Assembly: GCA_002839705.1 (NCBI GenBank)
Contig: PGYO01000001.1
Coordinates: forward strand, 62,001 to 126,000
Length of the DNA stretch: 64,000 nt
DNA from: Methanobacteriales archaeon HGW-Methanobacteriales-1
Lineage (GTDB): Archaea > Methanobacteriota > Methanobacteria > Methanobacteriales > Methanobacteriaceae
Reading direction: 5' to 3'
This document shows, piece by piece, positions 1-64,000 of this stretch. How positions within the stretch are numbered: position 1 is the stretch's first letter; every line of letters begins with the position of its first letter. Under the pieces are notes generated by a model, which saw only the letters and a program-made list of their open reading frames with translations, made no database searches and was not told the DNA's origin. Made by a program: the position numbers and the translations under genes.

Positions 1-795
1 GGATTGAAAAAAGATCCGGAAGCGGCGGGAGAACGAAAAAGAGGCACAGTTACTTTTAGAAACACCGGAAAAGGTGTGGGCAAAGTTTATATTTACCGTG
101 AGGATAGGGTTGCCACTCCATCACATAATATTATTGGAAATGTTGAGCAAGGCATACAACTTATGGATATAGCCAAAAAAGACGATGAAGTCACTTTTAA
201 AATTGAACCAGAACGTATTATGGCTCTGGCCATGACTCAAAAAGAAGCAGAGGCCTTCCTAAAGATGAGAGGAATTGAACATATTCGTGATGGGTTAACT
301 GATGATGATGCATTGGTAGTTAGTCAGGAACCTCAATTTACCATGGATATTGTTAAAGAAAAGAAAGTAAAAACTTTAGGAATTAATAAAAATAATTTAA
401 TAGAAGTTGAATTCAATAAAGAAGCTCCACGTTCTACATGGTACTTTAAAAAGATTTCTGGTTTGATTGATGCTCCTTTAGGATCTATAAAAGTGCATTT
501 TGCTTTTCCTGGAATGAAGGTAATAATGTTTAAAGGTGATTCTAAAGAAGCAAAAGGATTGATTCCCGAGAGTAACCCTCAAAAATGTGTTCATAAGGGA
601 GAATTGGGAATAACCAACATGTCCAGAAGGCATATTGGTATAATTGGGGTTAGATTTGAAGATAATGACGAATTTGGCCCGACAGGAGAACCATTTAATG
701 GTACTAATATTATTGGATCAATAACTAAAGGCTTAGAAAATTTAGAGAAATTTAAAGAGGGGGATTTAGTATATGTCGCCGAAAGAAAGTCCTGA
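1..795 (+). CDS. mmp3: Methanogenesis marker protein 3 (Mmp3), 5'-truncated by window edge
   Basis: The reading frame is open from the first base, so this is the C-terminal part (about 264 residues) of a protein that in this family is roughly 500 residues long; the TTG at position 4 is not a real start. The sequence matches the UPF0288/methanogenesis marker 3 family (the [21 protein letters not shown] segment, the late [14 protein letters not shown] segment). Known: Mmp3 is restricted to methanogens and related MCR-bearing archaea and was found in the ATP-dependent MCR activation complex. It overlaps mmp6 by 23 bases, indicating translational coupling in one operon. Nothing suggests a pseudogene. 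Confidence 0.9.
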
Positions 796-1264
796 AGTTT
801 GTAAAGATGACCATACTCGAACCAGAATGATTATTCTTGGTCCTGGAGCCACGATTAGTCAGAGTGAGTTGACCCAAAATTTGCACATGATGGAACTTCC
901 TTTGACCATAAAATCAACCTGTTATGGGGCCATGGTTTATGGAGATCAGGAATATGTCGATCAGGCTGTTGAAAGAGCTAGAAAACTGGATCCATATAAT
1001 ATATTTACCAAAGATCGTGGTTTCCCACCAGGTGACCCCAGGAGATGCAGGGGCCATAGGGGGGCTGCAAGAGAAGGTTATCATCAACTGGAAAAGGAAT
1101 TTAAATTACTGGGCTTTGTTGGTGAAGCTTTAAAAAAGCCGCAAAAAGTTGAAATTGAGGAACCAGAAAAAGTTTCGGTGGATGATTTCCGCAAAATAGT
1201 TGAAAATTCCTATTCCAAATCTAAATCATCAGATAAATCATCAAAAATTCAAGATGAGGGCTAA
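773..1264 (+). CDS. mmp6: Methanogenesis marker protein 6 (Mmp6)
   Basis: The 163-residue product matches the methanogenesis marker 6 family, with the conserved core [17 protein letters not shown] near residue 16 and the Gly/Arg-rich [20 protein letters not shown] segment around residue 84. The ATG at 773 is preceded by GAGGGGGAT at good spacing, inside the end of mmp3. The last 40 or so residues are Ser/Lys-rich and probably disordered. The function is not established biochemically; by context and phylogenetic restriction it belongs with maturation or activation of methyl-coenzyme M reductase. The next gene follows after 2 bases. Confidence 0.88.
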
Positions 1265-1266
1265 AA

Positions 1267-1650
1267 ATGAAAATTACTCCATCATCAACTGGAAAAGATA
1301 TTGAAAGCATGGCACTGGCCATTCACGAACTGATTAATAACCTGCCCCTTACTATGCGAACTAAAAATTCAAAAGGAGTACGCATAGAAGAAGGTGAAGT
1401 TATTGATTACGAATATACTGGTCCTGTTTTAGAAAAAGTTTTAGAAACTGGACAAACCATACATGGGGAGCCTGAATCTGGACCTTATCAGGGAATGCCA
1501 CTGGTAGTTGTCCCTATAAAAGAAAATAATGAAACTATTGCTGCTATTGGTATAGTTGACATTACCAAAGGCCTTTTCAGTGATATGATTGAGATTTCTC
1601 GCCGACCAGAACCTATTAAAAATGAACCTTCCAAGGGGGAATTCTATTGA
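1267..1650 (+). CDS. DUF2111 family protein in the marker cluster
   Basis: A 127-residue soluble protein resembling the archaeal DUF2111 family. The middle (about residues 60-105) reads like a small ligand-binding or roadblock/GAF-like fold: [24 protein letters not shown] followed by [12 protein letters not shown], a pattern seen in small sensory beta-alpha domains. It sits 2 bases after mmp6 and overlaps the TTG start of mmp5 by 4 bases, so it is translated with the MCR marker genes. No catalytic motif is visible. By position it is a candidate accessory factor for MCR activation; that is inference. Confidence 0.75.
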
Positions 1651-2093
1651 AAGTAGCTATATTTCCACCAAATTCACTCATACTCGCAGACTTAATCGAA
1701 AGAAGAGGCCATAAGGCTTTAGTCTTACAAAATGAAATAAGAAAAAAAGTTAAAGACCCAGAAATTGACTCACCACCTTTCAACCTCACTGAAGAAGATC
1801 CTATTAAAGGCCTTAAATACGCGGCTATTGAGGTCCCATCTGGTGTCAGAGGAAGGATGTCCATTTTTGGGCCATTAATAGAAGAGGCAGAAGCTGCCAT
1901 TATTATGGATGAGGCTCCTTTTGGATTTGGATGTATTGGATGTGCCAGAACCAATGAATTATGTGTATTCTATCTTAGAAAAAGAGGAATACCTACTTTG
2001 GAACTGAAATACCCTAAAACCAAAGATGAAACAACTGAACTTGTAAATAAGATTAACACCTTTTTAGACTCACTGGAGGAAGACAATGGTTAA
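1647..2093 (+). CDS. mmp5: Methanogenesis marker protein 5 (Mmp5)
   Basis: A 148-residue product with the hallmark of methanogenesis marker 5: an N-terminal [18 protein letters not shown] segment and a conserved cysteine pair in [13 protein letters not shown] near residue 92, followed by a Rossmann-like C-terminus. The start is TTG at 1647, supported by the upstream AAGGGGGA and by the 4-base overlap with the previous stop. The overlap with mmp15 is 8 bases. The CxxC motif could bind a metal or cluster; this is not shown experimentally to my knowledge. Confidence 0.87.
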
Positions 2094-3321
2094 AATAGCC
2101 CAAATTTCGTGTGGAACTGAGTACAGTGGTGTTCAGAAAGAAATAGAAAAAGCAGCCAGTACATTTGGTGCTGAAATTATAATTCCTGAGACTGATATTG
2201 ATTATATTGATGAAGCTTATGAAAAATTTGGTTTTAACTGTGCCAGTTCAGGTATTAGATTAATGATTGCCCGGGCCATGTCTATTGTGGAAGGAAAAAG
2301 TGATGCCGATGCTGTTTTTATTGCTACTTGTTTTAGATGTGCGGAAGGGGCACTGGTTAGAAATGAGGTTCGGAGATTTATTCAACAGAACACTCGCCTA
2401 CCAGTGGTAACTTATTCTTTCACTGAGAGAACCAAGGCAGATGAGTTATTTATCCGAATGGAGGCACTTTCCACTATCGTAGCCCGAAAGAGTATATTGG
2501 CTCGTGAGAAACAAGAAGGCCTAACTCTAGGAGTAGATTCTGGTTCTACCACCACTAAAGTTGTTTTAATGGAAAATAATGAGGTTATTGGGACAGGATG
2601 GCTACCAACAACTGATGTTATTGGCTGTACTAATGATGGAATTGCCCAGGCCATGGAAGGTACAGGCTATAGCATGGATGATATTGAGGGTATGGGTGTA
2701 ACTGGCTACGGCCGACTAACCATTGGAAAGAAAATGGAGGCGGAATTGATTCAGGAAGAGCTTTCTGTCAATTCTAAAGGCGCGGTTTATTTAGCAGGCC
2801 ATCAAAAAGGAGAAGCTACGGTTTTAGATATTGGTGGAATGGATAATAAAGTGATTACTGTTAATGATGGTATTCCAGATAACTTCACCATGGGTGGAAT
2901 ATGTGCTGGAGCATCAGGTCGTTTCTTAGAAATCACTGCCCGTAGATTAGGGGCTGACATCAGTGAACTAGGCCCTATGGCCATAAAAGGAAACTACAAA
3001 AATGCACTATTGAATAGTTACTGTATTGTATTCGGTATTCAGGATTTGGTCACTTCTCTTGCCGCAGGGAGCACTAAGGAAGATGTTGCTGCAGCAGCAT
3101 GTCATTCTGTAGCAGAACAGGTTTATGAGCAGCAACTTCAAGAAATAGATGTTCGAGAACCTCTTATTCAGGTAGGTGGAACCTCTTTAATTGATGGGCT
3201 GGTGGAAGCTGTTAGTGATGTCCTTGGAGGAATTGATGTTATTGTCCCAGAATATTCTCAATATATTGGTGCTGTAGGGTCTGCGCTTCTTGTTTCTGGA
3301 TTAGGTAAACGCCAAGAATAG
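2086..3321 (+). CDS. mmp15: Methanogenesis marker protein 15 (Mmp15), BadF/BcrA-type ATPase
   Basis: A 411-residue ASKHA-fold ATPase. The phosphate-1 loop [14 protein letters not shown] lies near residue 147, a second nucleotide site [12 protein letters not shown] near residue 246, and the family's cluster-binding segment [13 protein letters not shown] near residue 272. An additional cysteine motif, CFRCAEG, is near residue 85 in the N-terminal extension. This family (BadF/BadG/HgdC activators) uses ATP hydrolysis at a subunit-bridging iron-sulfur cluster to drive low-potential electron transfer. In the MCR context, an ATP-driven reductive role in lowering nickel in F430 is a natural inference, but the activation ATPase known biochemically is component A2. 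Confidence 0.9.
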
Positions 3322-3380
3322 TTATTAGCTAGAATTGTGAATTATTATTTAATATCTGTCAAATTTAAAGAGGACTTTGA

Positions 3381-3947
3381 ATGTTAGTAGAATGTTACGA
3401 TACTAAAGGGGCTGCAGTTTACGAGTTGATAATAAAACAAGTAACTCATGATTTGCAAATTAATAGGTCAATTAAAGACATGAGGGTATTTATTGACCCT
3501 CGAGAACCAGTATTTATAATTGCAGTCATGGTGGCCAAAACAACTCAACCCGTTTTAATTGAAGACCTTGCTACTTATTCTTATGAAGTAGAAGAAGATA
3601 AGACCACTATTCGCATTAAAGATGAAAATTATTTGCCTAATCTTCTTAAAAAATTATGGGACATTGAAGGCCGGGAGAAAATTCAACAGCCTAGCCGGTT
3701 TGAAATAATTATTGAAAACCCTTCAACTGATATTAAAGGAATGGTTGTGGTGGACCCAGTTGAAAATCTAAAAAGAAAAATCTATGATGCTATTTTTAGA
3801 ATCCTTCCTGAAGGTTTTAGAGTTATAAAAGATCTTTCAGAAGATAATATTGTTGCTATGGCTTGTACCGATGAACTTTTGAGGGACGAATGGGTAGAAA
3901 AATGTCGTGAGATGATTAATGATTTAAAAACTTCTAATTCATCTTAA
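3381..3947 (+). CDS. mmp17: Methanogenesis marker protein 17 (Mmp17)
   Basis: A 188-residue protein of the methanogenesis marker 17 family (segments VECYDTKGAAVYELIIKQV at the N-terminus and FRILPEGFRVIKDLSEDNIV late). Mmp17 is a component of the MCR activation complex. It is the last gene of the marker operon; a 59-base spacer separates it from mmp15, with its own ribosome binding site AGAGGA about 8 bases before the ATG. No transmembrane segment or cysteine cluster is visible. The downstream 240 bases carry a palindrome and the nifB promoter. Confidence 0.88.
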   Translation: MLVECYDTKGAAVYELIIKQVTHDLQINRSIKDMRVFIDPREPVFIIAVMVAKTTQPVLIEDLATYSYEVEEDKTTIRIKDENYLPNLLKKLWDIEGREKIQQPSRFEIIIENPSTDIKGMVVVDPVENLKRKIYDAIFRILPEGFRVIKDLSEDNIVAMACTDELLRDEWVEKCREMINDLKTSNSS

Positions 3948-4006
3948 TAATCTATTTAACTCAGTATTCATTAATCTGTATTTAATTTATATCAAAGAAG
4001 TTTAAT

Positions 4007-4026
4007 AATATAACATCTGTTATATT
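4007..4026. promoter_or_regulatory. Perfect 9-2-9 palindrome between mmp17 and nifB
   Basis: AATATAACA-TC-TGTTATATT is a perfect inverted repeat, 60 bases after mmp17 and about 165 bases upstream of nifB. It could be a regulator site for nifB, or a weak 3' hairpin for the marker operon. No canonical NrpR operator (GGAA-N6-TTCC) was seen in this intergenic region. Confidence 0.4.
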
Positions 4027-4138
4027 TGCCATTAGATATTTATTAAAATTATTTATATTATGAGTGATAAAATATTATTTGCTATTATACGAATAGTTTT
4101 ATTATAATCGAACAAATTTAATTAATATCTAAGTTGAA

Positions 4139-4147
4139 ATTTTATAA
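4139..4147 (+). promoter_or_regulatory. Probable TATA box for nifB
   Basis: ATTTTATAA lies about 45-50 bases upstream of the nifB ATG, which would give a short leader of about 20-25 bases containing the GAGGTCATCATA ribosome binding site. The assignment is by pattern only in a very AT-rich background. Confidence 0.4.
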
Positions 4148-4189
4148 ATTGAAATAAAATATTGAAAATAAAAATAAGAGGTCATCATA

Positions 4190-5059
4190 ATGGATGAAAC
4201 AGAAAAACAAGCAAGATTTGCTCACGTAACTAAAGCTCACCCATGTTTTAATGAAAAAATGCACGATAAAGTGGGAAGGATTCATTTACCTATCGCTCCA
4301 CGTTGTAATATCCACTGCAATTTCTGTACCCGGGAACTTAATGAATGTGAAATCAGGCCTGGTGTGGCTGCCAGAATAATGACTGCAGATGATGCAGTAG
4401 AACACGTGGAAAAAGTCACCGGAGAAATGCCCATTTCGGTTATTGGTGTAGCCGGACCAGGAGATGCCCTGGCCAACGAAGATACCTTCAAATTCTTTAA
4501 AAAAGCTAGTGAAGAGTTTCCAGATCTTATAAAATGTATGAGTACCAATGGTTTGCTCTTAGCCGATAAAGCAGATGAACTGGCAGACTTAAATATTAAC
4601 ACGATCACCGTAACCGTGAATGCAGTAGATCCTCAAATTGGAAAAGAAATTTACTCCCATGTAGTTTATGATGGCCAGGTTTATGAAGGAGAAGAGGCCT
4701 TTAAATTACTCTCTAAAAACCAACTGGATGGTATTGAAAAGATCACTGAGAAAGGTATCATCGTTAAGGTGAACAGTGTCTTAATCCCGGGATTAAATGA
4801 TGAACACATCGCGGATATTGCCCGAGAGGTCAAAAAAAGAGGGGCTTCTTTAATGAATGTTATCCCCTTAATTCCACTGGGAAAAATGAAAGATTTCTCT
4901 AGGCCGACTTGTGCCCAGATTGAAAAAGTTAGGGACGAAGTGGAAGAGATAATTCCTATATTCCGGGCATGTACTCAGTGCCGGGCCGATGCCTATGGAA
5001 TTCCAGGTAAAAAGAGTGAAGATAAGCATTTAGATATGACTCCGGCCAGTCATTACTAA
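4190..5059 (+). CDS. nifB: NifB, radical SAM FeMo-cofactor-type cluster synthase (short archaeal form)
   Basis: The 289-residue product has the radical SAM motif Cx3Cx2C at residues 39, 43 and 46 (RCNIHCNFCTREL), the NifB entry motif HPCFNEKMHDKVGRIHLPIA just before it, GVAGPGDALAN (SAM binding), and a C-terminal CxxC at residues 261/264. NifB fuses two Fe4S4 clusters with carbide insertion to make the Fe8S9C NifB-co (L-cluster). This is the short stand-alone form without the NifX-like domain. The window holds no other nif gene, and the neighbour upstream is the MCR activation operon. The start follows AAGAGGTCATCATA. Confidence 0.93.
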   Translation: MDETEKQARFAHVTKAHPCFNEKMHDKVGRIHLPIAPRCNIHCNFCTRELNECEIRPGVAARIMTADDAVEHVEKVTGEMPISVIGVAGPGDALANEDTFKFFKKASEEFPDLIKCMSTNGLLLADKADELADLNINTITVTVNAVDPQIGKEIYSHVVYDGQVYEGEEAFKLLSKNQLDGIEKITEKGIIVKVNSVLIPGLNDEHIADIAREVKKRGASLMNVIPLIPLGKMKDFSRPTCAQIEKVRDEVEEIIPIFRACTQCRADAYGIPGKKSEDKHLDMTPASHY

Positions 5060-5138
5060 ACTAAATCTGTTTTTATTTCTATTTTTACTTTAATTAATTT
5101 TTTTATTAGGCAATATCAAGTTATTTAATACTGGAGTT

Positions 5139-5882
5139 TTATAACTCAACTTCTAACAAACTCGTAATTTCTTTTTTCAGATTTAAAAACTCAGGTGCTG
5201 AACGGTCGCGAATCCTCTCCAGGCCAATATTAAAAGTTTTGATTATTTTTCCAGGGCTATGGCTTAAAACAACCACTCGATCGGCCAGAAAAATAGCTTC
5301 ATCCACATTATGAGTTACGAATATAACTGTTTTCTGTTCTTCACTCCAAATGCGTACCAGTTCTTCTTGAAGTTTGTGTCTGGTCTGAACATCCAGAGCG
5401 GAAAATGGTTCATCCATTAAAAGAACTTGGGGGTCATTGACCAGAGAACGGGCAATAGCAACCCTTTGTTTCATGCCTCCGGATAATTCTTTAGGGAAAC
5501 TGTTCTCGTACTGGGATAAACCAACCATTTTCAAGTATTTTCTGGCTTTCTGGTATCTTTCTTCTTCTTCCAGCCCTTTTACTTCTAACCCAAAGGCTAC
5601 ATTATCCAATACATTACGCCATGGAAATAATGAGTACTGTTGGAATACATAGCCTCTTTCTCGGCTGGGGCCAGTTATTTTAGCTTCACCCTCAAGTATA
5701 TGACCTTCGGTGGGGAAGTCCAATCCAGCAATCATACGAAGTAGGGTGGTTTTTCCACAACCTGAGGGGCCCACAATACACAGAAATTCTCCTTTATTCA
5801 CATTTAAATTGATATTTTGGAGGCTCTTATGTTCTTTTTCTTCTTGAATGAAACTTTTAGTAATATTTTCTAAGGTTATCAC
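5139..5882 (-). CDS. ABC importer ATPase, nitrate/sulfonate/taurine (SsuB/TauB) type
   Basis: A 247-residue ATP-binding subunit with Walker A GPSGCGKTT (residues 38-46), a Q-loop FQQYSLFPW, the signature LSGGMKQRV, Walker B LLMDEPFSALD and the switch His in FVTHNVDEA. These features and the length fit the NitT/TauT (SsuB, TauB, NrtD) family. Its start overlaps the permease stop by 4 bases. It is the last gene of a three-gene importer operon reading away from mtnA and converging on nifB. The substrate cannot be read from this subunit. Confidence 0.88.
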   Translation of the reverse strand: MITLENITKSFIQEEKEHKSLQNINLNVNKGEFLCIVGPSGCGKTTLLRMIAGLDFPTEGHILEGEAKITGPSRERGYVFQQYSLFPWRNVLDNVAFGLEVKGLEEEERYQKARKYLKMVGLSQYENSFPKELSGGMKQRVAIARSLVNDPQVLLMDEPFSALDVQTRHKLQEELVRIWSEEQKTVIFVTHNVDEAIFLADRVVVLSHSPGKIIKTFNIGLERIRDRSAPEFLNLKKEITSLLEVEL

Positions 5883-6616
5883 CAGCTCACCTCCTTCTCT
5901 ATTCTGCTGAAAATATAATCAGCACCTAATCCAATAACTCCAATGGCTAGCATTCCCACTATGGCACTTCCAGTATCTAGCATACTGGTGGAGGTGAATA
6001 TGAGGTATCCCAAACCGCTATTGGATCCTATCATCTCTGCAGCCACAGTACACATTAATCCCACACCCACACCCACTTTCAATCCAGTTACAATGCTGGG
6101 CAGAGAAGCCGGAACGGCCACTTTTCGCAGTACTTGACTATTGCTGGCACCTAATGTGTAGGCGGACTCCAATAATACTTTATCTACTCTTTTAACTCCA
6201 TCCATGGTGTTTATGAGTATGGGGAAAACGCTACCTACAAATATAATAAAAATTGCTGATTCCAGGCCCACACCAAACCATAAAATGGCAAAGGGTATCC
6301 AAGCAATGGGAGGAATAGGGCGAAGAATACCTACCATCAGACTGGAAAAGTCCTTCACTGTATTGGACCACCCCATTAAAATTCCTAAGGGGATGCCTAC
6401 CAGTGCAGAAACTGTTAAACCCAACACCACTCTCATTAAGGTTAATGAAGTGTCTTGAACTAATTGTCCATTCATTAAAAGGGTTTCAAAGGATTGTAGA
6501 ACTTCAGATGGACTGGGAAGAAAATATGATGGTATCAATCCGGTGAAAGTTGTTAGAATGGCCCAAATTATAATAACTGATACAGGTAATATTAGTGAAA
6601 TAAATATTTTTCTCAT
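5879..6616 (-). CDS. ABC importer permease, SsuC/TauC type
   Basis: A 245-residue inner-membrane permease with about six transmembrane helices and the conserved EAA loop ([26 protein letters not shown] spans it; key residues EA-x3-GA-x9-P). The length and motif fit the BPD permease subunits of nitrate/sulfonate/taurine importers. The gene lies 50 bases after the binding protein and overlaps the ATPase gene by 4 bases, so the three are one transcription unit. Confidence 0.87.
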
Positions 6617-6666
6617 TTTTTACCGCCTAGCAAGATTTAATAACTTAAATAAGATTTAAATAAAGT

Positions 6667-7623
6667 TTAATTACCTAAAAATTGTGTATCAAATATATCA
6701 TTTGCTGTAAGGGTTGTATTCAAATATCCTAAATTGTTTTCTATTTTAGCAAATTTTAAAACGTTATTCTGAAATGACTTATTAACTGAGGAGACAAATG
6801 TGATGTGTTGCAAGGATAAGGCCTCAATTTCAATATTGGTTGTTAATTCCTGATCAATAATATTTGCAGTCTCGTTAGGGTGTGTATTAACATATTCAGT
6901 TGTTTGTTGATGAATTTTAAGGAATTTATCTAGTTCTTGAGGGTGTTCTTTAATGAAACTCTCGCTGGCAATTATAACACAACAGGGATGGTCTTTTATA
7001 ATATCGTTTGAGTAGATTAACACATTTCCAATACCTTCGTAAGGTGCTAATGATACAAAAGGTTCATAGGATATGTATGCATCAACTTTATGGGCTGCCA
7101 GGGATGAAGGAATGTTATAAACATTTATTGATATTAAATCTACATCTTCCGAGGTGATATTGTATTTTTGCAGCTCATAAAGTAATAGGACTTGTTGGAT
7201 GGAGCTAACACCTGGTGTGGCTATTGATTTACCCTTCAAATCCGCAGGACTAGTTATGGTGGAGTTGGGTTCAACCACAATTCCACTACCCACCATATTA
7301 ACTGATCCCACAACCTTGATTGGAATTCCTTTACTTATTCCCTGCATGGCCGGTGTTATTCCAACGTAACCAATATCCACATCACCACTGGCCACGGCAT
7401 CTACAATATTAGAACCAGAATTTATTTGTACAGTTTTAACATTCAAACCATTGTTTTCATAGGTTTTATTATGTTTGGCCACCAAAAGAGCAGCGCTGTG
7501 ATCTGTGGGTAGATATCCTACTTCAATCACATTCTGATCCTCCGGAGCAAAAAAAGTCCAAAGGCTACCTGCTATTAGTAACAAAATAAAAATGAACAGA
7601 ATTAACAGTTTATAGTGCTTCAT
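6667..7623 (-). CDS. ABC importer substrate-binding protein, SsuA/NMT1-like
   Basis: A 318-residue protein with an N-terminal hydrophobic segment (residues 5-26) acting as signal peptide or membrane anchor; there is no lipobox cysteine. The mature part begins with VIEVGYLPTDHSAALLVAKH and contains VASGDVDIGYVG, the typical layout of SsuA/TauA/NMT1-like binding proteins. It is the first gene of the operon. Candidates for the ligand include sulfonates such as coenzyme M, taurine, or a thiamine-precursor-like compound; the sequence alone does not decide. Confidence 0.83.
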   Translation of the reverse strand: MKHYKLLILFIFILLLIAGSLWTFFAPEDQNVIEVGYLPTDHSAALLVAKHNKTYENNGLNVKTVQINSGSNIVDAVASGDVDIGYVGITPAMQGISKGIPIKVVGSVNMVGSGIVVEPNSTITSPADLKGKSIATPGVSSIQQVLLLYELQKYNITSEDVDLISINVYNIPSSLAAHKVDAYISYEPFVSLAPYEGIGNVLIYSNDIIKDHPCCVIIASESFIKEHPQELDKFLKIHQQTTEYVNTHPNETANIIDQELTTNIEIEALSLQHITFVSSVNKSFQNNVLKFAKIENNLGYLNTTLTANDIFDTQFLGN

Positions 7624-7853
7624 AATATCTTGATAAATTTAATTTAAATCAATATACTGTTTTATATTGGATTATTTAGATTTAAACTATTATTAATTTT
7701 ATCCATCAATTTCAATCAGCATAAAGTCTTAAGATAATAAAAATATAATTTATAGAAATTTAAATAAATATTATATTAAAATATTTATATTAAAACATAT
7801 CCGATATAATTAAGCAGAAATATCATTTAAAAGATTTAAGGGGTTAATCCAAT

Positions 7854-8783
7854 ATGAAAACCATGCTCTGGGAAGATAATCAACTTTTACTTATTGATCA
7901 AACCAAATTACCTGATGAATTAACTTATTTCACCTGTAAAAATTATCAAGACGTTATCCATGCCATTAAAACCATGGTGGTGAGGGGTGCACCGGCCATT
8001 GGTGTGGCTGCTGCCTTTGGAGTGGCATTAGCAGATCTAGCGGGTGAAGATCTGGAAAAAGCCGCAGACGAAATAAAAAGTTCCAGGCCAACAGCAGTAA
8101 ACTTATTCTGGGCCGTGGATCGGGTCATGGCCTCAGATTTCCCCTTAGAAGAAGCGGTAAAAATGTATCATGAAGATATTGATACCAATCGGGCTATGGG
8201 AAAACACGGTGCTTCAATAATAGATGATGGGGACACAATCTTAACTCATTGTAATGCTGGGGCTCTGGCCTGTGTGGATTATGGAACGGCACTGGGTGTT
8301 ATAAGGGCTGCTTACGAGGAGGGTAAAAAAATCAATGTTCTATGTGATGAAACCCGCCCTTTAGGCCAGGGAGCCAGACTAAGTGTCTGGGAAATGCAAC
8401 AGGAGAACATTCCAGTTAAGTTAATTGTGGATAGTGCTGCGGGTTACTTGATGCAACAGAGAGAAGTTGATAAAATAGTTATCGGGGCCGATAGAGTGGC
8501 CAAAGGCGGCGTAGCCAATAAAATCGGTTCTTTAATGGTGGCCCTGGCCGCCAAGCGATTCAATGTCCCATTTTATGTGGCCGCTCCCCTGAGTACCTTT
8601 GATAGTGAAAATTCCATTTATGATGTGGAAATTGAAGAGCGAGGGCCTGAAGAGGTAATTAACTATGGAAATTGTCGTATAACTCCTAAAGGAACTGAAG
8701 TAAGAAATCCGGCCTTTGATATTGTTCCTAGTGACCTTATTGCTGGAATAATCACTGAGAATGGGATTTTAGATCCATTATAA
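7854..8783 (+). CDS. mtnA: S-methyl-5-thioribose-1-phosphate isomerase family protein
   Basis: The 309-residue product belongs to the MtnA/eIF2B-alpha-like isomerase family: the phosphate-binding KTMVVRGAPAIG near residue 40, the catalytic-cysteine region THCNAGALAC near residue 136, the Asp region VIGADRVAKGGVANKIGS near residue 213, and the C-terminal AFDIVPSDLIAGIITE. MtnA converts methylthioribose-1-P to methylthioribulose-1-P in methionine salvage; in methanogens it takes part in salvage of methylthioadenosine or deoxyadenosine products. The ribosome binding site AAGGGGTTAATCC precedes the ATG. The gene stands alone, divergent from the ABC importer. Confidence 0.88.
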   Translation: MKTMLWEDNQLLLIDQTKLPDELTYFTCKNYQDVIHAIKTMVVRGAPAIGVAAAFGVALADLAGEDLEKAADEIKSSRPTAVNLFWAVDRVMASDFPLEEAVKMYHEDIDTNRAMGKHGASIIDDGDTILTHCNAGALACVDYGTALGVIRAAYEEGKKINVLCDETRPLGQGARLSVWEMQQENIPVKLIVDSAAGYLMQQREVDKIVIGADRVAKGGVANKIGSLMVALAAKRFNVPFYVAAPLSTFDSENSIYDVEIEERGPEEVINYGNCRITPKGTEVRNPAFDIVPSDLIAGIITENGILDPL

Positions 8784-8930
8784 TTTATAAAAAATAATTA
8801 TTTAATTTATTTAATTCAATGTTTTATTCTTATTTTAGTTTTTATGGATATTATTTCCTTAATTTTTATTTTAAAATAAAAAAAATATTTAAAATAATCT
8901 TTTTATTTTAGAATAATTATTTGGAATTAA

Positions 8931-9959
8931 TTAATTTATCCTAGCATCAATCCCCATATGCCACACACCCGGGCTCCGGGACTTAACATGCCTCTTATTC
9001 AAAATTTCAACTTCTCGAGGCCCAGCAGCATCAATTATCCGTTGAATAGGTGTATCAAAATCAGAAGAGAATTCATAGTAATTAATAATCCCTCCAGGCT
9101 TAATTAACTCCATGGCCTTATCTAAAAACTCATAGGCCGTTCCAGGAAGATTCATTATCACTCTATCTGCAGAAATATCATGTTCTGATAAGACTTGACA
9201 TACATCACCTAAAATTGGAACTACCTTTTCTTCTACGTGATTAAGTTCCATATTCTTTTTTAAATAATGAATTGCATCGGGATTAATATCAATGGCATAA
9301 ATCAAGACTTCCCTACGCCGTGAAATATCCATAACAAAAGGTCCTACTCCACAAAACATGTCCACAATTATTTCACCGTCTTTGACCTGCTGAGCCACTC
9401 TTTCTCGCTCCGTGGCAAGTCGAGGGCTGAAATAAACTTTCTTAACATCCAGCATTATTCGTGAGCCGTATTCTACATGTATGGTCTCTGAAATGTCCTC
9501 CCCTGCCAGATGCTCCAGTTCCCGGATACGGGTAACGCCTTTTATCTCGCTTTTTTTCATGAAAACTGCTTTTCGTTTAGTGAAATCAAGGGCAGCCTGC
9601 CCAATGGTATGTTTATGTTCTTCAAGCTTTTCTGGAATCTCCAGGATCACCACATCTCCAATGATATCAAAGGACTTCTTTATCTCCTGAATTTCATCCT
9701 CATCAATTTTACCATTTAAAAAGTCCATGAAACTTTTAGGGCCTCTTTTTTGTATTTCAAATTCTATTTCTACAATATCTAAATGACCGATTCCAGATTC
9801 ATTTAACTTTTCAGAATTTATCTTTATTTCATCCATTAATGGTAAATAAACGAATTCAGAGTCCCTTTTTATTTTAAGGCCGAGATCTATAATAGATTCT
9901 TCCATTAGAATTTTACGGACATGGTTGGCCTCATTTTTGGGAACTTTAATGCATTTCAT
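8931..9959 (-). CDS. trm5: tRNA (guanine37-N1)-methyltransferase Trm5
   Basis: A 342-residue class I SAM methyltransferase of the Trm5/TYW2 family. The N-terminal third resembles the Trm5 D1 domain, the middle carries GDVVILEIPE and TRIRELEHLAG, and the Rossmann domain has VDMFCGVGPFVMDISRR (motif I, about residue 197) and the NLPGTAYEFLD catalytic motif. NLP fits m1G37 formation. The enzyme is needed for reading-frame maintenance. It is divergent from dphB. Confidence 0.9.
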   Translation of the reverse strand: MKCIKVPKNEANHVRKILMEESIIDLGLKIKRDSEFVYLPLMDEIKINSEKLNESGIGHLDIVEIEFEIQKRGPKSFMDFLNGKIDEDEIQEIKKSFDIIGDVVILEIPEKLEEHKHTIGQAALDFTKRKAVFMKKSEIKGVTRIRELEHLAGEDISETIHVEYGSRIMLDVKKVYFSPRLATERERVAQQVKDGEIIVDMFCGVGPFVMDISRRREVLIYAIDINPDAIHYLKKNMELNHVEEKVVPILGDVCQVLSEHDISADRVIMNLPGTAYEFLDKAMELIKPGGIINYYEFSSDFDTPIQRIIDAAGPREVEILNKRHVKSRSPGVWHMGIDARIN

Positions 9960-10072
9960 ATGATTCCTCTTCTAAGTAATATAATATAAGAATGTTTAAT
10001 TTATCAGAATATTATATCAAAAATCCTATCCTAAATATATTTATAATCTTCATGGTATAATTTAGTAAATAA

Positions 10073-10086
10073 TCATCATATGATGA
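10073..10086. promoter_or_regulatory. 14-bp perfect palindrome between trm5 and dphB
   Basis: TCATCATATGATGA is self-complementary and lies in the 282-base divergent spacer, 114 bases from trm5 and about 155 from dphB. It may be a regulator site; there is no second copy in the spacer. Confidence 0.3.
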
Positions 10087-10241
10087 ATTTGCTTTAAGAT
10101 AATGATTGTCATTTATTTATGTAATATATATCTCAATTTGAACTGTATATTTAAGAATATCAAAGTTTTAGTAATTATCAAATGAATTTAAAATTAACAT
10201 AATTAGTGAAATTATAGATTATGCCATTAAAAGGTGATTCA

Positions 10242-11021
10242 ATGCTTTATTTTATTGGTTTAGGACTTTATGATGAAAAAGATGTTTCTGTTAAAGGATT
10301 AGAAGCTTTAAAGTCTGCAGATGAGGTTTATGCTGAGTTTTATACGGCAGGACTTTTTGGAACATCCATCTCTGCATTTGAGAAGTTATTAGAAAGAGAA
10401 GTTAAAATTTTGACTAGAGAAGAGGTTGAGGAAGAGATAATTCCTATAAAAGCGGCAGAAAGCAAAAATATTGCTTTTTTAATTGCTGGAGATCCATTAA
10501 TCGCCACTACTCACACAGATATGATGATGGAAGCTAAAAAAAGAGGAATAGAAACTCAAGTTATTCACTCTTCATCCATACTATCTGCCGCGCCAGGAAT
10601 ATCTGGCTTGCAGGCCTATAAATTTGGTAAAGTAACCACGGTGCCATTCACAGAGGAAAATTTCTTCCCTCATTCTCCTTACCTGGCCATTAAAAACAAC
10701 ATGGAGCAAGATGCCCATACTTTGGTATTATTGGACATCCGGGCCCATGAAAACAGGTACATGACTGTTAACCAAGGCCTAAAATATCTCATGAAAGTTG
10801 AAAATGATAGACAAGAAGGAGTACTGGGTGATGATACTCTAGTAGTGGCTATAGTCCGTGCTGGTTCTCCACAACCTCTGGTGAGGGCGGATAAAATAAA
10901 AAATTTGATTAAGGAGGATTTTGGAGGGCCATTGCATTGCTTAATAATTCCTTCTAAAATGCATTTCATGGAAGCCGAATATCTAGTGGCCATGGCCGGT
11001 GCTCCTGAGGAGATATTGTAA
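10242..11021 (+). CDS. dphB: Diphthine synthase
   Basis: The product starts MLYFIGLGLYDEKDVSVKG, the signature start of archaeal Dph5/DphB, and continues with the tetrapyrrole-methylase-fold motifs VYAEFYT, FLIAGDPLIATTH and HSSSILSAAPGISGLQ. It trimethylates the modified histidine of elongation factor 2 to diphthine. An in-frame ATG exists at 10221, but the ATG at 10242 is preferred: AAGGTGAT lies just upstream of it, and family members begin at this methionine (259 residues). Confidence 0.93.
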   Translation: MLYFIGLGLYDEKDVSVKGLEALKSADEVYAEFYTAGLFGTSISAFEKLLEREVKILTREEVEEEIIPIKAAESKNIAFLIAGDPLIATTHTDMMMEAKKRGIETQVIHSSSILSAAPGISGLQAYKFGKVTTVPFTEENFFPHSPYLAIKNNMEQDAHTLVLLDIRAHENRYMTVNQGLKYLMKVENDRQEGVLGDDTLVVAIVRAGSPQPLVRADKIKNLIKEDFGGPLHCLIIPSKMHFMEAEYLVAMAGAPEEIL

Positions 11022-11125
11022 AATTTGTGAATATGTTTAGATGGGGCTAAATTTACTAATTTAGTAAATGACTGCTTAAGCCAATGGATGGATGATTATT
11101 TCTCAACTACAAAATTTTTCTGAAG

Positions 11126-11172
11126 GAAATCACATTTTTCTATTTTCATTTATATGGTGATTTCTATTTTTT
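11126..11172 (+). terminator. Hairpin followed by T-run downstream of dphB
   Basis: GAAATCAC (11126-11133) pairs with GTGATTTC (11157-11164) across a 23-base loop and is followed by a run of T residues. It could end the dphB transcript; the long loop makes it a weak call. Confidence 0.35.
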
Positions 11173-11253
11173 TGATTAATAACTAAGCCTCCTTTTTAAT
11201 AAAGATGCTTGATTTTGAGTTAATGATAATTGTTAATTTATTCGTGTTTTATA

Positions 11254-11307
11254 GTTCAAATATTTTTGAAAAAGTGATCATTAATCACATATTTTAAATA
11301 TTTGAAC
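11254..11307. promoter_or_regulatory. Nested 12-bp inverted repeat upstream of padR gene
   Basis: GTTCAAATATTT (11254-11265) and AAATATTTGAAC (11296-11307) form a perfect 12-bp inverted repeat. The enclosed 30 bases contain a second small palindrome GTGAT-CATTA-ATCAC. Its place directly before a PadR-type operator suggests either a terminator/attenuator or a second regulator site. Confidence 0.45.
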
Positions 11308-11311
11308 CTAT

Positions 11312-11329
11312 TATGTTAAAAATAACATA
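11312..11329. promoter_or_regulatory. PadR-type operator (ATGT-N8-ACAT)
   Basis: TATGTTA-AAAA-TAACATA is a perfect 7-4-7 palindrome containing ATGT-N8-ACAT, the consensus bound by PadR-family regulators. It ends 20 bases before the GTG start of the PadR gene, so autorepression is the likely mode. The match to consensus is seen directly; binding is inferred. Confidence 0.65.
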
Positions 11330-11349
11330 TGTTAAAAGTAACCCTTTAA

Positions 11350-11886
11350 GTGATGGCAATGGTTAATTCAGAACTTATAATTTTAGGCATGATTTACATC
11401 AATCCAAGCCATGGATATGCTCTTAAAAAAAATGTAAAGAACTATTTTGGGAATCCATACTTCAAATTAAACAACAACATACTCTATTCAACGCTCAGAA
11501 AACTGGAAAAAAACAGTTTTATCATTGGAAAAGAAATTAACAGCGAAAAAATGAATAAAAAAGTATACAGCATTACAGAAAATGGAAAAAAACATTTGCT
11601 AGAACTGGTAGCTACCCCACCGAAAATTGATATTGATGAATTTGATTTTAAAGTCCAAGCGGCATTTTTTGATCTCATATCAATGGAAAATCGTAAAAAA
11701 GTGGTTAGACCAATATATGATTCTAAATTAAAGATGTATCAAGAGGCATTAGAAAAAAAGAAAGAGTTAGGTTCTGAAATTCCGCCAATTTCATTAATTG
11801 TACTGGAATATGCTATCAAAGAATTGAAGATTTCTCTGGAATTTTATGAAAAATTAATAGGAATGAATTATAACGAAATAATTTGA
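11350..11886 (+). CDS. PadR family transcriptional regulator
   Basis: A 178-residue protein with an N-terminal winged helix typical of PadR (ELIILGMIYINPSHGYALKK, then LYSTLRKLEKNSFI and KKVYSITENGKKHL) and a longer C-terminal helical domain (subfamily with Vir-type C-terminus). GTG 11350, ATG 11353 and ATG 11359 are all possible starts. PadR proteins usually repress exporter or stress genes, and this one precedes an ABC-2 exporter pair. A consensus operator lies just upstream. Confidence 0.87.
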   Translation: MMAMVNSELIILGMIYINPSHGYALKKNVKNYFGNPYFKLNNNILYSTLRKLEKNSFIIGKEINSEKMNKKVYSITENGKKHLLELVATPPKIDIDEFDFKVQAAFFDLISMENRKKVVRPIYDSKLKMYQEALEKKKELGSEIPPISLIVLEYAIKELKISLEFYEKLIGMNYNEII

Positions 11887-12063
11887 TATTATTCGAATAA
11901 ATTTGATTAATGAAGATCATATTAAAATTGTTCAAATTAATTAAAGTTGTATAATTAAGTTTATTATTAAATGTGTATTCAAAAACTTGTCATTACTTCT
12001 TAGAAATAGTAAAATCGATTATTAATCATAAGTTATTAACAAAGGATGATTAGAGGAGATAGA

Positions 12064-13005
12064 ATGGAAGATTACATTATCAATGCCCAGAACTTAACCA
12101 AGAGTTTTGATGGCTTTAAAGCAGTGGACGGCCTTAACCTTAAAATAAGGAGAGGAGAAGTTTTCGGATTTTTAGGCCCTAATGGTGCCGGAAAGACCAC
12201 TTCTATTAGCATGATTGTAGGTTTACTGCGCCCTACCAGTGGTCAGATTTTAATAGATGGCCAAGACATAAATAAGGTGGATAAATCTAAAATAGGGATT
12301 TGCCCACAGGATATTGTTTTATGGGACAGTTTGACTTGTCAGGAAAGTCTGAAATTCATGGGGGAGATGTATGAAGTTCCAGAGGATATTCTTAAAAAAC
12401 GGGTTGAAAGGTTATTAAATGACCTAATGTTAACTGAAAAAACAGATACTATCGTTTCTAATTTATCCGGAGGCATGAAACGTCGATTGAATCTGGCAAT
12501 GGCTTTAATCCATTCTCCAGAGGTAGTGGTTCTTGATGAACCATCAGAAGGCCTAGATCCTCAGTCAAGGAGAGTTTTGTGGAATTTTATCCGTTCTTTA
12601 AGAGATAAGGAGGATAAAACGGTTATTTTAACCACTCACTTAATGGATGAGGCGGATAGTCTCTCAGACCGTATTGCTATTATTGATCATGGCAAATTGC
12701 TTCGTCTGGATACTCCTCAAAATCTAAAAAGAGAGATAGGGGATGGGGATGTGGTTTATATGCACTTATCAGACCCGGATAAAAATTCAGAAGTTATTAA
12801 TGTCCTTAAAAATCTGGATATTATTGATTCAGTAACGGAAGTTGAGGGTAAAATTAATGTCCGAACTTTAAATGCAGTGGGTAAACTCCCTGAAATAATG
12901 GCTGAATTACAGGATCTAAATGTAGAAGTAGAAGATCTATTTTTGAGGCCAAACACTCTTGAAGATGTTTTTATTGAATTAACTGGTACCAGTTTGAGGG
13001 AATAA
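12064..13005 (+). CDS. ABC-2 exporter ATPase (DrrA/CcmA type)
   Basis: A 313-residue ATPase: Walker A GPNGAGKTT near residue 38, Q-loop CPQDIVLWDSLTCQES, signature NLSGGMKRRLNLAMAL, Walker B VVVLDEPSEGLDPQSRR and switch His TTHLMDEAD, then a C-terminal regulatory domain of about 90 residues as in DrrA-type exporters. The ATG at 12064 is chosen over 12046 because GAGGAGAT lies just before it. It pairs with the permease 57 bases downstream. The exported substrate is unknown. Confidence 0.88.
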   Translation: MEDYIINAQNLTKSFDGFKAVDGLNLKIRRGEVFGFLGPNGAGKTTSISMIVGLLRPTSGQILIDGQDINKVDKSKIGICPQDIVLWDSLTCQESLKFMGEMYEVPEDILKKRVERLLNDLMLTEKTDTIVSNLSGGMKRRLNLAMALIHSPEVVVLDEPSEGLDPQSRRVLWNFIRSLRDKEDKTVILTTHLMDEADSLSDRIAIIDHGKLLRLDTPQNLKREIGDGDVVYMHLSDPDKNSEVINVLKNLDIIDSVTEVEGKINVRTLNAVGKLPEIMAELQDLNVEVEDLFLRPNTLEDVFIELTGTSLRE

Positions 13006-13062
13006 AATGGAAATAGAGAATAAAATGACATTAATCAATAATTATTTTTTTGAGGGATTTAA

Positions 13063-14337
13063 ATGAAGTTTATTAATGTAGCTATTAAGGATTTTAAGGA
13101 ACTTATCCGGGACCGGCGTGGTCTTTTCATGATTTTACTGTTTCCTCTGTTTTTCATGGTAATTTTTGGGTTTGCCTTTGAAGACATGGGTAAAAGTAAT
13201 GAACCTCATAATTTAGCAGTTGTTAATCTGGATGAAGGTGCCAAAATGCCTGTGACTAATGAAGAGGTCAATTATGGGGATAATCTGACTAAAGTTCTTA
13301 AAGATGCTGAGTATGAAGATAATGATGTAAAATTGTTTAGAATGACCGAAACATCAGAATCTTCGGCAAACCAACTCATACAACTCAAAGAAGCCGATGC
13401 GACCATAATTATCCCAAAAAATTTCTCCCAGTCAATTGTTGATTTAATAAAAGCTTCAGGCACTGCTCAATCCACTGGTACTTCTATTCCTACAGAATAT
13501 AGGGATAATAATACATTAAAACTAGTTATCCGTGGAGATTCGTCAAGTATAGCATTTGGAACTTCGCAGGCCATGCTGGTAAAAATTGTAACGGAGTACC
13601 AGAATGGTCTGGTGACTGGTATTCAGAATCAATTATCAGGCACCACTGGAGGATCTCTAAAAATATTTGAAAGTGATGTGGAGTCTGTTGCTGGAACAGA
13701 ATCATTCTCCCAGTTCGATTTCCTGGCACCAGGAATGATGGTGTTTGCCATTCTCCTCCTTTCCACCACTGTGGCTGCCAGCTTGACCAGAGAAGTTGAA
13801 AAAGGAACTTTAGCTCGCTTAAAACTATCTAAAATGAGATCTTTTGATATGTTATTTGGAGCACTCCTCCCCTGGTCTGCAATAGCTGCTTTGCAAGTTT
13901 TAATCCTTCTTATAACTGCAATAATCATGGGTTTTAACTGGCAAGGAGGATTAAATTCTATATTACTGGCCATGTTCATCGGTGTCATTGGGGGAATTGC
14001 TTCTATAGCATTAGGTATGATTATTGCCTCTTTTGCTAAAAACGACCAACAAGCATCTAACCTGGGAATATTAGTATCCATACCTATTTCTTTCCTTGTA
14101 GGAGCTTTCTTCCCTCTTCCACAAGTGGTTATTGGTGAATTCATGGGTAGAACATTTGAATTTTATGATATTCTACCCTGGACCCATATATTAGATGCTC
14201 TAAGGACTGTGTTGATTTATGGTGAAGGTTGGGATGCCATTACATATGATATGGGTTGGAGTATTTTGCTCACGGCTATAATATTTGTTGTAGGTGTGGT
14301 GTTATTCTCTAAACTTCGTTTAAGTGTTGATAAATAG
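13063..14337 (+). CDS. ABC-2 type exporter permease
   Basis: A 424-residue membrane protein with the YhgE/DrrB-like architecture: one N-terminal helix (residues about 20-40, FMILLFPLFFMVIFGFAF), a large external domain of about 170 residues (LAVVNLDEGAKMPV onward), then five C-terminal helices with the ABC-2 motif TREVEKGTLARLKLSKM between them. It follows the exporter ATPase and has the ribosome binding site GAGGGATTT. Together with the PadR regulator this is a multidrug or small-molecule efflux unit by family; the true substrate is unknown. Confidence 0.86.
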   Translation: MKFINVAIKDFKELIRDRRGLFMILLFPLFFMVIFGFAFEDMGKSNEPHNLAVVNLDEGAKMPVTNEEVNYGDNLTKVLKDAEYEDNDVKLFRMTETSESSANQLIQLKEADATIIIPKNFSQSIVDLIKASGTAQSTGTSIPTEYRDNNTLKLVIRGDSSSIAFGTSQAMLVKIVTEYQNGLVTGIQNQLSGTTGGSLKIFESDVESVAGTESFSQFDFLAPGMMVFAILLLSTTVAASLTREVEKGTLARLKLSKMRSFDMLFGALLPWSAIAALQVLILLITAIIMGFNWQGGLNSILLAMFIGVIGGIASIALGMIIASFAKNDQQASNLGILVSIPISFLVGAFFPLPQVVIGEFMGRTFEFYDILPWTHILDALRTVLIYGEGWDAITYDMGWSILLTAIIFVVGVVLFSKLRLSVDK

Positions 14338-14416
14338 TTAAATATTAAAATATAGATAGTTAAATTAATTAAAATAAATTTTAATATTTTTATTTAATTT
14401 AATTTAGAAAATCCAT

Positions 14417-15028
14417 ATGAATGAATCATGTAGAATTAATAATGGGGTGATTTTAATCTCAGAAAAAATACACAAGCATGGTGGAAAATCCAGTAGTGAA
14501 ATTTTAAGTGCTTCCGAAGTTTTAAAAAATGTAGGTTTAAAATCCGGAGATATATTTTTGGATGCTGGTAGTGGGGATGGGTTTATTTCACTAGAAGCAT
14601 CAGAAATTGTTGGTGAAAATGGTAAAGTCTATGCTGCTGATGTTCACAAACCATCAATGGATATTTTACGTCAGAAAATTGAAGAAAAAGATTTAAAAAA
14701 TATAAATCCTATTCTGGCGGACATAACTTCTAGCATTCCTGTTGAAAATAAATCTATAGATCTATATCTCACTGCCAATGTATTCCATGGGATAGTGGGT
14801 AATGCTGAATTAGATAGTACCATGAAAGAAATCAATCGAGTTTTAAAAGATGATGGAGTTTTAGCTATCGTGGAATTTATTAAAGAAGAAGGAATGCCTG
14901 GACCACCCATGGATGTTCGTCTGGAACCACAAGATGTTCTGAATAATATTGAAAAGTATGGTTTTGAAGAAAAAGAAGTTAAGCAAACTGGGCCTTATCA
15001 TTATGTGGTTTTAGCTTCCAAAAAATAA
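14417..15028 (+). CDS. Class I SAM-dependent methyltransferase (UbiE/Methyltransf_11-like)
   Basis: A 203-residue methyltransferase with motif I IFLDAGSGDGFISLEA near residue 47, the acidic end of beta 2 VYAADVH, and EINRVLKDDGVLAIVEF as the post-I region. The fold and size match small UbiE-like enzymes whose substrates vary widely. It follows the exporter genes by about 80 bases on the same strand and could be co-transcribed. The first 15 or so residues (Cys- and Asn-rich) look unlike the family, so an internal start, for instance GTG 14447, is possible. Confidence 0.8.
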   Translation: MNESCRINNGVILISEKIHKHGGKSSSEILSASEVLKNVGLKSGDIFLDAGSGDGFISLEASEIVGENGKVYAADVHKPSMDILRQKIEEKDLKNINPILADITSSIPVENKSIDLYLTANVFHGIVGNAELDSTMKEINRVLKDDGVLAIVEFIKEEGMPGPPMDVRLEPQDVLNNIEKYGFEEKEVKQTGPYHYVVLASKK

Positions 15029-15175
15029 AATAATTTTTTTCTTTTTTAGATTAACTTCATTAATTATTATTTTTATTTTCCTTAATTATCTAATTTAAAT
15101 TCAAAAATAGAATAATCTTAATTTTAAAACAAATAATAATTAACTAAATGCTTGAAATTATTTGTTTAATTTAAT

Positions 15176-15937
15176 TTAGTAGAGTGGAGTGTATTTTTCC
15201 AAGAAATCGGTATGATTTTTGTCCAGCATTCTTAAAAGGGACATGTTCTGTGGGGAAGAACAAGCTAGGGATTCAACCAGATTGCGGAGTGTCCCATTTT
15301 TTATATTTTCTCTTACTTCTCTGGTTACTAAATCCAGTGTTCTTTTATTATATTCAAAAAGTTCATTTTGTTCCAACTGGTAAATCTGGTATTTTTCAAG
15401 GTTATATGAACTTCCAGGAGTCATCATAATATTCAGGTAGCTGTAAAATTCACAAATGGCATCTGAAAATAGGTCTATCCCCATATATGAAATTATAGGT
15501 ATGAAAGATGCCTCGGCAAATGGGAAACACAGGGTTGTATTGGGGCTGATAGATTCCCTTAAATCTGATATTATTTCTGCTATATCTCGTGGCCGGCGAA
15601 CCATTTCATCAGCATTGGCTATTAATAACGTTTTATAATCCATTTTTTCCAGCTTTTGAGCACATTCAATTCTTAAATCGGAGTATTTAGCTCCATGAAT
15701 AACTGCAAAAGTATTTTCAATAGATTTATTATCATCTTTGTACTCTGCTGCTTTTTCTATGGTTTTTTCAACAGACCATTCAGCCAATGATAAAGGAACA
15801 TCATAGGCCATGGGTTCATCAGGGCATATTTCCATGGTTTTTGCACTGATTATAGTGGGAGTCTTCAATTCTCCAATTTTTCCCATACGTGCAGGTCCAT
15901 CATGGCCTTTTATTTCAATATTTTTGTTTTTAGCCAT
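15176..15937 (-). CDS. Short ArcS/TGT-like protein (archaeosine pathway), lacking C-terminal domains
   Basis: The 253-residue product begins with HDGPARMGKIGELKTPTII, the opening motif of archaeal TGT/ArcS (TgtA2) proteins, and ends with NLVESLACSSPQNMSLLRMLD and YTPLY, matching the end of the TGT-fold domain (VE-x-RSSP-x-LLR-LD-x-YTP). Full ArcS continues with a catalytic core and a PUA domain, so this is only the N-terminal TGT-like module. ArcS adds lysine to preQ0 in tRNA for archaeosine formation. Whether this short form works with a separately encoded partner is unknown. The start is supported by family similarity. Confidence 0.6.
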   Translation of the reverse strand: MAKNKNIEIKGHDGPARMGKIGELKTPTIISAKTMEICPDEPMAYDVPLSLAEWSVEKTIEKAAEYKDDNKSIENTFAVIHGAKYSDLRIECAQKLEKMDYKTLLIANADEMVRRPRDIAEIISDLRESISPNTTLCFPFAEASFIPIISYMGIDLFSDAICEFYSYLNIMMTPGSSYNLEKYQIYQLEQNELFEYNKRTLDLVTREVRENIKNGTLRNLVESLACSSPQNMSLLRMLDKNHTDFLEKYTPLY

Positions 15938-16198
15938 TTTATCGCCATTATTTATAATTTTTATTTTACTTAATTTAATAAAATATTTGGACTGATTTAT
16001 TATTAAATCAGATTATGGATTTAAATCCTATATCATTTTAAGTAGATAAATTAATTGTATTATAATTAATATGAACTTATTTAATAAATCATATGATTCC
16101 TAAATCATTCTAAATATTGTTTATATTAATGTTTTTAAATATAATTTTCCTCCATTCTTGTTTTTAAATATAATTTAAAACTATCAAATCTACTATGC
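15938..16198. other. AT-rich divergent spacer
   Basis: Together with 16199-16327 this is a 390-base divergent spacer between the ArcS-like gene and hdrC. Apart from the operator-like palindrome and TATA box listed separately near its hdrC end, I see no small gene or RNA motif in it. Confidence 0.4.
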
Positions 16199-16217
16199 TG
16201 TAACCAAAAAGGTTACA
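16199..16217. promoter_or_regulatory. Palindromic candidate operator upstream of hdrCB
   Basis: TGTAACC-AAAAA-GGTTACA is a perfect 7-5-7 inverted repeat. It is centred about 34 bases upstream of the TATA box of hdrC, the usual place for an archaeal activator or upstream repressor site. It does not match the NrpR (GGAA-N6-TTCC) or MsvR consensus as I know them. Confidence 0.55.
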
Positions 16218-16238
16218 CTAAGCAAAATTTTAGCAACC

Positions 16239-16246
16239 TTTATATA
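16239..16246 (+). promoter_or_regulatory. TATA box of the hdrCB operon
   Basis: TTTATATA, preceded by a purine/C-rich possible BRE (GCAACC), is a near-perfect archaeal box A. A start of transcription about 25 bases downstream would leave a leader of roughly 55-60 bases before the first hdrC ATG, and AAGGTG precedes that ATG. Confidence 0.65.
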
Positions 16247-16327
16247 TGGATATAAATCACAGTTTAATAAGAGAATCCGAGGTTTAAATATAAATAAAAC
16301 CTGTGAATATTCAAGGTGTGAAAACTA

Positions 16328-17179
16328 ATGTCCGTATTAAAACGCCTTAAAAATATGTTAACCGGGGAAAAAGAAGAGGAAGCAGAAGAGAAGAAGTCAG
16401 AATCATCTGATAAATCTACTGATACTAAATCTTCTGAAACTTCTAGCAAAACTAAGGAAAAAACTTCTAAAAAATCGAAAAAAGGAAAAAAGGAAACTAA
16501 AGTTTCTGGAAAACCTAAAGAGAAAAAAGAAGAAACTAAAACCAAAAAAAGTGAAGCTGAAGATTCAAAAATCCCTACTGTAACTGAAGAAGAAAAACCA
16601 AAATCTAAAGTGAGTGATAATATGAGTTTATTGCAAAAAGATGAAAACTTAATGAAATCTGATGCTAAAGACAAAGAGTTTTCCGAAACAATCAAAGCAG
16701 CGGGCGGCGACAGTCTAGAATACTGTTTCCAATGTGGAACCTGTACTGGATCCTGCCCATCTGGAAGGAGAACTCCTTACCGAGTCAGACAACTTGTCAG
16801 AAAAACTAACATTGGATTAAAAGATGAAGTAATTTCTGACCCTACCCTATGGATGTGTACCACCTGTTACGCTTGCCAAGAAAGATGCCCACGGGATATT
16901 AAAATTGTGGACGTTGTAAAATTAGCCCGTAATGAAGCTGCAAAAGCTGGATTCATGGCCCCTGCCCACAAAATGACTGGTAAATTCGTTATTGAAAGTG
17001 GACACGGTGTGCCAATCAATGACGCTACCATGGAACTAAGAAAAAGAGTAGGCCTGGGCGAATTACCACCAACCACTCACTCTTTCCCTGGAGCTCTAGA
17101 AGAAGTTCAAACTATCTTAAAAGCTACTGGATTTGACTCCCTGATTGGATACAACTGGGAATCCAAGGAATTAGAATAA
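16328..17179 (+). CDS. hdrC: Heterodisulfide reductase subunit C with charged N-terminal extension
   Basis: Residues 99-283 are a normal HdrC: two ferredoxin-type motifs CFQCGTCTGSCP and CTTCYACQERCP, each CxxCxxCxxxCP, carrying two [4Fe-4S] clusters that relay electrons to HdrB for CoM-S-S-CoB reduction. The usual HdrC start corresponds to the internal ATG at 16622 (MSLLQKDEN). Upstream, the frame stays open for 98 residues of Lys/Glu/Ser/Thr-rich sequence starting with a short amphipathic-looking MSVLKRLKNMLTG. Both starts have plausible ribosome binding sites (AAGGTG for 16328, GTGAGTGAT for 16622), so two isoforms are possible. hdrB follows 21 bases later. Confidence 0.93.
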   Translation: MSVLKRLKNMLTGEKEEEAEEKKSESSDKSTDTKSSETSSKTKEKTSKKSKKGKKETKVSGKPKEKKEETKTKKSEAEDSKIPTVTEEEKPKSKVSDNMSLLQKDENLMKSDAKDKEFSETIKAAGGDSLEYCFQCGTCTGSCPSGRRTPYRVRQLVRKTNIGLKDEVISDPTLWMCTTCYACQERCPRDIKIVDVVKLARNEAAKAGFMAPAHKMTGKFVIESGHGVPINDATMELRKRVGLGELPPTTHSFPGALEEVQTILKATGFDSLIGYNWESKELE

Positions 17180-17200
17180 TCAATTTTAGGAGGATCAAAA

Positions 17201-18115
17201 ATGGAAATCGCATACTTCTTAGGATGTATTATGAACAACCGATACCCTGGTATCGAAAAAGCTACTCGAATCCTATTCGACAGATTAGACATTGGATTAA
17301 ATGACATGGAAGGAGCTTCCTGCTGTCCTGCTCCTGGTGTATTTGGTTCTTTTGACAAAACTACTTGGGCTGCTATTGCTGCTCGGAACATTACCATTGC
17401 TGAAGATATGGGAAGTGACATCATGACCGAATGTAACGGTTGTTTTGGCTCCCTCTTCGAAACCAATCACATGTTAAAAGAAGACGAGGAAATGAAGGAA
17501 AAAATTAACACCATCCTCGCTGAAACCGGAAGAGAATTCAAGGGAGACATTAATGTTAGACACTTTGCTGAAGTACTCTACAATGATGTAGGTCTTGACA
17601 AACTCGCAGAACTAGTTGACCAGCCATTAAACTTAAATGTTGCTGTTCACTATGGATGCCACTTCCTCAAACCAAGTGATGAAATCCAAATTGACAATGC
17701 TGAAAAACCAACTATATTAGACGAAATTGTCGAAGCTACTGGTGCAAAATCTGTCCCTTACAAGGACAAAATGATGTGCTGTGGTGCTGGTGGTGGAGTA
17801 AGATCCAGAGACATTGATGTGGCTCTAGATTTCACCAAAGAAAAACTCAACAACATGAAGGATGCTGGCGTAGACGCTATTGTAAATGTTTGTCCATTCT
17901 GTCACTTACAATTTGATGTAGGTCAAATGGAAATCAAAAACAAATACGGCGATGAATTTGACATCCCTGTTTTCCACTTAGCTCAACTCTTAGGTCTTGC
18001 TATGGGATTAGCCGGTGACGAATTAACTTTAGACAGTCACCAAATATGCACTGATGACGCTGTCAAAAAGTGCTTAGATTTCTCAGAATTTGATGAAATC
18101 ACTGGTGGAGAATAA
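17201..18115 (+). CDS. hdrB: Heterodisulfide reductase subunit B
   Basis: A 304-residue catalytic subunit with the two CCG domains that bind the noncubane [4Fe-4S] clusters: the first with GASCCPAPG and ECNGCFGSL, the second with HYGCHFLKP, MMCCGAGGGVRSRD and NVCPFCHLQFD. With HdrC and HdrA it reduces the heterodisulfide CoM-S-S-CoB, coupled by flavin bifurcation to ferredoxin reduction. The ribosome binding site TAGGAGGATC is strong, and codon choice (many AAC, ATC, TTC) suggests high expression compared with neighbours. hdrA is not in the window, as usual for this order. Confidence 0.95.
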   Translation: MEIAYFLGCIMNNRYPGIEKATRILFDRLDIGLNDMEGASCCPAPGVFGSFDKTTWAAIAARNITIAEDMGSDIMTECNGCFGSLFETNHMLKEDEEMKEKINTILAETGREFKGDINVRHFAEVLYNDVGLDKLAELVDQPLNLNVAVHYGCHFLKPSDEIQIDNAEKPTILDEIVEATGAKSVPYKDKMMCCGAGGGVRSRDIDVALDFTKEKLNNMKDAGVDAIVNVCPFCHLQFDVGQMEIKNKYGDEFDIPVFHLAQLLGLAMGLAGDELTLDSHQICTDDAVKKCLDFSEFDEITGGE

Positions 18116-18117
18116 TT

Positions 18118-18137
18118 CTCCCAATTTTTTTCTTTTA
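18118..18137 (+). terminator. T-rich terminator after hdrB
   Basis: Just after the hdrB stop there is CCCAATTTTTTTCTTTT, a T-run typical of archaeal intrinsic termination sites. Confidence 0.55.
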
Positions 18138-18371
18138 AACTTATTTAGGATTACTGAAATTTTTGTTTTTTAGGATTTATTTTTCGATATTTTACTAACT
18201 GATTATTTTATTTTAACCAACTCCATTTTTTATATAAAAATTTATTAAAGGAATTTTACATAATATATACTAATTGAGATTCATTAAGTTTCAGGAAATT
18301 AATATATAATAAAATTCCAGTTTCTTATGAATGTTCAAATTATATTTAAAACATAATCACGAGGTGTTTTC

Positions 18372-18638
18372 ATGTTTATTGCGACTCTCACAGGAATATT
18401 TGAATTCAAGGATTTACCTGAAGAATATGGATCTTTTGTACAATATAAGGCTGGACTAGAGAAAAGAGAAATCAAGGATAATGATGAAATCGCTGTTTTA
18501 AACATACAAGGCACAGAAAGTTTTCATATATTGTTCTTAGATTCTTATAAAGATATAAAATCGATTAAAGACGAATTGAAAGCTGCCGATGCTAAAATTA
18601 ATCACACCACCTTAAAAATACTGGAAGGACATTTATGA
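18372..18638 (+). CDS. Small conserved protein, possibly DUF749 (MTH1880-like)
   Basis: An 88-residue acidic protein beginning MFIATLTGIFEFKDLPEEYG. It resembles the small methanogen family DUF749, of which MTH1880 from Methanothermobacter has a solved structure; that gene lies close to hdrCB there as well, which supports the match. No catalytic motif is evident. It overlaps the next gene by 4 bases (ATGA), so the two are translationally coupled. Its promoter is probably the TATATAATA at about 18300, separate from hdrCB. Confidence 0.6.
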   Translation: MFIATLTGIFEFKDLPEEYGSFVQYKAGLEKREIKDNDEIAVLNIQGTESFHILFLDSYKDIKSIKDELKAADAKINHTTLKILEGHL

Positions 18639-19165
18639 GTAATGGTATTCCAGTAGAGCAAACCTGGTTGATTCTGGTTGATTTATTAACTGATTTGAAA
18701 AAAAAAGGTGTTGATGTTCCTACAAAAATCAATGAAGATATAAGATTAATAAAAACATCAATTAATTTTTATAAATCAGATCCTACTCATCCAGATACTA
18801 TCAAAGAACTAAATAGGATAAATGATTCCTTAAATTCTATTCAAAATACTTTAATGGATTTTGCAGAAACTGTTGGAAAAGATTATCATACTGAATGGCT
18901 TGAAAAACTCAAAAAAGCTTCTTTAGGAGAGGAAGTATATAAAACACATGAAACCAAATCACGTTTTATTGTGGGGGCACCTCCAGGATTTCACGTTGCC
19001 AGAGTAACCTTAAAAGAACCATTGGCTGAGGACAGAGTTCAAGAAATTGCAGAAGACAACAATTTAATAATAGAATTTGAGAAAGATGAAGTTATTGCTA
19101 TTTATGGCGATTCTGCAAATATAAAAAACGGATTAAAAGAAATTGGATCTTTTTTTAGGGATTAA
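18635..19165 (+). CDS. DUF2096-like conserved archaeal protein
   Basis: A 176-residue protein, helical for the first 110 residues (VEQTWLILVDLLTDLKKKG, then INDSLNSIQNTLMDFAE) with a C-terminal alpha/beta part (FHVARVTLKEPLAEDRVQEIAE). I believe it is DUF2096, found in methanogens; its role is not known. It overlaps the stop of the preceding small gene by 4 bases, so the pair probably acts together. The linkage to hdrCB may be only positional. Confidence 0.65.
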   Translation: MSNGIPVEQTWLILVDLLTDLKKKGVDVPTKINEDIRLIKTSINFYKSDPTHPDTIKELNRINDSLNSIQNTLMDFAETVGKDYHTEWLEKLKKASLGEEVYKTHETKSRFIVGAPPGFHVARVTLKEPLAEDRVQEIAEDNNLIIEFEKDEVIAIYGDSANIKNGLKEIGSFFRD

Positions 19166-19283
19166 ATATTTCTTTTATTTATTTATTTAATTAAATTTTA
19201 ATTTAAATTTTAGATTTATTACCAATGTTTTTTTTAATTATTATAACATTAAAAATTTCTTAGACAGATATGGTGGGATTAAT

Positions 19284-19949
19284 ATGAATATTTTAGCAAT
19301 TAGTGATTTACATGGTTCTACGCATAAAGCTTTAAATAATTATTTAAAGGATAATAAAATAGATTTGATTGTTATAGCTGGAGATATAACTCATTTTGGC
19401 CCTGCAGAGCTTGCAGAAGACATATTAAATGAAATTTCTTCATATGATATACCGGTAGTTGCTATTCCTGGAAATTGTGACCCTCTAGGAGTTTCTAGTC
19501 AATTGGATAATTCTAAGGCCATAAATATTCATGGGAAAAGCACGGCTATAAAAAATGTTGGCATCTGTGGATTCGGGGGATCTAATCTTACTCCCTTTGA
19601 TACTCCATTGGAGTTTGGTGAAATTGAAATTTTTGAGGAATTGGATAAAATAATGGTGGAAATGAAGGACCAAGATATTAAAATTCTGGTTACACATGCC
19701 CCTCCTTTAAATACAAATGCGGATAAACTACCTAATGGTGATCACGTAGGCAGTGAAAGTATCCGGAAAATTATAGAGGATTATAATCCAGATATTAATA
19801 TTTGTGGACATATTCATGAAGCACAATCCATTGATCAAATTGGTGAAACAATCATATTAAATCCCGGTCAAATTATGGATGGTGGAGCTTGTCTGGTTCA
19901 AATAGATGACGAAACTAACAAAATCGACTCCAAAATAATCAAATTATGA
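19284..19949 (+). CDS. Calcineurin-like metallophosphoesterase
   Basis: A 221-residue phosphoesterase with all five metal-binding motifs in order: ISDLHG (about residue 7), AGDITHFGP, IPGNCDPLG, LVTHAPP and CGHIHEAQ, ending with ILNPG. It is of the small Icc/YfcE-like type that hydrolyses phosphodiesters or phosphomonoesters using two divalent metals. The physiological substrate cannot be read from the sequence. It is monocistronic by spacing. Confidence 0.85.
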   Translation: MNILAISDLHGSTHKALNNYLKDNKIDLIVIAGDITHFGPAELAEDILNEISSYDIPVVAIPGNCDPLGVSSQLDNSKAINIHGKSTAIKNVGICGFGGSNLTPFDTPLEFGEIEIFEELDKIMVEMKDQDIKILVTHAPPLNTNADKLPNGDHVGSESIRKIIEDYNPDINICGHIHEAQSIDQIGETIILNPGQIMDGGACLVQIDDETNKIDSKIIKL

Positions 19950-20073
19950 ATTATGCGCTTATTATCTATTTAATTAAAATTATTTTTGAATTGTTAGAGA
20001 TAAATTGAAAAGTATATTAAACGGTAATTACTATTTAAATAATAGTATATACTTTTTTTAAGGTGAGATAACA

Positions 20074-21006
20074 ATGATTATGGTTCAAGGAGAAGTGAGC
20101 GGTAAAAAATATACAGAGCCTTTTTCTAAGGGAGTTTTGGCCAGATCCCTTACTCGGGCTGAAATGGATCCTAATAAAGCATACACTATTTCATCTCAAA
20201 TAGAAGCTCACCTAAAAAAAGATAATATTGAAATAATCAGTATTGATGATCTGGTTAAAATTGTCTGCGAACGATTAAAAACTGAAAATACTGAAATAGC
20301 TGAAAAATACGTGGCCTGGAGAAAAATTCGCAAATGCAAAGAACCCTTAATTATTCTAATTGGGGGGGCATCTGGGGTCGGAACTTCATCAATTGCCTTT
20401 GAAGTGGCCAACAGATTAGGAATTAGAAACATGATAAGTACCGACATGATTCGGGAAGTAATGCGTAAAATTGTTTCTAAAGAATTGTTACCATCTATTT
20501 ATGAATCAAGTTACACTGCTTACAGGTCTTTAAGAATACCTCCCCCACCTGAGCTGGATGAGGTTTTAATTGGGTTCAGGGACCATGTTGACACAGTAAG
20601 CATTGGTGTAGAAGCAGTAATTGAAAGATCTTTAAAAGAAGGAATTAGTATTGTTATTGAGGGAGTTCACATTGTCCCGGGATTTATTAGAGAAGATCTG
20701 GTCAATAAAGAGAACGTGGCTATGTTTGTCCTTACAGTTTCTGATGAAAATGTACATAAAGGACGCTTCTATTCTAGATGCAGGCAGATGTGGGCCAGAA
20801 GGCCTCTTAAGAGATATATGAGTTATTTCTGGGCTATTCGAAGAACACATAAGTACTTTGAAAGTCAGGCCAAGAAAAATAATGTTCCGGTTATTGAAAA
20901 TATTGATGTGGTAACTACCATTGATTCAATAATTAAGTCTATTACAAAAAGCAATGGGGGCGAAAAAGGTGTTGGAAAATCTGAAAGTAAAAGAAATAAT
21001 GACTGA
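20074..21006 (+). CDS. pgk2: 2-phosphoglycerate kinase
   Basis: A 310-residue kinase that phosphorylates 2-phosphoglycerate to 2,3-diphosphoglycerate, the precursor of cyclic 2,3-diphosphoglycerate, the main solute of Methanobacteriales. Residues 1-70 form an ATP-cone-like domain ([20 protein letters not shown]), and the P-loop [10 protein letters not shown] lies at residues 97-106, followed by [10 protein letters not shown]. The start has AAGGTGAGATA upstream. The end overlaps the CBS gene by about 50 bases. Cyclic DPG synthetase is not in the window. Confidence 0.9.
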
Positions 21007-21361
21007 GAATGTAATCACGGTAACTCCTGGTGAAGAAGTTGTTTTTGCATTTGAAAAATTAATGAAACATAAGATAAGTGCTTTACCAGTAATTGATGAT
21101 GAAAAATTGGTTGGTATTGTAACTGCTTCTGATCTTGGCCACAATTTGATTCTAGACAACTATGAGTTAGGTACAATCGTAGAGAAAGTCATGGTTAAGG
21201 ATGTGACCTGTGTTGAACCAGAAGACACTTTGGATCATGCGATTGATAAAATGAATAAGCATGGATCTGAAGGAGGCATTATAAATCAGTTGGTTGTTAT
21301 CAATAAAGGTAAAATAAAAGGCATAGTCTCTGATGGGGATATAATCAAAGCTTTAAAATAA
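20954..21361 (+). CDS. Two-CBS-domain protein overlapping pgk2
   Basis: The product (135 residues from ATG 20954; GTG 20969 is an alternative) is a bare CBS pair: [20 protein letters not shown], then [19 protein letters not shown], and the second module [22 protein letters not shown] with [21 protein letters not shown]. Such modules bind adenosyl ligands and regulate partners. The start lies inside the end of pgk2 in another frame, which points to co-translation, and the CBS protein is therefore a candidate sensor for the kinase or its pathway; this is inference. Confidence 0.85.
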
Positions 21362-21674
21362 AGTTTAATTATCCTTAATTTTATTCTTTATTGAATTAAT
21401 TTTCATTAGATATTATTTCAAAATAAATTTCATAGTTTATTTTAAATTCTTTAAAAAAATTTATTTAATAAAAAATTTTCAATTAAATAAATAAGTTCCT
21501 GCAATGCTTGGTTGTATCTAAAATTTTTAAACTATTATTTTTAGTGCATATTATCCCCTACTATCATTTTATATTAGCTAATCATGTCATTAAAATATTA
21601 AAAATAAATTTAAAATATCCCAAAATAATATCTCAAAAATAGTAACCTTAAAATACTATCATGATTAATATAAA
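21362..21674. other. AT-rich spacer upstream of SRP RNA
   Basis: No gene is visible. The stretch must hold the SRP RNA promoter; TTAAAATA near 21648 is a possible box A about 25 bases before the RNA. Confidence 0.35.
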
Positions 21675-21985
21675 TGCGGGCTAGACTGGAGGGTTAGAGG
21701 TCCTCTGTAAGCACATATCCTCTTATGGTGCAGTCGAAGTTCAGAAGGCGGCAAATTAACCGATTTTCAGCCCTAAAATTCAATGCCGAAACCTCGTCCC
21801 GCAGGATTAGTGGTGATAGGGCTCTGGCTGGAGGGCTAGAGTAAACTATCTCAATTATGGGAACGGGTCAGGCCTGGAAAGGAGCAGCTCTACCATGAAC
21901 AGCTGATGCTTGTGGAGCAACGGGGTGGAGTTGGATTTTTGGATCACTGACAATTGGAAGGTTTGTCCACTTCTGAACATGCCTA
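21675..21985 (+). ncRNA. ffs: Signal recognition particle 7S RNA
   Basis: A GC-richer island of about 310 bases, the usual archaeal SRP RNA length. It contains the universally conserved helix 8 region GGGTCAGGCCTGGAAAGGAG followed by CAGC, and on the return strand GAACAGCTGATGCTTGTGG. The 5' part holds the Alu-domain-like stretch with CTCTGTAAGC. The RNA binds SRP19 and SRP54 and targets nascent membrane proteins. Ends are set by the limits of the GC-rich island, uncertain by 10-15 bases. Confidence 0.9.
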
Positions 21986-22170
21986 TTTTTCAAATTAATT
22001 GGATATGATAAAATAAAAAATATTTATAATTAATATTTTAATTAAATTCAAATATACTATATAAATAAACATGATTTTTGCATCCATAAAAGAAACATTT
22101 ATAACTGATTACATCTAAAAGTCTAAATTACCCTTTTTTCTATGAAATAAAAATAAAAATAATAATCTAT

Positions 22171-22255
<85 letters not shown>

Positions 22256-22382
22256 TTTTATAACTTTTTATGCAATATATGGACTTATTAATATTTGGTT
22301 TTCCAATTTTAAATTTAGATTAATTTTATTAATATAGTTTCGATTTAAAAATCAAATTAAAAGTAATTAAAAAAAGATAAAC

Positions 22383-22859
22383 TTATGAATTGGATTTTAA
22401 GACTACTTCTACTATTTCTTGAGGCATAGAAGTCCTTTTAGATATTTCTTCAGAATTCATTCCTTTTTTAAAATATCGAATAATTACTACCTCCAGGGGC
22501 TCACCAACTTCGATAATATAATCGTCAGGGTCATAGAAACGCAGTACTCGCTGCCCCCATGGTTGTTGGTAAATTTTATGCAAAAAAGTAACATTTATAT
22601 TTTCTAATTTATTTTGGATATTATCCAGATCATCGGATTCAAAATATAGCTCTACACAATTTTTAGGCCCGAAAATTTTATTTTCTCCAGTTATCAGTTG
22701 TTGAAAATGTTTTCGGTCATGAATAGCAAAGCCACCTTTAAAAGAAATATTTTCTCCATGATCCAGATCGACTTCTTGATTTAAAATATCTACATAGAAT
22801 TCTTTTGATTTCTGAATGTCCATCACAGTTAGAAGTGAACAGATGTATTTAACTACCAA
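22383..22859 (-). CDS. VOC family (glyoxalase/bleomycin-resistance-like) protein
   Basis: A 158-residue protein. Residues 1-122 form a single VOC unit (MDIQKSKEFYVDILNQEVD, VELYFESDDLDNIQNKLEN, GQRVLRFYDPDDYIIEVGEP). The final 35 residues (RYFKKGMNSEEISKRTSMP region) look like a helix-turn-helix-type appendage rather than VOC. VOC folds bind a metal or ligand as dimers; substrate unknown. The gene converges on the tRNA-Ser. Confidence 0.78.
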   Translation of the reverse strand: MVVKYICSLLTVMDIQKSKEFYVDILNQEVDLDHGENISFKGGFAIHDRKHFQQLITGENKIFGPKNCVELYFESDDLDNIQNKLENINVTFLHKIYQQPWGQRVLRFYDPDDYIIEVGEPLEVVIIRYFKKGMNSEEISKRTSMPQEIVEVVLKSNS

Positions 22860-23102
22860 AATATCACTCTCCTTTTTTAAATACTTTGTATAACTTGGAA
22901 ATAAACTAAAACTATATCTTAAAATCTCAATTATTTTTATTCCATCATATTTTATCCTAGGAGTTTACAGTTTTAATGTGTCATAAAACTATTCTTTTAA
23001 TTACAATAAGCTATCACCTAATTACTATATTTTGAAATACCTATTATTATATAGTATCTTAAATAGATTATTCTAAGAGTTATATTTCTAGGAGGCTTTT
23101 AA

Positions 23103-23600
23103 ATGGATATGCTATATATTTGGCCATCAATTACTATACTAGTCGCTGTTTTGTTGTTAGTAAAGAATAGAAAATCGTTAAATAAAAATAAAATTCTTGA
23201 AATTTGTCTTTTATCTGTATTGTTGATAATGGTTGGTTTAGGATCTATATGGGCCTTTATGGGACATGCCTTTATGTCTGCTCAAATGGCAGCTTATATT
23301 GGATGGCCTGCTGGAAATCCTTTTCAGATTGAAGTGGCATTTACAAATCTAGCTTTTGGAATATTGGGTTTACTCTGCTGGAAAATACGGGATAATTTTT
23401 GGACTGCAACTATCATAGGAATCACTGTTTTTTACTGGGGTGCCGCTTACATCCATGCTATGGAAATCATTAATAAGAGTAATTATGCTCCAGGAAATTC
23501 AGGAATTCCAGTATATGTTGATATATTAATCCCCTTGATTTTGATTGCCCTTTTAATTGCTTATAAAAAGACGATGGATAAATCTGGAGAAACAGCATAA
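23103..23600 (+). CDS. Four- to five-helix membrane protein (DUF6790-like)
   Basis: A 165-residue integral membrane protein. Hydrophobic segments lie at about residues 3-22, 32-52, 75-95, 100-118 and 136-155. Conserved-looking features include GHAFMSAQMAAYIGWPAGNP in the loop after helix 2 and YWGAAYIHAMEI in helix 4. I think it belongs to the DUF6790 family, function unknown. The start is preceded by TAGGAGGCTTTTAA. It stands alone between genes on the other strand. Confidence 0.65.
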   Translation: MDMLYIWPSITILVAVLLLVKNRKSLNKNKILEICLLSVLLIMVGLGSIWAFMGHAFMSAQMAAYIGWPAGNPFQIEVAFTNLAFGILGLLCWKIRDNFWTATIIGITVFYWGAAYIHAMEIINKSNYAPGNSGIPVYVDILIPLILIALLIAYKKTMDKSGETA

Positions 23601-23692
23601 TTTTCTAATAATTTAAATCATTTTTTTTATTCAAGTTACTAATAATTCAAAAAATAGATGCTAAGAATTATCAATTTTTAAAAATTAAAATA

Positions 23693-24901
23693 TTAATTTA
23701 AATTATTTTGGGATAAAAACGTTTCTATGACCATTCCCAATCGTTTTATGCCTTCTTCAATACTTTCGGGATCCGAATTAGAGAAATTTAAACGCATGGT
23801 ATTTTCACCACCACCGTCAGCATGGAATGCCTGGCCGGGTACAAATGCTACATTTTTTTTTATTGCCATATCAAACAACTCTAAAGTAGATATTCCTTCC
23901 GGCAAAGTGACCCAAATAAACATTCCACCTTCGGGTTGGGTATATTGGACATTTGGGGGAAAATACTTCTCTATCATACTTATCATAGCATTTCGCTGAA
24001 CTTGGTAAAGATCTCTTATTTTCTGGATATGATTATCAACTGGATTGTCTTTGAGGTATTGATAAACTATTCTTTGAGTAAAATAGTTTGAATGGAGATC
24101 AGAAGCCTGCTTTACAGTAATTAATTTATCCATAACTTCTTCATTGGCCACGATCCATCCTAAACGCATTCCAGGAGATACAATTTTAGAGAATGAACCA
24201 AAAAGAATTCCTTCAGGTAAATATGATTTCACCGGGGGAATATCTTCACCTATAAATCTTATTTCGCCGTAGGGATTGTCTTCTATAAAAACAGTCTCAT
24301 GTTCTTTTAAAAGACTGGCCAATTCTTTTCGCTTTTTATCAGAGTAAGTTATTCCGGTAGGATTCTGGAAATTAGTAACTGAGTAAAATATTTCGGGATT
24401 TTTTTCAATTAAAATTTTTTCAAGTTCATCAAGGTTTGCACCATCATTTAGCAGAGGCACGGTCTTAAAAACTGGTTCATATAAACTAAAAGCTTGTATT
24501 GCTGCTAAATAAGTAGGATTTTCCAGAACAACTACGTCATCTTTGTTTAAGAAGATTTTTCCAACCAGATCCAGACATTGTTGAGAACCATTGGTAATTA
24601 ATATTTCATTAGCATCAACTTTCAGGCCATATTTAGAGTATCTTTGGGCAATATATTCCCGAAGTGGCCTGTAACCTTCAGTGGTACTATATTGCAATGC
24701 ATCTTTACCATCTTCAGATAAAACTTTATTTACAGATTGGGAAATAGATTTTACAGGAAAACTTTCAGGACTTGGAAGGCCACCGGCAAAGGATATGATT
24801 TCTGAATTTTCGGTAACCTTTAAAATCTCCCGAACAAATGAACGAGGTGTTTTAAACATTCTATCCGCGAATTTATATGAATATTCGGCCTTTTTAGTCA
24901 T
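23693..24901 (-). CDS. PLP-dependent aminotransferase, class I/II (MocR/LysN-like catalytic family)
   Basis: A 402-residue aminotransferase. The PLP lysine lies in GSFSKIVSPGMRLGW; ITNGSQQCLDLV, NPTYLAAIQAF, TNFQNPTGITYS and EDNPYGEIRF are the other cofactor motifs. The pattern matches the branch containing 2-aminoadipate aminotransferase LysN and related broad-range amino acid aminotransferases, without a GntR domain. The exact substrate is uncertain. It is monocistronic on the minus strand. Confidence 0.85.
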   Translation of the reverse strand: MTKKAEYSYKFADRMFKTPRSFVREILKVTENSEIISFAGGLPSPESFPVKSISQSVNKVLSEDGKDALQYSTTEGYRPLREYIAQRYSKYGLKVDANEILITNGSQQCLDLVGKIFLNKDDVVVLENPTYLAAIQAFSLYEPVFKTVPLLNDGANLDELEKILIEKNPEIFYSVTNFQNPTGITYSDKKRKELASLLKEHETVFIEDNPYGEIRFIGEDIPPVKSYLPEGILFGSFSKIVSPGMRLGWIVANEEVMDKLITVKQASDLHSNYFTQRIVYQYLKDNPVDNHIQKIRDLYQVQRNAMISMIEKYFPPNVQYTQPEGGMFIWVTLPEGISTLELFDMAIKKNVAFVPGQAFHADGGGENTMRLNFSNSDPESIEEGIKRLGMVIETFLSQNNLN

Positions 24902-25158
24902 TGAAATACCTATTATGGTGTTAGTAATAATGAATTAATTAAGTAATATATTTATATATAATAATTAGATTCTGTTTTATTTAACTATTTTTAGCATATG
25001 ATATATGATGATTATATGAATGTTAATACTTTTTTTTAGATGTGAATTCATCTAGTACTTTCAAAGTTGTTAAAACAGATATGAAAAAGGTGAAAATGAG
25101 AATATGGGATAATTTTATGTATTAATGAAGGAATACAAAAAGAATTAAAAGAAAATGA

Positions 25159-26058
25159 TTAAATTTTCTCTTTTTTACATATAACTTCTGTTGGACAGCT
25201 GTGAACGTTGACCATTTTAACTGATGCAATACCATTAATGATTTTCTGTTCTACATCATGAGCAATTTCATGAGCTTTTTCAAGTTTTAAATCTTTATTT
25301 AATTCTATATGTAATTCTACCGATACATAAGGACCCATATTATTTATTTTTATATCATGGACTCCTTTAACGCATTCTAAATCCAAAGCAGAAATTTTTA
25401 CATCATTTATAATCTTAGAAGAGGATACTTTTCCCATAATAATATTAACATTATCTTTCCCCATATGGAATGCAGTATAAATGATTATTAAAGCTATGAT
25501 TACACCTACTAAAGGATCTAAAATTGGATAACCTAACTGAGAACCTATAACTCCAATTAAAATAGCTATACATGAAAATATATCTACTTTTTGATGATTA
25601 CCATCTGCTATAAGGGCCGGACTGTTAATTTTCTTCCCAGTTCTTATTAAATAGGTAGTCATAGTGTAATTAATGAATATTCCAATAAGTGCCATGATAG
25701 CAGCAATCTTATCTGGAGGAGTTATAACTTCCCCTAATGCTATTTTAGTATAAACACCAGATATTATTTCATAGGCCACAATTACCAAAAAAACAACAAT
25801 TATAAGACCAACCAGGGCTTCTGCTTTACCATGACCATATGGATGATCTTCATCTGCAGGTCTCATCCCTATTTTAAAACCTACAAATGCTATAATTGAA
25901 GTTATCACATCAGATAATGTGTGAAAACCCTCTGCAACCAGTGCTGTACTTCCAGATAAAAGCCCCACAGTTATATTGAATATTGTAAGAAATATATTTC
26001 CAAATATGGCCACATATGAAGCTTTTTTACCTATTTTTTCTCTTTTAATACCTTCCAA
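25159..26058 (-). CDS. Cation diffusion facilitator family metal transporter
   Basis: A 299-residue CDF protein with six membrane helices. Metal-site motifs are GFHTLSDVITS in helix 2 (HxxxD), DEDHPYGHGKAEAL in the following loop, and GNHQKVDIFSC in helix 5 (HxxxD). The C-terminal cytoplasmic domain (about residues 205-290) carries DIKINNMGPYVSVELHIEL. It exports divalent metal (zinc, manganese or iron) by proton exchange. Having His rather than Asp in both helices is seen in several subgroups; the ion is not decided. Confidence 0.88.
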   Translation of the reverse strand: MEGIKREKIGKKASYVAIFGNIFLTIFNITVGLLSGSTALVAEGFHTLSDVITSIIAFVGFKIGMRPADEDHPYGHGKAEALVGLIIVVFLVIVAYEIISGVYTKIALGEVITPPDKIAAIMALIGIFINYTMTTYLIRTGKKINSPALIADGNHQKVDIFSCIAILIGVIGSQLGYPILDPLVGVIIALIIIYTAFHMGKDNVNIIMGKVSSSKIINDVKISALDLECVKGVHDIKINNMGPYVSVELHIELNKDLKLEKAHEIAHDVEQKIINGIASVKMVNVHSCPTEVICKKEKI

Positions 26059-26222
26059 GAATTCTCACCACAATTTTTATTATTCTATAACGATTGGTTT
26101 TGATATTAGTTAACTTAATTGGTGTAACTTTTAACAATTATTTTTGTTTTTATTAATATGCATATCCATTGACTCAATGGGATATTCAGGATGATTTATT
26201 AGACTTATTAAAAATTTTCATT

Positions 26223-27332
26223 TTAAATGTTTATTTTTTCTAAACGATCCATTGCAGATTCTATTTCAGAATAAGACACTGCATAAGACATTCTCACATG
26301 TTCTGACCCAGCTTTTCCAAATGCCTCTCCTGGAACAGTTACTACTTCATTTGCCAAGGCTTTGGATACGAATTCTTGAGAATCTTTAACATAGGGAAAT
26401 GTGTAGAATGCTCCTTCTGGTAACTTGCATTCCCATCCCATTTCATTCAATCGACCCACCATTAAGTCTCTTCTTCGCTTAAACTCCCCAACCATTTCAT
26501 CTACACAATTTTGAGGCCCTTCAATGGCAGCAAGTGCTGCTTTTTGAGATATGGAACTGGCGCAAGCGGTATTGTATTGGTGAATCTTAAGTAATTCTTC
26601 AAGGATATCTTCTCTGGCAGCCACATAGGCCACTCTAAAACCGGTCATGGCATAAGTTTTCGAGAAACCATTTATAACAATAGCATTATCTGTGAATTCA
26701 CCAGGGCTGTGATGTTTTGTCCTGTATGTTATTTTTTCATAGATTTCATCAGATATAATGAAAATATCGTTATCTTCAGCAAGTTTACAAATCTTTTTAA
26801 TTTCCGCTCTATTCATTACACTCCCTGTGGGATTGGAAGGCGAATTTAGGATTATGGCCTTTGTTTTAGAAGTTATTTTATTTTCAACATCTTCTGCGCT
26901 CATTCTAAAATCATTTTCCATTTTTAGAGGTATGGGATTACCCTCTGAAATTTTAATAACCGCATCATAGGCTAAAAACCCCGGATCTGGAATTAAAACT
27001 TCGTCTCCTTTATTTATTAATGCCTGAGCACACATGTATAACGCTTCGCTGGCTCCTACAGTAACTATTATGGATTCTGGATCTTTCTGAATATTATTTT
27101 CAGCATTTAATTTTTTAGAAATGCCCTCTCTCAGTTCTAAGATTCCTTTATTAGATGTATAATGGGTAAATCCTTCATCTAGAGCTTCAATCACGGCCTG
27201 TCTTATATGTTGTGGTGTATCAAAATCAGGTTCACCTATACCTAAATTTATTGCATTTTCACTACAAACCTCAAACATCTTTCTTATTTGAGATAACTGG
27301 ATTGATTTAACTCTATTTGCTGGATTAATCAT
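26223..27332 (-). CDS. Class I aminotransferase (aspartate-aminotransferase-like)
   Basis: A 369-residue PLP enzyme of fold type I: NLGIGEPDFDTPQHI near residue 30, HYTSNKGILELR, ILNSPSNPTGSVM, SDEIYEKITY and the PLP lysine in VINGFSKTYAMTGFRVAY, ending with VRMSYAVS. This family in archaea covers aspartate, aromatic and branched-chain substrates. It lies 160 bases from the CDF gene on the same strand, but the spacing suggests separate transcription. Confidence 0.88.
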   Translation of the reverse strand: MINPANRVKSIQLSQIRKMFEVCSENAINLGIGEPDFDTPQHIRQAVIEALDEGFTHYTSNKGILELREGISKKLNAENNIQKDPESIIVTVGASEALYMCAQALINKGDEVLIPDPGFLAYDAVIKISEGNPIPLKMENDFRMSAEDVENKITSKTKAIILNSPSNPTGSVMNRAEIKKICKLAEDNDIFIISDEIYEKITYRTKHHSPGEFTDNAIVINGFSKTYAMTGFRVAYVAAREDILEELLKIHQYNTACASSISQKAALAAIEGPQNCVDEMVGEFKRRRDLMVGRLNEMGWECKLPEGAFYTFPYVKDSQEFVSKALANEVVTVPGEAFGKAGSEHVRMSYAVSYSEIESAMDRLEKINI

Positions 27333-27516
27333 TATATCAACTCTATTAGCTTATAAATTCATTTTTCATGTTAAATATTGAAATATAGCTTTTTTTCAAT
27401 AGTTTTATGGTATTAATTGTATTCTTAAATATTAAAAATTTATTTAATTTTTATATTTTCACTTATTAATTTCAGTTAATTTTCAGCTATTAAATTAAGT
27501 AATTTAGAACTATTTT

Positions 27517-29067
27517 TTATTTACATGACCCACAATTGTAACATGGAGATTCTTCACACCAAGGTGTTTCTGCACCATCCATTAGTTTTAAATATTCTTT
27601 CTTAAGGAAATCATCTTTTAAACCAATATCTATATTATCCCATGGTAATTTAGTTTCCATATCCTTAGGAGATGTGAATTTATTCCATTCTTTTATAGGA
27701 ATTTTTTTTATCAAGGATTTTTCAATCATAGGTCCTATTTCAGAGCTCCCATTTGACAAAACATGTTGAATTAGGCCTATTCTCGGACTTTCAATTTTTA
27801 AAGGAGTATTTTTGAGATTAGATTTTAAAAAATTGATTTTTGATTTCATTAATTTTAAATCATAGCCCTCCCATTGCAAAGGGGTGTGTGGTTTTGGTAT
27901 GAGTGGATTTACACTGAAACGAATGGAATTTCTTTTCTTAGAAAGATTCAGCAAACTTTTCATTAGTTCTGAAAGTTCCTGAATATCTTTTTGAGTTTCA
28001 GCGGGAGAACCAACTAAAAAGTACATTTTAACATTTAAACCAAAATTTAAAGCTTCTTTAACCACTTCAAATGTTTTTTCGTCACTTATAGGTTTATTCA
28101 AACTTTTTCTAACACAAAAAACTGATTCTGGAGCTAAAGTTATGGTTTTAAGGCCACTTTTCATCAGAGATTCTAGTGTATCTGAGGAAACAGATTCTAT
28201 TCTAAGTGAGGGTGTGGTAACTTTAAAACCCATTTCTAAAAGTCCAGAACATAATTCGTCGATTTTAGAATAATCCGAAACCGCAGCACCTATAAGTGCT
28301 ATTTTATTGAGTCCAGTAGCATCTCTACCATCTTCGGCAATCTTAAAAAGTTTTTTAAGAGATGTTTCACGACGAGGGCGGTATAAATATCCAGCCATAC
28401 AAAAACGACAGCCTCTAGTACATCCTCTTGATACTCCTAATAAAAAAGATGATCCTAAAGCAGGTTTAAGATTTTTATCATCTGTTTCTGGTACAATCTG
28501 GTGAATAGGATGGCAGGCATGATCCATATCATTTACAATAACTCGTTTGGCAGGATAATCTGGTAAATAAACTCCATCTATGTCTAAAAAGGATTCAATT
28601 TCCTTTTTTGGATTATTGAGTTCCAGATATTTATCCAGTAACTGATCCATTACCTCTTCTGCTTCACCAATAATAAACAAATCTATAAAATCTGACATAG
28701 GTGCGGGATTTGATGTTGCACACGGTCCTCCGGCAATAATCAATGGATCATCACTAGTACGATTCTTTTTTTGAGGATTTATGCCTCCTTTTTCTAGCAT
28801 CTCCACTACATTAAAGTAATCCTGCTCATATTGCAATGAAAAACTAACTATGTCGAAGTTTTTCAAGGGCGTTGAAGATTCTAAACTCCTGGAATGGGGA
28901 TAAACTACTCTTTCACACCAGGTATCTTCTCTTGAGTTTATAAATTCATAGATTATATGAAATCCCAGAGAAGAAATGGCGGTCCGATAAAGATTTGGAT
29001 AACATGAAGCAAATCTAAGGCCAACTTTCAGTGGGTTTTTCAATATGACATTGTGCTCTTGTAGCAT
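27517..29067 (-). CDS. B12-binding-domain radical SAM protein
   Basis: A 516-residue protein. The N-terminal 170 residues resemble the cobalamin-binding-like domain of TIGR03960-type radical SAM proteins (CYPNLYRTAISSLGFHIIYE, IAGGPCATSNPAPMSDFID, IGEAEEV). The radical SAM motif Cx3Cx2C is in SRGCTRGCRFCMAG near residue 217. The C-terminus ends with a cysteine-rich CEESPCYNCGSC, possibly an auxiliary cluster. The substrate is unknown. It probably uses SAM cleavage for a methylation or rearrangement. Confidence 0.83.
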   Translation of the reverse strand: MLQEHNVILKNPLKVGLRFASCYPNLYRTAISSLGFHIIYEFINSREDTWCERVVYPHSRSLESSTPLKNFDIVSFSLQYEQDYFNVVEMLEKGGINPQKKNRTSDDPLIIAGGPCATSNPAPMSDFIDLFIIGEAEEVMDQLLDKYLELNNPKKEIESFLDIDGVYLPDYPAKRVIVNDMDHACHPIHQIVPETDDKNLKPALGSSFLLGVSRGCTRGCRFCMAGYLYRPRRETSLKKLFKIAEDGRDATGLNKIALIGAAVSDYSKIDELCSGLLEMGFKVTTPSLRIESVSSDTLESLMKSGLKTITLAPESVFCVRKSLNKPISDEKTFEVVKEALNFGLNVKMYFLVGSPAETQKDIQELSELMKSLLNLSKKRNSIRFSVNPLIPKPHTPLQWEGYDLKLMKSKINFLKSNLKNTPLKIESPRIGLIQHVLSNGSSEIGPMIEKSLIKKIPIKEWNKFTSPKDMETKLPWDNIDIGLKDDFLKKEYLKLMDGAETPWCEESPCYNCGSCK

Positions 29068-29291
29068 AATCTATAATTATATTTAACCTATAATCAACAT
29101 ATCGAAATGTTAATCCATAATTCCTAGTTAATTAAACTAATAAAATATTTACCATAATTTAATTTAAATGATATTACTATTAAAATTTAAATTATAGTTT
29201 AATACGATTGTAATATTATAATGGATTTATTGTTTAATTAAATAACTTTAAAATTTTTGGAATATCTTAAAATATAATTATAGGTTTGAAA

Positions 29292-29771
29292 ATGGACAAA
29301 AAATACAAAAAAGTTGCTGTGGGAGGCACTTTTGATAAATTTCACAAAGGACATCGGCGACTTCTAGAAGAAGCATTTAGAATAGGGGATGAAGTCATTA
29401 TTGGTGTGACTTCAGACTATTTTGGAGGTAAAAAGGGAGATATAGATCCTTGCGACACAAGAATGTCTAATTTAAGAGATTTTTTATCTCAATATCCTCA
29501 GAAATTTAGTGTGGTCCGCTTAGATGATTCATATGGACCTACAATTCATGAGATCGAGTTTGATGCTATTGTAGTTAGTAAAGAAACAGAACCCGGGGCC
29601 CATGAAATAAATAAAATACGAAAAAAGAATAAAATTCCTAATTTAGATATTATTGTTATTGACATGGTTTCTGCCGATGATGGAGTACCTATTTCATCTA
29701 CCCGAATTAGAAAAGGGGAAATAGATAGAATGGGCCATATTTTGAATAAAATTAGGAATGCTTTTCGATGA
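29292..29771 (+). CDS. coaD: Phosphopantetheine adenylyltransferase (archaeal type)
   Basis: The product (159 residues from ATG 29292; TTG 29286 is also open) carries the nucleotidyltransferase motif VAVGGTFDKFHKGHRRLLEEA at the N-terminus and ISSTRIRKGEID at the C-terminus, typical of archaeal PPAT. It transfers AMP to 4'-phosphopantetheine in coenzyme A synthesis. TAGGTTTGAAA precedes the ATG. It ends 36 bases before the first STT3-like gene, so they may share a transcript. Confidence 0.92.
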   Translation: MDKKYKKVAVGGTFDKFHKGHRRLLEEAFRIGDEVIIGVTSDYFGGKKGDIDPCDTRMSNLRDFLSQYPQKFSVVRLDDSYGPTIHEIEFDAIVVSKETEPGAHEINKIRKKNKIPNLDIIVIDMVSADDGVPISSTRIRKGEIDRMGHILNKIRNAFR

Positions 29772-29807
29772 ATACTATTATTATATTACATCAAACCCGT
29801 GATTACT

Positions 29808-31973
29808 ATGATAAATAGAGAGACTTTAATTCCCATAATATTGATTTTAATGATCTTTTCCACAGGTTTCTTTATCAGATTAGGCTCAGCAGACTTACAC
29901 CAGTATAATCAAACTGAAAAACAGCAGATGCTAGATCAAAATGGCCTGCCTTATATGTATGAGCTTGATTCATACTATAACTTGCGATTAACTCAGAATT
30001 TCCTTAAAAATGGCCATTTTGGAGATCAAATAAAAAATAATCAGAGTTGGGATTCTCTTTCTTATTCTCCTCCTGGGAGGCCCGCAGAATATCCTCCATT
30101 AATTATATGGTTAGCCGCGGCATTCTTTTTTCTGGTAAATTTATTCATTAAAATGCCATTATTAGATACTTCTTTTTGGCTTCCTGCATTTATTGGGCCT
30201 TTGGCAGGTATTGTGGGGTATTTATTCGTCAGAAAGTATGCTGGTGAATTTGCAGGTTTTGTGACTGGAATCTTAATAGTAACTGCTCCCGTTTATTTTA
30301 TGAGGACCGTGGCTGGATTTTTTGACACTGATATGTTCAATATTTTGCTCCCGCTTTTAACAGTCTTTTTCTTTTCAGAAGCCATAGAAACTCCTAATAA
30401 ACAAAAAATGTTATTATTTACTTTATTTTCGGCCATTTCAATACTTTTATTTTCTTTGGCATGGCTAGGATGGTCATATATATTTTATATAATGCTTTTC
30501 ACGGGTTTAATTTATATTTTACTTTGTAAAATCCAAAAAAACCCAATTAAAAAGTTTTTAGGAGTTTTTTCTTTATTTATTTTGCTATCTATTATTGCAG
30601 TGGCTTTGACTTCTGGAATAAATGGAATTATCACCCTGATACAAGGCCCTTTAAATTTTTTACCATTTCTTCCAGGAACGGAATCAACAGGAGCTTGGCC
30701 TAATATATATGTATCTGTAGGTGAACTCCATAAACCAGTATGGGATGAATTTGTATCTGGTGTAGGGCCTGTTAATTTAGGTTTAGGAATATTTGGAATT
30801 TTTATTATAGCTAGTATCATGCTTCGCAGCAAAATGAGGCCTATTTACTTGCCTAATTTAAGCTGGTTTGTTTTCATTTTAATTTTTGTTTGGATTACTT
30901 TAGCTTCATTAGCTTATTCTACCAGTGCAAGATTTGCTATGCTGCTTATACCTTCATTAGCAATTTTTTCAGGAATTTTAATTGGAATTGCTATAGAATA
31001 TTTAAAAAAGTCACCTTTACATCTTAAAAATAACAGAATCACAGTTATTGCTTCAATTCTACTAGTTGCAATAATTTGCATACCTCCAATAGTTAATATT
31101 GATCAAACATTCTCTGTGCTTTTTCCTGGGGCTAATGATGATATGGCAAATGCTGCTCATTGGTTTAAATCAAATACTTCTAATGAAACAGTTATCATCA
31201 CTGATTGGAGTTATGGCCATTTTTTTACTGAATATGCAGATAGGCCGGTTCTTTTTGATGGAGGATCTCAGAATACTCCTCGTGCATATTGGGTTTCAAA
31301 AGCTTTTTCTACAGATAATGAAACGTTATCTGCAGGCATAATGCGTATGCTATCCTCTAGTGGAGATGATTCTTATTTAACTCTAGAAAACTACACTAAA
31401 AATACTTCTTTAGCTGTAAAAATCATGAATAATATTCTAGGAGTTTCTAAAGATCAGGCTAGGGAGATAGTGATTAATCAATACGGAATCAACTCTAATT
31501 TAACTGAAAAAATATTAAATGGAACGCATCCGACTAATTCCAGCCCATTTGTTGTATTTACTAATGATGGAATGGTTTATGGTGGTTATTGGACCTTTGT
31601 ATTTGGTGACTGGGACTTTGATAAAGTTAAAGGGGCAAATTACACTTATTCTGGCGGATTTACAAATAGCACGGGTAATATCAAAAAATTTGATAATGGT
31701 GCTGTGTTAGATGTAAAAACTAATAAATCCTCTTGGAATGGAAAATTACCTCATAGCACAATTATTGTGGAAAAGAATAAGACTACTACTTTTTTCAATG
31801 ATAAAAACAGTGATTTTTGCATGATATTTTTAATGGAAAAAAAGATGGTATTGATAATAGATGAGAAATACAGAAACTCCATCTTCACTAAGTTAGTTGT
31901 TCTAAAACAGCCTACTAAACTTTTCAAACCATTATATGAAAATAATTCGAGTGTAATTTGGGCAGGGAAATGA
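29808..31973 (+). CDS. STT3/AglB-like oligosaccharyltransferase, paralog 1
   Basis: A membrane glycosyltransferase of 721 residues with about 11-13 helices in the first 440 residues and a soluble C-terminal domain. STT3 family motifs: LDSYYNLRLTQNF near residue 43 and GFFDTDMFNILLP near residue 165, which supply catalytic acids. The position of the WWDYG sequon-recognition motif reads DWSYGHFFTEYADRPV, lacking the first Trp and the Asp. It would transfer a lipid-linked glycan to protein on the outer membrane face. The ATG at 29808 follows GTGATT. A paralog follows immediately, then pilin genes. Confidence 0.85.
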   Translation: MINRETLIPIILILMIFSTGFFIRLGSADLHQYNQTEKQQMLDQNGLPYMYELDSYYNLRLTQNFLKNGHFGDQIKNNQSWDSLSYSPPGRPAEYPPLIIWLAAAFFFLVNLFIKMPLLDTSFWLPAFIGPLAGIVGYLFVRKYAGEFAGFVTGILIVTAPVYFMRTVAGFFDTDMFNILLPLLTVFFFSEAIETPNKQKMLLFTLFSAISILLFSLAWLGWSYIFYIMLFTGLIYILLCKIQKNPIKKFLGVFSLFILLSIIAVALTSGINGIITLIQGPLNFLPFLPGTESTGAWPNIYVSVGELHKPVWDEFVSGVGPVNLGLGIFGIFIIASIMLRSKMRPIYLPNLSWFVFILIFVWITLASLAYSTSARFAMLLIPSLAIFSGILIGIAIEYLKKSPLHLKNNRITVIASILLVAIICIPPIVNIDQTFSVLFPGANDDMANAAHWFKSNTSNETVIITDWSYGHFFTEYADRPVLFDGGSQNTPRAYWVSKAFSTDNETLSAGIMRMLSSSGDDSYLTLENYTKNTSLAVKIMNNILGVSKDQAREIVINQYGINSNLTEKILNGTHPTNSSPFVVFTNDGMVYGGYWTFVFGDWDFDKVKGANYTYSGGFTNSTGNIKKFDNGAVLDVKTNKSSWNGKLPHSTIIVEKNKTTTFFNDKNSDFCMIFLMEKKMVLIIDEKYRNSIFTKLVVLKQPTKLFKPLYENNSSVIWAGK

Positions 31974-32083
31974 ATAATAGTTATATATGGTTTTATAATC
32001 TACTATGAATATAAATTGAGCAATTAGGTCATTTTTATCAATTAAAAATAGGTGTTGTTAAAATCAGTTCTAAAGAAATATTT

Positions 32084-34354
32084 TTGATTTCTATTTTAAT
32101 ACTCATAATTTTTAGCACTGGGTTTATTCTTCGATTTGAAAATACTGAAATGTCATTTTTGACTAAATCAGAAAAGGCTATTTTTGTAGATGAAAAAAAT
32201 GGAGTTCAGTATTTTCAGGAAAGTGATTCCTATTATAATTACAGATTAACATCAAATTTTCTTAATCATGGATATTTAGCTGATAAAAAGATTAATGGTG
32301 TTGATTGGGATTCTTATTCTTATTATCCTCCCGGTGTACCTATGGATTATCCGCCACTTATTGTCTGGTTGGCGTTATTTTCTTATTATTTGGTGAATAT
32401 TTTCAGCAATGTTTCATTAATAAAAGTCTGTTTCTGGTTACCCGCATTTATAGCCCCATTAGGTGGAGTGGCTGGTTTTTTATTTGTACGCAGATTCGCT
32501 GGTAATTTAGGCGGGTTTTTTACTGGGATGTTGCTAGTTACATCATCTCTCTACTGTTTTAAAACAGTGCCCGGATTTTTTGATACAGACATGTTTAATG
32601 TTATTCTTCCTATTATGGTAATCTGGACTCTTGCTGAAGCAGAAAGGGCAGAAATTTTTAAAAATAAGATTTTACTTGCATTATCTTCAGGATTTTTCAT
32701 GTTTGTTTTTGCAATAGCGTGGAGCGGATGGCAATATATTTTTTATTTAATTGTTTTCACATGTTTTGTGTATTATTTAATTGCTAAAATAAAAAAATGG
32801 GATCTTAACAACTTTCTCAGCATATTTGCTATTTTTTTCGTAACAAGTATAATTTTAATTGGACTAACATATCCTTTGACTATTTATAAATTAATTTTAG
32901 GACCTTTAGGATATAAAGACATTTTATTATCAAGTCATAATATTTGGACGCCATGGCCAAATACTTATGATGGAGTATCAGAACTTAAAAATGCTACAAT
33001 TGACTCGATTATATTTCAAACAGGTCCGTTAACTATTCTAATTGGTCTTTTTGGAATTTTAATTGTTTTTTTAAATGAAAAAAATCTTTTAAAATATGAA
33101 TATACTTTTAAAATTAGATCTTGGTTCCATAATAAAAAAAATAAAAATACTGATAAAAATGTAGATAATTCTATGTTTATTAAAATTAACAAAAAAGCAT
33201 CTGAAGTTAAATTAGGCTGGTTTTTATTTTTAATACTTTTCCTATGGAGTTTTACAGCTGCTTTATCTTTAATCAAAGGTGCTAGATTTATTATTCTTCT
33301 TCTACCGCCCCTAGCTATTTTTTCAGGAATTGCATTGGGTGTTTTTTTGAATAAATTTAATTTTGCAAGAATTCCTATGAGTAATATTAAGCAATTTATT
33401 TTAATTTTAATGGTAATATTACTAGTTTCACCACAGATAGTTGCTACTTATCAAACAAACCAATTTATTACTCCCTTTTATAATGACTATTATGCTCAAT
33501 CTGCAGAATGGATTGATAATAATCTTCCTCAAGATACCGTAATCATAACTAATTGGGGTTATGGCCATTTTTATTCTGCAATGGCCAATCGACCTGTTTC
33601 ATTTGATGGAAGAATGGCTTATATTGAAACCTTGCCTACACGAAGTATTCAGTATTCTTCTTTAAATATAAGTACGGATATTCCCAACACCTCAAGAGAC
33701 TACTGGTTTGCTATGGCCCTTGCCACGGATAATATCACTTTTTCGAAGAATATTTTGACAATGCTTGCTACTAGTGGCGATAACGCATATTTAGTCCTTA
33801 ATAAATATTCAAAAAATAAAACAGAATCAAAAGAAATACTTAATGATATTCTAGGATTTAATAAATCATCTGCATATTACATTCTTCTCTCAAAATACAG
33901 ATTCTCCCCTATCCAAGCCCAAGAAATTTTAAAATATTCTCACCCATCAGATTCCCGCCCTTTTGTTTTAATTACCATGCCATCCATGCTGGAAATGGGA
34001 AAATACATTCTCTCTACAAACACTAAAAATAAGATAATTTATCAAGTTAATGAATTGCCTGAGAAATATGGATGGAAAAATCTCCAATTGTATAAATCAC
34101 ATGATAAATTATTATGGGATGGAAATGACGTTTATAATATTATTACAGTAAAAAATGGGAAGATAACTGAAAGTTTGATAAATAATGATGGGAAAGTATC
34201 CGTATATATTTTGAAGGACACTAATAAAGAAGTTATAATTGATAAAAAATATCAGAATTCTATTTTTATTGATTTAGTAGTAAAAAACATAGCTCCAGAT
34301 GGGTTTGTTTCATTATATAAAAATAAAAATGTTTATATCTGGAAAATGAATTAA
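32084..34354 (+). CDS. STT3/AglB-like oligosaccharyltransferase, paralog 2
   Basis: A 756-residue paralog of the preceding protein, same architecture: SDSYYNYRLTSNFL near the start, PGFFDTDMFNVILP, and at the WWDYG position NWGYGHFYSAMANRPV. It has a longer cytoplasmic-looking Lys/Asn-rich loop (around residues 330-365) before the last helices. The only canonical start in frame near the front is TTG 32084, which lacks a ribosome binding site. AGGTG at 32050-32054 would instead serve an in-frame ATC at 32063, which would add seven residues that align with paralog 1. Paralogs this close suggest tandem duplication and divergence. Confidence 0.83.
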   Translation: MISILILIIFSTGFILRFENTEMSFLTKSEKAIFVDEKNGVQYFQESDSYYNYRLTSNFLNHGYLADKKINGVDWDSYSYYPPGVPMDYPPLIVWLALFSYYLVNIFSNVSLIKVCFWLPAFIAPLGGVAGFLFVRRFAGNLGGFFTGMLLVTSSLYCFKTVPGFFDTDMFNVILPIMVIWTLAEAERAEIFKNKILLALSSGFFMFVFAIAWSGWQYIFYLIVFTCFVYYLIAKIKKWDLNNFLSIFAIFFVTSIILIGLTYPLTIYKLILGPLGYKDILLSSHNIWTPWPNTYDGVSELKNATIDSIIFQTGPLTILIGLFGILIVFLNEKNLLKYEYTFKIRSWFHNKKNKNTDKNVDNSMFIKINKKASEVKLGWFLFLILFLWSFTAALSLIKGARFIILLLPPLAIFSGIALGVFLNKFNFARIPMSNIKQFILILMVILLVSPQIVATYQTNQFITPFYNDYYAQSAEWIDNNLPQDTVIITNWGYGHFYSAMANRPVSFDGRMAYIETLPTRSIQYSSLNISTDIPNTSRDYWFAMALATDNITFSKNILTMLATSGDNAYLVLNKYSKNKTESKEILNDILGFNKSSAYYILLSKYRFSPIQAQEILKYSHPSDSRPFVLITMPSMLEMGKYILSTNTKNKIIYQVNELPEKYGWKNLQLYKSHDKLLWDGNDVYNIITVKNGKITESLINNDGKVSVYILKDTNKEVIIDKKYQNSIFIDLVVKNIAPDGFVSLYKNKNVYIWKMN

Positions 34355-34488
34355 AATATTTCTTACTCTCAATAGATAGAAATGTGTATGGCACTTATAA
34401 ATTTATTATTTGTTGTTTAATATAGGACTTTATTTACATCTGGTCCAACTAGAAATGAATAATTTAATTCTTTAATTTAAAATTAGTC

Positions 34489-34536
<48 letters not shown>

Positions 34537-34552
34537 TAAAAGATATTAGAGT

Positions 34553-34732
34553 TTATTTATTATTAACGCCACTACGGACACTATTAGCATCCTTTGCAAC
34601 ATTTAAACCAGTATTACTACTAAAATAAGATTTATAAACTACTAATGCTGCGATTGCTATAACGATAACTCCACCGAATAATAGAATATATTCTGCTGCA
34701 CCTTGGCCTGCTTCATCTTTTAAAAAAGCCAT
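34553..34732 (-). CDS. Class III signal peptide pilin-like protein A
   Basis: A 59-residue protein starting [19 protein letters not shown]. The short charged leader, the Q at residue 10, E at residue 14 and the following hydrophobic helix (about 22 residues) are the archaeal class III signal peptide pattern processed by the EppA-type prepilin peptidase, with cleavage just before QGAAE. The mature protein is one helix plus a 27-residue polar tail ending SGVNNK, so it is a minimal pilin. The ribosome binding site GGGGGAT precedes the ATG. It is a near copy of the gene at 34975-35154. Confidence 0.85.
34640..34727. repeat. Direct repeat shared by pilin genes A and C (copy 1)
   Basis: Bases 34640-34705 are identical to 35062-35127 (66 bases), and after one mismatch the next 21 bases also match. 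The tract covers the signal peptide and helix codons of both pilins. Synonymous sites are unchanged, so duplication or gene conversion is recent. Confidence 0.93.
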
Positions 34733-34776
34733 AATAATCCCCCAAGCAAATAGTAATAAAAAAAATATTTAGAAGT

Positions 34777-34950
34777 TTATATTTTGTTAATCGTTGTATC
34801 TCTAGCGTGGTCAACCACACTACTTATATTACCGGCAATAGAACTAGAAATGCCAAATACATAGCCTCCAACCACTAATACAATTATTAGTATGGCTCCT
34901 ACAAGTAATACCATTTCTGCACTAATTTGGGCTTTTTCATCGAGTAACAT
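34777..34950 (-). CDS. Class III signal peptide pilin-like protein B
   Basis: A 57-residue protein from ATG 34950 (ATGs at 34962 and 34965 add 4-5 residues). It reads [19 protein letters not shown]: the Q-x-S-x-E class III signal motif with the helix after it. The tail [21 protein letters not shown] contains one N-x-S sequon (NIS). It differs from the flanking pair and may be a minor pilin or an adapter. It lies between the two near-identical pilin genes on the same strand. Confidence 0.78.
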
Positions 34951-34974
34951 ATAAACTTCCATCATTTACTAAAA

Positions 34975-35154
34975 TTATCTGTTGTTTATGTTAGCTCGGA
35001 CACTATTTACATCTTGTCCTGCGTTTAGGCCAGAGTTGGTGCTGAAGTATGCTCTATAGATTACTAATGCTGCGATTGCTATAACGATAACTCCACCGAA
35101 TAATAGAATATATTCTGCTGCACCTTGTCCTGCTTCATCTTTTAAAAAATTCAT
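34975..35154 (-). CDS. Class III signal peptide pilin-like protein C
   Basis: A 59-residue protein starting [19 protein letters not shown], identical to protein A for nearly all of the signal peptide and helix and differing in the tail ([19 protein letters not shown] region). The ATG at 35154 is chosen because GGAGGTG lies 6 bases upstream; an in-frame GTG overlaps that site. It is first in the minus-strand pilin cluster and divergent from a small regulator-like gene. Same length and leader as A suggest both are major subunits. Confidence 0.87.
35062..35149. repeat. Direct repeat shared by pilin genes A and C (copy 2)
   Basis: Partner of the copy at 34640-34727, offset by 422 bases, with a single mismatch at 34706/35128. 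Confidence 0.93.
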
Positions 35155-35335
35155 GGGGTACACCTCCGTTTATTTAATTAACATTTATTAAATCTGGTAT
35201 ATAAATATTTAGATATATCATATTTTTAATACCTAAATCTAATTGATATATATCATCACTTATACTTTACCTTTTTTTAAAATGTTGTGCAGATTATCAC
35301 AAAGTATTATCATAATGAATTCTAAAATATGTATT

Positions 35336-35887
35336 ATGCCTAAAAAATATGAAGTTCAGAAACTAATTCTTCAGGCATTAGATAATGGGGATCTTTCAAG
35401 GATAGACCTTTTACATAGTATTAGAAAAGAATCAGGATTATCTATATCTGACAAAACTCTAAATGAATCTTTAATTTATCTATTAAGGCAAAATAAATTG
35501 GGTGTTGTTGGTTATGATCTTAAAATTTATGATGGTTTGAATAGGGTTCAATCTATGAAAGCAGATGGCATTATTTTTAGTCGTTTTAAAAATGATCCTT
35601 TTGAAATTGGTATTTTGATTACTAAATTAGAGTCTGAAGACATTGAAAATGTTAGAAATGCAATACACCGATTAAAAATGATATTTAAAAATAAAATAAG
35701 TTATTTAGGTGACAGTAATCTTAATAATGATTCTGATGACATTTTCAATAAAATTATGCACTATATAAATATTCAGGATGACAACCAGAAAAGAGTTATG
35801 ACTCAAAAATTTGCACTTGCTTTAAGTGATGAAAAAGAGTCTATTGAAACTTTAAAACAATTAATTGCTATTTTCGGAATTAAATAG
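35336..35887 (+). CDS. Hypothetical winged-helix-like protein divergent from pilins
   Basis: The open frame runs from 35243, but ATG 35336 (MPKKYEVQKLILQALDNGD) gives a sensible 183-residue start. Residues 5-60 look like a winged helix: ILQALDNGDLSRIDLLHSIR, SDKTLNESLIYLLRQNKLG, VVGYDLKIYDG. The rest is helical and charged. I do not recognise the family. No ribosome binding site precedes ATG 35336, so the transcript may be leaderless. Divergence from the pilin cluster makes it a candidate regulator of it. Confidence 0.62.
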   Translation: MPKKYEVQKLILQALDNGDLSRIDLLHSIRKESGLSISDKTLNESLIYLLRQNKLGVVGYDLKIYDGLNRVQSMKADGIIFSRFKNDPFEIGILITKLESEDIENVRNAIHRLKMIFKNKISYLGDSNLNNDSDDIFNKIMHYINIQDDNQKRVMTQKFALALSDEKESIETLKQLIAIFGIK

Positions 35888-36253
35888 CTTCAGATATACT
35901 TTATCTAATAAAATAAGTTTCAATGGAATGTTGTTTATTAAAATAGCTTACTTTATTAAATTAGTAATAAAAATAAGATTGAATATATTTCAAGATGAAT
36001 TGTTTTCATTATCTTGATACTAAATTGACAAATACTGATTTATAACAGTATAGTTTATTATTTAGAATATCTATATTCATTATATTAATTAATTCAATAT
36101 TAAAAAGGTAATAAATATCTTAATTAAATCTAATGAATTCGGATGTTTGAGGGCTATTAAATTAAGCTGTGAGATTGATTAGAATAATTATTTAATTTAT
36201 GAAACTATACTAACTTAACAAAGGGAATATAATATGAAATTAGGAGGCATCAG
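35888..36253. other. AT-rich intergenic region
   Basis: 366 bases without a credible open frame or RNA-like GC island. The promoter for the next gene must be here; TAATTATTTAATTTATGAA near 36190 is AT-rich but not a clear box A. Confidence 0.35.
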
Positions 36254-37588
36254 ATGATTTATTTGCTGATAACTTTGGCAGGAGCAGTTTTTTTATGCTT
36301 GGGACTTATTGGAATTTATTTTGGCTTCCAGACGCCACCAAATATTATTTCGTTTTTAGCAGGCCTAATTAGTTTTGTTTTAGGTTTAATGGCCATTATA
36401 TTATTTGCAGGCAAAATTGATCTTAGTTCTTTAAAAAAGTCACCCCGTGTGGCTGCTGAAACGTCTGAAGCTAAAAATACCATGCCGAAAAGAAGTTTTG
36501 AAAATGTCAGACCTGATAAAAAAACAACTGTGGCTAAAAAACCAATCAAACCTACAAAAATTCCACCTAAAATAACTCCTAAAAAAGCATCAACAGCACC
36601 TGCTACTGAAACTTCAAAGCCAAAAGTCTCTAAATCTTCTGATGATGATGTTAAAACACAAGTAGATCATCCAATAAAACCTGCAAGAAAAACAAGAAAG
36701 TTTTTAAGGTTGCCTAAAAAAGGAAAAAAGGATTCTGATAAGTTAAAAGAACCAGTTAAAAAAGAAACTATTTCTGATACTAGTTCTGAAATTTCATCAA
36801 CTGAATCAAGGGGACTTCCTATGAATAGGCCACCTAAGGCACCAATGAAACCATCTACAAAATCAAATGGCATTAAATCTAAGGATATCATGGTTCAACC
36901 TTCTGAATCTAATTTGACAAAAACAATTAAACCCGCAAAGCAAAAGCCAGTCAAACAAAAAACTGATTCTAGCATTAAACCTATAAAACCAGCAAAACCA
37001 TTTGTAACAGCTGATAAAGATGATAAACATTATGTTAAAGATCGCTTAAATAAACTGAAACAAGAATATATTGAGAATGTGGATGATGTAGAAGACCTTA
37101 TTGAAGAGAGATTAGATTCATTTAGGGGAGCAATTAATCAAATAAGGTCGGAATCAAAGGAACCAAGCATAATTTGGTCATTTGATGCTTCAGATGTTCA
37201 GGAAGCAATGAAGGATACAATATTGCAAGCCGATACTAAAGTAATTATGATGTATCCGTGGATACGGAACATCGATGTAGGCATTCTCAAAAAATTCATG
37301 GATACTAAAAGTAGAATGATTATTCAAGAGGCAGGACTTGATGATGATGCCTCTGTAGAATTGATTAAGGTGCTTTTAGATAATCATGTACAAATTAGAA
37401 CCATGCCTCATATACACACAGTAGCAGTCGTTTCAGATGATAAACATGGTTTAATTATTTCTACTGATCCCATCTATGAAAGCTTTGAAGTTGGAGTTAT
37501 TTACAAAGACGAAAAATCTATTCTTGAGATTGAAAAGTTGTTTGAAGAAGCCTGGAGTTTATCTAAAGATATATCGTTGGAGAATTAA
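36254..37588 (+). CDS. Membrane-anchored protein with long linker and C-terminal PLD-like domain
   Basis: A 444-residue protein in three parts: two N-terminal membrane helices (about residues 3-22 and 30-52), a low-complexity Lys/Pro/Ser/Thr-rich linker (about 60-260), and a soluble C-terminal domain (about 300-440). That domain ends with [20 protein letters not shown] followed by [23 protein letters not shown], the layout of the TrmB effector-binding/PLD-like fold (H-x-K/D-x-S-x-E), without a full HKD motif. TAGGAGGCATCAG precedes the start. Function unknown; a membrane-tethered sensor or envelope protein is possible. Confidence 0.7.
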
Positions 37589-37590
37589 TA

Positions 37591-38289
37591 ATGAATCTAA
37601 GATGGCTGGGTCATTCAGCATTTGAGTTAATTACCGAGGAAAATTTAAAAATTCTCATAGATCCTTTCATTAGTAACAATCCTTCATGCACCCTACCTGT
37701 GGAAGAGATGGAAGCGGACTTAATTTGTATTACTCATGGCCATGCAGATCACTTTGGTGATGCCTTGGAAATTGCCAATCGTACAAGTGCTTTAGTAATT
37801 GCCAATCACGAAATATCTATTTTCTTTTCCAGGCAAGGTTTTGAAACCCAAGGAATGAATATTGGTGGTTCTTCTCAGTTCCATGATATTAAAATTACCA
37901 TGGTTGATGCCATACATTCATCCGATATTGATTTCATGGAAGAAATTACTCCTGGGGGAAAGGCGTGCGGATTTATTTTTGAACTGGAAAATGGCCGTAA
38001 AATCTATCATGCTGGTGATACTTCTTTATTCGGTGATTTAAAGTTTGTTGTAGGTGATTTTTACAAACCAGATGTGGCTTTAATCCCAATTGGGGATCGA
38101 TATACTATGGGCCTAAAAGACGCTTCAACTGCGGTGAAATGGATTTCTCCTCAAATAGTTATTCCTATGCACTACAACACATTTCCTGTAATAGAACAAG
38201 ATCCTGAAGACTTTGTGGATTTAGTTAAAAATAGAATTCCTAATGTCGAGGTAATTATTCTAAATCCTGGTGACACCTACACTGAATGA
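37591..38289 (+). CDS. UPF0173 metal-dependent hydrolase (MBL fold)
   Basis: A 232-residue metallo-beta-lactamase-fold protein of the UPF0173 family: N-terminal [25 protein letters not shown] (metal HxHxDH), [12 protein letters not shown] and [18 protein letters not shown]. The family shows hydrolase folding with two metals; the substrate is unsettled. It starts 2 bases after the preceding stop, so the two are co-transcribed. Confidence 0.9.
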
Positions 38290-38430
38290 TACAATTTAAT
38301 CCATATAAATAAGTTATTAAGGACTAAAACTAATCAATTTAATAATTATATTATTTAATTAAAAAATAACGATTATTTAAAATATTAAATGTTATCTAAT
38401 ATCTTAATAATGATTTAAAAGAGTGATAAA

Positions 38431-39051
38431 ATGGTGAATTTTTTTACAAAATTTTTTTCTAAGCTATTCAGAAGGGATCAAAAGCTTAAAATAGGTCTTT
38501 ACGGCCATCCAAATTCTGGAAAAACAACTTTGGCCAATACCATGTCTGAAGATTGGTTGGGCAAGCCATTAGGTTTGATATCTAATATTCCTCACGAAAC
38601 CCGAGCTGTTTACAAACAGGAAAAGGTTTCTATTAAGCAGGATGGCTATGAACTGGACTTTGATATTATTGATACTCCTGGAATCGCCACCAAAGTAGAT
38701 TACAAAAATTTCCTTGAATTTGGCCTTAATGAGACTGAAGCAAAAGAAAGGGCAAAAGAAGCCACAAAAGGTATAATTGAGGCCATTAAATGGCTTGATG
38801 ATGTCACTGGAGTTTTACTGGTTATGGATGCTACTAAGGATCCTTTGACTCAGGCCAATATTACTATTATTGGGAATTTAGAGGCTAGAAAGATACCATT
38901 TGTAATAGTAGCTAATAAAACCGATCTTCCGGAATCATCACCAGATAGAATAATTTCGGTATTCCCACAGCATACTGTAGTTCCTATTTCAGCATTACAG
39001 GGAGAAAATACTGGTGAGTTATATATGGCAATGATAAGAAAATTTAAATGA
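38431..39051 (+). CDS. arvA: Era-like GTPase ArvA/OapA
   Basis: A 206-residue small GTPase: N-terminal amphipathic stretch [18 protein letters not shown]1 GHPNSGKTT near residue 25, G3 DTPG near residue 80, G4 NKTD and G5 SAL. It is followed by the two partner genes typical of the Euryarchaeota ArvABC (OapABC) set. ArvA was reported to drive extracellular vesicle formation in Haloferax. The N-terminal hydrophobic/basic helix could attach it to the membrane. Identification rests on gene order plus motifs. Confidence 0.8.
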
Positions 39052-39108
39052 TTATTTCGATTATAAACGGCTAATTGAATTTCAATAAAGAATTAGTGGG
39101 GTTTTAAA

Positions 39109-39477
39109 ATGGAAGGATTAAAAATGGAATTTTTATCATCTGATGCTCTGGAGGGAAGCAGCAGTATGGAAAAAATTTCCATGATTATAAATAGGGTTAA
39201 ATCTGGAGAGATATTGGTTATAGAAGGAGGACTTACTCCTTCTGAAGAAGCAGAACTTATTGAAACTACAATGAGGGAGATTGACATTGAAAATTTTGTT
39301 GGAATTGATATTCACACCTTAGAACGGAACGAAAAATCATTTTTTGGTTTTTCTAAGAAGAAAACCATAGGTCTGACTATAATTGGCCCAGCAAATGTAA
39401 TGAGATCTGTCAAGAAAAAATCTAATTTCCTTTCCATGATAGCAGAACTTGGTGATTCTGGTGCATCAGTGCATTAA
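39109..39477 (+). CDS. arvB: ArvB/OapB family protein (DUF2073)
   Basis: A 122-residue protein with [20 protein letters not shown] and [18 protein letters not shown], matching the DUF2073 (OapB/ArvB) family. It has a C-terminal SGASVH tail. GGGGTTTTAAA precedes ATG 39109; ATG 39124 is an alternative. It overlaps arvC in another frame. Its biochemical role is unknown; it works with the GTPase by gene order. Confidence 0.78.
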
Positions 39478-39775
39478 GTGTGGAGCTATAGTAAAATCAT
39501 CTGAAGAAATTCTACAGGGTTGCCCTAAATGTGGTAGTACTTATTTCAAGTTCAAAAGCGAGGGTAAAGAAAAAGAAGTAGAAAAATCAGAGGCAGTAAA
39601 AGGTGAATCCATTGAAACCATCATGGTTAAACAGCATGGCATTTATGAAGTAAATTTAACTCCGCTTTTAGAAGATGATTCCATTATAGTTTCTGATGAA
39701 GAAGGAAAATATGTTATAGATCTTAATTTCCTATTAAAAAAGAAAATAAAGGAACAGAAAACAAAAGAGATGTAA
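39461..39775 (+). CDS. arvC: ArvC/OapC zinc-ribbon protein (DUF2072)
   Basis: The product starts [24 protein letters not shown], a zinc ribbon with two CxxC knuckles, followed by a charged linker and a strand-rich C-terminal part ([20 protein letters not shown]). The frame is open from TTG 39449, but GTG 39461 puts the first residue just before the ribbon with GGTGAT upstream; it overlaps arvB by 17 bases. This is the third member of the conserved ArvABC set. Confidence 0.78.
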
Positions 39776-39911
39776 AAATAGATATACTCTTTTATTTTTA
39801 TATTTATTTCTATATTCTGATTCTTTTTAATATGTGATACTAATCTTCTGTTACTTATTTTTAATTTAGGTTTTTGAATAGATACGAATATTTTTAAAAT
39901 AATCAAATATT

Positions 39912-41948
39912 CTATCGCCTATTACCTTTATTATTTACAATATCACATTTTCCAGAGGGTAAAACTCTTACAATATCATCTAAGGTCATAATTTTATCTT
40001 TATCTATTCTTTTTAAGATTTCCCGGGATATGGCTTCTTTTTTTGTGTAGCCTGGTTTTATAACCACATAATTATCTGTATGTTTTTTCAGAGCTTCTAG
40101 TGGCCCGGCCATTATTCGGGGGCCTAAGTAGTCAACAATACCTACAGCAATGCTTACAGTAGCACCTCTAACATAATTTCGGCTGCCTCTTATTATAAAT
40201 GCACCTTTAGATACGAATTCTCCCGATTGGGGAGTTTTTGAAACTTGGTCGGGATGCACCCAATAAACATCATATGAACTAAATCCTTTAGACCAGGCAC
40301 TGGAAAATGATGCCGCAAAAATAGCTGCTTCTTGGATAGTACTTTCAGGTATTTTAGATGATTCATCACTTGAAATATTAGTAGGTTCTGATGTATCGGC
40401 CTCAGATTCTTCGGGATTAATGCCTTCATTCTTTATGATTACTGAGGGGGCCCCATGAATATCGGTGTGCATATAGATGTCATTGTTTTCCATATGTTTT
40501 TTTACAGCTATTTCATTAGTATTAGCATCTCTGCCACCAATAACTAAAAATCCATCAGAAGATAGGAACCATCTTAACTTTTCAAACCACTTTAGATCCT
40601 TTTTGACTCGTTTTTGAGGAACCAAAACTCTTTCCAAAGCTATTTCTTTTTTTTGTTCTACTCTATCTATTTCTTTTTTAGTTCTTTCAATAGCAATTAA
40701 AACCCCTTTTATTTTCCGTTTTGCTTTTTTCCCTTTTTCATAAAAAATTTCAGCATTGTCTGGAATTGGTTTTTTACTATCAATTAATATTCTTTCATCT
40801 TCAATATTTAAAAGAAGATTTCCCAGTTTATCAAGAGATTCAACCATCTTAACTTCTTCTAAACCCTTTTTGCGCGCGGATTTAAAAGTTTTTGAAATCT
40901 CCATCCAGGAATATTTCTCCCGAGCTTTATGAATAACATTTAAAATTTCTTCTATCTCAGAGTAATGAGCATAAAGAAGATCTCCTTTTTTGGTAGAGTC
41001 AATAATGGTTTGTTTGAAATTTTCTAAGGTATCTTCTTGAATTTTTAACCTTTTAGCGTATTTATTGACTTCTTTTCCCCAAATATCTTCTTGAACTCCT
41101 TTTATGTCTGAGCGTACTTTTGCACTGAAATATTCATCTGCAGCTTCATTATAAGTTTCAAAATGCTGTTTATTTTTATCCTTATAAATTTTTAATTCCA
41201 GGGGTAAAACGTCTTCTTTTCCATTACTAACAATATTTGGAGAAAATTTATTTTCTAACAATGGTTGGAAGACATCTTCAATAATATCAAAGAGTTTTTG
41301 AAGTTCTTCGGGTGAAATATCCGAGGTTAGGGTATTTTTATCCATTCCTGATCTCAGCACAATTTCCTGTGCATAAATACCACCTAAACCACTTCTGGCC
41401 AGTGTCCTTACTAGGTCGCTGTCTGATTTTAAGAAGATCTCTTCCAGTTCTTGCCTTTCAAATTTGAGAGGATTTATTCCCCTGCTAGGAGGATATTCGT
41501 ACTCTTCTTTAGAGCCTATTTTCCTTTCACTCCACATTTTCCTTTTAAGGGGCAAAATAATCTGCCGGTCTTGATTTAATAAAATAATGTTGCCTTTATC
41601 AAATAATTCAATTACCAGTGTGTAATCCTCTTCTTTGGAGACTAATATTTCAACTACCCGATCAAAACGGTATTGACGTATTTCTCTAACTGTTGCACCC
41701 TTTAAATATTTTCTAAGGAGCATGGGAAATGATGGGGGCAGTTTTGGGTTTTCAAGCGGGTACTGTGATTTATGCATACGCACTCCAGCTTGGAAAACGA
41801 CATCTACTCTTCCATGTCCAGTTACATGAAATCTAACAACAACTGTATCTTTAGTTGGTTGATAAGCTTTATCAACCCGTGAATCTTTTAATAAATCGTT
41901 TAATTCATGACAAATAGCGAATATGTCTACGTTGGACATGTTTTTCAT
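39912..41948 (-). CDS. rqcH: Ribosome-rescue protein RqcH (NFACT/NEMF/Tae2 family)
   Basis: A 678-residue NFACT protein: NFACT-N domain (residues 1-180, [28 protein letters not shown] with the conserved Asp-Arg), a helix-hairpin-helix region, a long coiled coil (about 280-440) and the NFACT-R domain ([40 protein letters not shown] region). RqcH binds split large subunits and adds alanine tails to stalled chains. The insertion of Ser/Glu/Asp-rich residues after APSVI is linker-like. AAAGGTGTTTTT precedes the start. Confidence 0.9.
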
Positions 41949-42415
41949 AAAAACACCTTTAAAATGTTAATAGCAAATATATGGTAGTAAATTGTAATTT
42001 GATCTATAAATGACGTTTTTTTTTAGATTATTATAATAATTTTTTTTGAAAATATTATTTTATAAATCAGCACTTAATTGTCATGGATGGAATCTGACAA
42101 ATGCAATCAGAAAAATATTTAACTTTTTAGATTTGAATCCAATTAAGGATAGATAATTTATATAGTATTGTAATCAATATGGCTCATATTGAATTTGTTT
42201 AATCGTTTGTTTTACTACCTTATAAATCGTAGATTTTTTAAGGGAGTATTTAACTAATAGATTATTAAACTTTTAAATTCTAGCGGTTTATATGCTATTT
42301 GTTTAAGAGTATAAAAGAAATTTACTGGAAATAATCTTTTATTTCCTGAAATTTATACTAAAAAATTATACTAAATATGAAATCAGATTTATTTAATTCT
42401 TAGGAGGGTATTATT
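41949..42415. other. AT-rich intergenic region with one hairpin
   Basis: 467 bases without a gene. The only structure noted is the perfect hairpin at 42327-42346, listed separately. The promoter of the downstream small membrane protein gene presumably lies here. Confidence 0.35.
42327..42346. promoter_or_regulatory. 8-bp perfect hairpin in front of small membrane protein gene
   Basis: GGAAATAA-TCTT-TTATTTCC is an 8-bp stem with a 4-base loop, 70 bases before the ATG at 42416. It may act in the 5' leader or as an operator. The outer GGAA...TTCC has a 12-base gap, not the 6 of an NrpR site. Confidence 0.35.
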
Positions 42416-42694
42416 ATGGATGTTGATGTTAAAATAGCAAGTATTCATACAGTTGCTGCTGTAGTTGCTGCTTATATTTCATTTATAGTTTCTAATGGTT
42501 CAATTGCAGTTTTAGGTAACAATCAAACTTTAGGAGCTCTTTTTGGTCTTGTAATTTTAATTATTGTAGGGAAATTATGCGAAAAATTGTTGGGTAAAGA
42601 AGAAGTTGGGGGCTTTAAAGGTTGGTTATGGAGTGGAATCGTTCCTTTCATTTTTATTTGGTTCGTAGTATGGACCATGCTTATAAATCTCTGA
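42416..42694 (+). CDS. Small three-helix membrane protein (DUF5379-like)
   Basis: A 92-residue protein with hydrophobic segments at about residues 9-27, 32-55 and 70-90. The arrangement with GKLCEKLLGKEEVGGFKGWL between helices 2 and 3 resembles the archaeal DUF5379 family, which I recall as a three-helix membrane protein. TTAGGAGGGTATTATT is a strong ribosome binding site. Function unknown; the family assignment is moderate. Confidence 0.65.
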   Translation: MDVDVKIASIHTVAAVVAAYISFIVSNGSIAVLGNNQTLGALFGLVILIIVGKLCEKLLGKEEVGGFKGWLWSGIVPFIFIWFVVWTMLINL

Positions 42695-42860
42695 TTTAAC
42701 TATTTTACATTAAATAATTAATTTTTTATTTATAAATTTTTTACTAATTTTTCTATAATTATTTCGAAAATATTAACATTTGTTAAATAGTTTTTTTTTA
42801 AAAATATTGGGCTGATTTTTTAAAATGAAAAATAAATATTGTGTTTGGATTTTTTGCTAT

Positions 42861-44681
42861 CTAAGGCGCTCCATAAAATATCCATACAAAAACAAAAAAT
42901 AGGGCAGATAACAGTACCAAAGGTGCAATTATTCTACTTACTGCCACAATAGAACTGATGGTTGAAACAAGTTCCGTCGAATTCGTAGGGCCCCAAATAT
43001 TTAAATTCTTTATCCTTGCAGATTTACAGCCTACTGAAACTGGTTCTAAATCATCTAATGACTCATTTGTGCATTGTATAATACATTCAAGGATTTCTTC
43101 TTTTTTCTTGGAACCAACAGGGTTGTGACCTCCGGCAAGTGTGTTTACTGAGTGAGTATCTGTGGTCATGACTTCTACTGAGTCGATTCCCAATTTTTTT
43201 ACAGCTTCAATGATGATGTCCCGGTATCCAATCACCATATTATTAGAATCTAACAAAATATAAGCCGTATTTTGATTTTCTACATTTACTACTAGAACCT
43301 TTATTCCACTCTGCCCAATACCATCTGCTTTAGAAAAATTATCCATAGGGTTATAAGAGCACCCTACTTTGATGCTGTCTCCTTTTGATTCACATTCTAT
43401 TTTCTCTATAGCATCCATTAAATCGAAAACTTCTTTATTTCCTGGTAGAACTCGACCTGCTTCCCCTTTAAATGAATTATGACAATCAACTAGAATAGTA
43501 TTTTCAGAATTACATCTGGTTTTGGCCAGGTTCATTAAAGATAAACCAACTCCAAAATCAATATCATCAAATCCATTTGGTGCAAAAGTAGCTAATAACA
43601 GCAGATCATTTCCAAAAAATTGGGCACCAATTTTTGCATTATTTTCTGAGACTCTAATAAATTTACTGGCGTTTTCAGAATAAGAAATATCCTTCAGGGC
43701 ATCTTTAATAGTTTTTTCCACTTTTTCTATTTCCTTAGCTGAAACGGGGTTAAAATCGTGGGTTGATGGCCCATGGGTTACCATGGTAAAATTATCAAAG
43801 CTCTCAGCAAGAGTGGTGGGCATGTTACCTCCACCAATACTTCCTATTGGTCCTGGATGAACACAAGGGCTTAAAAATAGTGCTTTAATTCCTTTTGAAG
43901 TTTTAAAACTAACTATTCCAACTACAGTTTCAATAGGCTCACCTATGTCTTCAAAAACTCCTTCTAAAGCAGAAGAACCTTCAGTAATATGGGATATAAA
44001 CAAGCTCAAAAGCTCTAATGCACCTACTCCCAGATTTTTTCTCATAGGGGATTCAACTACCAGTACAAAAGAATAAATGGCAATAACCAGAATGATAATT
44101 GCTATCAAACTTTTTAAAATCAGTCCCAAAACGCTAAAATATCCAATATTATCAAGACGAGTAGTTAAAAATACAACTACAATAAGCATACTAATAATTA
44201 GGAGCGGTTGGATAGCTGAAATTGCCACAGAGTTTTTAAAATTGATATTTGAAGTTCCCCATATAACTAGAGTTCGCACCGCAAAAACCATGGCACAGCC
44301 GAATACTATAGCATTTAAAATGTAATTTGATTCGAAAAAACTGGATAAACCACATCCAATCAAGTAAATAATCAAAATAATGGCCATAGAAAAGAGAGCT
44401 AGAAACATGGACTGTTTCATTTTCATTTTACGGCCTTTAAGGGAGTTAACCCACGGTTGAGTAATGGCTCCACTCATTATGGAACTTAAGCCGAATATTA
44501 AAACTCCTGCAGTTCCACCATATAATATATCTGTGCTGAAGCTTCCAGGGGTGGGATCAATAAAAAAACTAATAGAACCAACGATAAAACTTAGAAATAC
44601 CATTGTAAATAGTGAAATTTTTGTTTGGGGCAGTGTCATGATGAATTTAGAGAGACCCATCACATTGTTTGTACTGGACAT
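42861..44681 (-). CDS. DUF2070 family membrane protein
   Basis: A 606-residue protein with about seven helices in the first 220 residues, a cytoplasmic-type globular domain (220-570) and one C-terminal helix (580-600). The soluble domain carries histidine/aspartate-rich conserved motifs: SPCVHPGPIGSIGGGNMPTT, THGPSTHDFNPVS and TTDTHSVNTLAGGHNPVG, which look like metal- or phosphate-binding sites. The family is archaeal and uncharacterised. The motifs resemble those of a hydrolase more than a pure structural protein. Confidence 0.82.
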   Translation of the reverse strand: MSSTNNVMGLSKFIMTLPQTKISLFTMVFLSFIVGSISFFIDPTPGSFSTDILYGGTAGVLIFGLSSIMSGAITQPWVNSLKGRKMKMKQSMFLALFSMAIILIIYLIGCGLSSFFESNYILNAIVFGCAMVFAVRTLVIWGTSNINFKNSVAISAIQPLLIISMLIVVVFLTTRLDNIGYFSVLGLILKSLIAIIILVIAIYSFVLVVESPMRKNLGVGALELLSLFISHITEGSSALEGVFEDIGEPIETVVGIVSFKTSKGIKALFLSPCVHPGPIGSIGGGNMPTTLAESFDNFTMVTHGPSTHDFNPVSAKEIEKVEKTIKDALKDISYSENASKFIRVSENNAKIGAQFFGNDLLLLATFAPNGFDDIDFGVGLSLMNLAKTRCNSENTILVDCHNSFKGEAGRVLPGNKEVFDLMDAIEKIECESKGDSIKVGCSYNPMDNFSKADGIGQSGIKVLVVNVENQNTAYILLDSNNMVIGYRDIIIEAVKKLGIDSVEVMTTDTHSVNTLAGGHNPVGSKKKEEILECIIQCTNESLDDLEPVSVGCKSARIKNLNIWGPTNSTELVSTISSIVAVSRIIAPLVLLSALFFVFVWIFYGAP

Positions 44682-45177
44682 TTATTTAACCTCTTATTAA
44701 AACTAAAATTATAATAAAATCGTTATTATCAATAATTTTTCTTTATAATTAACTTAGTAAATCTTATAATAATTATTATTTCTAAAATGTTATATTAATT
44801 GAAATTATAATTATTAAGTATAAGTATATTTATTGATTTTCTTAATTAATATTTAAGATATTAAAAATTAATTGTTATTTAATTAAATTTTTTTATATAA
44901 CTATTATTATTCTATACTTATTAAAGACTATACTTAATTAATTCTTATATTTGATTTATTTCAAATCTAAGTGGGAAATTAACTTTATTCAGCTAATTTA
45001 AATTAGTATATTTTTATTTTATTATTCAAGATAAATTTATTAAATAAATATTATAATAAGTAGTTTACAGCTATATTATATCTTAGATTATTATATCTTT
45101 TAATGATTAAAGATTAGATTATACTTATCAACTTTAAATATTGTCAATTTTAACTTAATACCCTGGAGATTTATAAA
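44682..45177. other. Very AT-rich divergent spacer
   Basis: 496 bases of mostly A/T between the DUF2070 gene and the fumarase gene. I see no open frame, RNA island or palindrome of note. Promoters for both genes lie here. Confidence 0.4.
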
Positions 45178-45777
45178 ATGGAAACTATACTTGATACTCC
45201 TTTATCTAAAGAAAAAATAGATGATTTAAAAGCAGGTGATGTTGTTTATTTATCGGGAACTATTTTTACTGCCCGGGATAGAGCACATAATCGCATAATT
45301 CAAGAGGGTGCTCCTTATGATTTAGAGGGATCTGTGATATTTCATGCAGGACCTATAATAAAAATGGAGGAAGCAACCGATAAATCAGATGATTTAGATA
45401 TGCCTAATGCTAAAATGATTGCAGTTGGCCCTACTACCAGTACTCGAATGAATCCTTTCCAATCTGAGGTTATTGATATGGGTGTAAAGGCCATAGTTGG
45501 AAAAGGTGGTATGGATGAAAATACTTCTAAGGCATTAATTCGAAATAAAGCGGTTTATTTAGCAGCAGTAGGTGGATGTGCTGCTCTTTATGTTAATGCC
45601 ATAAAAAAAATAAAAAATGTTTTCTGGCTAGATCTGGGAGTTCCAGAGGCGATATGGGAACTAGAAGTGGAAAAATTTGGCCCGTTGGTAGTTGCTATGG
45701 ATTCTAAAGGTGCTAATTTATATGAAGAAATTAGAAAAAATATCTCTAATTCAAGAGAAAATATCCAAAATAAATGA
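45178..45777 (+). CDS. fumB: Fumarate hydratase class I, beta subunit
   Basis: A 199-residue protein matching the beta (C-terminal) subunit of class I fumarase/tartrate dehydratase: [50 protein letters not shown] and GGCAALYV. The alpha subunit carrying the iron-sulfur cluster is not in the window, as is common for methanogens with split genes. It works in the incomplete reductive TCA branch from oxaloacetate, to which pycA (later in this window) supplies substrate. The next gene overlaps its end. Confidence 0.9.
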
Positions 45778-46552
45778 TTCAATAAGTCTTAAAGGATTCA
45801 TTGACACACATATCCACACTTCTCCAGATATTAAACCCCGCATACTAAATGATCTGGAAGTGGCCCACCAAGCAAAAAAAGAAGGTATGGATGCAATAGT
45901 TATAAAGTGTCATGCTGAATCCACTTCAGGAAGGGCATTAATAGCAGAAAATTCAATAAATATCAATGTTTTTGGGGGAATATGTCTCAATAAAAGTTTG
46001 GGCGGATTTAATCCTGATGCTGTTGATGTGGCTGCCCATATGGGTGGTAAATTCATCTGGTTTCCTACTATTTCCTTAATTGAAATGAGAAATAATCCTG
46101 GTTGCAATGAACTAATAGAATCTATTTTAAATATAATTGCTCAAAACGATATGGTGCTGGCCACGGGCCATTTAAATCCCTTAGAAATATTTGAACTTAT
46201 TGATGGTGCTAAATCTTGTGGTGTGAAACGCATATTGATTAATCATCCGTTAACTAGAGTAGTTGGTGCCAATATGGAAGAACAAAAAGAAATGGCAAAA
46301 TATGCTTTTTTAGAACATTGCTTTGTAGCTTGCATGCCCTTGCATGATAATTTAAATCCAAACCTTATTGCAGAGGCAATTGACTATGTAGGACCCAAAA
46401 AATGTATCATGGCCACGGACTTTGGCCAAAAACATAACTTAGCACCGACCATGGGGTTTAAATTTTTTATTAAGTCAATGATGGATCGGGGGATTAGTGA
46501 AAAACATATAAATATTATGTGCTCCTTAAATCCCAGAGATTTAATATATTAA
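45722..46552 (+). CDS. TIM-barrel metal-dependent hydrolase-like protein (DUF6282)
   Basis: The 276-residue product starts [20 protein letters not shown] and carries an amidohydrolase/PHP-like HxH motif [15 protein letters not shown], then [31 protein letters not shown] and [10 protein letters not shown]. These metal-binding positions fit a TIM-barrel hydrolase of the DUF6282 family. ATG 45722 is chosen over 45692 because AAAGGTG lies before it; it still overlaps fumB by 56 bases in another frame, indicating translational coupling. Substrate unknown. Confidence 0.72.
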
Positions 46553-46826
46553 TTATATTATTTTAATTATATTTTAATTATAATTAGCTAGATTTATAAA
46601 TGATTTTTATCCAATTAATATTAAAATCATTTACTTATACAAGTTTACATAAAAAAATCTATTTAACCTACTTCAAATTTATATAAGTTTAATAGATGAA
46701 TTGGTTAATAAATTAAATAAATTAGGCATTTTAAATATATTAATTGAATAAAGTTCAAACTATTTAATTCATTAAGTGTTAAAAAATAGTTTAAATATAA
46801 ATAAAAAATTACTTCAAGTGGTTATT

Positions 46827-47165
46827 ATGGCTGATGATAAAGCTGCTCAAAAGGCGGAAAAAGAATTAAAAAAGAGAATAAGGCAGTTTAAGAAATTGTT
46901 AAAATCTGAGGAAGAAAAAACAAAATTCTATGATGAGATTTGTGGCTCTGAAATATTAGTTAGAATGGAGTTGTTTTTACCTTCTGCTAATCCAGACAAG
47001 TTTGTAGATGGAGTATTCATTTATATGGATGATTCTGGCAAAATTGTGGATGCTGAATACTATTTCAAAGAAGGAGATGAAGGTGCCATAACTCGTTTAA
47101 CTGATAAAGATTTGAAAGTTGTAGGGGATCTATTCCAGGATGAATTTTCACTGGAAATAGAATAA
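46827..47165 (+). CDS. Small acidic/basic conserved protein of unknown function
   Basis: A 112-residue protein with a Lys-rich helical start (AEKELKKRIRQFKKLLKSEEE) and an alpha/beta C-terminus (EILVRMELFLPSANPDKFVDG, VDAEYYFKEGDEGA). I do not recognise the family. An earlier ATG at 46776 exists, but ATG 46827 follows AAGTGGTTATT and gives a more protein-like start. It stands alone between long AT-rich spacers. Confidence 0.7.
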   Translation: MADDKAAQKAEKELKKRIRQFKKLLKSEEEKTKFYDEICGSEILVRMELFLPSANPDKFVDGVFIYMDDSGKIVDAEYYFKEGDEGAITRLTDKDLKVVGDLFQDEFSLEIE

Positions 47166-47829
47166 TTCTATAATTTTTCATTTATTTTATTATAAATTAA
47201 TTATTATTAATCTAATGATTAAATCGTTACTTAACTTCCTTTTTTCCCAAGGGATTTATTTTTATAAATCTGCTAATGAATAATAAATCTGTGTCTTGCA
47301 AAGTTAATTTTTAGATTATTAAGTTATTTTTTCATTTTTAAAGATTTATCTTATTTTAATTAATATTTTGACTCAAAACTCAGAAGAAATTTTTTTTAAT
47401 AAGTAAATATTTTTTTAAATAAATTTTAAATTAAAATTCTAGAATTGTAAATAAATGGTAATGGATTGCGGTTTAAATTGGGCATAATTATTTAATAGTT
47501 ATTATGTAATGTTACCTTGTAGATTAGATGGAACTTTGAATAAATTTTTTTATATAATTATCTGGTCTTTAAAATTGAAATAAAGTAATTATAAAGTATA
47601 AATCAATATAAAAATATAATTAATTACAGCAGGATTTTTAATATTAAAACTTTGATACAACTTTAAATAATGTTTTAGTTTATTATGTGGAGCATAATCA
47701 AATTTGCCACAATTATATATTCTAGAAAAACCAAATATTTTAGTATAATTAATAAAGAGGAATCAGAATTTAGCTTTTTCTCTTAATCATCGTTTTTAAT
47801 AATTTCAAATAACTTGGAGGATACAAAAA
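47166..47829. other. Long AT-rich intergenic region
   Basis: 664 bases without a credible gene; I searched for tRNA, sRNA-like GC islands, palindromes and short reading frames with a ribosome binding site and found none. CTTGGAGGATAC just before 47830 is the ribosome binding site for the next gene. Confidence 0.45.
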
Positions 47830-48357
47830 ATGCGTAGTTTTGAAAAACTAACTTCCTTAAAAGATTATATCCCTCTTAAAAGGAAGGAGGCTGACGAAAA
47901 AAATGTTGGATTGCTTGTCGATGGTCCAAACATGTTAAGAAAAGAATTCAGCCTTAATTTAGATTTAGTAAGGGGAATAATGGCCGAATATGGGAATATG
48001 AGGGTTGGTAAGGTTCTTTTAAATCAATATGCTTCTGATAAACTGATAGAAGCAATTGTAAATCAAGGATTTACTCCTATTGTCGTGGCTGGAGATACTG
48101 ATGTTTATATGGCTGTAGAAGCTATGGAATTAATTTATAACCCTAATATTGATGTTATTGCACTTATGACTCGTGATGCTGATTTTTTACCAATAATTAA
48201 TAAGGCCAAAGAAAATGGAAAAGATACTATTGTAATAGGGGCAGAACCTGGATTTAGTGCGGCGCTTCAGAACTCAGCTGATGATGCTATCATATTAAAA
48301 GCTGAAAATGGAAAAGACAAAAATGGTCGCCATAGTGAACCAAAGGAGACTATCTAA
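47830..48357 (+). CDS. NYN domain protein (TIGR00288 family)
   Basis: A 175-residue protein with a PIN-like NYN fold: [14 protein letters not shown] near residue 27, the acidic [15 protein letters not shown] and [18 protein letters not shown], followed by a Lys/Ser-rich tail. The conserved Asp residues suggest metal-dependent RNA cleavage. In archaea the TIGR00288 family is widespread and uncharacterised. CTTGGAGGATAC is a strong ribosome binding site. Confidence 0.83.
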
Positions 48358-48634
48358 CAGTAATATCTACTCATAATTAATTCTGTAATTGAATAAACAT
48401 AATTAATAGATAATTTAGAAAAAATAGAGACAAATTATTGTTCATTTGTTGTGTAGTAGATATTAGATTAATTTATTTTTATTTACCTATTGAATTGATT
48501 TTTTCATGATTTGTTTCACAGAGTTACTATGAGAATAATAAATCAGGAATTATATTTTTTATAAATAATTTTATTATATAATAATCAATATTTAAGCCAG
48601 GAATTAATATTCATGATCCAATGAGGTTTTATTT

Positions 48635-49813
48635 ATGATTGTTGATACTAATATTCACGAAGTTAAAAAGAGAGAGAATTCTCTGCTAATAATTAAAAAA
48701 ATTATACAATCTGATGGTCGAAATAAGCTATATGATCTAACTGGGCTTTCCGGAGGATTTTTAATTAATGATGAGGATTTAAAACTTTTGGAAACTTATG
48801 TGGGGCCTGCAATATTTGAAGATCAACTGCTTCAAATGGGGAAAAAACATCTCGGTGGAGAAAAGGTTTTAGGTCTTAATAGAACAAGTTCTGGTATATT
48901 GGCTACAATATTGGCTCTCGTAAGGCCTGGAAGTTATGTAGTTCATTATTTACCAAAATTACCGTCTCATCCATCTATTCCTCGTAGTTGTAAGCTTATA
49001 GGTGCTAATTACATTGAATTTGATGATTTAGAAAACTTTTTCATACCAGATGATACATCTTTAATAGTTATAACTGGATCAACCATGGATCACCAGGTTA
49101 TTGATGTAAAAGAATTTAAGGAGATAATCAATAAGGCTAAATCTCATTCAAAGTCTTCAGATGGTGGAGTTCCAGTACTGGTTGATGATGCTTCTGGAGC
49201 TAGACTAAGAACTGTAATTTTCAATCAGCCAACGGCTATTGAATTAGGTGCAGACCTGGTAGTTACCAGCACAGACAAGCTTATGGATGGTCCTCGAGGG
49301 GGGTTGATGTCTGGAAGTGAAGATTTAATGAATGAAATTAAATCTAAAGCACATCAATTTGGCTTAGAAGCTCAACCTCCTCTAGTGGCAGGTATGGTAA
49401 GGGCCTTAGAAAGTTTTAATCCTGAAAATCTTTTAAACTCATTAGAAAAAAAACATGAGCTTAATAAATCTTTAAATTCTAAATTCAAAGGTTTTGAAGA
49501 GACACCTACTGGTGTCATGATATCTCCTGATGTTTTAAAATCACAAATTGAGGAAAAAGGTATCAAAACTCCTTTATCTTCTTCAGATATCTCATTTGCA
49601 TGGGCCATGATTTTACTTAAAGATTATGGCATTTTAACTATTCCCGCGGTAGGAATGCCTGGAGCATCACCCACAGTGAGATTTGATTTAGCTGCTAAGG
49701 ATGCTAAAATTTTAGATCTAGATGAATTAACTGATTTAATTTTAAATTCGCTAGAAATGCTGTTAAATGTGGTTGATGACACTGAAAAGTGTAAAAATAT
49801 AATTTTTAACTAA
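48635..49813 (+). CDS. SelA-like PLP-dependent enzyme (TIGR03576/MJ0158 family)
   Basis: A 392-residue fold-type-I PLP protein: GLNRTSSGILATILALV near residue 80, VITGSTMDHQVI, PVLVDDASGARLRTV and the PLP lysine in VVTSTDKLMDGPRGGLMSG. It matches the archaeal SelA-like group (MJ0158), which resembles bacterial selenocysteine synthase but was shown not to act in selenocysteine formation in methanogens. Its true reaction is unknown. It is followed 60 bases later by rtcA. Confidence 0.85.
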   Translation: MIVDTNIHEVKKRENSLLIIKKIIQSDGRNKLYDLTGLSGGFLINDEDLKLLETYVGPAIFEDQLLQMGKKHLGGEKVLGLNRTSSGILATILALVRPGSYVVHYLPKLPSHPSIPRSCKLIGANYIEFDDLENFFIPDDTSLIVITGSTMDHQVIDVKEFKEIINKAKSHSKSSDGGVPVLVDDASGARLRTVIFNQPTAIELGADLVVTSTDKLMDGPRGGLMSGSEDLMNEIKSKAHQFGLEAQPPLVAGMVRALESFNPENLLNSLEKKHELNKSLNSKFKGFEETPTGVMISPDVLKSQIEEKGIKTPLSSSDISFAWAMILLKDYGILTIPAVGMPGASPTVRFDLAAKDAKILDLDELTDLILNSLEMLLNVVDDTEKCKNIIFN

Positions 49814-49873
49814 ATTTTATTAAATATTAATATTATATTAATTTACATACTTCATTTAATATCGAGGAATACC

Positions 49874-50932
49874 ATGATTGAGATTGATGGTTCTTTGGGG
49901 GAAGGTGGGGGTTCTATAGTTAGAATTTCTACTGCATTATCTGCTCTAACCTCAAAGCCAATTCATATTTTTAATATCCGTGCTAAACGCACTAAAATAG
50001 GACTGGCCTCCCAACATCTAAATTCTGTTAAATCTGTGGGCCAGATTTCCAATGCTTCTATTGATGGATTGCATTTGGGTTCATCTGAATTTGAGTTTCA
50101 TCCGGGTGAATTAAAAAGTGGAAATTTTCAGTTGGATGTTAAAACTGCAGGTAGTATAGGATTAATATTACAATCTTTCATGATTATAGCTCCTTTTGCT
50201 TCTAAATCTTCTAAAATTCAAATTAGTGGTGGAACTGACATTCGATGGGCACCATCAATAGATTATATTAAAAATGTTACTTTACCCGTATTGGAAAAAA
50301 TGGGATATGATGCCAATATAGATCTCATAAAAAGAGGCCACTATCCTAAAGGTAGAGGCGAAGTAAAAGCTGAAATTTTCCCATTAAAAAAGCTTAATCC
50401 CATAAATCTATTAAAATCAGAAATAGATTCAATTAAAGGTATATCGCACGTTTCAAATCTTCCTATCCACGTTGCTGAAAGACAGGCCACTTCTGCAGAA
50501 AGAATTCTAAAAAAAACAGGTTTCGATATTGATATCGATGTAGAACACTCTTCTAATAATAGTGGTCCCGGATCAGGAATAGTATTATGGGCACAGGGAA
50601 ATACGAGGTTAGGTGGTAGCTCTATAGGAAAACCAGGCAAATCTGCGGAGATCGTGGGTGAAGAAGCTACAAATGAATTATTAGTTTCTCTTAAAAGTAA
50701 TTCTGCTCTTGATGAGCACATGGCTGATCAAATTATTCCTTACATGGCTATCGCAGGAAATTCCAAAGTAGAATTATCTCGGTTGACCATGCATGCTCTG
50801 ACAAATTTAAATGTGGTGGAAAAATTTCTCAGCACTAAATTTGAAGTAATCTACAATGGAAATTATTTAGACTTCCATAATTTGGAAAAGAAATTTGAGA
50901 AGGTAGGTCCGGTTATTATAAAATCCAAGTAA
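49874..50932 (+). CDS. rtcA: RNA 3'-terminal phosphate cyclase
   Basis: A 352-residue cyclase: [19 protein letters not shown] at the N-terminus, [38 protein letters not shown] and [18 protein letters not shown] with the catalytic His. It converts RNA 3'-phosphate to 2',3'-cyclic phosphate using ATP through an enzyme-AMP intermediate, in RNA repair. CGAGGAATACC precedes the ATG. Confidence 0.93.
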
Positions 50933-51022
50933 CTGAACAAATATGAATTAGCAGGGTATATAAAATAAAAATAAAAATAAATAATTCTCATTTTATATTA
51001 ATTTTTTTAGCTTTTTTATAAA

Positions 51023-51994
51023 TTATTTTTCAATGTGCAAACATTCTCCAGATATTACTTTACGAAGAGTTCCATTGTCTAATTCTAAAATAAGTGCTCC
51101 TTCATTAGTTATACCGACAGCTTCTCCTCTAACTATTTTTCCCAGCTGTTTTCGAACTTCAACATAGCTTCCTATAGTTTTTGACATTCTTCGCCATTCG
51201 CCCAGTATTTCAGGGAAACTACCTTCTTTAAATTCGTTGTAGGTATCTTCGAATATTTTTAAAAATTCCTGAACTAATTCCGGACCTCTAATATCTTCAT
51301 TTAACTCTTTCTTGAGTGAAGTTGCACTTTTCTGAATATCTGATGGGAAATTTTCAGTATTCACATTAGCATCAATTCCAATCCCCACAACCACATAATC
51401 AAGTGTGCTGAATTTGGCATTTGCTTCAGTGAGTATTCCACAAACTTTTCTAGAACCAATTAATATGTCATTAGGCCATTTAATTCCCACATCTAGTCCA
51501 AATTTTTTTATAGTTTCAGCTACTGCTACCCCAGTCATAAGAGTTAATTGGGGAGCTTCCGAAGGGGGAATTTGGGGACGCAGAATTATTGACATCCATA
51601 CTCCGCCTGCTGGTGATATCCACTGCTTACCTCTGCGACCTCTTCCACGGGTTTGGGTTTCTGCAATTATTATGGTACCTTCTTTGGCACCTTCCTCCGC
51701 CAGCTTTTTAGCTACATTATTAGTTGAGTCAATTTCGCTGAAATAATGAATATTTTGGCCTATGTAATCTGTTTTGAGGCCTCTTTTTATTTCATATGGC
51801 AAAATGAGGTTTGGAGATTCAACTACCTGTATTCCTAATTCGGGGGACGAATTAAAGACGTACCCATATTCTTCCAGAGCTTCGATGTTTTCTTTTAATT
51901 CTTTTTTATTAATATTAAGTAGGGAGCTAATTTCTTTATGTAAAACGTATTTTCCCTCTTCTGCATATAAAATTTCCAGTATTTGTTCCTGCAT
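51023..51994 (-). CDS. birA: Biotin--protein ligase with N-terminal winged helix (BirA)
   Basis: The product is 323 residues from ATG 51994 (AAAGGGGTTTTAAT upstream; an earlier TTG/ATG region at 52036 is less likely). Residues 1-60 are a winged helix (EISSLLNINKKELKENIEAL), so it may also act as a biotin-responsive repressor. The ligase domain has TQTRGRGRRGKQWISPAGGV and IKWPNDILIGSRKVCGIL. It biotinylates the pyruvate carboxylase biotin subunit. It lies next to pycA on the same strand, the arrangement known in Methanothermobacter. Confidence 0.9.
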   Translation of the reverse strand: MQEQILEILYAEEGKYVLHKEISSLLNINKKELKENIEALEEYGYVFNSSPELGIQVVESPNLILPYEIKRGLKTDYIGQNIHYFSEIDSTNNVAKKLAEEGAKEGTIIIAETQTRGRGRRGKQWISPAGGVWMSIILRPQIPPSEAPQLTLMTGVAVAETIKKFGLDVGIKWPNDILIGSRKVCGILTEANAKFSTLDYVVVGIGIDANVNTENFPSDIQKSATSLKKELNEDIRGPELVQEFLKIFEDTYNEFKEGSFPEILGEWRRMSKTIGSYVEVRKQLGKIVRGEAVGITNEGALILELDNGTLRKVISGECLHIEK

Positions 51995-52078
51995 ATTAAA
52001 ACCCCTTTTATAACTCTCTTGAATTATTTTAAGCATGATTTAATTTATTTTACAGAAATTGATTTTTAATTGAATATT

Positions 52079-52101
52079 TAAATTAATTAATTAATTAATT
52101 A
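52079..52101. repeat. Short TTAA/ATTA tandem repeat
   Basis: About five ATTA units in the birA/pycA spacer; a simple tetranucleotide tract. Confidence 0.8.
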
Positions 52102-52122
52102 GTATTTTTAAAAATGGGATGA

Positions 52123-53613
52123 TTATTTTGGTTTTTGCTGAGATTGAGCGGCACTCATATAATTTCCCACAGCTGCAGTTATAGCAGCAACTTTTTTATT
52201 TGGCAAGAAAGTGGATTTTAAACGGTCAACTCTTTCTTTGTCCTCTATAACTACTTTTTCCATCTCTTCCATGATTCCTTTACGGTGTTCATCAACAAAG
52301 TGAGTGTTAAGTTTCGCTGCTCTAAAATCAGAGCTTCTCATAATGGCCTTGTGGAAAGGAATGGTCGTTTTGACTCCTAAAATTACATATTCGCTTAGGG
52401 CCCTTTCCATACGGTTAATAGCTTCACTTCGTGTTCTGCCCCATACAATAAGTTTGGAAATCATGGAATCATAGAATGTTGGTATGGAATAATTCATATA
52501 TACTCCACTATCTACCCGTACCCCAATACCTCCTGGAGACCTATATCCGGTTATTTTACCGGGGTTGGGAGCAAATTCTGCCAGAGGATCTTCAGCATTT
52601 ATACGACATTCAATGGCGTGTCCCATGACCGAAATGTCTTCTTGAGCACAACAAAGTTCTTTTCCTGAAGCAATTCTGATTTGTTCCTTTACTAGATCAA
52701 CTCCAGTTACTATTTCAGTAATAGGGTGTTCTACCTGGATCCTGGTATTCATTTCCAGGAAATAAAAATCGCCATTGGAATAGAGAAATTCAACAGTTCC
52801 AGCATTAGTATAATTAATTGATTTAGCTGCTTTAACAGCGGCCGCACCCATTGTTTCTCTTAATTCTTCAGTCATTATTGGAGATGGAGCTTCTTCAATC
52901 AATTTTTGGTGCCTTCTCTGGATAGAGCATTCCCGATCGGCTACATGAACAATATTTCCATGTTCATCGGCCATAATTTGAAATTCAATGTGACGTGGTT
53001 CTTCTAAATATTTCTCTATGAATACCGTAGAATCTCCAAAGGCCGAAGCAGCCACTGATTGGGTTGATTCAATGGCCCTAACGAGTTCGTCTCTTTCATA
53101 GACGGTTCTCATTCCAATTCCTCCACCACCAGCAGAAGCTTTGACAATAACGGGATAACCTATTGATTCAGCTATATCCACAGCTTCTTCAATGGTTGAA
53201 ATTCCCTTATCAGTTCCGGGAATTACGGGGACACCGGCTTTTCTCATTAATTTTTTAGAAGTAATCTTGTCACCCATTGATTCAATAACTGATCCTGATG
53301 GGCCTATGAGTTTCATGCCTTGTTTTTCACATTCTTTTCCCAATTTTGAATTTTCAGCCAGAAAACCATAACCTGGATGTATAGCATCGGCACCACATTT
53401 TTCAGCCACATCCATAATTTTATCTATGTTTAAATAACTTTGGGAAGGGGTTGATTCACCTATTGAATAAGCTTCATCAGCATATTTGGCAAAAAGAGAA
53501 TTTTTATCAGCATCAGAGTAAACTGCAACACTTTTAACGCCCAACTCTCTGCAGGCACGCATTACTCGTATTGCTATTTCACCACGATTGGCAATTAGAA
53601 CTTTGTTAAACAT
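52123..53613 (-). CDS. pycA: Pyruvate carboxylase subunit A (biotin carboxylase)
   Basis: A 496-residue biotin carboxylase: [31 protein letters not shown], the glycine-rich ATP lid [62 protein letters not shown] and [13 protein letters not shown]. With subunit B it makes oxaloacetate from pyruvate for the reductive TCA branch. The last 30 residues ([19 protein letters not shown]) lie beyond the carboxylase core and resemble the Ala-rich tail of decarboxylase subunits. birA follows, 128 bases downstream. Confidence 0.93.
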
Positions 53614-53887
53614 GGCATAGCTCCTTAATTTTGTAAATTACTTATACTCAACTAATTTTTTATATTTATCCTATTTATTCAATTAATAACAATATAAATA
53701 AAATATCTATCTTTTATCATTTTACTTATAATTATTATATATATTAATATAATTAAAATATTAGCTGGATTATAATTATTTAATATTTAATTAATCTAGA
53801 TTTAAATGATAAAATTAATTATATTGAATATAGGCTGAAATCTGCAATATGTTTATGTTATTTATAGTTAATTTACTAAAATAAACG

Positions 53888-54553
53888 ATGGCTACAATGA
53901 AAACTAATTTTAAGCCCATAAAAAAACAAAGACATTTAGAAATGGCTTTAGAATCAATTTCTGGGCACCCAAAACCCAAAATAGAATTAGAGCAATATCA
54001 CACTCCTTCCATAATAGCTTCTGATGTTTTGTGGAATGCTTATAATTTAGGAGATATTGAAGATAAAAATGTAATTGATTTAGGTTGTGGAACTGGAATT
54101 TTTGCTTTAGGATCTTCTATGTTGGGTGCTAAATGTGCTTGTGGGATAGATATTGATTTTGATACATTAACCACGGCCCAGGAAACTTCTGAAAAACTGG
54201 GCTTAAGTGAGAATACAAATTTTATTGAACTGGATATTAATAATATATCTTCTGAAGAAATAAAGTGTATGGATACCTGTATTCAAAATCCACCCTTTGG
54301 ATCTCAACTAAAAGTGAAAAAAGGCGCAGATAGGATCTTTATGGAAAAGGCCATCCACATAGCCAAGGTAGTATATTCTTTTCACATGGCTGAAACCGAA
54401 GATTTTGTGGAAAATTATTTTTCAAATTTAGGCGGTAAAATAACTCACAAGTTTTATTACACGTTTTCAATTCCTCGAACTTATTCTTTCCATAAACAAG
54501 AGGCTAAAAAAATAGAAGTGATTGTAGTAAGAGTTGAAAGAATTAATAAGTAA
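53888..54553 (+). CDS. METTL5-like N6-adenine methyltransferase
   Basis: A 221-residue class I methyltransferase: LEQYHTPSIIASDVLW, VIDLGCGTGIFALGSSMLGA, CGIDIDFDTL and the catalytic NPPF motif IQNPPFGSQLKVKKGADR. NPPF with this order matches the METTL5 family, whose eukaryotic member makes m6A in small-subunit rRNA. Its place before the ribosomal operon fits. ATG 53888 or 53897 may be the start. Confidence 0.85.
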   Translation: MATMKTNFKPIKKQRHLEMALESISGHPKPKIELEQYHTPSIIASDVLWNAYNLGDIEDKNVIDLGCGTGIFALGSSMLGAKCACGIDIDFDTLTTAQETSEKLGLSENTNFIELDINNISSEEIKCMDTCIQNPPFGSQLKVKKGADRIFMEKAIHIAKVVYSFHMAETEDFVENYFSNLGGKITHKFYYTFSIPRTYSFHKQEAKKIEVIVVRVERINK

Positions 54554-54650
54554 CTTTAGGTTCTTATAATTTTTACAAACGATTCCTTAAGGGGCCTATG
54601 ATTTTATTTTTCAATATTAAAAGTTTTTAAAGGGAACTCCAAACAGAAGG

Positions 54651-54660
54651 TTTATATACT
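54651..54660 (+). promoter_or_regulatory. TATA box of the ribosomal protein operon
   Basis: TTTATATACT, preceded by the purine-rich AACAGAAGG (possible BRE), is the only strong box A in this spacer. A start about 25 bases downstream would give a leader of roughly 110 bases before the first gene, containing three palindromes. Confidence 0.6.
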
Positions 54661-54710
54661 TAATTAACCAACCTTTACTAACCTACATTCTTAGTGTGAA
54701 ATATCAATAT

Positions 54711-54725
54711 GCAGTTTGAAACTGC
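54711..54725. promoter_or_regulatory. Palindrome 1 in the r-protein operon leader
   Basis: GCAGTTT-G-AAACTGC is a perfect 7-1-7 palindrome, about 30 bases downstream of the expected transcription start. Confidence 0.5.
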
Positions 54726-54733
54726 TCAATATT

Positions 54734-54748
54734 ATATTTTGAAAATAT
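54734..54748. promoter_or_regulatory. Palindrome 2 in the r-protein operon leader
   Basis: ATATTTT-G-AAAATAT is another perfect 7-1-7 palindrome. Its centre is 23 bases from that of palindrome 1, and both share TTTGAAA. A dimeric protein could occupy both. Confidence 0.5.
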
Positions 54749-54771
54749 GATATGGTGTTAGTATTTTTGCC

Positions 54772-54783
54772 TAGTCTGGACTA
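54772..54783. promoter_or_regulatory. Palindrome 3, next to the first start codon of the operon
   Basis: TAGTC-TG-GACTA is a 5-2-5 inverted repeat ending 5 bases before the ATG at 54789, where a ribosome binding site would be expected. As RNA the 2-base loop is too tight, so a DNA site, or a hairpin with opened ends, is more likely. Confidence 0.4.
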
Positions 54784-54788
54784 TAGCA

Positions 54789-55634
54789 ATGTTTATAATA
54801 GATGACGACAAATATTCAAAGATGCTAAAGAAGCATTTATCTATATTTATCCCGGACTCTTTAACTGCGGAAACTACTGATTTAAAACTCAAAACCTATA
54901 AGGTTGGAGCGATTGCGAGATCCGCAGCTATATTCAATGCAGACCGGATTGTAGTGTATCATGACGATGCAAACAAAAAAGAGGCAAAATTTATTAGTGA
55001 TATTCTCACTTATATGAATACACCTCAGTATCTTCGAAAGAAGGTATTTCCGATAAGGAATGAGTTAAAGCATGTGGGGTTACTCCCACCACTTAGAACT
55101 CCACACCACCCCACAGGGAAACCCGGCGAAGGCGATTACAGACAGGGACTAACGCTCAAAAGGACCAGAAAAGGGACCTTCGTTGACATAGGGGCGGATA
55201 AAACCGCTTTTTGCAAGGAACAACTAACTGTAAATAAAATACTAAGCTTTCGAGTAACCAAGCTGGGTAAAGAGATAATAGTCGAACCGGATGAACCAGA
55301 AAATGAGTACTGGGGATATGAGACGTTATCCAATTATAATAATCTTCACCAAAGTTTAAAGACAGTAAAACCGGATTTTGTGGTGGCAACATCCCGTAAT
55401 GCTGCACCGATAACTTCTATTTTAGATGAAGTGAAATTTAAGGTACAAAACGCCAAACATGTGGCTATTTTGTTTGGTGGTCCTTATTCTGGCTTACCTG
55501 ATGATATTGGAAGTCAGAATCTGGTGGACTTAGAAGTGAATACTATACCTCTTCAGGGCACCAAAACTGTAAGGACAGAAGAAGCAGTTTTAGCGACTTT
55601 GTCTGTTTTTAACTTGCTCTTAAACTCAGATTAA
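54789..55634 (+). CDS. Putative SPOUT RNA methyltransferase (MTH1/C9orf114 family)
   Basis: A 281-residue SPOUT-fold protein: SLTAETTDLKLKTYKVGAIARSA, RTPHHPTGKPGEGDYRQG and the knot-region VAILFGGPYSGLPDD with EEAVLATLSVFNLLL. MTH1 from Methanothermobacter (same place, just before rpl3) has a solved knotted structure and is proposed to methylate rRNA uridine N3. This is the first gene of the ribosomal operon. Its ribosome binding site is weak and lies in a palindrome. Confidence 0.88.
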   Translation: MFIIDDDKYSKMLKKHLSIFIPDSLTAETTDLKLKTYKVGAIARSAAIFNADRIVVYHDDANKKEAKFISDILTYMNTPQYLRKKVFPIRNELKHVGLLPPLRTPHHPTGKPGEGDYRQGLTLKRTRKGTFVDIGADKTAFCKEQLTVNKILSFRVTKLGKEIIVEPDEPENEYWGYETLSNYNNLHQSLKTVKPDFVVATSRNAAPITSILDEVKFKVQNAKHVAILFGGPYSGLPDDIGSQNLVDLEVNTIPLQGTKTVRTEEAVLATLSVFNLLLNSD

Positions 55635-55679
55635 TCAAAAAATGGAAATAAAATTGTGAATGTAAGGAGGTAAAATTAA

Positions 55680-56690
<1,011 letters not shown>

Positions 56691-56709
56691 TTTAATTAGA
56701 GTGGTTTAA

Positions 56710-57480
56710 ATGAAAAAAATTAAGGTTTATTCATTGGAAGGCGAAGTCACAGAAGAGATTGAACTGCCTGAAATATTCCAGGAAGAATTTAGGCCGGACC
56801 TTATAAAAAGAGCTGTTATCTCATCACAAACTGCCCGGATTCAACCATGGGGCTCCGACCCAATGGCTGGTAAAAGGACAACTGCAGAGTCATACGGTTC
56901 TGGACGTGGTGTTGCTAAGGTTCCTCGTATTAAAGGTTCTGGTTCTAGAGCAGCATTTGTAGCTCATGTAGTTGGCGGTAGGAGAGCACATCCTCCACGC
57001 CCACAAAAAAACTACCATGAGAAAATCAACCGGAAAGAAAGGCGTTTTGCTATCAGGTCTGCATTAGCAGCTACAGTTAACCCAGAAATTGTCGAGAATA
57101 GAGGCCACAAAGTAGAAAATGTGCCTCAAATTCCAATGGTGGTTGATGATGAGCTATGCAAGGTCAAGAAAACTAAAGAAACCAGGGAAATTTTCAAAAA
57201 GTTAGGCATAATCGATGATGTTGTCCGAGCTAAAGAAGGAAAAAAAATTAGATCTGGTAAAGGTAAAATGCGAGGTCGTAAATATAAGACCCGTAAAGGA
57301 CCTCTAATAGTTGTGGGTGAAGATAAAGGAATCAGTTTAGGTGCTAGAAACCACGCAGGTGTTGATGTGGTTTTAGTAGAAAATCTTAATGCTGAATTAT
57401 TAGCTCCTGGAACTCATCCTGGAAGATTAACAGTTTTCACCAAATCTGCTATAGAAAAATTGGGGGAACTCTTCCAATAG
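56710..57480 (+). CDS. rpl4: Large subunit ribosomal protein uL4
   Basis: A 256-residue archaeal L4: [39 protein letters not shown] and the basic loop [11 protein letters not shown] plus [12 protein letters not shown] that enters the exit tunnel region. It is 19 bases after rpl3 and 36 bases before the L23 start. Confidence 0.95.
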
Positions 57481-57516
57481 GGCAATATTCCCTATTTTAA
57501 GAAAAAGGTGAATATT

Positions 57517-57777
57517 ATGGATCCTTATGCAATTATTGTAAAACCTCATGTAACTGAAAAAACCATGAACTTAATCGATCAAAACAATGAACTGACTTTT
57601 GTAGTTTTGAGAACCAGTGAGAAATCTGACATTAAAAGGGCTTGTGAAGAACTTTATGATGTTAAGGTGGAAAAGGTTAATACTCATATAAACTCCAAAG
57701 GAATAAAATTAGCTTATATTAAGCTTTCTTCTGAGAACAAAGCAGAAGATATTGCTGTTAAGATGGGAGTATTCTAA
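57517..57777 (+). CDS. rpl23: Large subunit ribosomal protein uL23
   Basis: An 86-residue L23 (MDPYAIIVKPHVTEKTMNLI). GTG 57508 is also open, but it belongs to the ribosome binding site AAAGGTGA serving ATG 57517. L23 lines the tunnel exit and docks SRP. Confidence 0.95.
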   Translation: MDPYAIIVKPHVTEKTMNLIDQNNELTFVVLRTSEKSDIKRACEELYDVKVEKVNTHINSKGIKLAYIKLSSENKAEDIAVKMGVF

Positions 57778-57809
57778 GCTAATATAGTCAGTAACTTGGA
57801 GGAAAAAAA

Positions 57810-58535
57810 ATGGGAAAACGTTTAATTTCACAAAGGAGAGGTAGGGGAACTTCTACTTTTAGAAGTGCTTCTCACCGATTTAAAGGTAAGATAGAGTACC
57901 GTTCCTATGATTCATTAGAGAAAGAAGGCATCTTAAAGGGTAAAGTTGCAGATATTATGCACGACCCTGGAAGAAGTGCTCCTGTAGCATTAGTAAAATT
58001 TGAAAATGGGGAAAAAAGACTTATTTTAGCTCCAGAAAGTATTCAAATTAATGATGAGGTAGCATGTGGAATTTCAGCACCAATCAGTCCTGGAAATTCA
58101 TTACCCCTGGGAGAAATTCCTGAAGGTACTCCAATATATAATATTGAAAATCGTCCAGGAGACGGAGGTAAACTCGTAAGATCTTCTGGAACTTATGCTT
58201 CTTTGATCACTCATGATGTGGATAAAGCAGTTATTGAGCTTCCATCTGGTGAGTTAAAAGCATTCAATCCTAAGTGCAGGGCCACTATAGGCGTTGTAGC
58301 TGGTGGAGGAAGAAGAGAAAAACCATTCCTTAAAGCAGGTAACCGTTACCATGCTCTGAAAGCTAAAGGTAAAAAGTGTGTTACTGTTAGAGGAGTGGCC
58401 ATGAATGCAGTGGATCACCCACACGGTGGTGGAAACAGGCAACACCCTGGACGACCTACAACCGTATCCAGACATGCCCCACCAGGAAGAAAAGTCGGTT
58501 CAATCGCGGCTCGAAGAACAGGTAAGAGGAGATAA
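57810..58535 (+). CDS. rpl2: Large subunit ribosomal protein uL2
   Basis: A 241-residue archaeal L2 with [39 protein letters not shown] and the conserved [20 protein letters not shown] near residue 190. CTTGGAGGAAAAAA is the ribosome binding site. It is needed for subunit joining and the peptidyl transferase centre. Confidence 0.96.
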
Positions 58536-58559
58536 CCACAACTATTAGGAGGTGGCTTA

Positions 58560-58979
58560 TTGGCACGTAAAGAATTTAAGTATCGCAATCACACTTTGGA
58601 AGAATTACAAGAAATGCCTCTGGATAAGGTTATAGAAATATTACCATCCAGACAGAGGAGATCTCTGAAAAGAGGATTCTTACCAAGGCAAAAAAAGGTA
58701 CTAGAAAGAATTAGAAAATTAAAAAAACAAGGACAAGAAGGTACTAAAGGTGGAAGGCCTCAAATTATTAAAACTCACTGTAGAGACATGATTGTTCTAC
58801 CAGAAATGGTAGGTATAACTTTTGGTATTTACAATGGTAAAGAATTTGTTCAAGTACAAATCCAACCTGAAATGATTGGTTGCTACTTTGGGGAATTTGC
58901 ACCTACACGACAAAAAGTTGAACACGGAGACCCAGGAATGGGAGCTACCAGATCATCCATGTTCGTGCCTCTTAAATAA
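58560..58979 (+). CDS. rps19: Small subunit ribosomal protein uS19
   Basis: A 139-residue archaeal S19 starting with TTG ([19 protein letters not shown]). The TTG is supported by TTAGGAGGTGGCTTA just before it. [23 protein letters not shown] is the family core, and the archaeal N-terminal extension is present. Confidence 0.95.
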
Positions 58980-58991
58980 GGAGAATAAACA

Positions 58992-59453
58992 ATGGCTAAA
59001 ATTAATTATGCTTTTAACGAAGACGATAAGGCCAAAACTGCCAAGGCGATTGGGAAATCTTTAAAGATTTCCCCTAAACACGCTGTGGAATTGTGCAGGG
59101 AACTTAGAGGGAAAAAACTCGAAAGCGCCAAAGTTTATTTGGAAGAGGTTATTCAGATGGATAAAGCTGTCCCTTTCAAAAGACACAACAAAAAGGTTGG
59201 TCACCGTAAGGGATTAACAGGATGGCCTAGTGGTCGTTACCCTGTTAAAGCTGCCACTCAAATATTAAAAGTTTTGGAAAACGCTGAAGCTAATGCAGAA
59301 TACAAGGGATTGGACGCCGAAAACCTAAAAATCATGCACATTTCTAGTCATCGTGGTTTTATATTAAAGGGATGGACTCCCCGTGCTTTTGGAAGAGCAA
59401 GCCCGAATAATACGCCCACTACCCACGTGCAGATTGTCTTAGGGGAGGCTTAG
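58992..59453 (+). CDS. rpl22: Large subunit ribosomal protein uL22
   Basis: A 153-residue L22: [40 protein letters not shown] and the tunnel loop [19 protein letters not shown]. It follows rps19 by 12 bases with TAAGGAGAAT as its ribosome binding site. Confidence 0.95.
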
Positions 59454-59459
59454 ATTTAC

Positions 59460-60365
59460 ATGATAGAAAAGGATTTTGTCACAGAGGGCCTTAGAAGAAC
59501 TAGAATTGATGAATATCTACAAAGTGAACTCGAAAGAGCCGGCTACGGTGGAATGGAAGTTCAAGTTACTCCTCTAGGAACCATGGTAGTTGTTTACGCT
59601 GAAAGACCAGGAATGGTTATTGGAAGAGGCGGAAAAACTGTTCGAGGCATAACTCAAAACTTAAAAACCAAATTTGATTTGGAAAACCCACAAGTAGAAG
59701 TTAAAGAAGTGGATGTTCCTGAACTCAACCCTAAAATCATGGCCTACAAAATTGCAAACATGTTGCAGAGAGGTATGCATTTTAGAAGAGTGGCCTATAC
59801 CACCATACGAAGAATTATGGGGTCCGGTGCTCAAGGTGTAGAAGTAACCATATCCGGTAAAATTAGGGGTGCAAGATCTGCTACTGCTAAATTTTCTGAT
59901 GGTTACATTAAAAAATGTGGTGAACCTTCCATTCGTTTAGTCAAAGAAGGTTTTGCAACTGTTCAACTCAAACCTGGTGTTCTAGGAATCTATGTTAGAA
60001 TCATGCCACCGGGCGCAGTTCTACCAGATAAAGTTGATATTTTAGCTCCGACTATTGAAGAGACTGTAATTGAAACTGAAGAGACTGTAGAAGTTGAAGT
60101 AACTGAAGAACCTTTGGAAACTACTGAAGAAGTAGAACTGGTTGAATCTGAAGAGGAACTAGAAGAACTGGTTGAATCTGAAGAGGAACTAGAAGAGACT
60201 GAAGAGGTATCCGAAGTAGTTGAAGAATCTGAGGAAGAAGTGTCTGAAGATGTTCCTGAGGAAACTGATGTGGTTTCTGAGGAAGAAGTGTCTGAAGATG
60301 TTGAAGCTGCTGAAGAGTCTGAATCCGAACAGGAATCTTCTGAAAAGCCAGAAAAATCTGAATAA
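59460..60365 (+). CDS. rps3: Small subunit ribosomal protein uS3 with long acidic tail
   Basis: A 301-residue S3. Residues 1-200 are the ordinary archaeal S3 with the KH domain (GMVIGRGGKTVRGITQNL) and the C-terminal IYVRIMPPGAVLPDKVDI. Residues from about 205 on are almost entirely Glu, Val, Ser and Thr (VEVEVTEEPLETTEEVELVE), a long acidic tail. The tail is encoded partly by exact tandem duplications (30 bases and 27 bases), so it has grown by repeat expansion. Archaeal S3 tails are often acidic, but this one is unusually long. Confidence 0.94.
   Translation: MIEKDFVTEGLRRTRIDEYLQSELERAGYGGMEVQVTPLGTMVVVYAERPGMVIGRGGKTVRGITQNLKTKFDLENPQVEVKEVDVPELNPKIMAYKIANMLQRGMHFRRVAYTTIRRIMGSGAQGVEVTISGKIRGARSATAKFSDGYIKKCGEPSIRLVKEGFATVQLKPGVLGIYVRIMPPGAVLPDKVDILAPTIEETVIETEETVEVEVTEEPLETTEEVELVESEEELEELVESEEELEETEEVSEVVEESEEEVSEDVPEETDVVSEEEVSEDVEAAEESESEQESSEKPEKSE
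60135..60194 (+). repeat. 30-base tandem duplication in the rps3 tail
   Basis: Bases 60135-60164 are exactly repeated at 60165-60194, each coding ELVESEEELE. The copies do not differ even at synonymous sites. Confidence 0.95.
60228..60302 (+). repeat. 27-base direct repeat in the rps3 tail
   Basis: Bases 60228-60254 recur exactly at 60276-60302, coding SEEEVSEDV each time, with 21 bases between. Confidence 0.93.
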
Positions 60366-60385
60366 TACTTTTAGGGATGAAAAAA

Positions 60386-60592
60386 ATGGCTATCTTAAGA
60401 AGTAAAGATGTAAGAGAAATGGATATTGATGAGATCCAGAAGAAGCTGGGTGAACTCAAAGCAGAATATGCTAAAAACATTTCCAAAAGTTCTGCATCAG
60501 GGGTCTATGAAAATCCTGGAAAAATCAAGGAACTCAAAAGGACCATTGCTCGCGTTCTTACTATTATGAATGAAAAACAGAAGGAGACATAA
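60386..60592 (+). CDS. rpmC: Large subunit ribosomal protein uL29
   Basis: The product MAILRSKDVREMDIDEIQKK is a 68-residue L29, two helices. ATG 60377 is in frame, but it lies in the ribosome binding site AGGGATG that serves ATG 60386. It overlaps nothing and ends at the base before aIF1. Confidence 0.93.
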   Translation: MAILRSKDVREMDIDEIQKKLGELKAEYAKNISKSSASGVYENPGKIKELKRTIARVLTIMNEKQKET

Positions 60593-60928
60593 ATGAAAAT
60601 CTGCGATGTATGTGGTCTTCCAGATGAACTCTGCGTCTGTGAAGAAATAGCACGAGAAGTTCAGACTGTTAAAGTATTTACAGTACGAAGAAGATTCGGG
60701 AAACTGATGACCATTGTAGAGGGCATAGACGAGCACGATATCGACATTAAGGAACTTACCAAGGAATTAAAAGCCAGGTGTGCCTGTGGTGGCACAGCTA
60801 AAAAAGGTCAGATAGAACTTCAAGGGGACCATAAAAGGAAAGTTAAAGAAGTTCTAGCTAACCTGGGCTTTTCATCAGATACTATTGAAATTCGAGAAAT
60901 GGATAGGAAACATAATAGAAGAAGATAA
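60593..60928 (+). CDS. Translation initiation factor aIF1 (SUI1/YciH family)
   Basis: A 111-residue SUI1-fold protein: [19 protein letters not shown] as an N-terminal zinc-ribbon-like region (CxxC and CxC), [43 protein letters not shown] as the SUI1 core. It monitors start codon choice on the small subunit. It starts immediately after the L29 stop. Confidence 0.9.
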
Positions 60929-60935
60929 TTGAATA

Positions 60936-60951
60936 AATTAGAATTCTAATT
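60936..60951. promoter_or_regulatory. 16-bp palindrome in the aIF1-rnp1 spacer
   Basis: AATTAGAA-TTCTAATT is a perfect 16-base palindrome, 8 bases after the aIF1 stop, in the only sizeable gap (103 bases) inside the operon. It may mark a 3' end or regulator site. Confidence 0.4.
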
Positions 60952-61002
60952 GTTTTAATTAGCTTCTAAAATTCACTTATTCCAAATTTTAATTCAAATC
61001 TC

Positions 61003-61016
61003 AATTTAAAATATAA
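61003..61016 (+). promoter_or_regulatory. Possible internal promoter before rnp1
   Basis: AATTTAAAATATAAT lies 16-29 bases upstream of the rnp1 ATG, and no clear ribosome binding site follows. A leaderless transcript would fit. The box is a loose match in AT-rich sequence. Confidence 0.35.
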
Positions 61017-61031
61017 TGCTTTGGGCAATGT

Positions 61032-61313
61032 ATGATAACTCCACAAAATTTATTTCAGCATGAACTAATTGGTTTAACTGTTGAAATAGTTGAAAGCTCT
61101 AATATGGGGATGGTAGGAATAAAAGGAAAAATTGTTGACGAAACTCGAAATACAATTCGTGTTGAATTGGATGATGGACATGAGTCGATCATTCCTAAAA
61201 ATGTTGCAATTTTTCATTTCCAAACCCCTGAAGGACAAAAAGTGGAGATTGATGGTAAAATTCTGGTAAGTCGCCCTGAAGACAGAATTAAAAAGAAATT
61301 TAGGAAAATTTAA
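61032..61313 (+). CDS. rnp1: Ribonuclease P protein component 1 (Rpp29)
   Basis: A 93-residue Rpp29/Pop4 protein with the Sm-like core [36 protein letters not shown] and the basic end [13 protein letters not shown]. It binds RNase P RNA with Rpp21 for tRNA 5' processing. In archaea its gene commonly sits in this ribosomal operon. The ATG lacks a strong ribosome binding site, unlike the neighbours. Confidence 0.93.
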
Positions 61314-61324
61314 TTGGTGATAAT

Positions 61325-61645
61325 ATGGTTGGCATCGAAGTTCCAGAACCTAAATCCGAATGTAATGATCCTAACTGCCCTTTCCACGGATCTCTGCCAG
61401 TCAGAGGACAAGTTTTGGAAGGAATAGTTACTAATGATAAAGCTGAAAGGACCATTACTGTGGAAAGAAGTTTTTACAAGTTCATTCGGAAATATGAAAG
61501 ATACGAAAAAAGAAAATCAAGAATTAAAGCTCACAAACCAGATTGTATTGAGTTACAAGTAGGTGACGCAGTAAAAATAGCGGAATGCAGGCCTTTAAGT
61601 AAGACCAAGCATTTTGTTGTGGTTGAGGTAAAGGGAGAGAAATAA
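61325..61645 (+). CDS. rps17: Small subunit ribosomal protein uS17
   Basis: A 106-residue archaeal S17: [20 protein letters not shown] with the zinc-site-like cysteines, [20 protein letters not shown] and [14 protein letters not shown]. It ends directly at the L14 start. TTGGTGATAAT is its ribosome binding site. Confidence 0.95.
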
Positions 61646-62044
61646 ATGAAGGCTATTACATCTAATGTAACCAAAGCTCTACCTGTTGGTGCCCGACTAC
61701 AATGTGTTGACAATACTGGTGCTCGTGAAGTAGAAATTATATCTGTAAAAGGGTATAAAGGTGTTCGAAGGAGACTAGATGTGGCTGGAGTAGGCGACAT
61801 GATTATTGTCTCTGTCAAAAAAGGATCTGTGGACATGCGAAAAGAAGTCATGACTGCAGTTGTTGTGAGACAGAAAAAAGAATACCGACGTGCTGATGGT
61901 CTACGAATTAAATTTGAAGATAATGCAGCTGTAATTATAAGCCCTGAAGGTGTGATCAAAGGATCCGAAATCAGAGGACCTGTAGCTAAAGAAGCGGCTG
62001 ATAGATGGCCTGCTGTAGGAAGCGCGGCTAGTATAATTGTTTAA
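61646..62044 (+). CDS. rpl14: Large subunit ribosomal protein uL14
   Basis: A 132-residue L14 with [34 protein letters not shown] and [20 protein letters not shown]. It begins one base after the S17 stop (GGGAGAGAAATAA before ATG). Confidence 0.96.
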
Positions 62045-62054
62045 TGGTGATTAA

Positions 62055-62408
62055 ATGTCAAAACAACCTAGAAAACAAAGGAAATACATTTACAATGCAC
62101 CTTTACATGCACGCCACAAACTAATGAGTGTAACCTTAAGCAAGGATCTTCGAGAAGAATTTGGTCGAAGATCTCTTCCTGTGAGAACTGGGGACACTGT
62201 GCAGGTTATGCGCGGCGATTTTAAAGATCACGAAGGAAAAGTGGAAAAAGTAGACCTGAAACACTACCGTGTACGAGTAGAAGGTGCTACTACACAAAAA
62301 CCTGACGGAAATCCAGTTTTCTTCCCAATTCACCCATCTAACTTGGTTATTGTGGAAATGGATTTAAAAGACGAAAAAAGAAACAAAATTATGGAAAGGA
62401 AGGGATAA
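62055..62408 (+). CDS. rpl24: Large subunit ribosomal protein uL24
   Basis: A 117-residue archaeal L24 ([20 protein letters not shown] and the KOW motif [20 protein letters not shown]). It binds near the tunnel exit. A 2-base gap to S4e. Confidence 0.95.
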
Positions 62409-62409
62409 T

Positions 62410-63138
62410 ATGGCAAAGATGGGATCAAGAAAACATCTTAAGCGTTATAAATCTCCTAAACACTGGCCCATTCATCCAAAAGAAGATAAATGGACAGTTA
62501 AACCTGCTGCTGGACCTCACGCAATAGAAAGTTCACTACCTTTATTGATTGTCATTAGGGACATTCTGGGAATTGCTGATAATTCCCGGGAAGCTAAGAG
62601 AATCATTAACAATGGTGAGATACTGGTAGATGGTGAAGTAAGGAAGGACTATAAATTCCCTGTTGGTTTCATGGATGTATTACAGATTCCTAAAAATGGT
62701 GGAGTCTACAGAGTACTGCCTGATGCAAAGGGAAGATTAATTTTACATCCTATCACACAGGAAAATGTAGAATTTAAATTATGTAAAATTGAAAACAAAA
62801 CCACTGTTAAAGACGGTAAAACCCAACTTAACTTACATGATGGCCGGAACTCTATTACTGAGGATCAGCTTTCTGCGGGTGATGTGGTAAAGCTCAAAGT
62901 ACCTGAACAAGAAATTTTAGAAGCTATAAAATTCGAAGAAGGTATTATTGGTCTGGTTACTGGTGGTAAACACACGGGTGAGATTGGTAAAATTAAGGAA
63001 ATTAACATTACCAAATCTTCCATGCCTAACACAGTTGTTATGGAAACTGAAAATAATAAAACTTTCCTAACATTAAAAGATTATGTTTTCGTTATTGGAA
63101 AAGACGAACCTGTTATTTCACTTCCTGGAGGAAACTAA
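62410..63138 (+). CDS. rps4e: Small subunit ribosomal protein eS4
   Basis: A 242-residue S4e: [20 protein letters not shown], an S4-type RNA-binding segment ([20 protein letters not shown]), and KOW-like [20 protein letters not shown]. This protein is present in archaea and eukaryotes but not bacteria. It runs into rpl5 with no gap. Confidence 0.95.
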
Positions 63139-63645
63139 ATGAACCCAATGGAAGAAGTAATAATAGCCAAAGCCACCATGAATATTGGTGTTGGTGAAGG
63201 TGGAGAACAATTGGTCCGGGCTGAAAAGCTTTTAAATGCTATGACTGGCCAGAATTCTGTTCGAACTTACTCTAAAGTTACTAATCCTGAATTCGGTATA
63301 AGAAAACATCAACCCATAGCTTGCAAAGTAACCTTAAGGGGCGAAAGAGCAGATAAAGCTATTAAAATGATATTAGATGGTATAGGTAACAAACTGAAAT
63401 CAAGACAGTTTGATGCTCAGGGTAATGTTTCATTTGGAATAAATGAACATATTGATATCCCTGGAATGAGGTATGATCCAGATATTGGTATTTTTGGAAT
63501 GAACTTATCAATTACCTTTGAAAAACCAGGATACCGAATCAAAAGAAGGAAAATTCAACGGAAAAAAATCCCAGCTAAACACATGGTAAAAAAAGAAGAA
63601 ACCATGAAATTTATGCAGGAAAAATTCCAGGTTAAGATTGTTTAA
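63139..63645 (+). CDS. rpl5: Large subunit ribosomal protein uL5
   Basis: A 168-residue L5: [40 protein letters not shown] and [20 protein letters not shown]. It binds 5S rRNA. GGAGGAAACTAA precedes ATG 63139; ATG 63145 is less well spaced. Confidence 0.95.
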
Positions 63646-63656
63646 GGGTGAGATTT

Positions 63657-63800
63657 ATGCCAAGAAAATACGGAAAGGCATCCAGAAAATGTTCAAGATG
63701 CGGAGATCACTCTGCTCTGGTTAGAAGATACGGGCTCATGTTATGTAGACAGTGCTTCAGAGAACTCGCACCGAAAATCGGATTTAAAAAGTACAACTAG
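63657..63800 (+). CDS. rps14: Small subunit ribosomal protein uS14, zinc-binding
   Basis: A 47-residue protein [20 protein letters not shown] with a second CxxC in [13 protein letters not shown], so a four-cysteine zinc site, ending GFKKYN. The length and motif are those of archaeal S14. AAGGGTGAGATTT precedes the ATG. It is short and easily missed. Confidence 0.95.
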
Positions 63801-63821
63801 TACAGGAAAGAGGTGTTTAAT

Positions 63822-64000
63822 GTGACTCTTATGGATCCTCTCGCAAATGCCCTGACTAATATGCGAAACAATGAGTTGCAGGGAAATGGAAAATGTAATA
63901 TTTCCCCTGCTTCTAAATTGATAGGGCGAGTCTTAAGGACTATGCAAAAAGAAGGCTACATTGGTGAATTTGAATATGTAGATGACGGCAAAGCTGGAAA
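63822..64000 (+). CDS. rps8: Small subunit ribosomal protein uS8, 3'-truncated by window edge
   Basis: The window holds the first 59 codons: [43 protein letters not shown] 63822 is the likely start, with AAAGAGGTG upstream; ATG 63831 is the alternative. S8 is about 130 residues in archaea, so more than half lies beyond the window. Confidence 0.93.

Follow-up and report, generated by a model that had tools for sequence, protein, structure and literature searches.

The window analyzed here is a 64,000-nucleotide stretch of the genome of Methanobacteriales archaeon HGW-Methanobacteriales-1 (the host), lying on contig C1. It opens within a cluster of MCR-activation genes, with the following features:

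4–795, + strand: mmp3, C-terminal part, MCR activation complex subunit (TIGR03268, 375 bits; gene start upstream of the window, near G000:C1:61260)
773–1264, + strand: mmp6 (TIGR03272)
1267–1650, + strand: DUF2111 protein, member of the mmp cluster (PF09884, E 9e-36)
1647–2093, + strand: mmp5 (TIGR03271)
2086–3321, + strand: mmp15, with an acyl-CoA dehydratase activase-type domain (TIGR03286; TIGR00241, 333 bits)
3381–3947, + strand: mmp17, MCR activation complex subunit (TIGR03291, 214 bits; relative of 8S7V chain G, E 9.5e-20)
4088–4113, + strand: conserved non-coding element TACGAATAGTTTTATTATAATCGAAC in the mmp17-nifB gap (five aligned sequences, genera g1 and g16)
4190–5059, + strand: nifB, radical SAM NifB-cofactor (L-cluster) synthase (motifs, profile and PDB-chain alignment)

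nifB closes the mmp3-mmp6-DUF2111-mmp5-mmp15-mmp17 cluster, and the range 3381–5059 holds mmp17 and nifB together. The gene coordinates agree with the initial annotation, which placed nifB 242 bases after mmp17 on the same strand. Its statement that the window carries no other nif gene holds for nifD/K/E/N-type genes, whose matches are all on contigs C7 and C13. ABC transporter genes on the - strand follow 3' of nifB, and then mtnA. This three-gene transporter (5139–7623, - strand) is sulfonate/taurine/SaoABC-like and is also present in G049 and G078. No Rfam match was found in positions 1–12000 of the window.

By its sequence, the host gene encodes a radical SAM enzyme, a NifB of the usual archaeal kind. 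Residues 5–289 align with 7JMB/7BI7, NifB chains of the Methanobacteriales type with solved structures (E 4e-163), and the protein carries the CX3CX2C radical SAM motif as CNIHCNFC (39–46) together with HPCFN (17–21) and CTQCRADAYG (261–270). The match to TIGR01290 covers profile positions 6–282 of 441 and scores 307 bits, under the model's 344-bit cut-off, because archaeal NifB proteins are missing the NifX-like C-terminus (PMC5715403). Methanothermobacter NifB (7BI7, 7JMB, 7JMA) is of the same family and alike in architecture, with all motif cysteines kept; the host protein differs from it only in the genomic context at issue. The radical SAM and auxiliary motif cysteines are invariant across 35 NifBs from diazotrophs and non-diazotrophs. 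Separate clades of nitrogenase and MCR NifB were sought and rejected, as the tree of these 35 proteins intermixes diazotrophs and non-diazotrophs. Functional NifB homologues have been reported from methanogens (cited in PMC12176620), and synthesis of the [8Fe-9S-C] L-cluster is predicted for the host enzyme.

The host nif operon, nifH-nifI1-nifI2-nifD-nifK-nifE-nifN-nifX, lies on contig C7 and has no nifB (nifI1 and nifI2 were called from position and translated sequence, nifX from a match under the model cut-off). The host is thus probably a diazotroph, and as its genome holds a single nifB, the same NifB must serve nitrogenase too. An NrpR operator, GGAATCATACTTCC, stands 54 bp before host nifH. 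Consistent with the initial annotation, which had seen no NrpR operator upstream of nifB, GGAA-N6-TTCC does not occur with up to one mismatch in positions 3322–4189, before nifB. It is likewise absent from the roughly 1.5 kb upstream of host mmp3 (L069), and no NrpR operator was found in the mmp17-nifB gaps of 26 loci. Among other diazotrophs examined, several have an exact operator upstream of nifH but not every one does, the stretches read in G048, G017 and G098 having none. At nifB, then, both marks of an NrpR-type nif regulon are missing: the operator is absent and nifHDKEN is on another contig. Co-regulation of nifB with nif, which the initial annotation named as evidence against its own proposal, is not seen as far as sequence tells. 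These observations bear on the alternative that nifB is primarily a nitrogen-fixation gene, located here by chance and co-regulated with nif by other means. The demand of the host nitrogenase for NifB speaks for this reading, but the operator found at nifH and not at nifB, the lack of an exact operator at relocated nifB genes of a diazotrophic genus and the retention of nifB in genomes without nifD (both described below) make it highly improbable.

The AT-rich element TACGAATAGTTTTATTATAATCGAAC in the 242-bp gap is common to close relatives (g1, g16) and is a possible promoter or operator region for nifB. Given the length of the gap and the conservation of the element, nifB probably has its own promoter in the host. 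The only exact copy in the host genome is the one before nifB, and one other place matches at three mismatches; a shared operator regulon acting through this element was rejected on these counts. The element carries two CGAA half-sites, and some other genera likewise have TTCG/CGAA-containing stretches ahead of nifB.

We surveyed 150 Methanobacteriales genomes for the mmp17-nifB linkage, a survey confined to the class Methanobacteria; widening the search to the phylum brought in two more genomes, one of which is not from the order. Both genes are present in 140 genomes and on one contig in 131, and in 130 of these 131 nifB lies 3' of mmp17 on the same strand with at most about 620 bp between the matches. 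The adjacency that the initial annotation expected in related genomes is therefore kept almost throughout, and it holds in 114 of the 117 non-diazotrophs that have both genes. The sole interruption is in G135, where three ORFs lie in a gap of 3.4 kb. In nine genomes the two genes are on different contigs, and in at least two of these (G049, G058) they lie at contig ends. Five other splits, all in diazotrophic genomes of genus g13 (G097, G065, G098, G090, G091), look like real relocation. The three g13 nifB loci read contain no mmp gene, have different neighbors in each case and show no exact NrpR operator, and mmp17 of G097 sits in mid-contig. Since g13 has lost the linkage, it is not a requirement.

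As a control for background gene order, we used the unrelated downstream neighbor mtnA, which lies less than 700 bp from nifB in 44 of 115 same-contig genomes and at 700 bp or more in 71. The difference from 130/131 gives p ~8e-30 in a Fisher test, although the genomes share kinship, so the counts are not independent events and this figure is not a true probability. The adjacency is beyond chance, and the mtnA control shows that mmp17 and nifB are linked more closely than background gene order would predict. The genes mmp15 and mmp17 lie within 700 bp of each other in 140 of 141 genomes, and nifB is therefore linked as tightly as a true member of the mmp cluster. One further arrangement was noted at G081:C117:84005-85759, where nifB and mtnA share a 605-amino-acid open frame that could be a fusion, a sequence error or an effect of masking. 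An apparent 1990-amino-acid nifB fusion in G011 was rejected as masked sequence.

The linkage could also be no more than ancestral gene order that has been conserved and carries no functional meaning, with NifB having some other housekeeping client. In many genera nifB is likewise followed by mtnA, trm5 and dph5, and some of the linkage is therefore inherited gene order. However, the nifB-mtnA side has often taken up insertions (71/115 at 700 bp or more), whereas the mmp17-nifB side has essentially none (1/131); mtnA is displaced in several genera (including g1, g3, g6, g10 and g16), and mmp17-nifB is uninterrupted in those examined. The pair also outlasts changes within the mmp cluster itself, remaining together in G150 though mmp3, mmp6, mmp5 and mmp15 are gone from the neighborhood, in G056 with mmp15 displaced and in G045 with mmp3 and mmp6 displaced. 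In four lineages (G038, G017, G003/G012 and G150) mmp17 and nifB overlap or are 2–6 bp apart (the 2-bp gap of G150 was read from the printed sequence), so the two genes look operonic. We consider gene order alone an unlikely explanation on this evidence.

nifB is retained far beyond nitrogenase. It is present in 141 of 150 Methanobacteriales genomes and in 89 of 90 of good quality, as against 23/150 and 20/90 for nifD-type genes, with the nifD survey run at E 1e-60, a threshold that would also miss the D subunit of Mar-like systems. The single good genome without a nifB match, G020, has N sequence at the expected place; its apparent loss of nifB, mmp17, mmp15 and mtnA was rejected, as the 10 kb beside mmp3 reads N and is masked. 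Two control methanogen genomes both match nifB. A NifB-like radical SAM protein was among the methanogen-specific genes listed in 2011 (PMC3087415), and NifB is reported to be essential in methanogens, even those without nitrogenase genes (PMC12176620). The stand-alone nifB of Methanocaldococcus sp. FS406-22 is comparable, being single, outside the nif cluster and without a nif operator, and a second function was suspected for it; its description mentions no mmp17 link, whereas the linkage in Methanobacteriales is conserved across an order (PMC8809328). The housekeeping role that the initial annotation assigned to NifB is supported by the mmp linkage and by retention without nifD, but not as a pure one: in the host, itself a probable diazotroph, NifB is probably dual-use.

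Another L-cluster enzyme, nitrogenase-like or methylthio-alkane-reductase-like, might be the client of nifB in place of MCR activation. Some Methanosphaera-type genomes do carry a Mar-like D-K-H cluster. Four genomes of this type (g4, the genus that includes G020) have a second nifB, which in three lies 3' of the nitrogenase-like D-K-H cluster (L075:2169-7177 in G021, L076:6313-11193 in G067 and L077:943-5949 in G102). In the one genome tested, G021, the D subunit best matches 9FMG (E 4e-69; among the other nitrogenase chains the best E is 7e-29), a chain identified as methylthio-alkane reductase (PMC12552129), and the clusters resemble a Mar-type system, here in methanogens that lack nitrogenase. 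The mmp17-linked copy persists beside the Mar-like cluster and the second nifB, so a separate NifB can accompany another L-cluster enzyme while the mmp17-linked gene stays. MarB/NifB of methylthio-alkane reductase systems is likewise a NifB-type protein for a non-nitrogenase L-cluster enzyme, but it is assigned to the reductase system (PMC12552129), whereas host nifB lies with MCR-activation genes. A nitrogenase alpha-type gene went undetected in 127/150 genomes at E 1e-60, a weak point in the argument given that Mar-like D subunits would escape the same threshold. Taken together, we regard a different L-cluster client as very improbable.

The MCR activation complex, a candidate client, has known L-cluster-like centers. 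The Methanobacteriales locus can be compared with the M. maripaludis complex, in which three [8Fe-9S-C] L-cluster-like centers are carried on McrC/Mmp7, one of them at the Mmp7-Mmp17 interface (PMC12176620; PDB 8S7V), in agreement with the initial annotation. The cluster ligands are McrC H49/H118; McrC C55/C12, perhaps with Mmp7 C90; and Mmp7 C143/H84, and the authors of the structure consider that NifB probably makes these clusters (PMC12176620). Mmp3, Mmp7, Mmp17 and McrC are also found in the host. All seven ligands (McrC C12, H49, C55 and H118; Mmp7 H84, C90 and C143) are kept in the host and in five relatives, three of which have no nifD match or fall outside the nifD survey. Mmp5, Mmp6, Mmp15, the DUF2111 protein and NifB are encoded at the host locus but are not named among the components of the purified M. 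maripaludis complex.

We propose, with a probability of roughly 0.82, that the core role of NifB is to provide L-clusters for the MCR activation complex and that nitrogenase is a second customer in diazotrophs. NifB would build the [8Fe-9S-C] L-cluster as a functional member of the MCR-activation gene cluster, and these clusters would go to McrC and Mmp7, which would pass low-potential electrons to F430. The same single NifB of the host would also feed the nitrogenase cofactor pathway via NifEN. Such a dual role would place nifB outside the NrpR-repressed nif operon, with expression at all times when the cell requires MCR. Two of these steps, the transfer of clusters to McrC/Mmp7 and the constitutive expression of nifB, are ones that we infer. 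A bolder extension, which we put forward tentatively and think doubtful as a whole, is that mmp3-mmp6-DUF2111-mmp5-mmp15-mmp17-nifB encodes an assembly line for the activation complex, in which Mmp5, Mmp6, Mmp15 and the DUF2111 protein would deliver, insert or recharge NifB-made L-clusters and Mmp15, through its ATP-dependent activase-type domain, would act in a NifH- or NifEN-like way. Mmp15, which has this domain and is not named in the purified complex, could serve as an electron donor driven by ATP or as a factor that handles clusters.

The supply of L-clusters to the MCR activation complex by NifB has been proposed before (PMC12176620), so the suggestion to this effect in the initial annotation gains support here but is not new. 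The support comes from the linkage, the mtnA control and the operator contrast, from which the function is deduced. What is new is the order-wide linkage, the mtnA control and the regulatory contrast; the chemistry and the idea are published. We found no description of the mmp17-nifB linkage in the literature searched, with most subscription journals outside that search.

Before L-clusters were observed in the MCR activation complex, there was no explanation for the retention of NifB by non-nitrogen-fixing methanogens. A near-unbroken linkage across the order, separate from the nif operon in diazotrophs as well, provides independent genetic support for a connection between NifB and MCR, and it names the neighbors mmp5, mmp6, mmp15 and the DUF2111 gene as candidate cluster-delivery factors.
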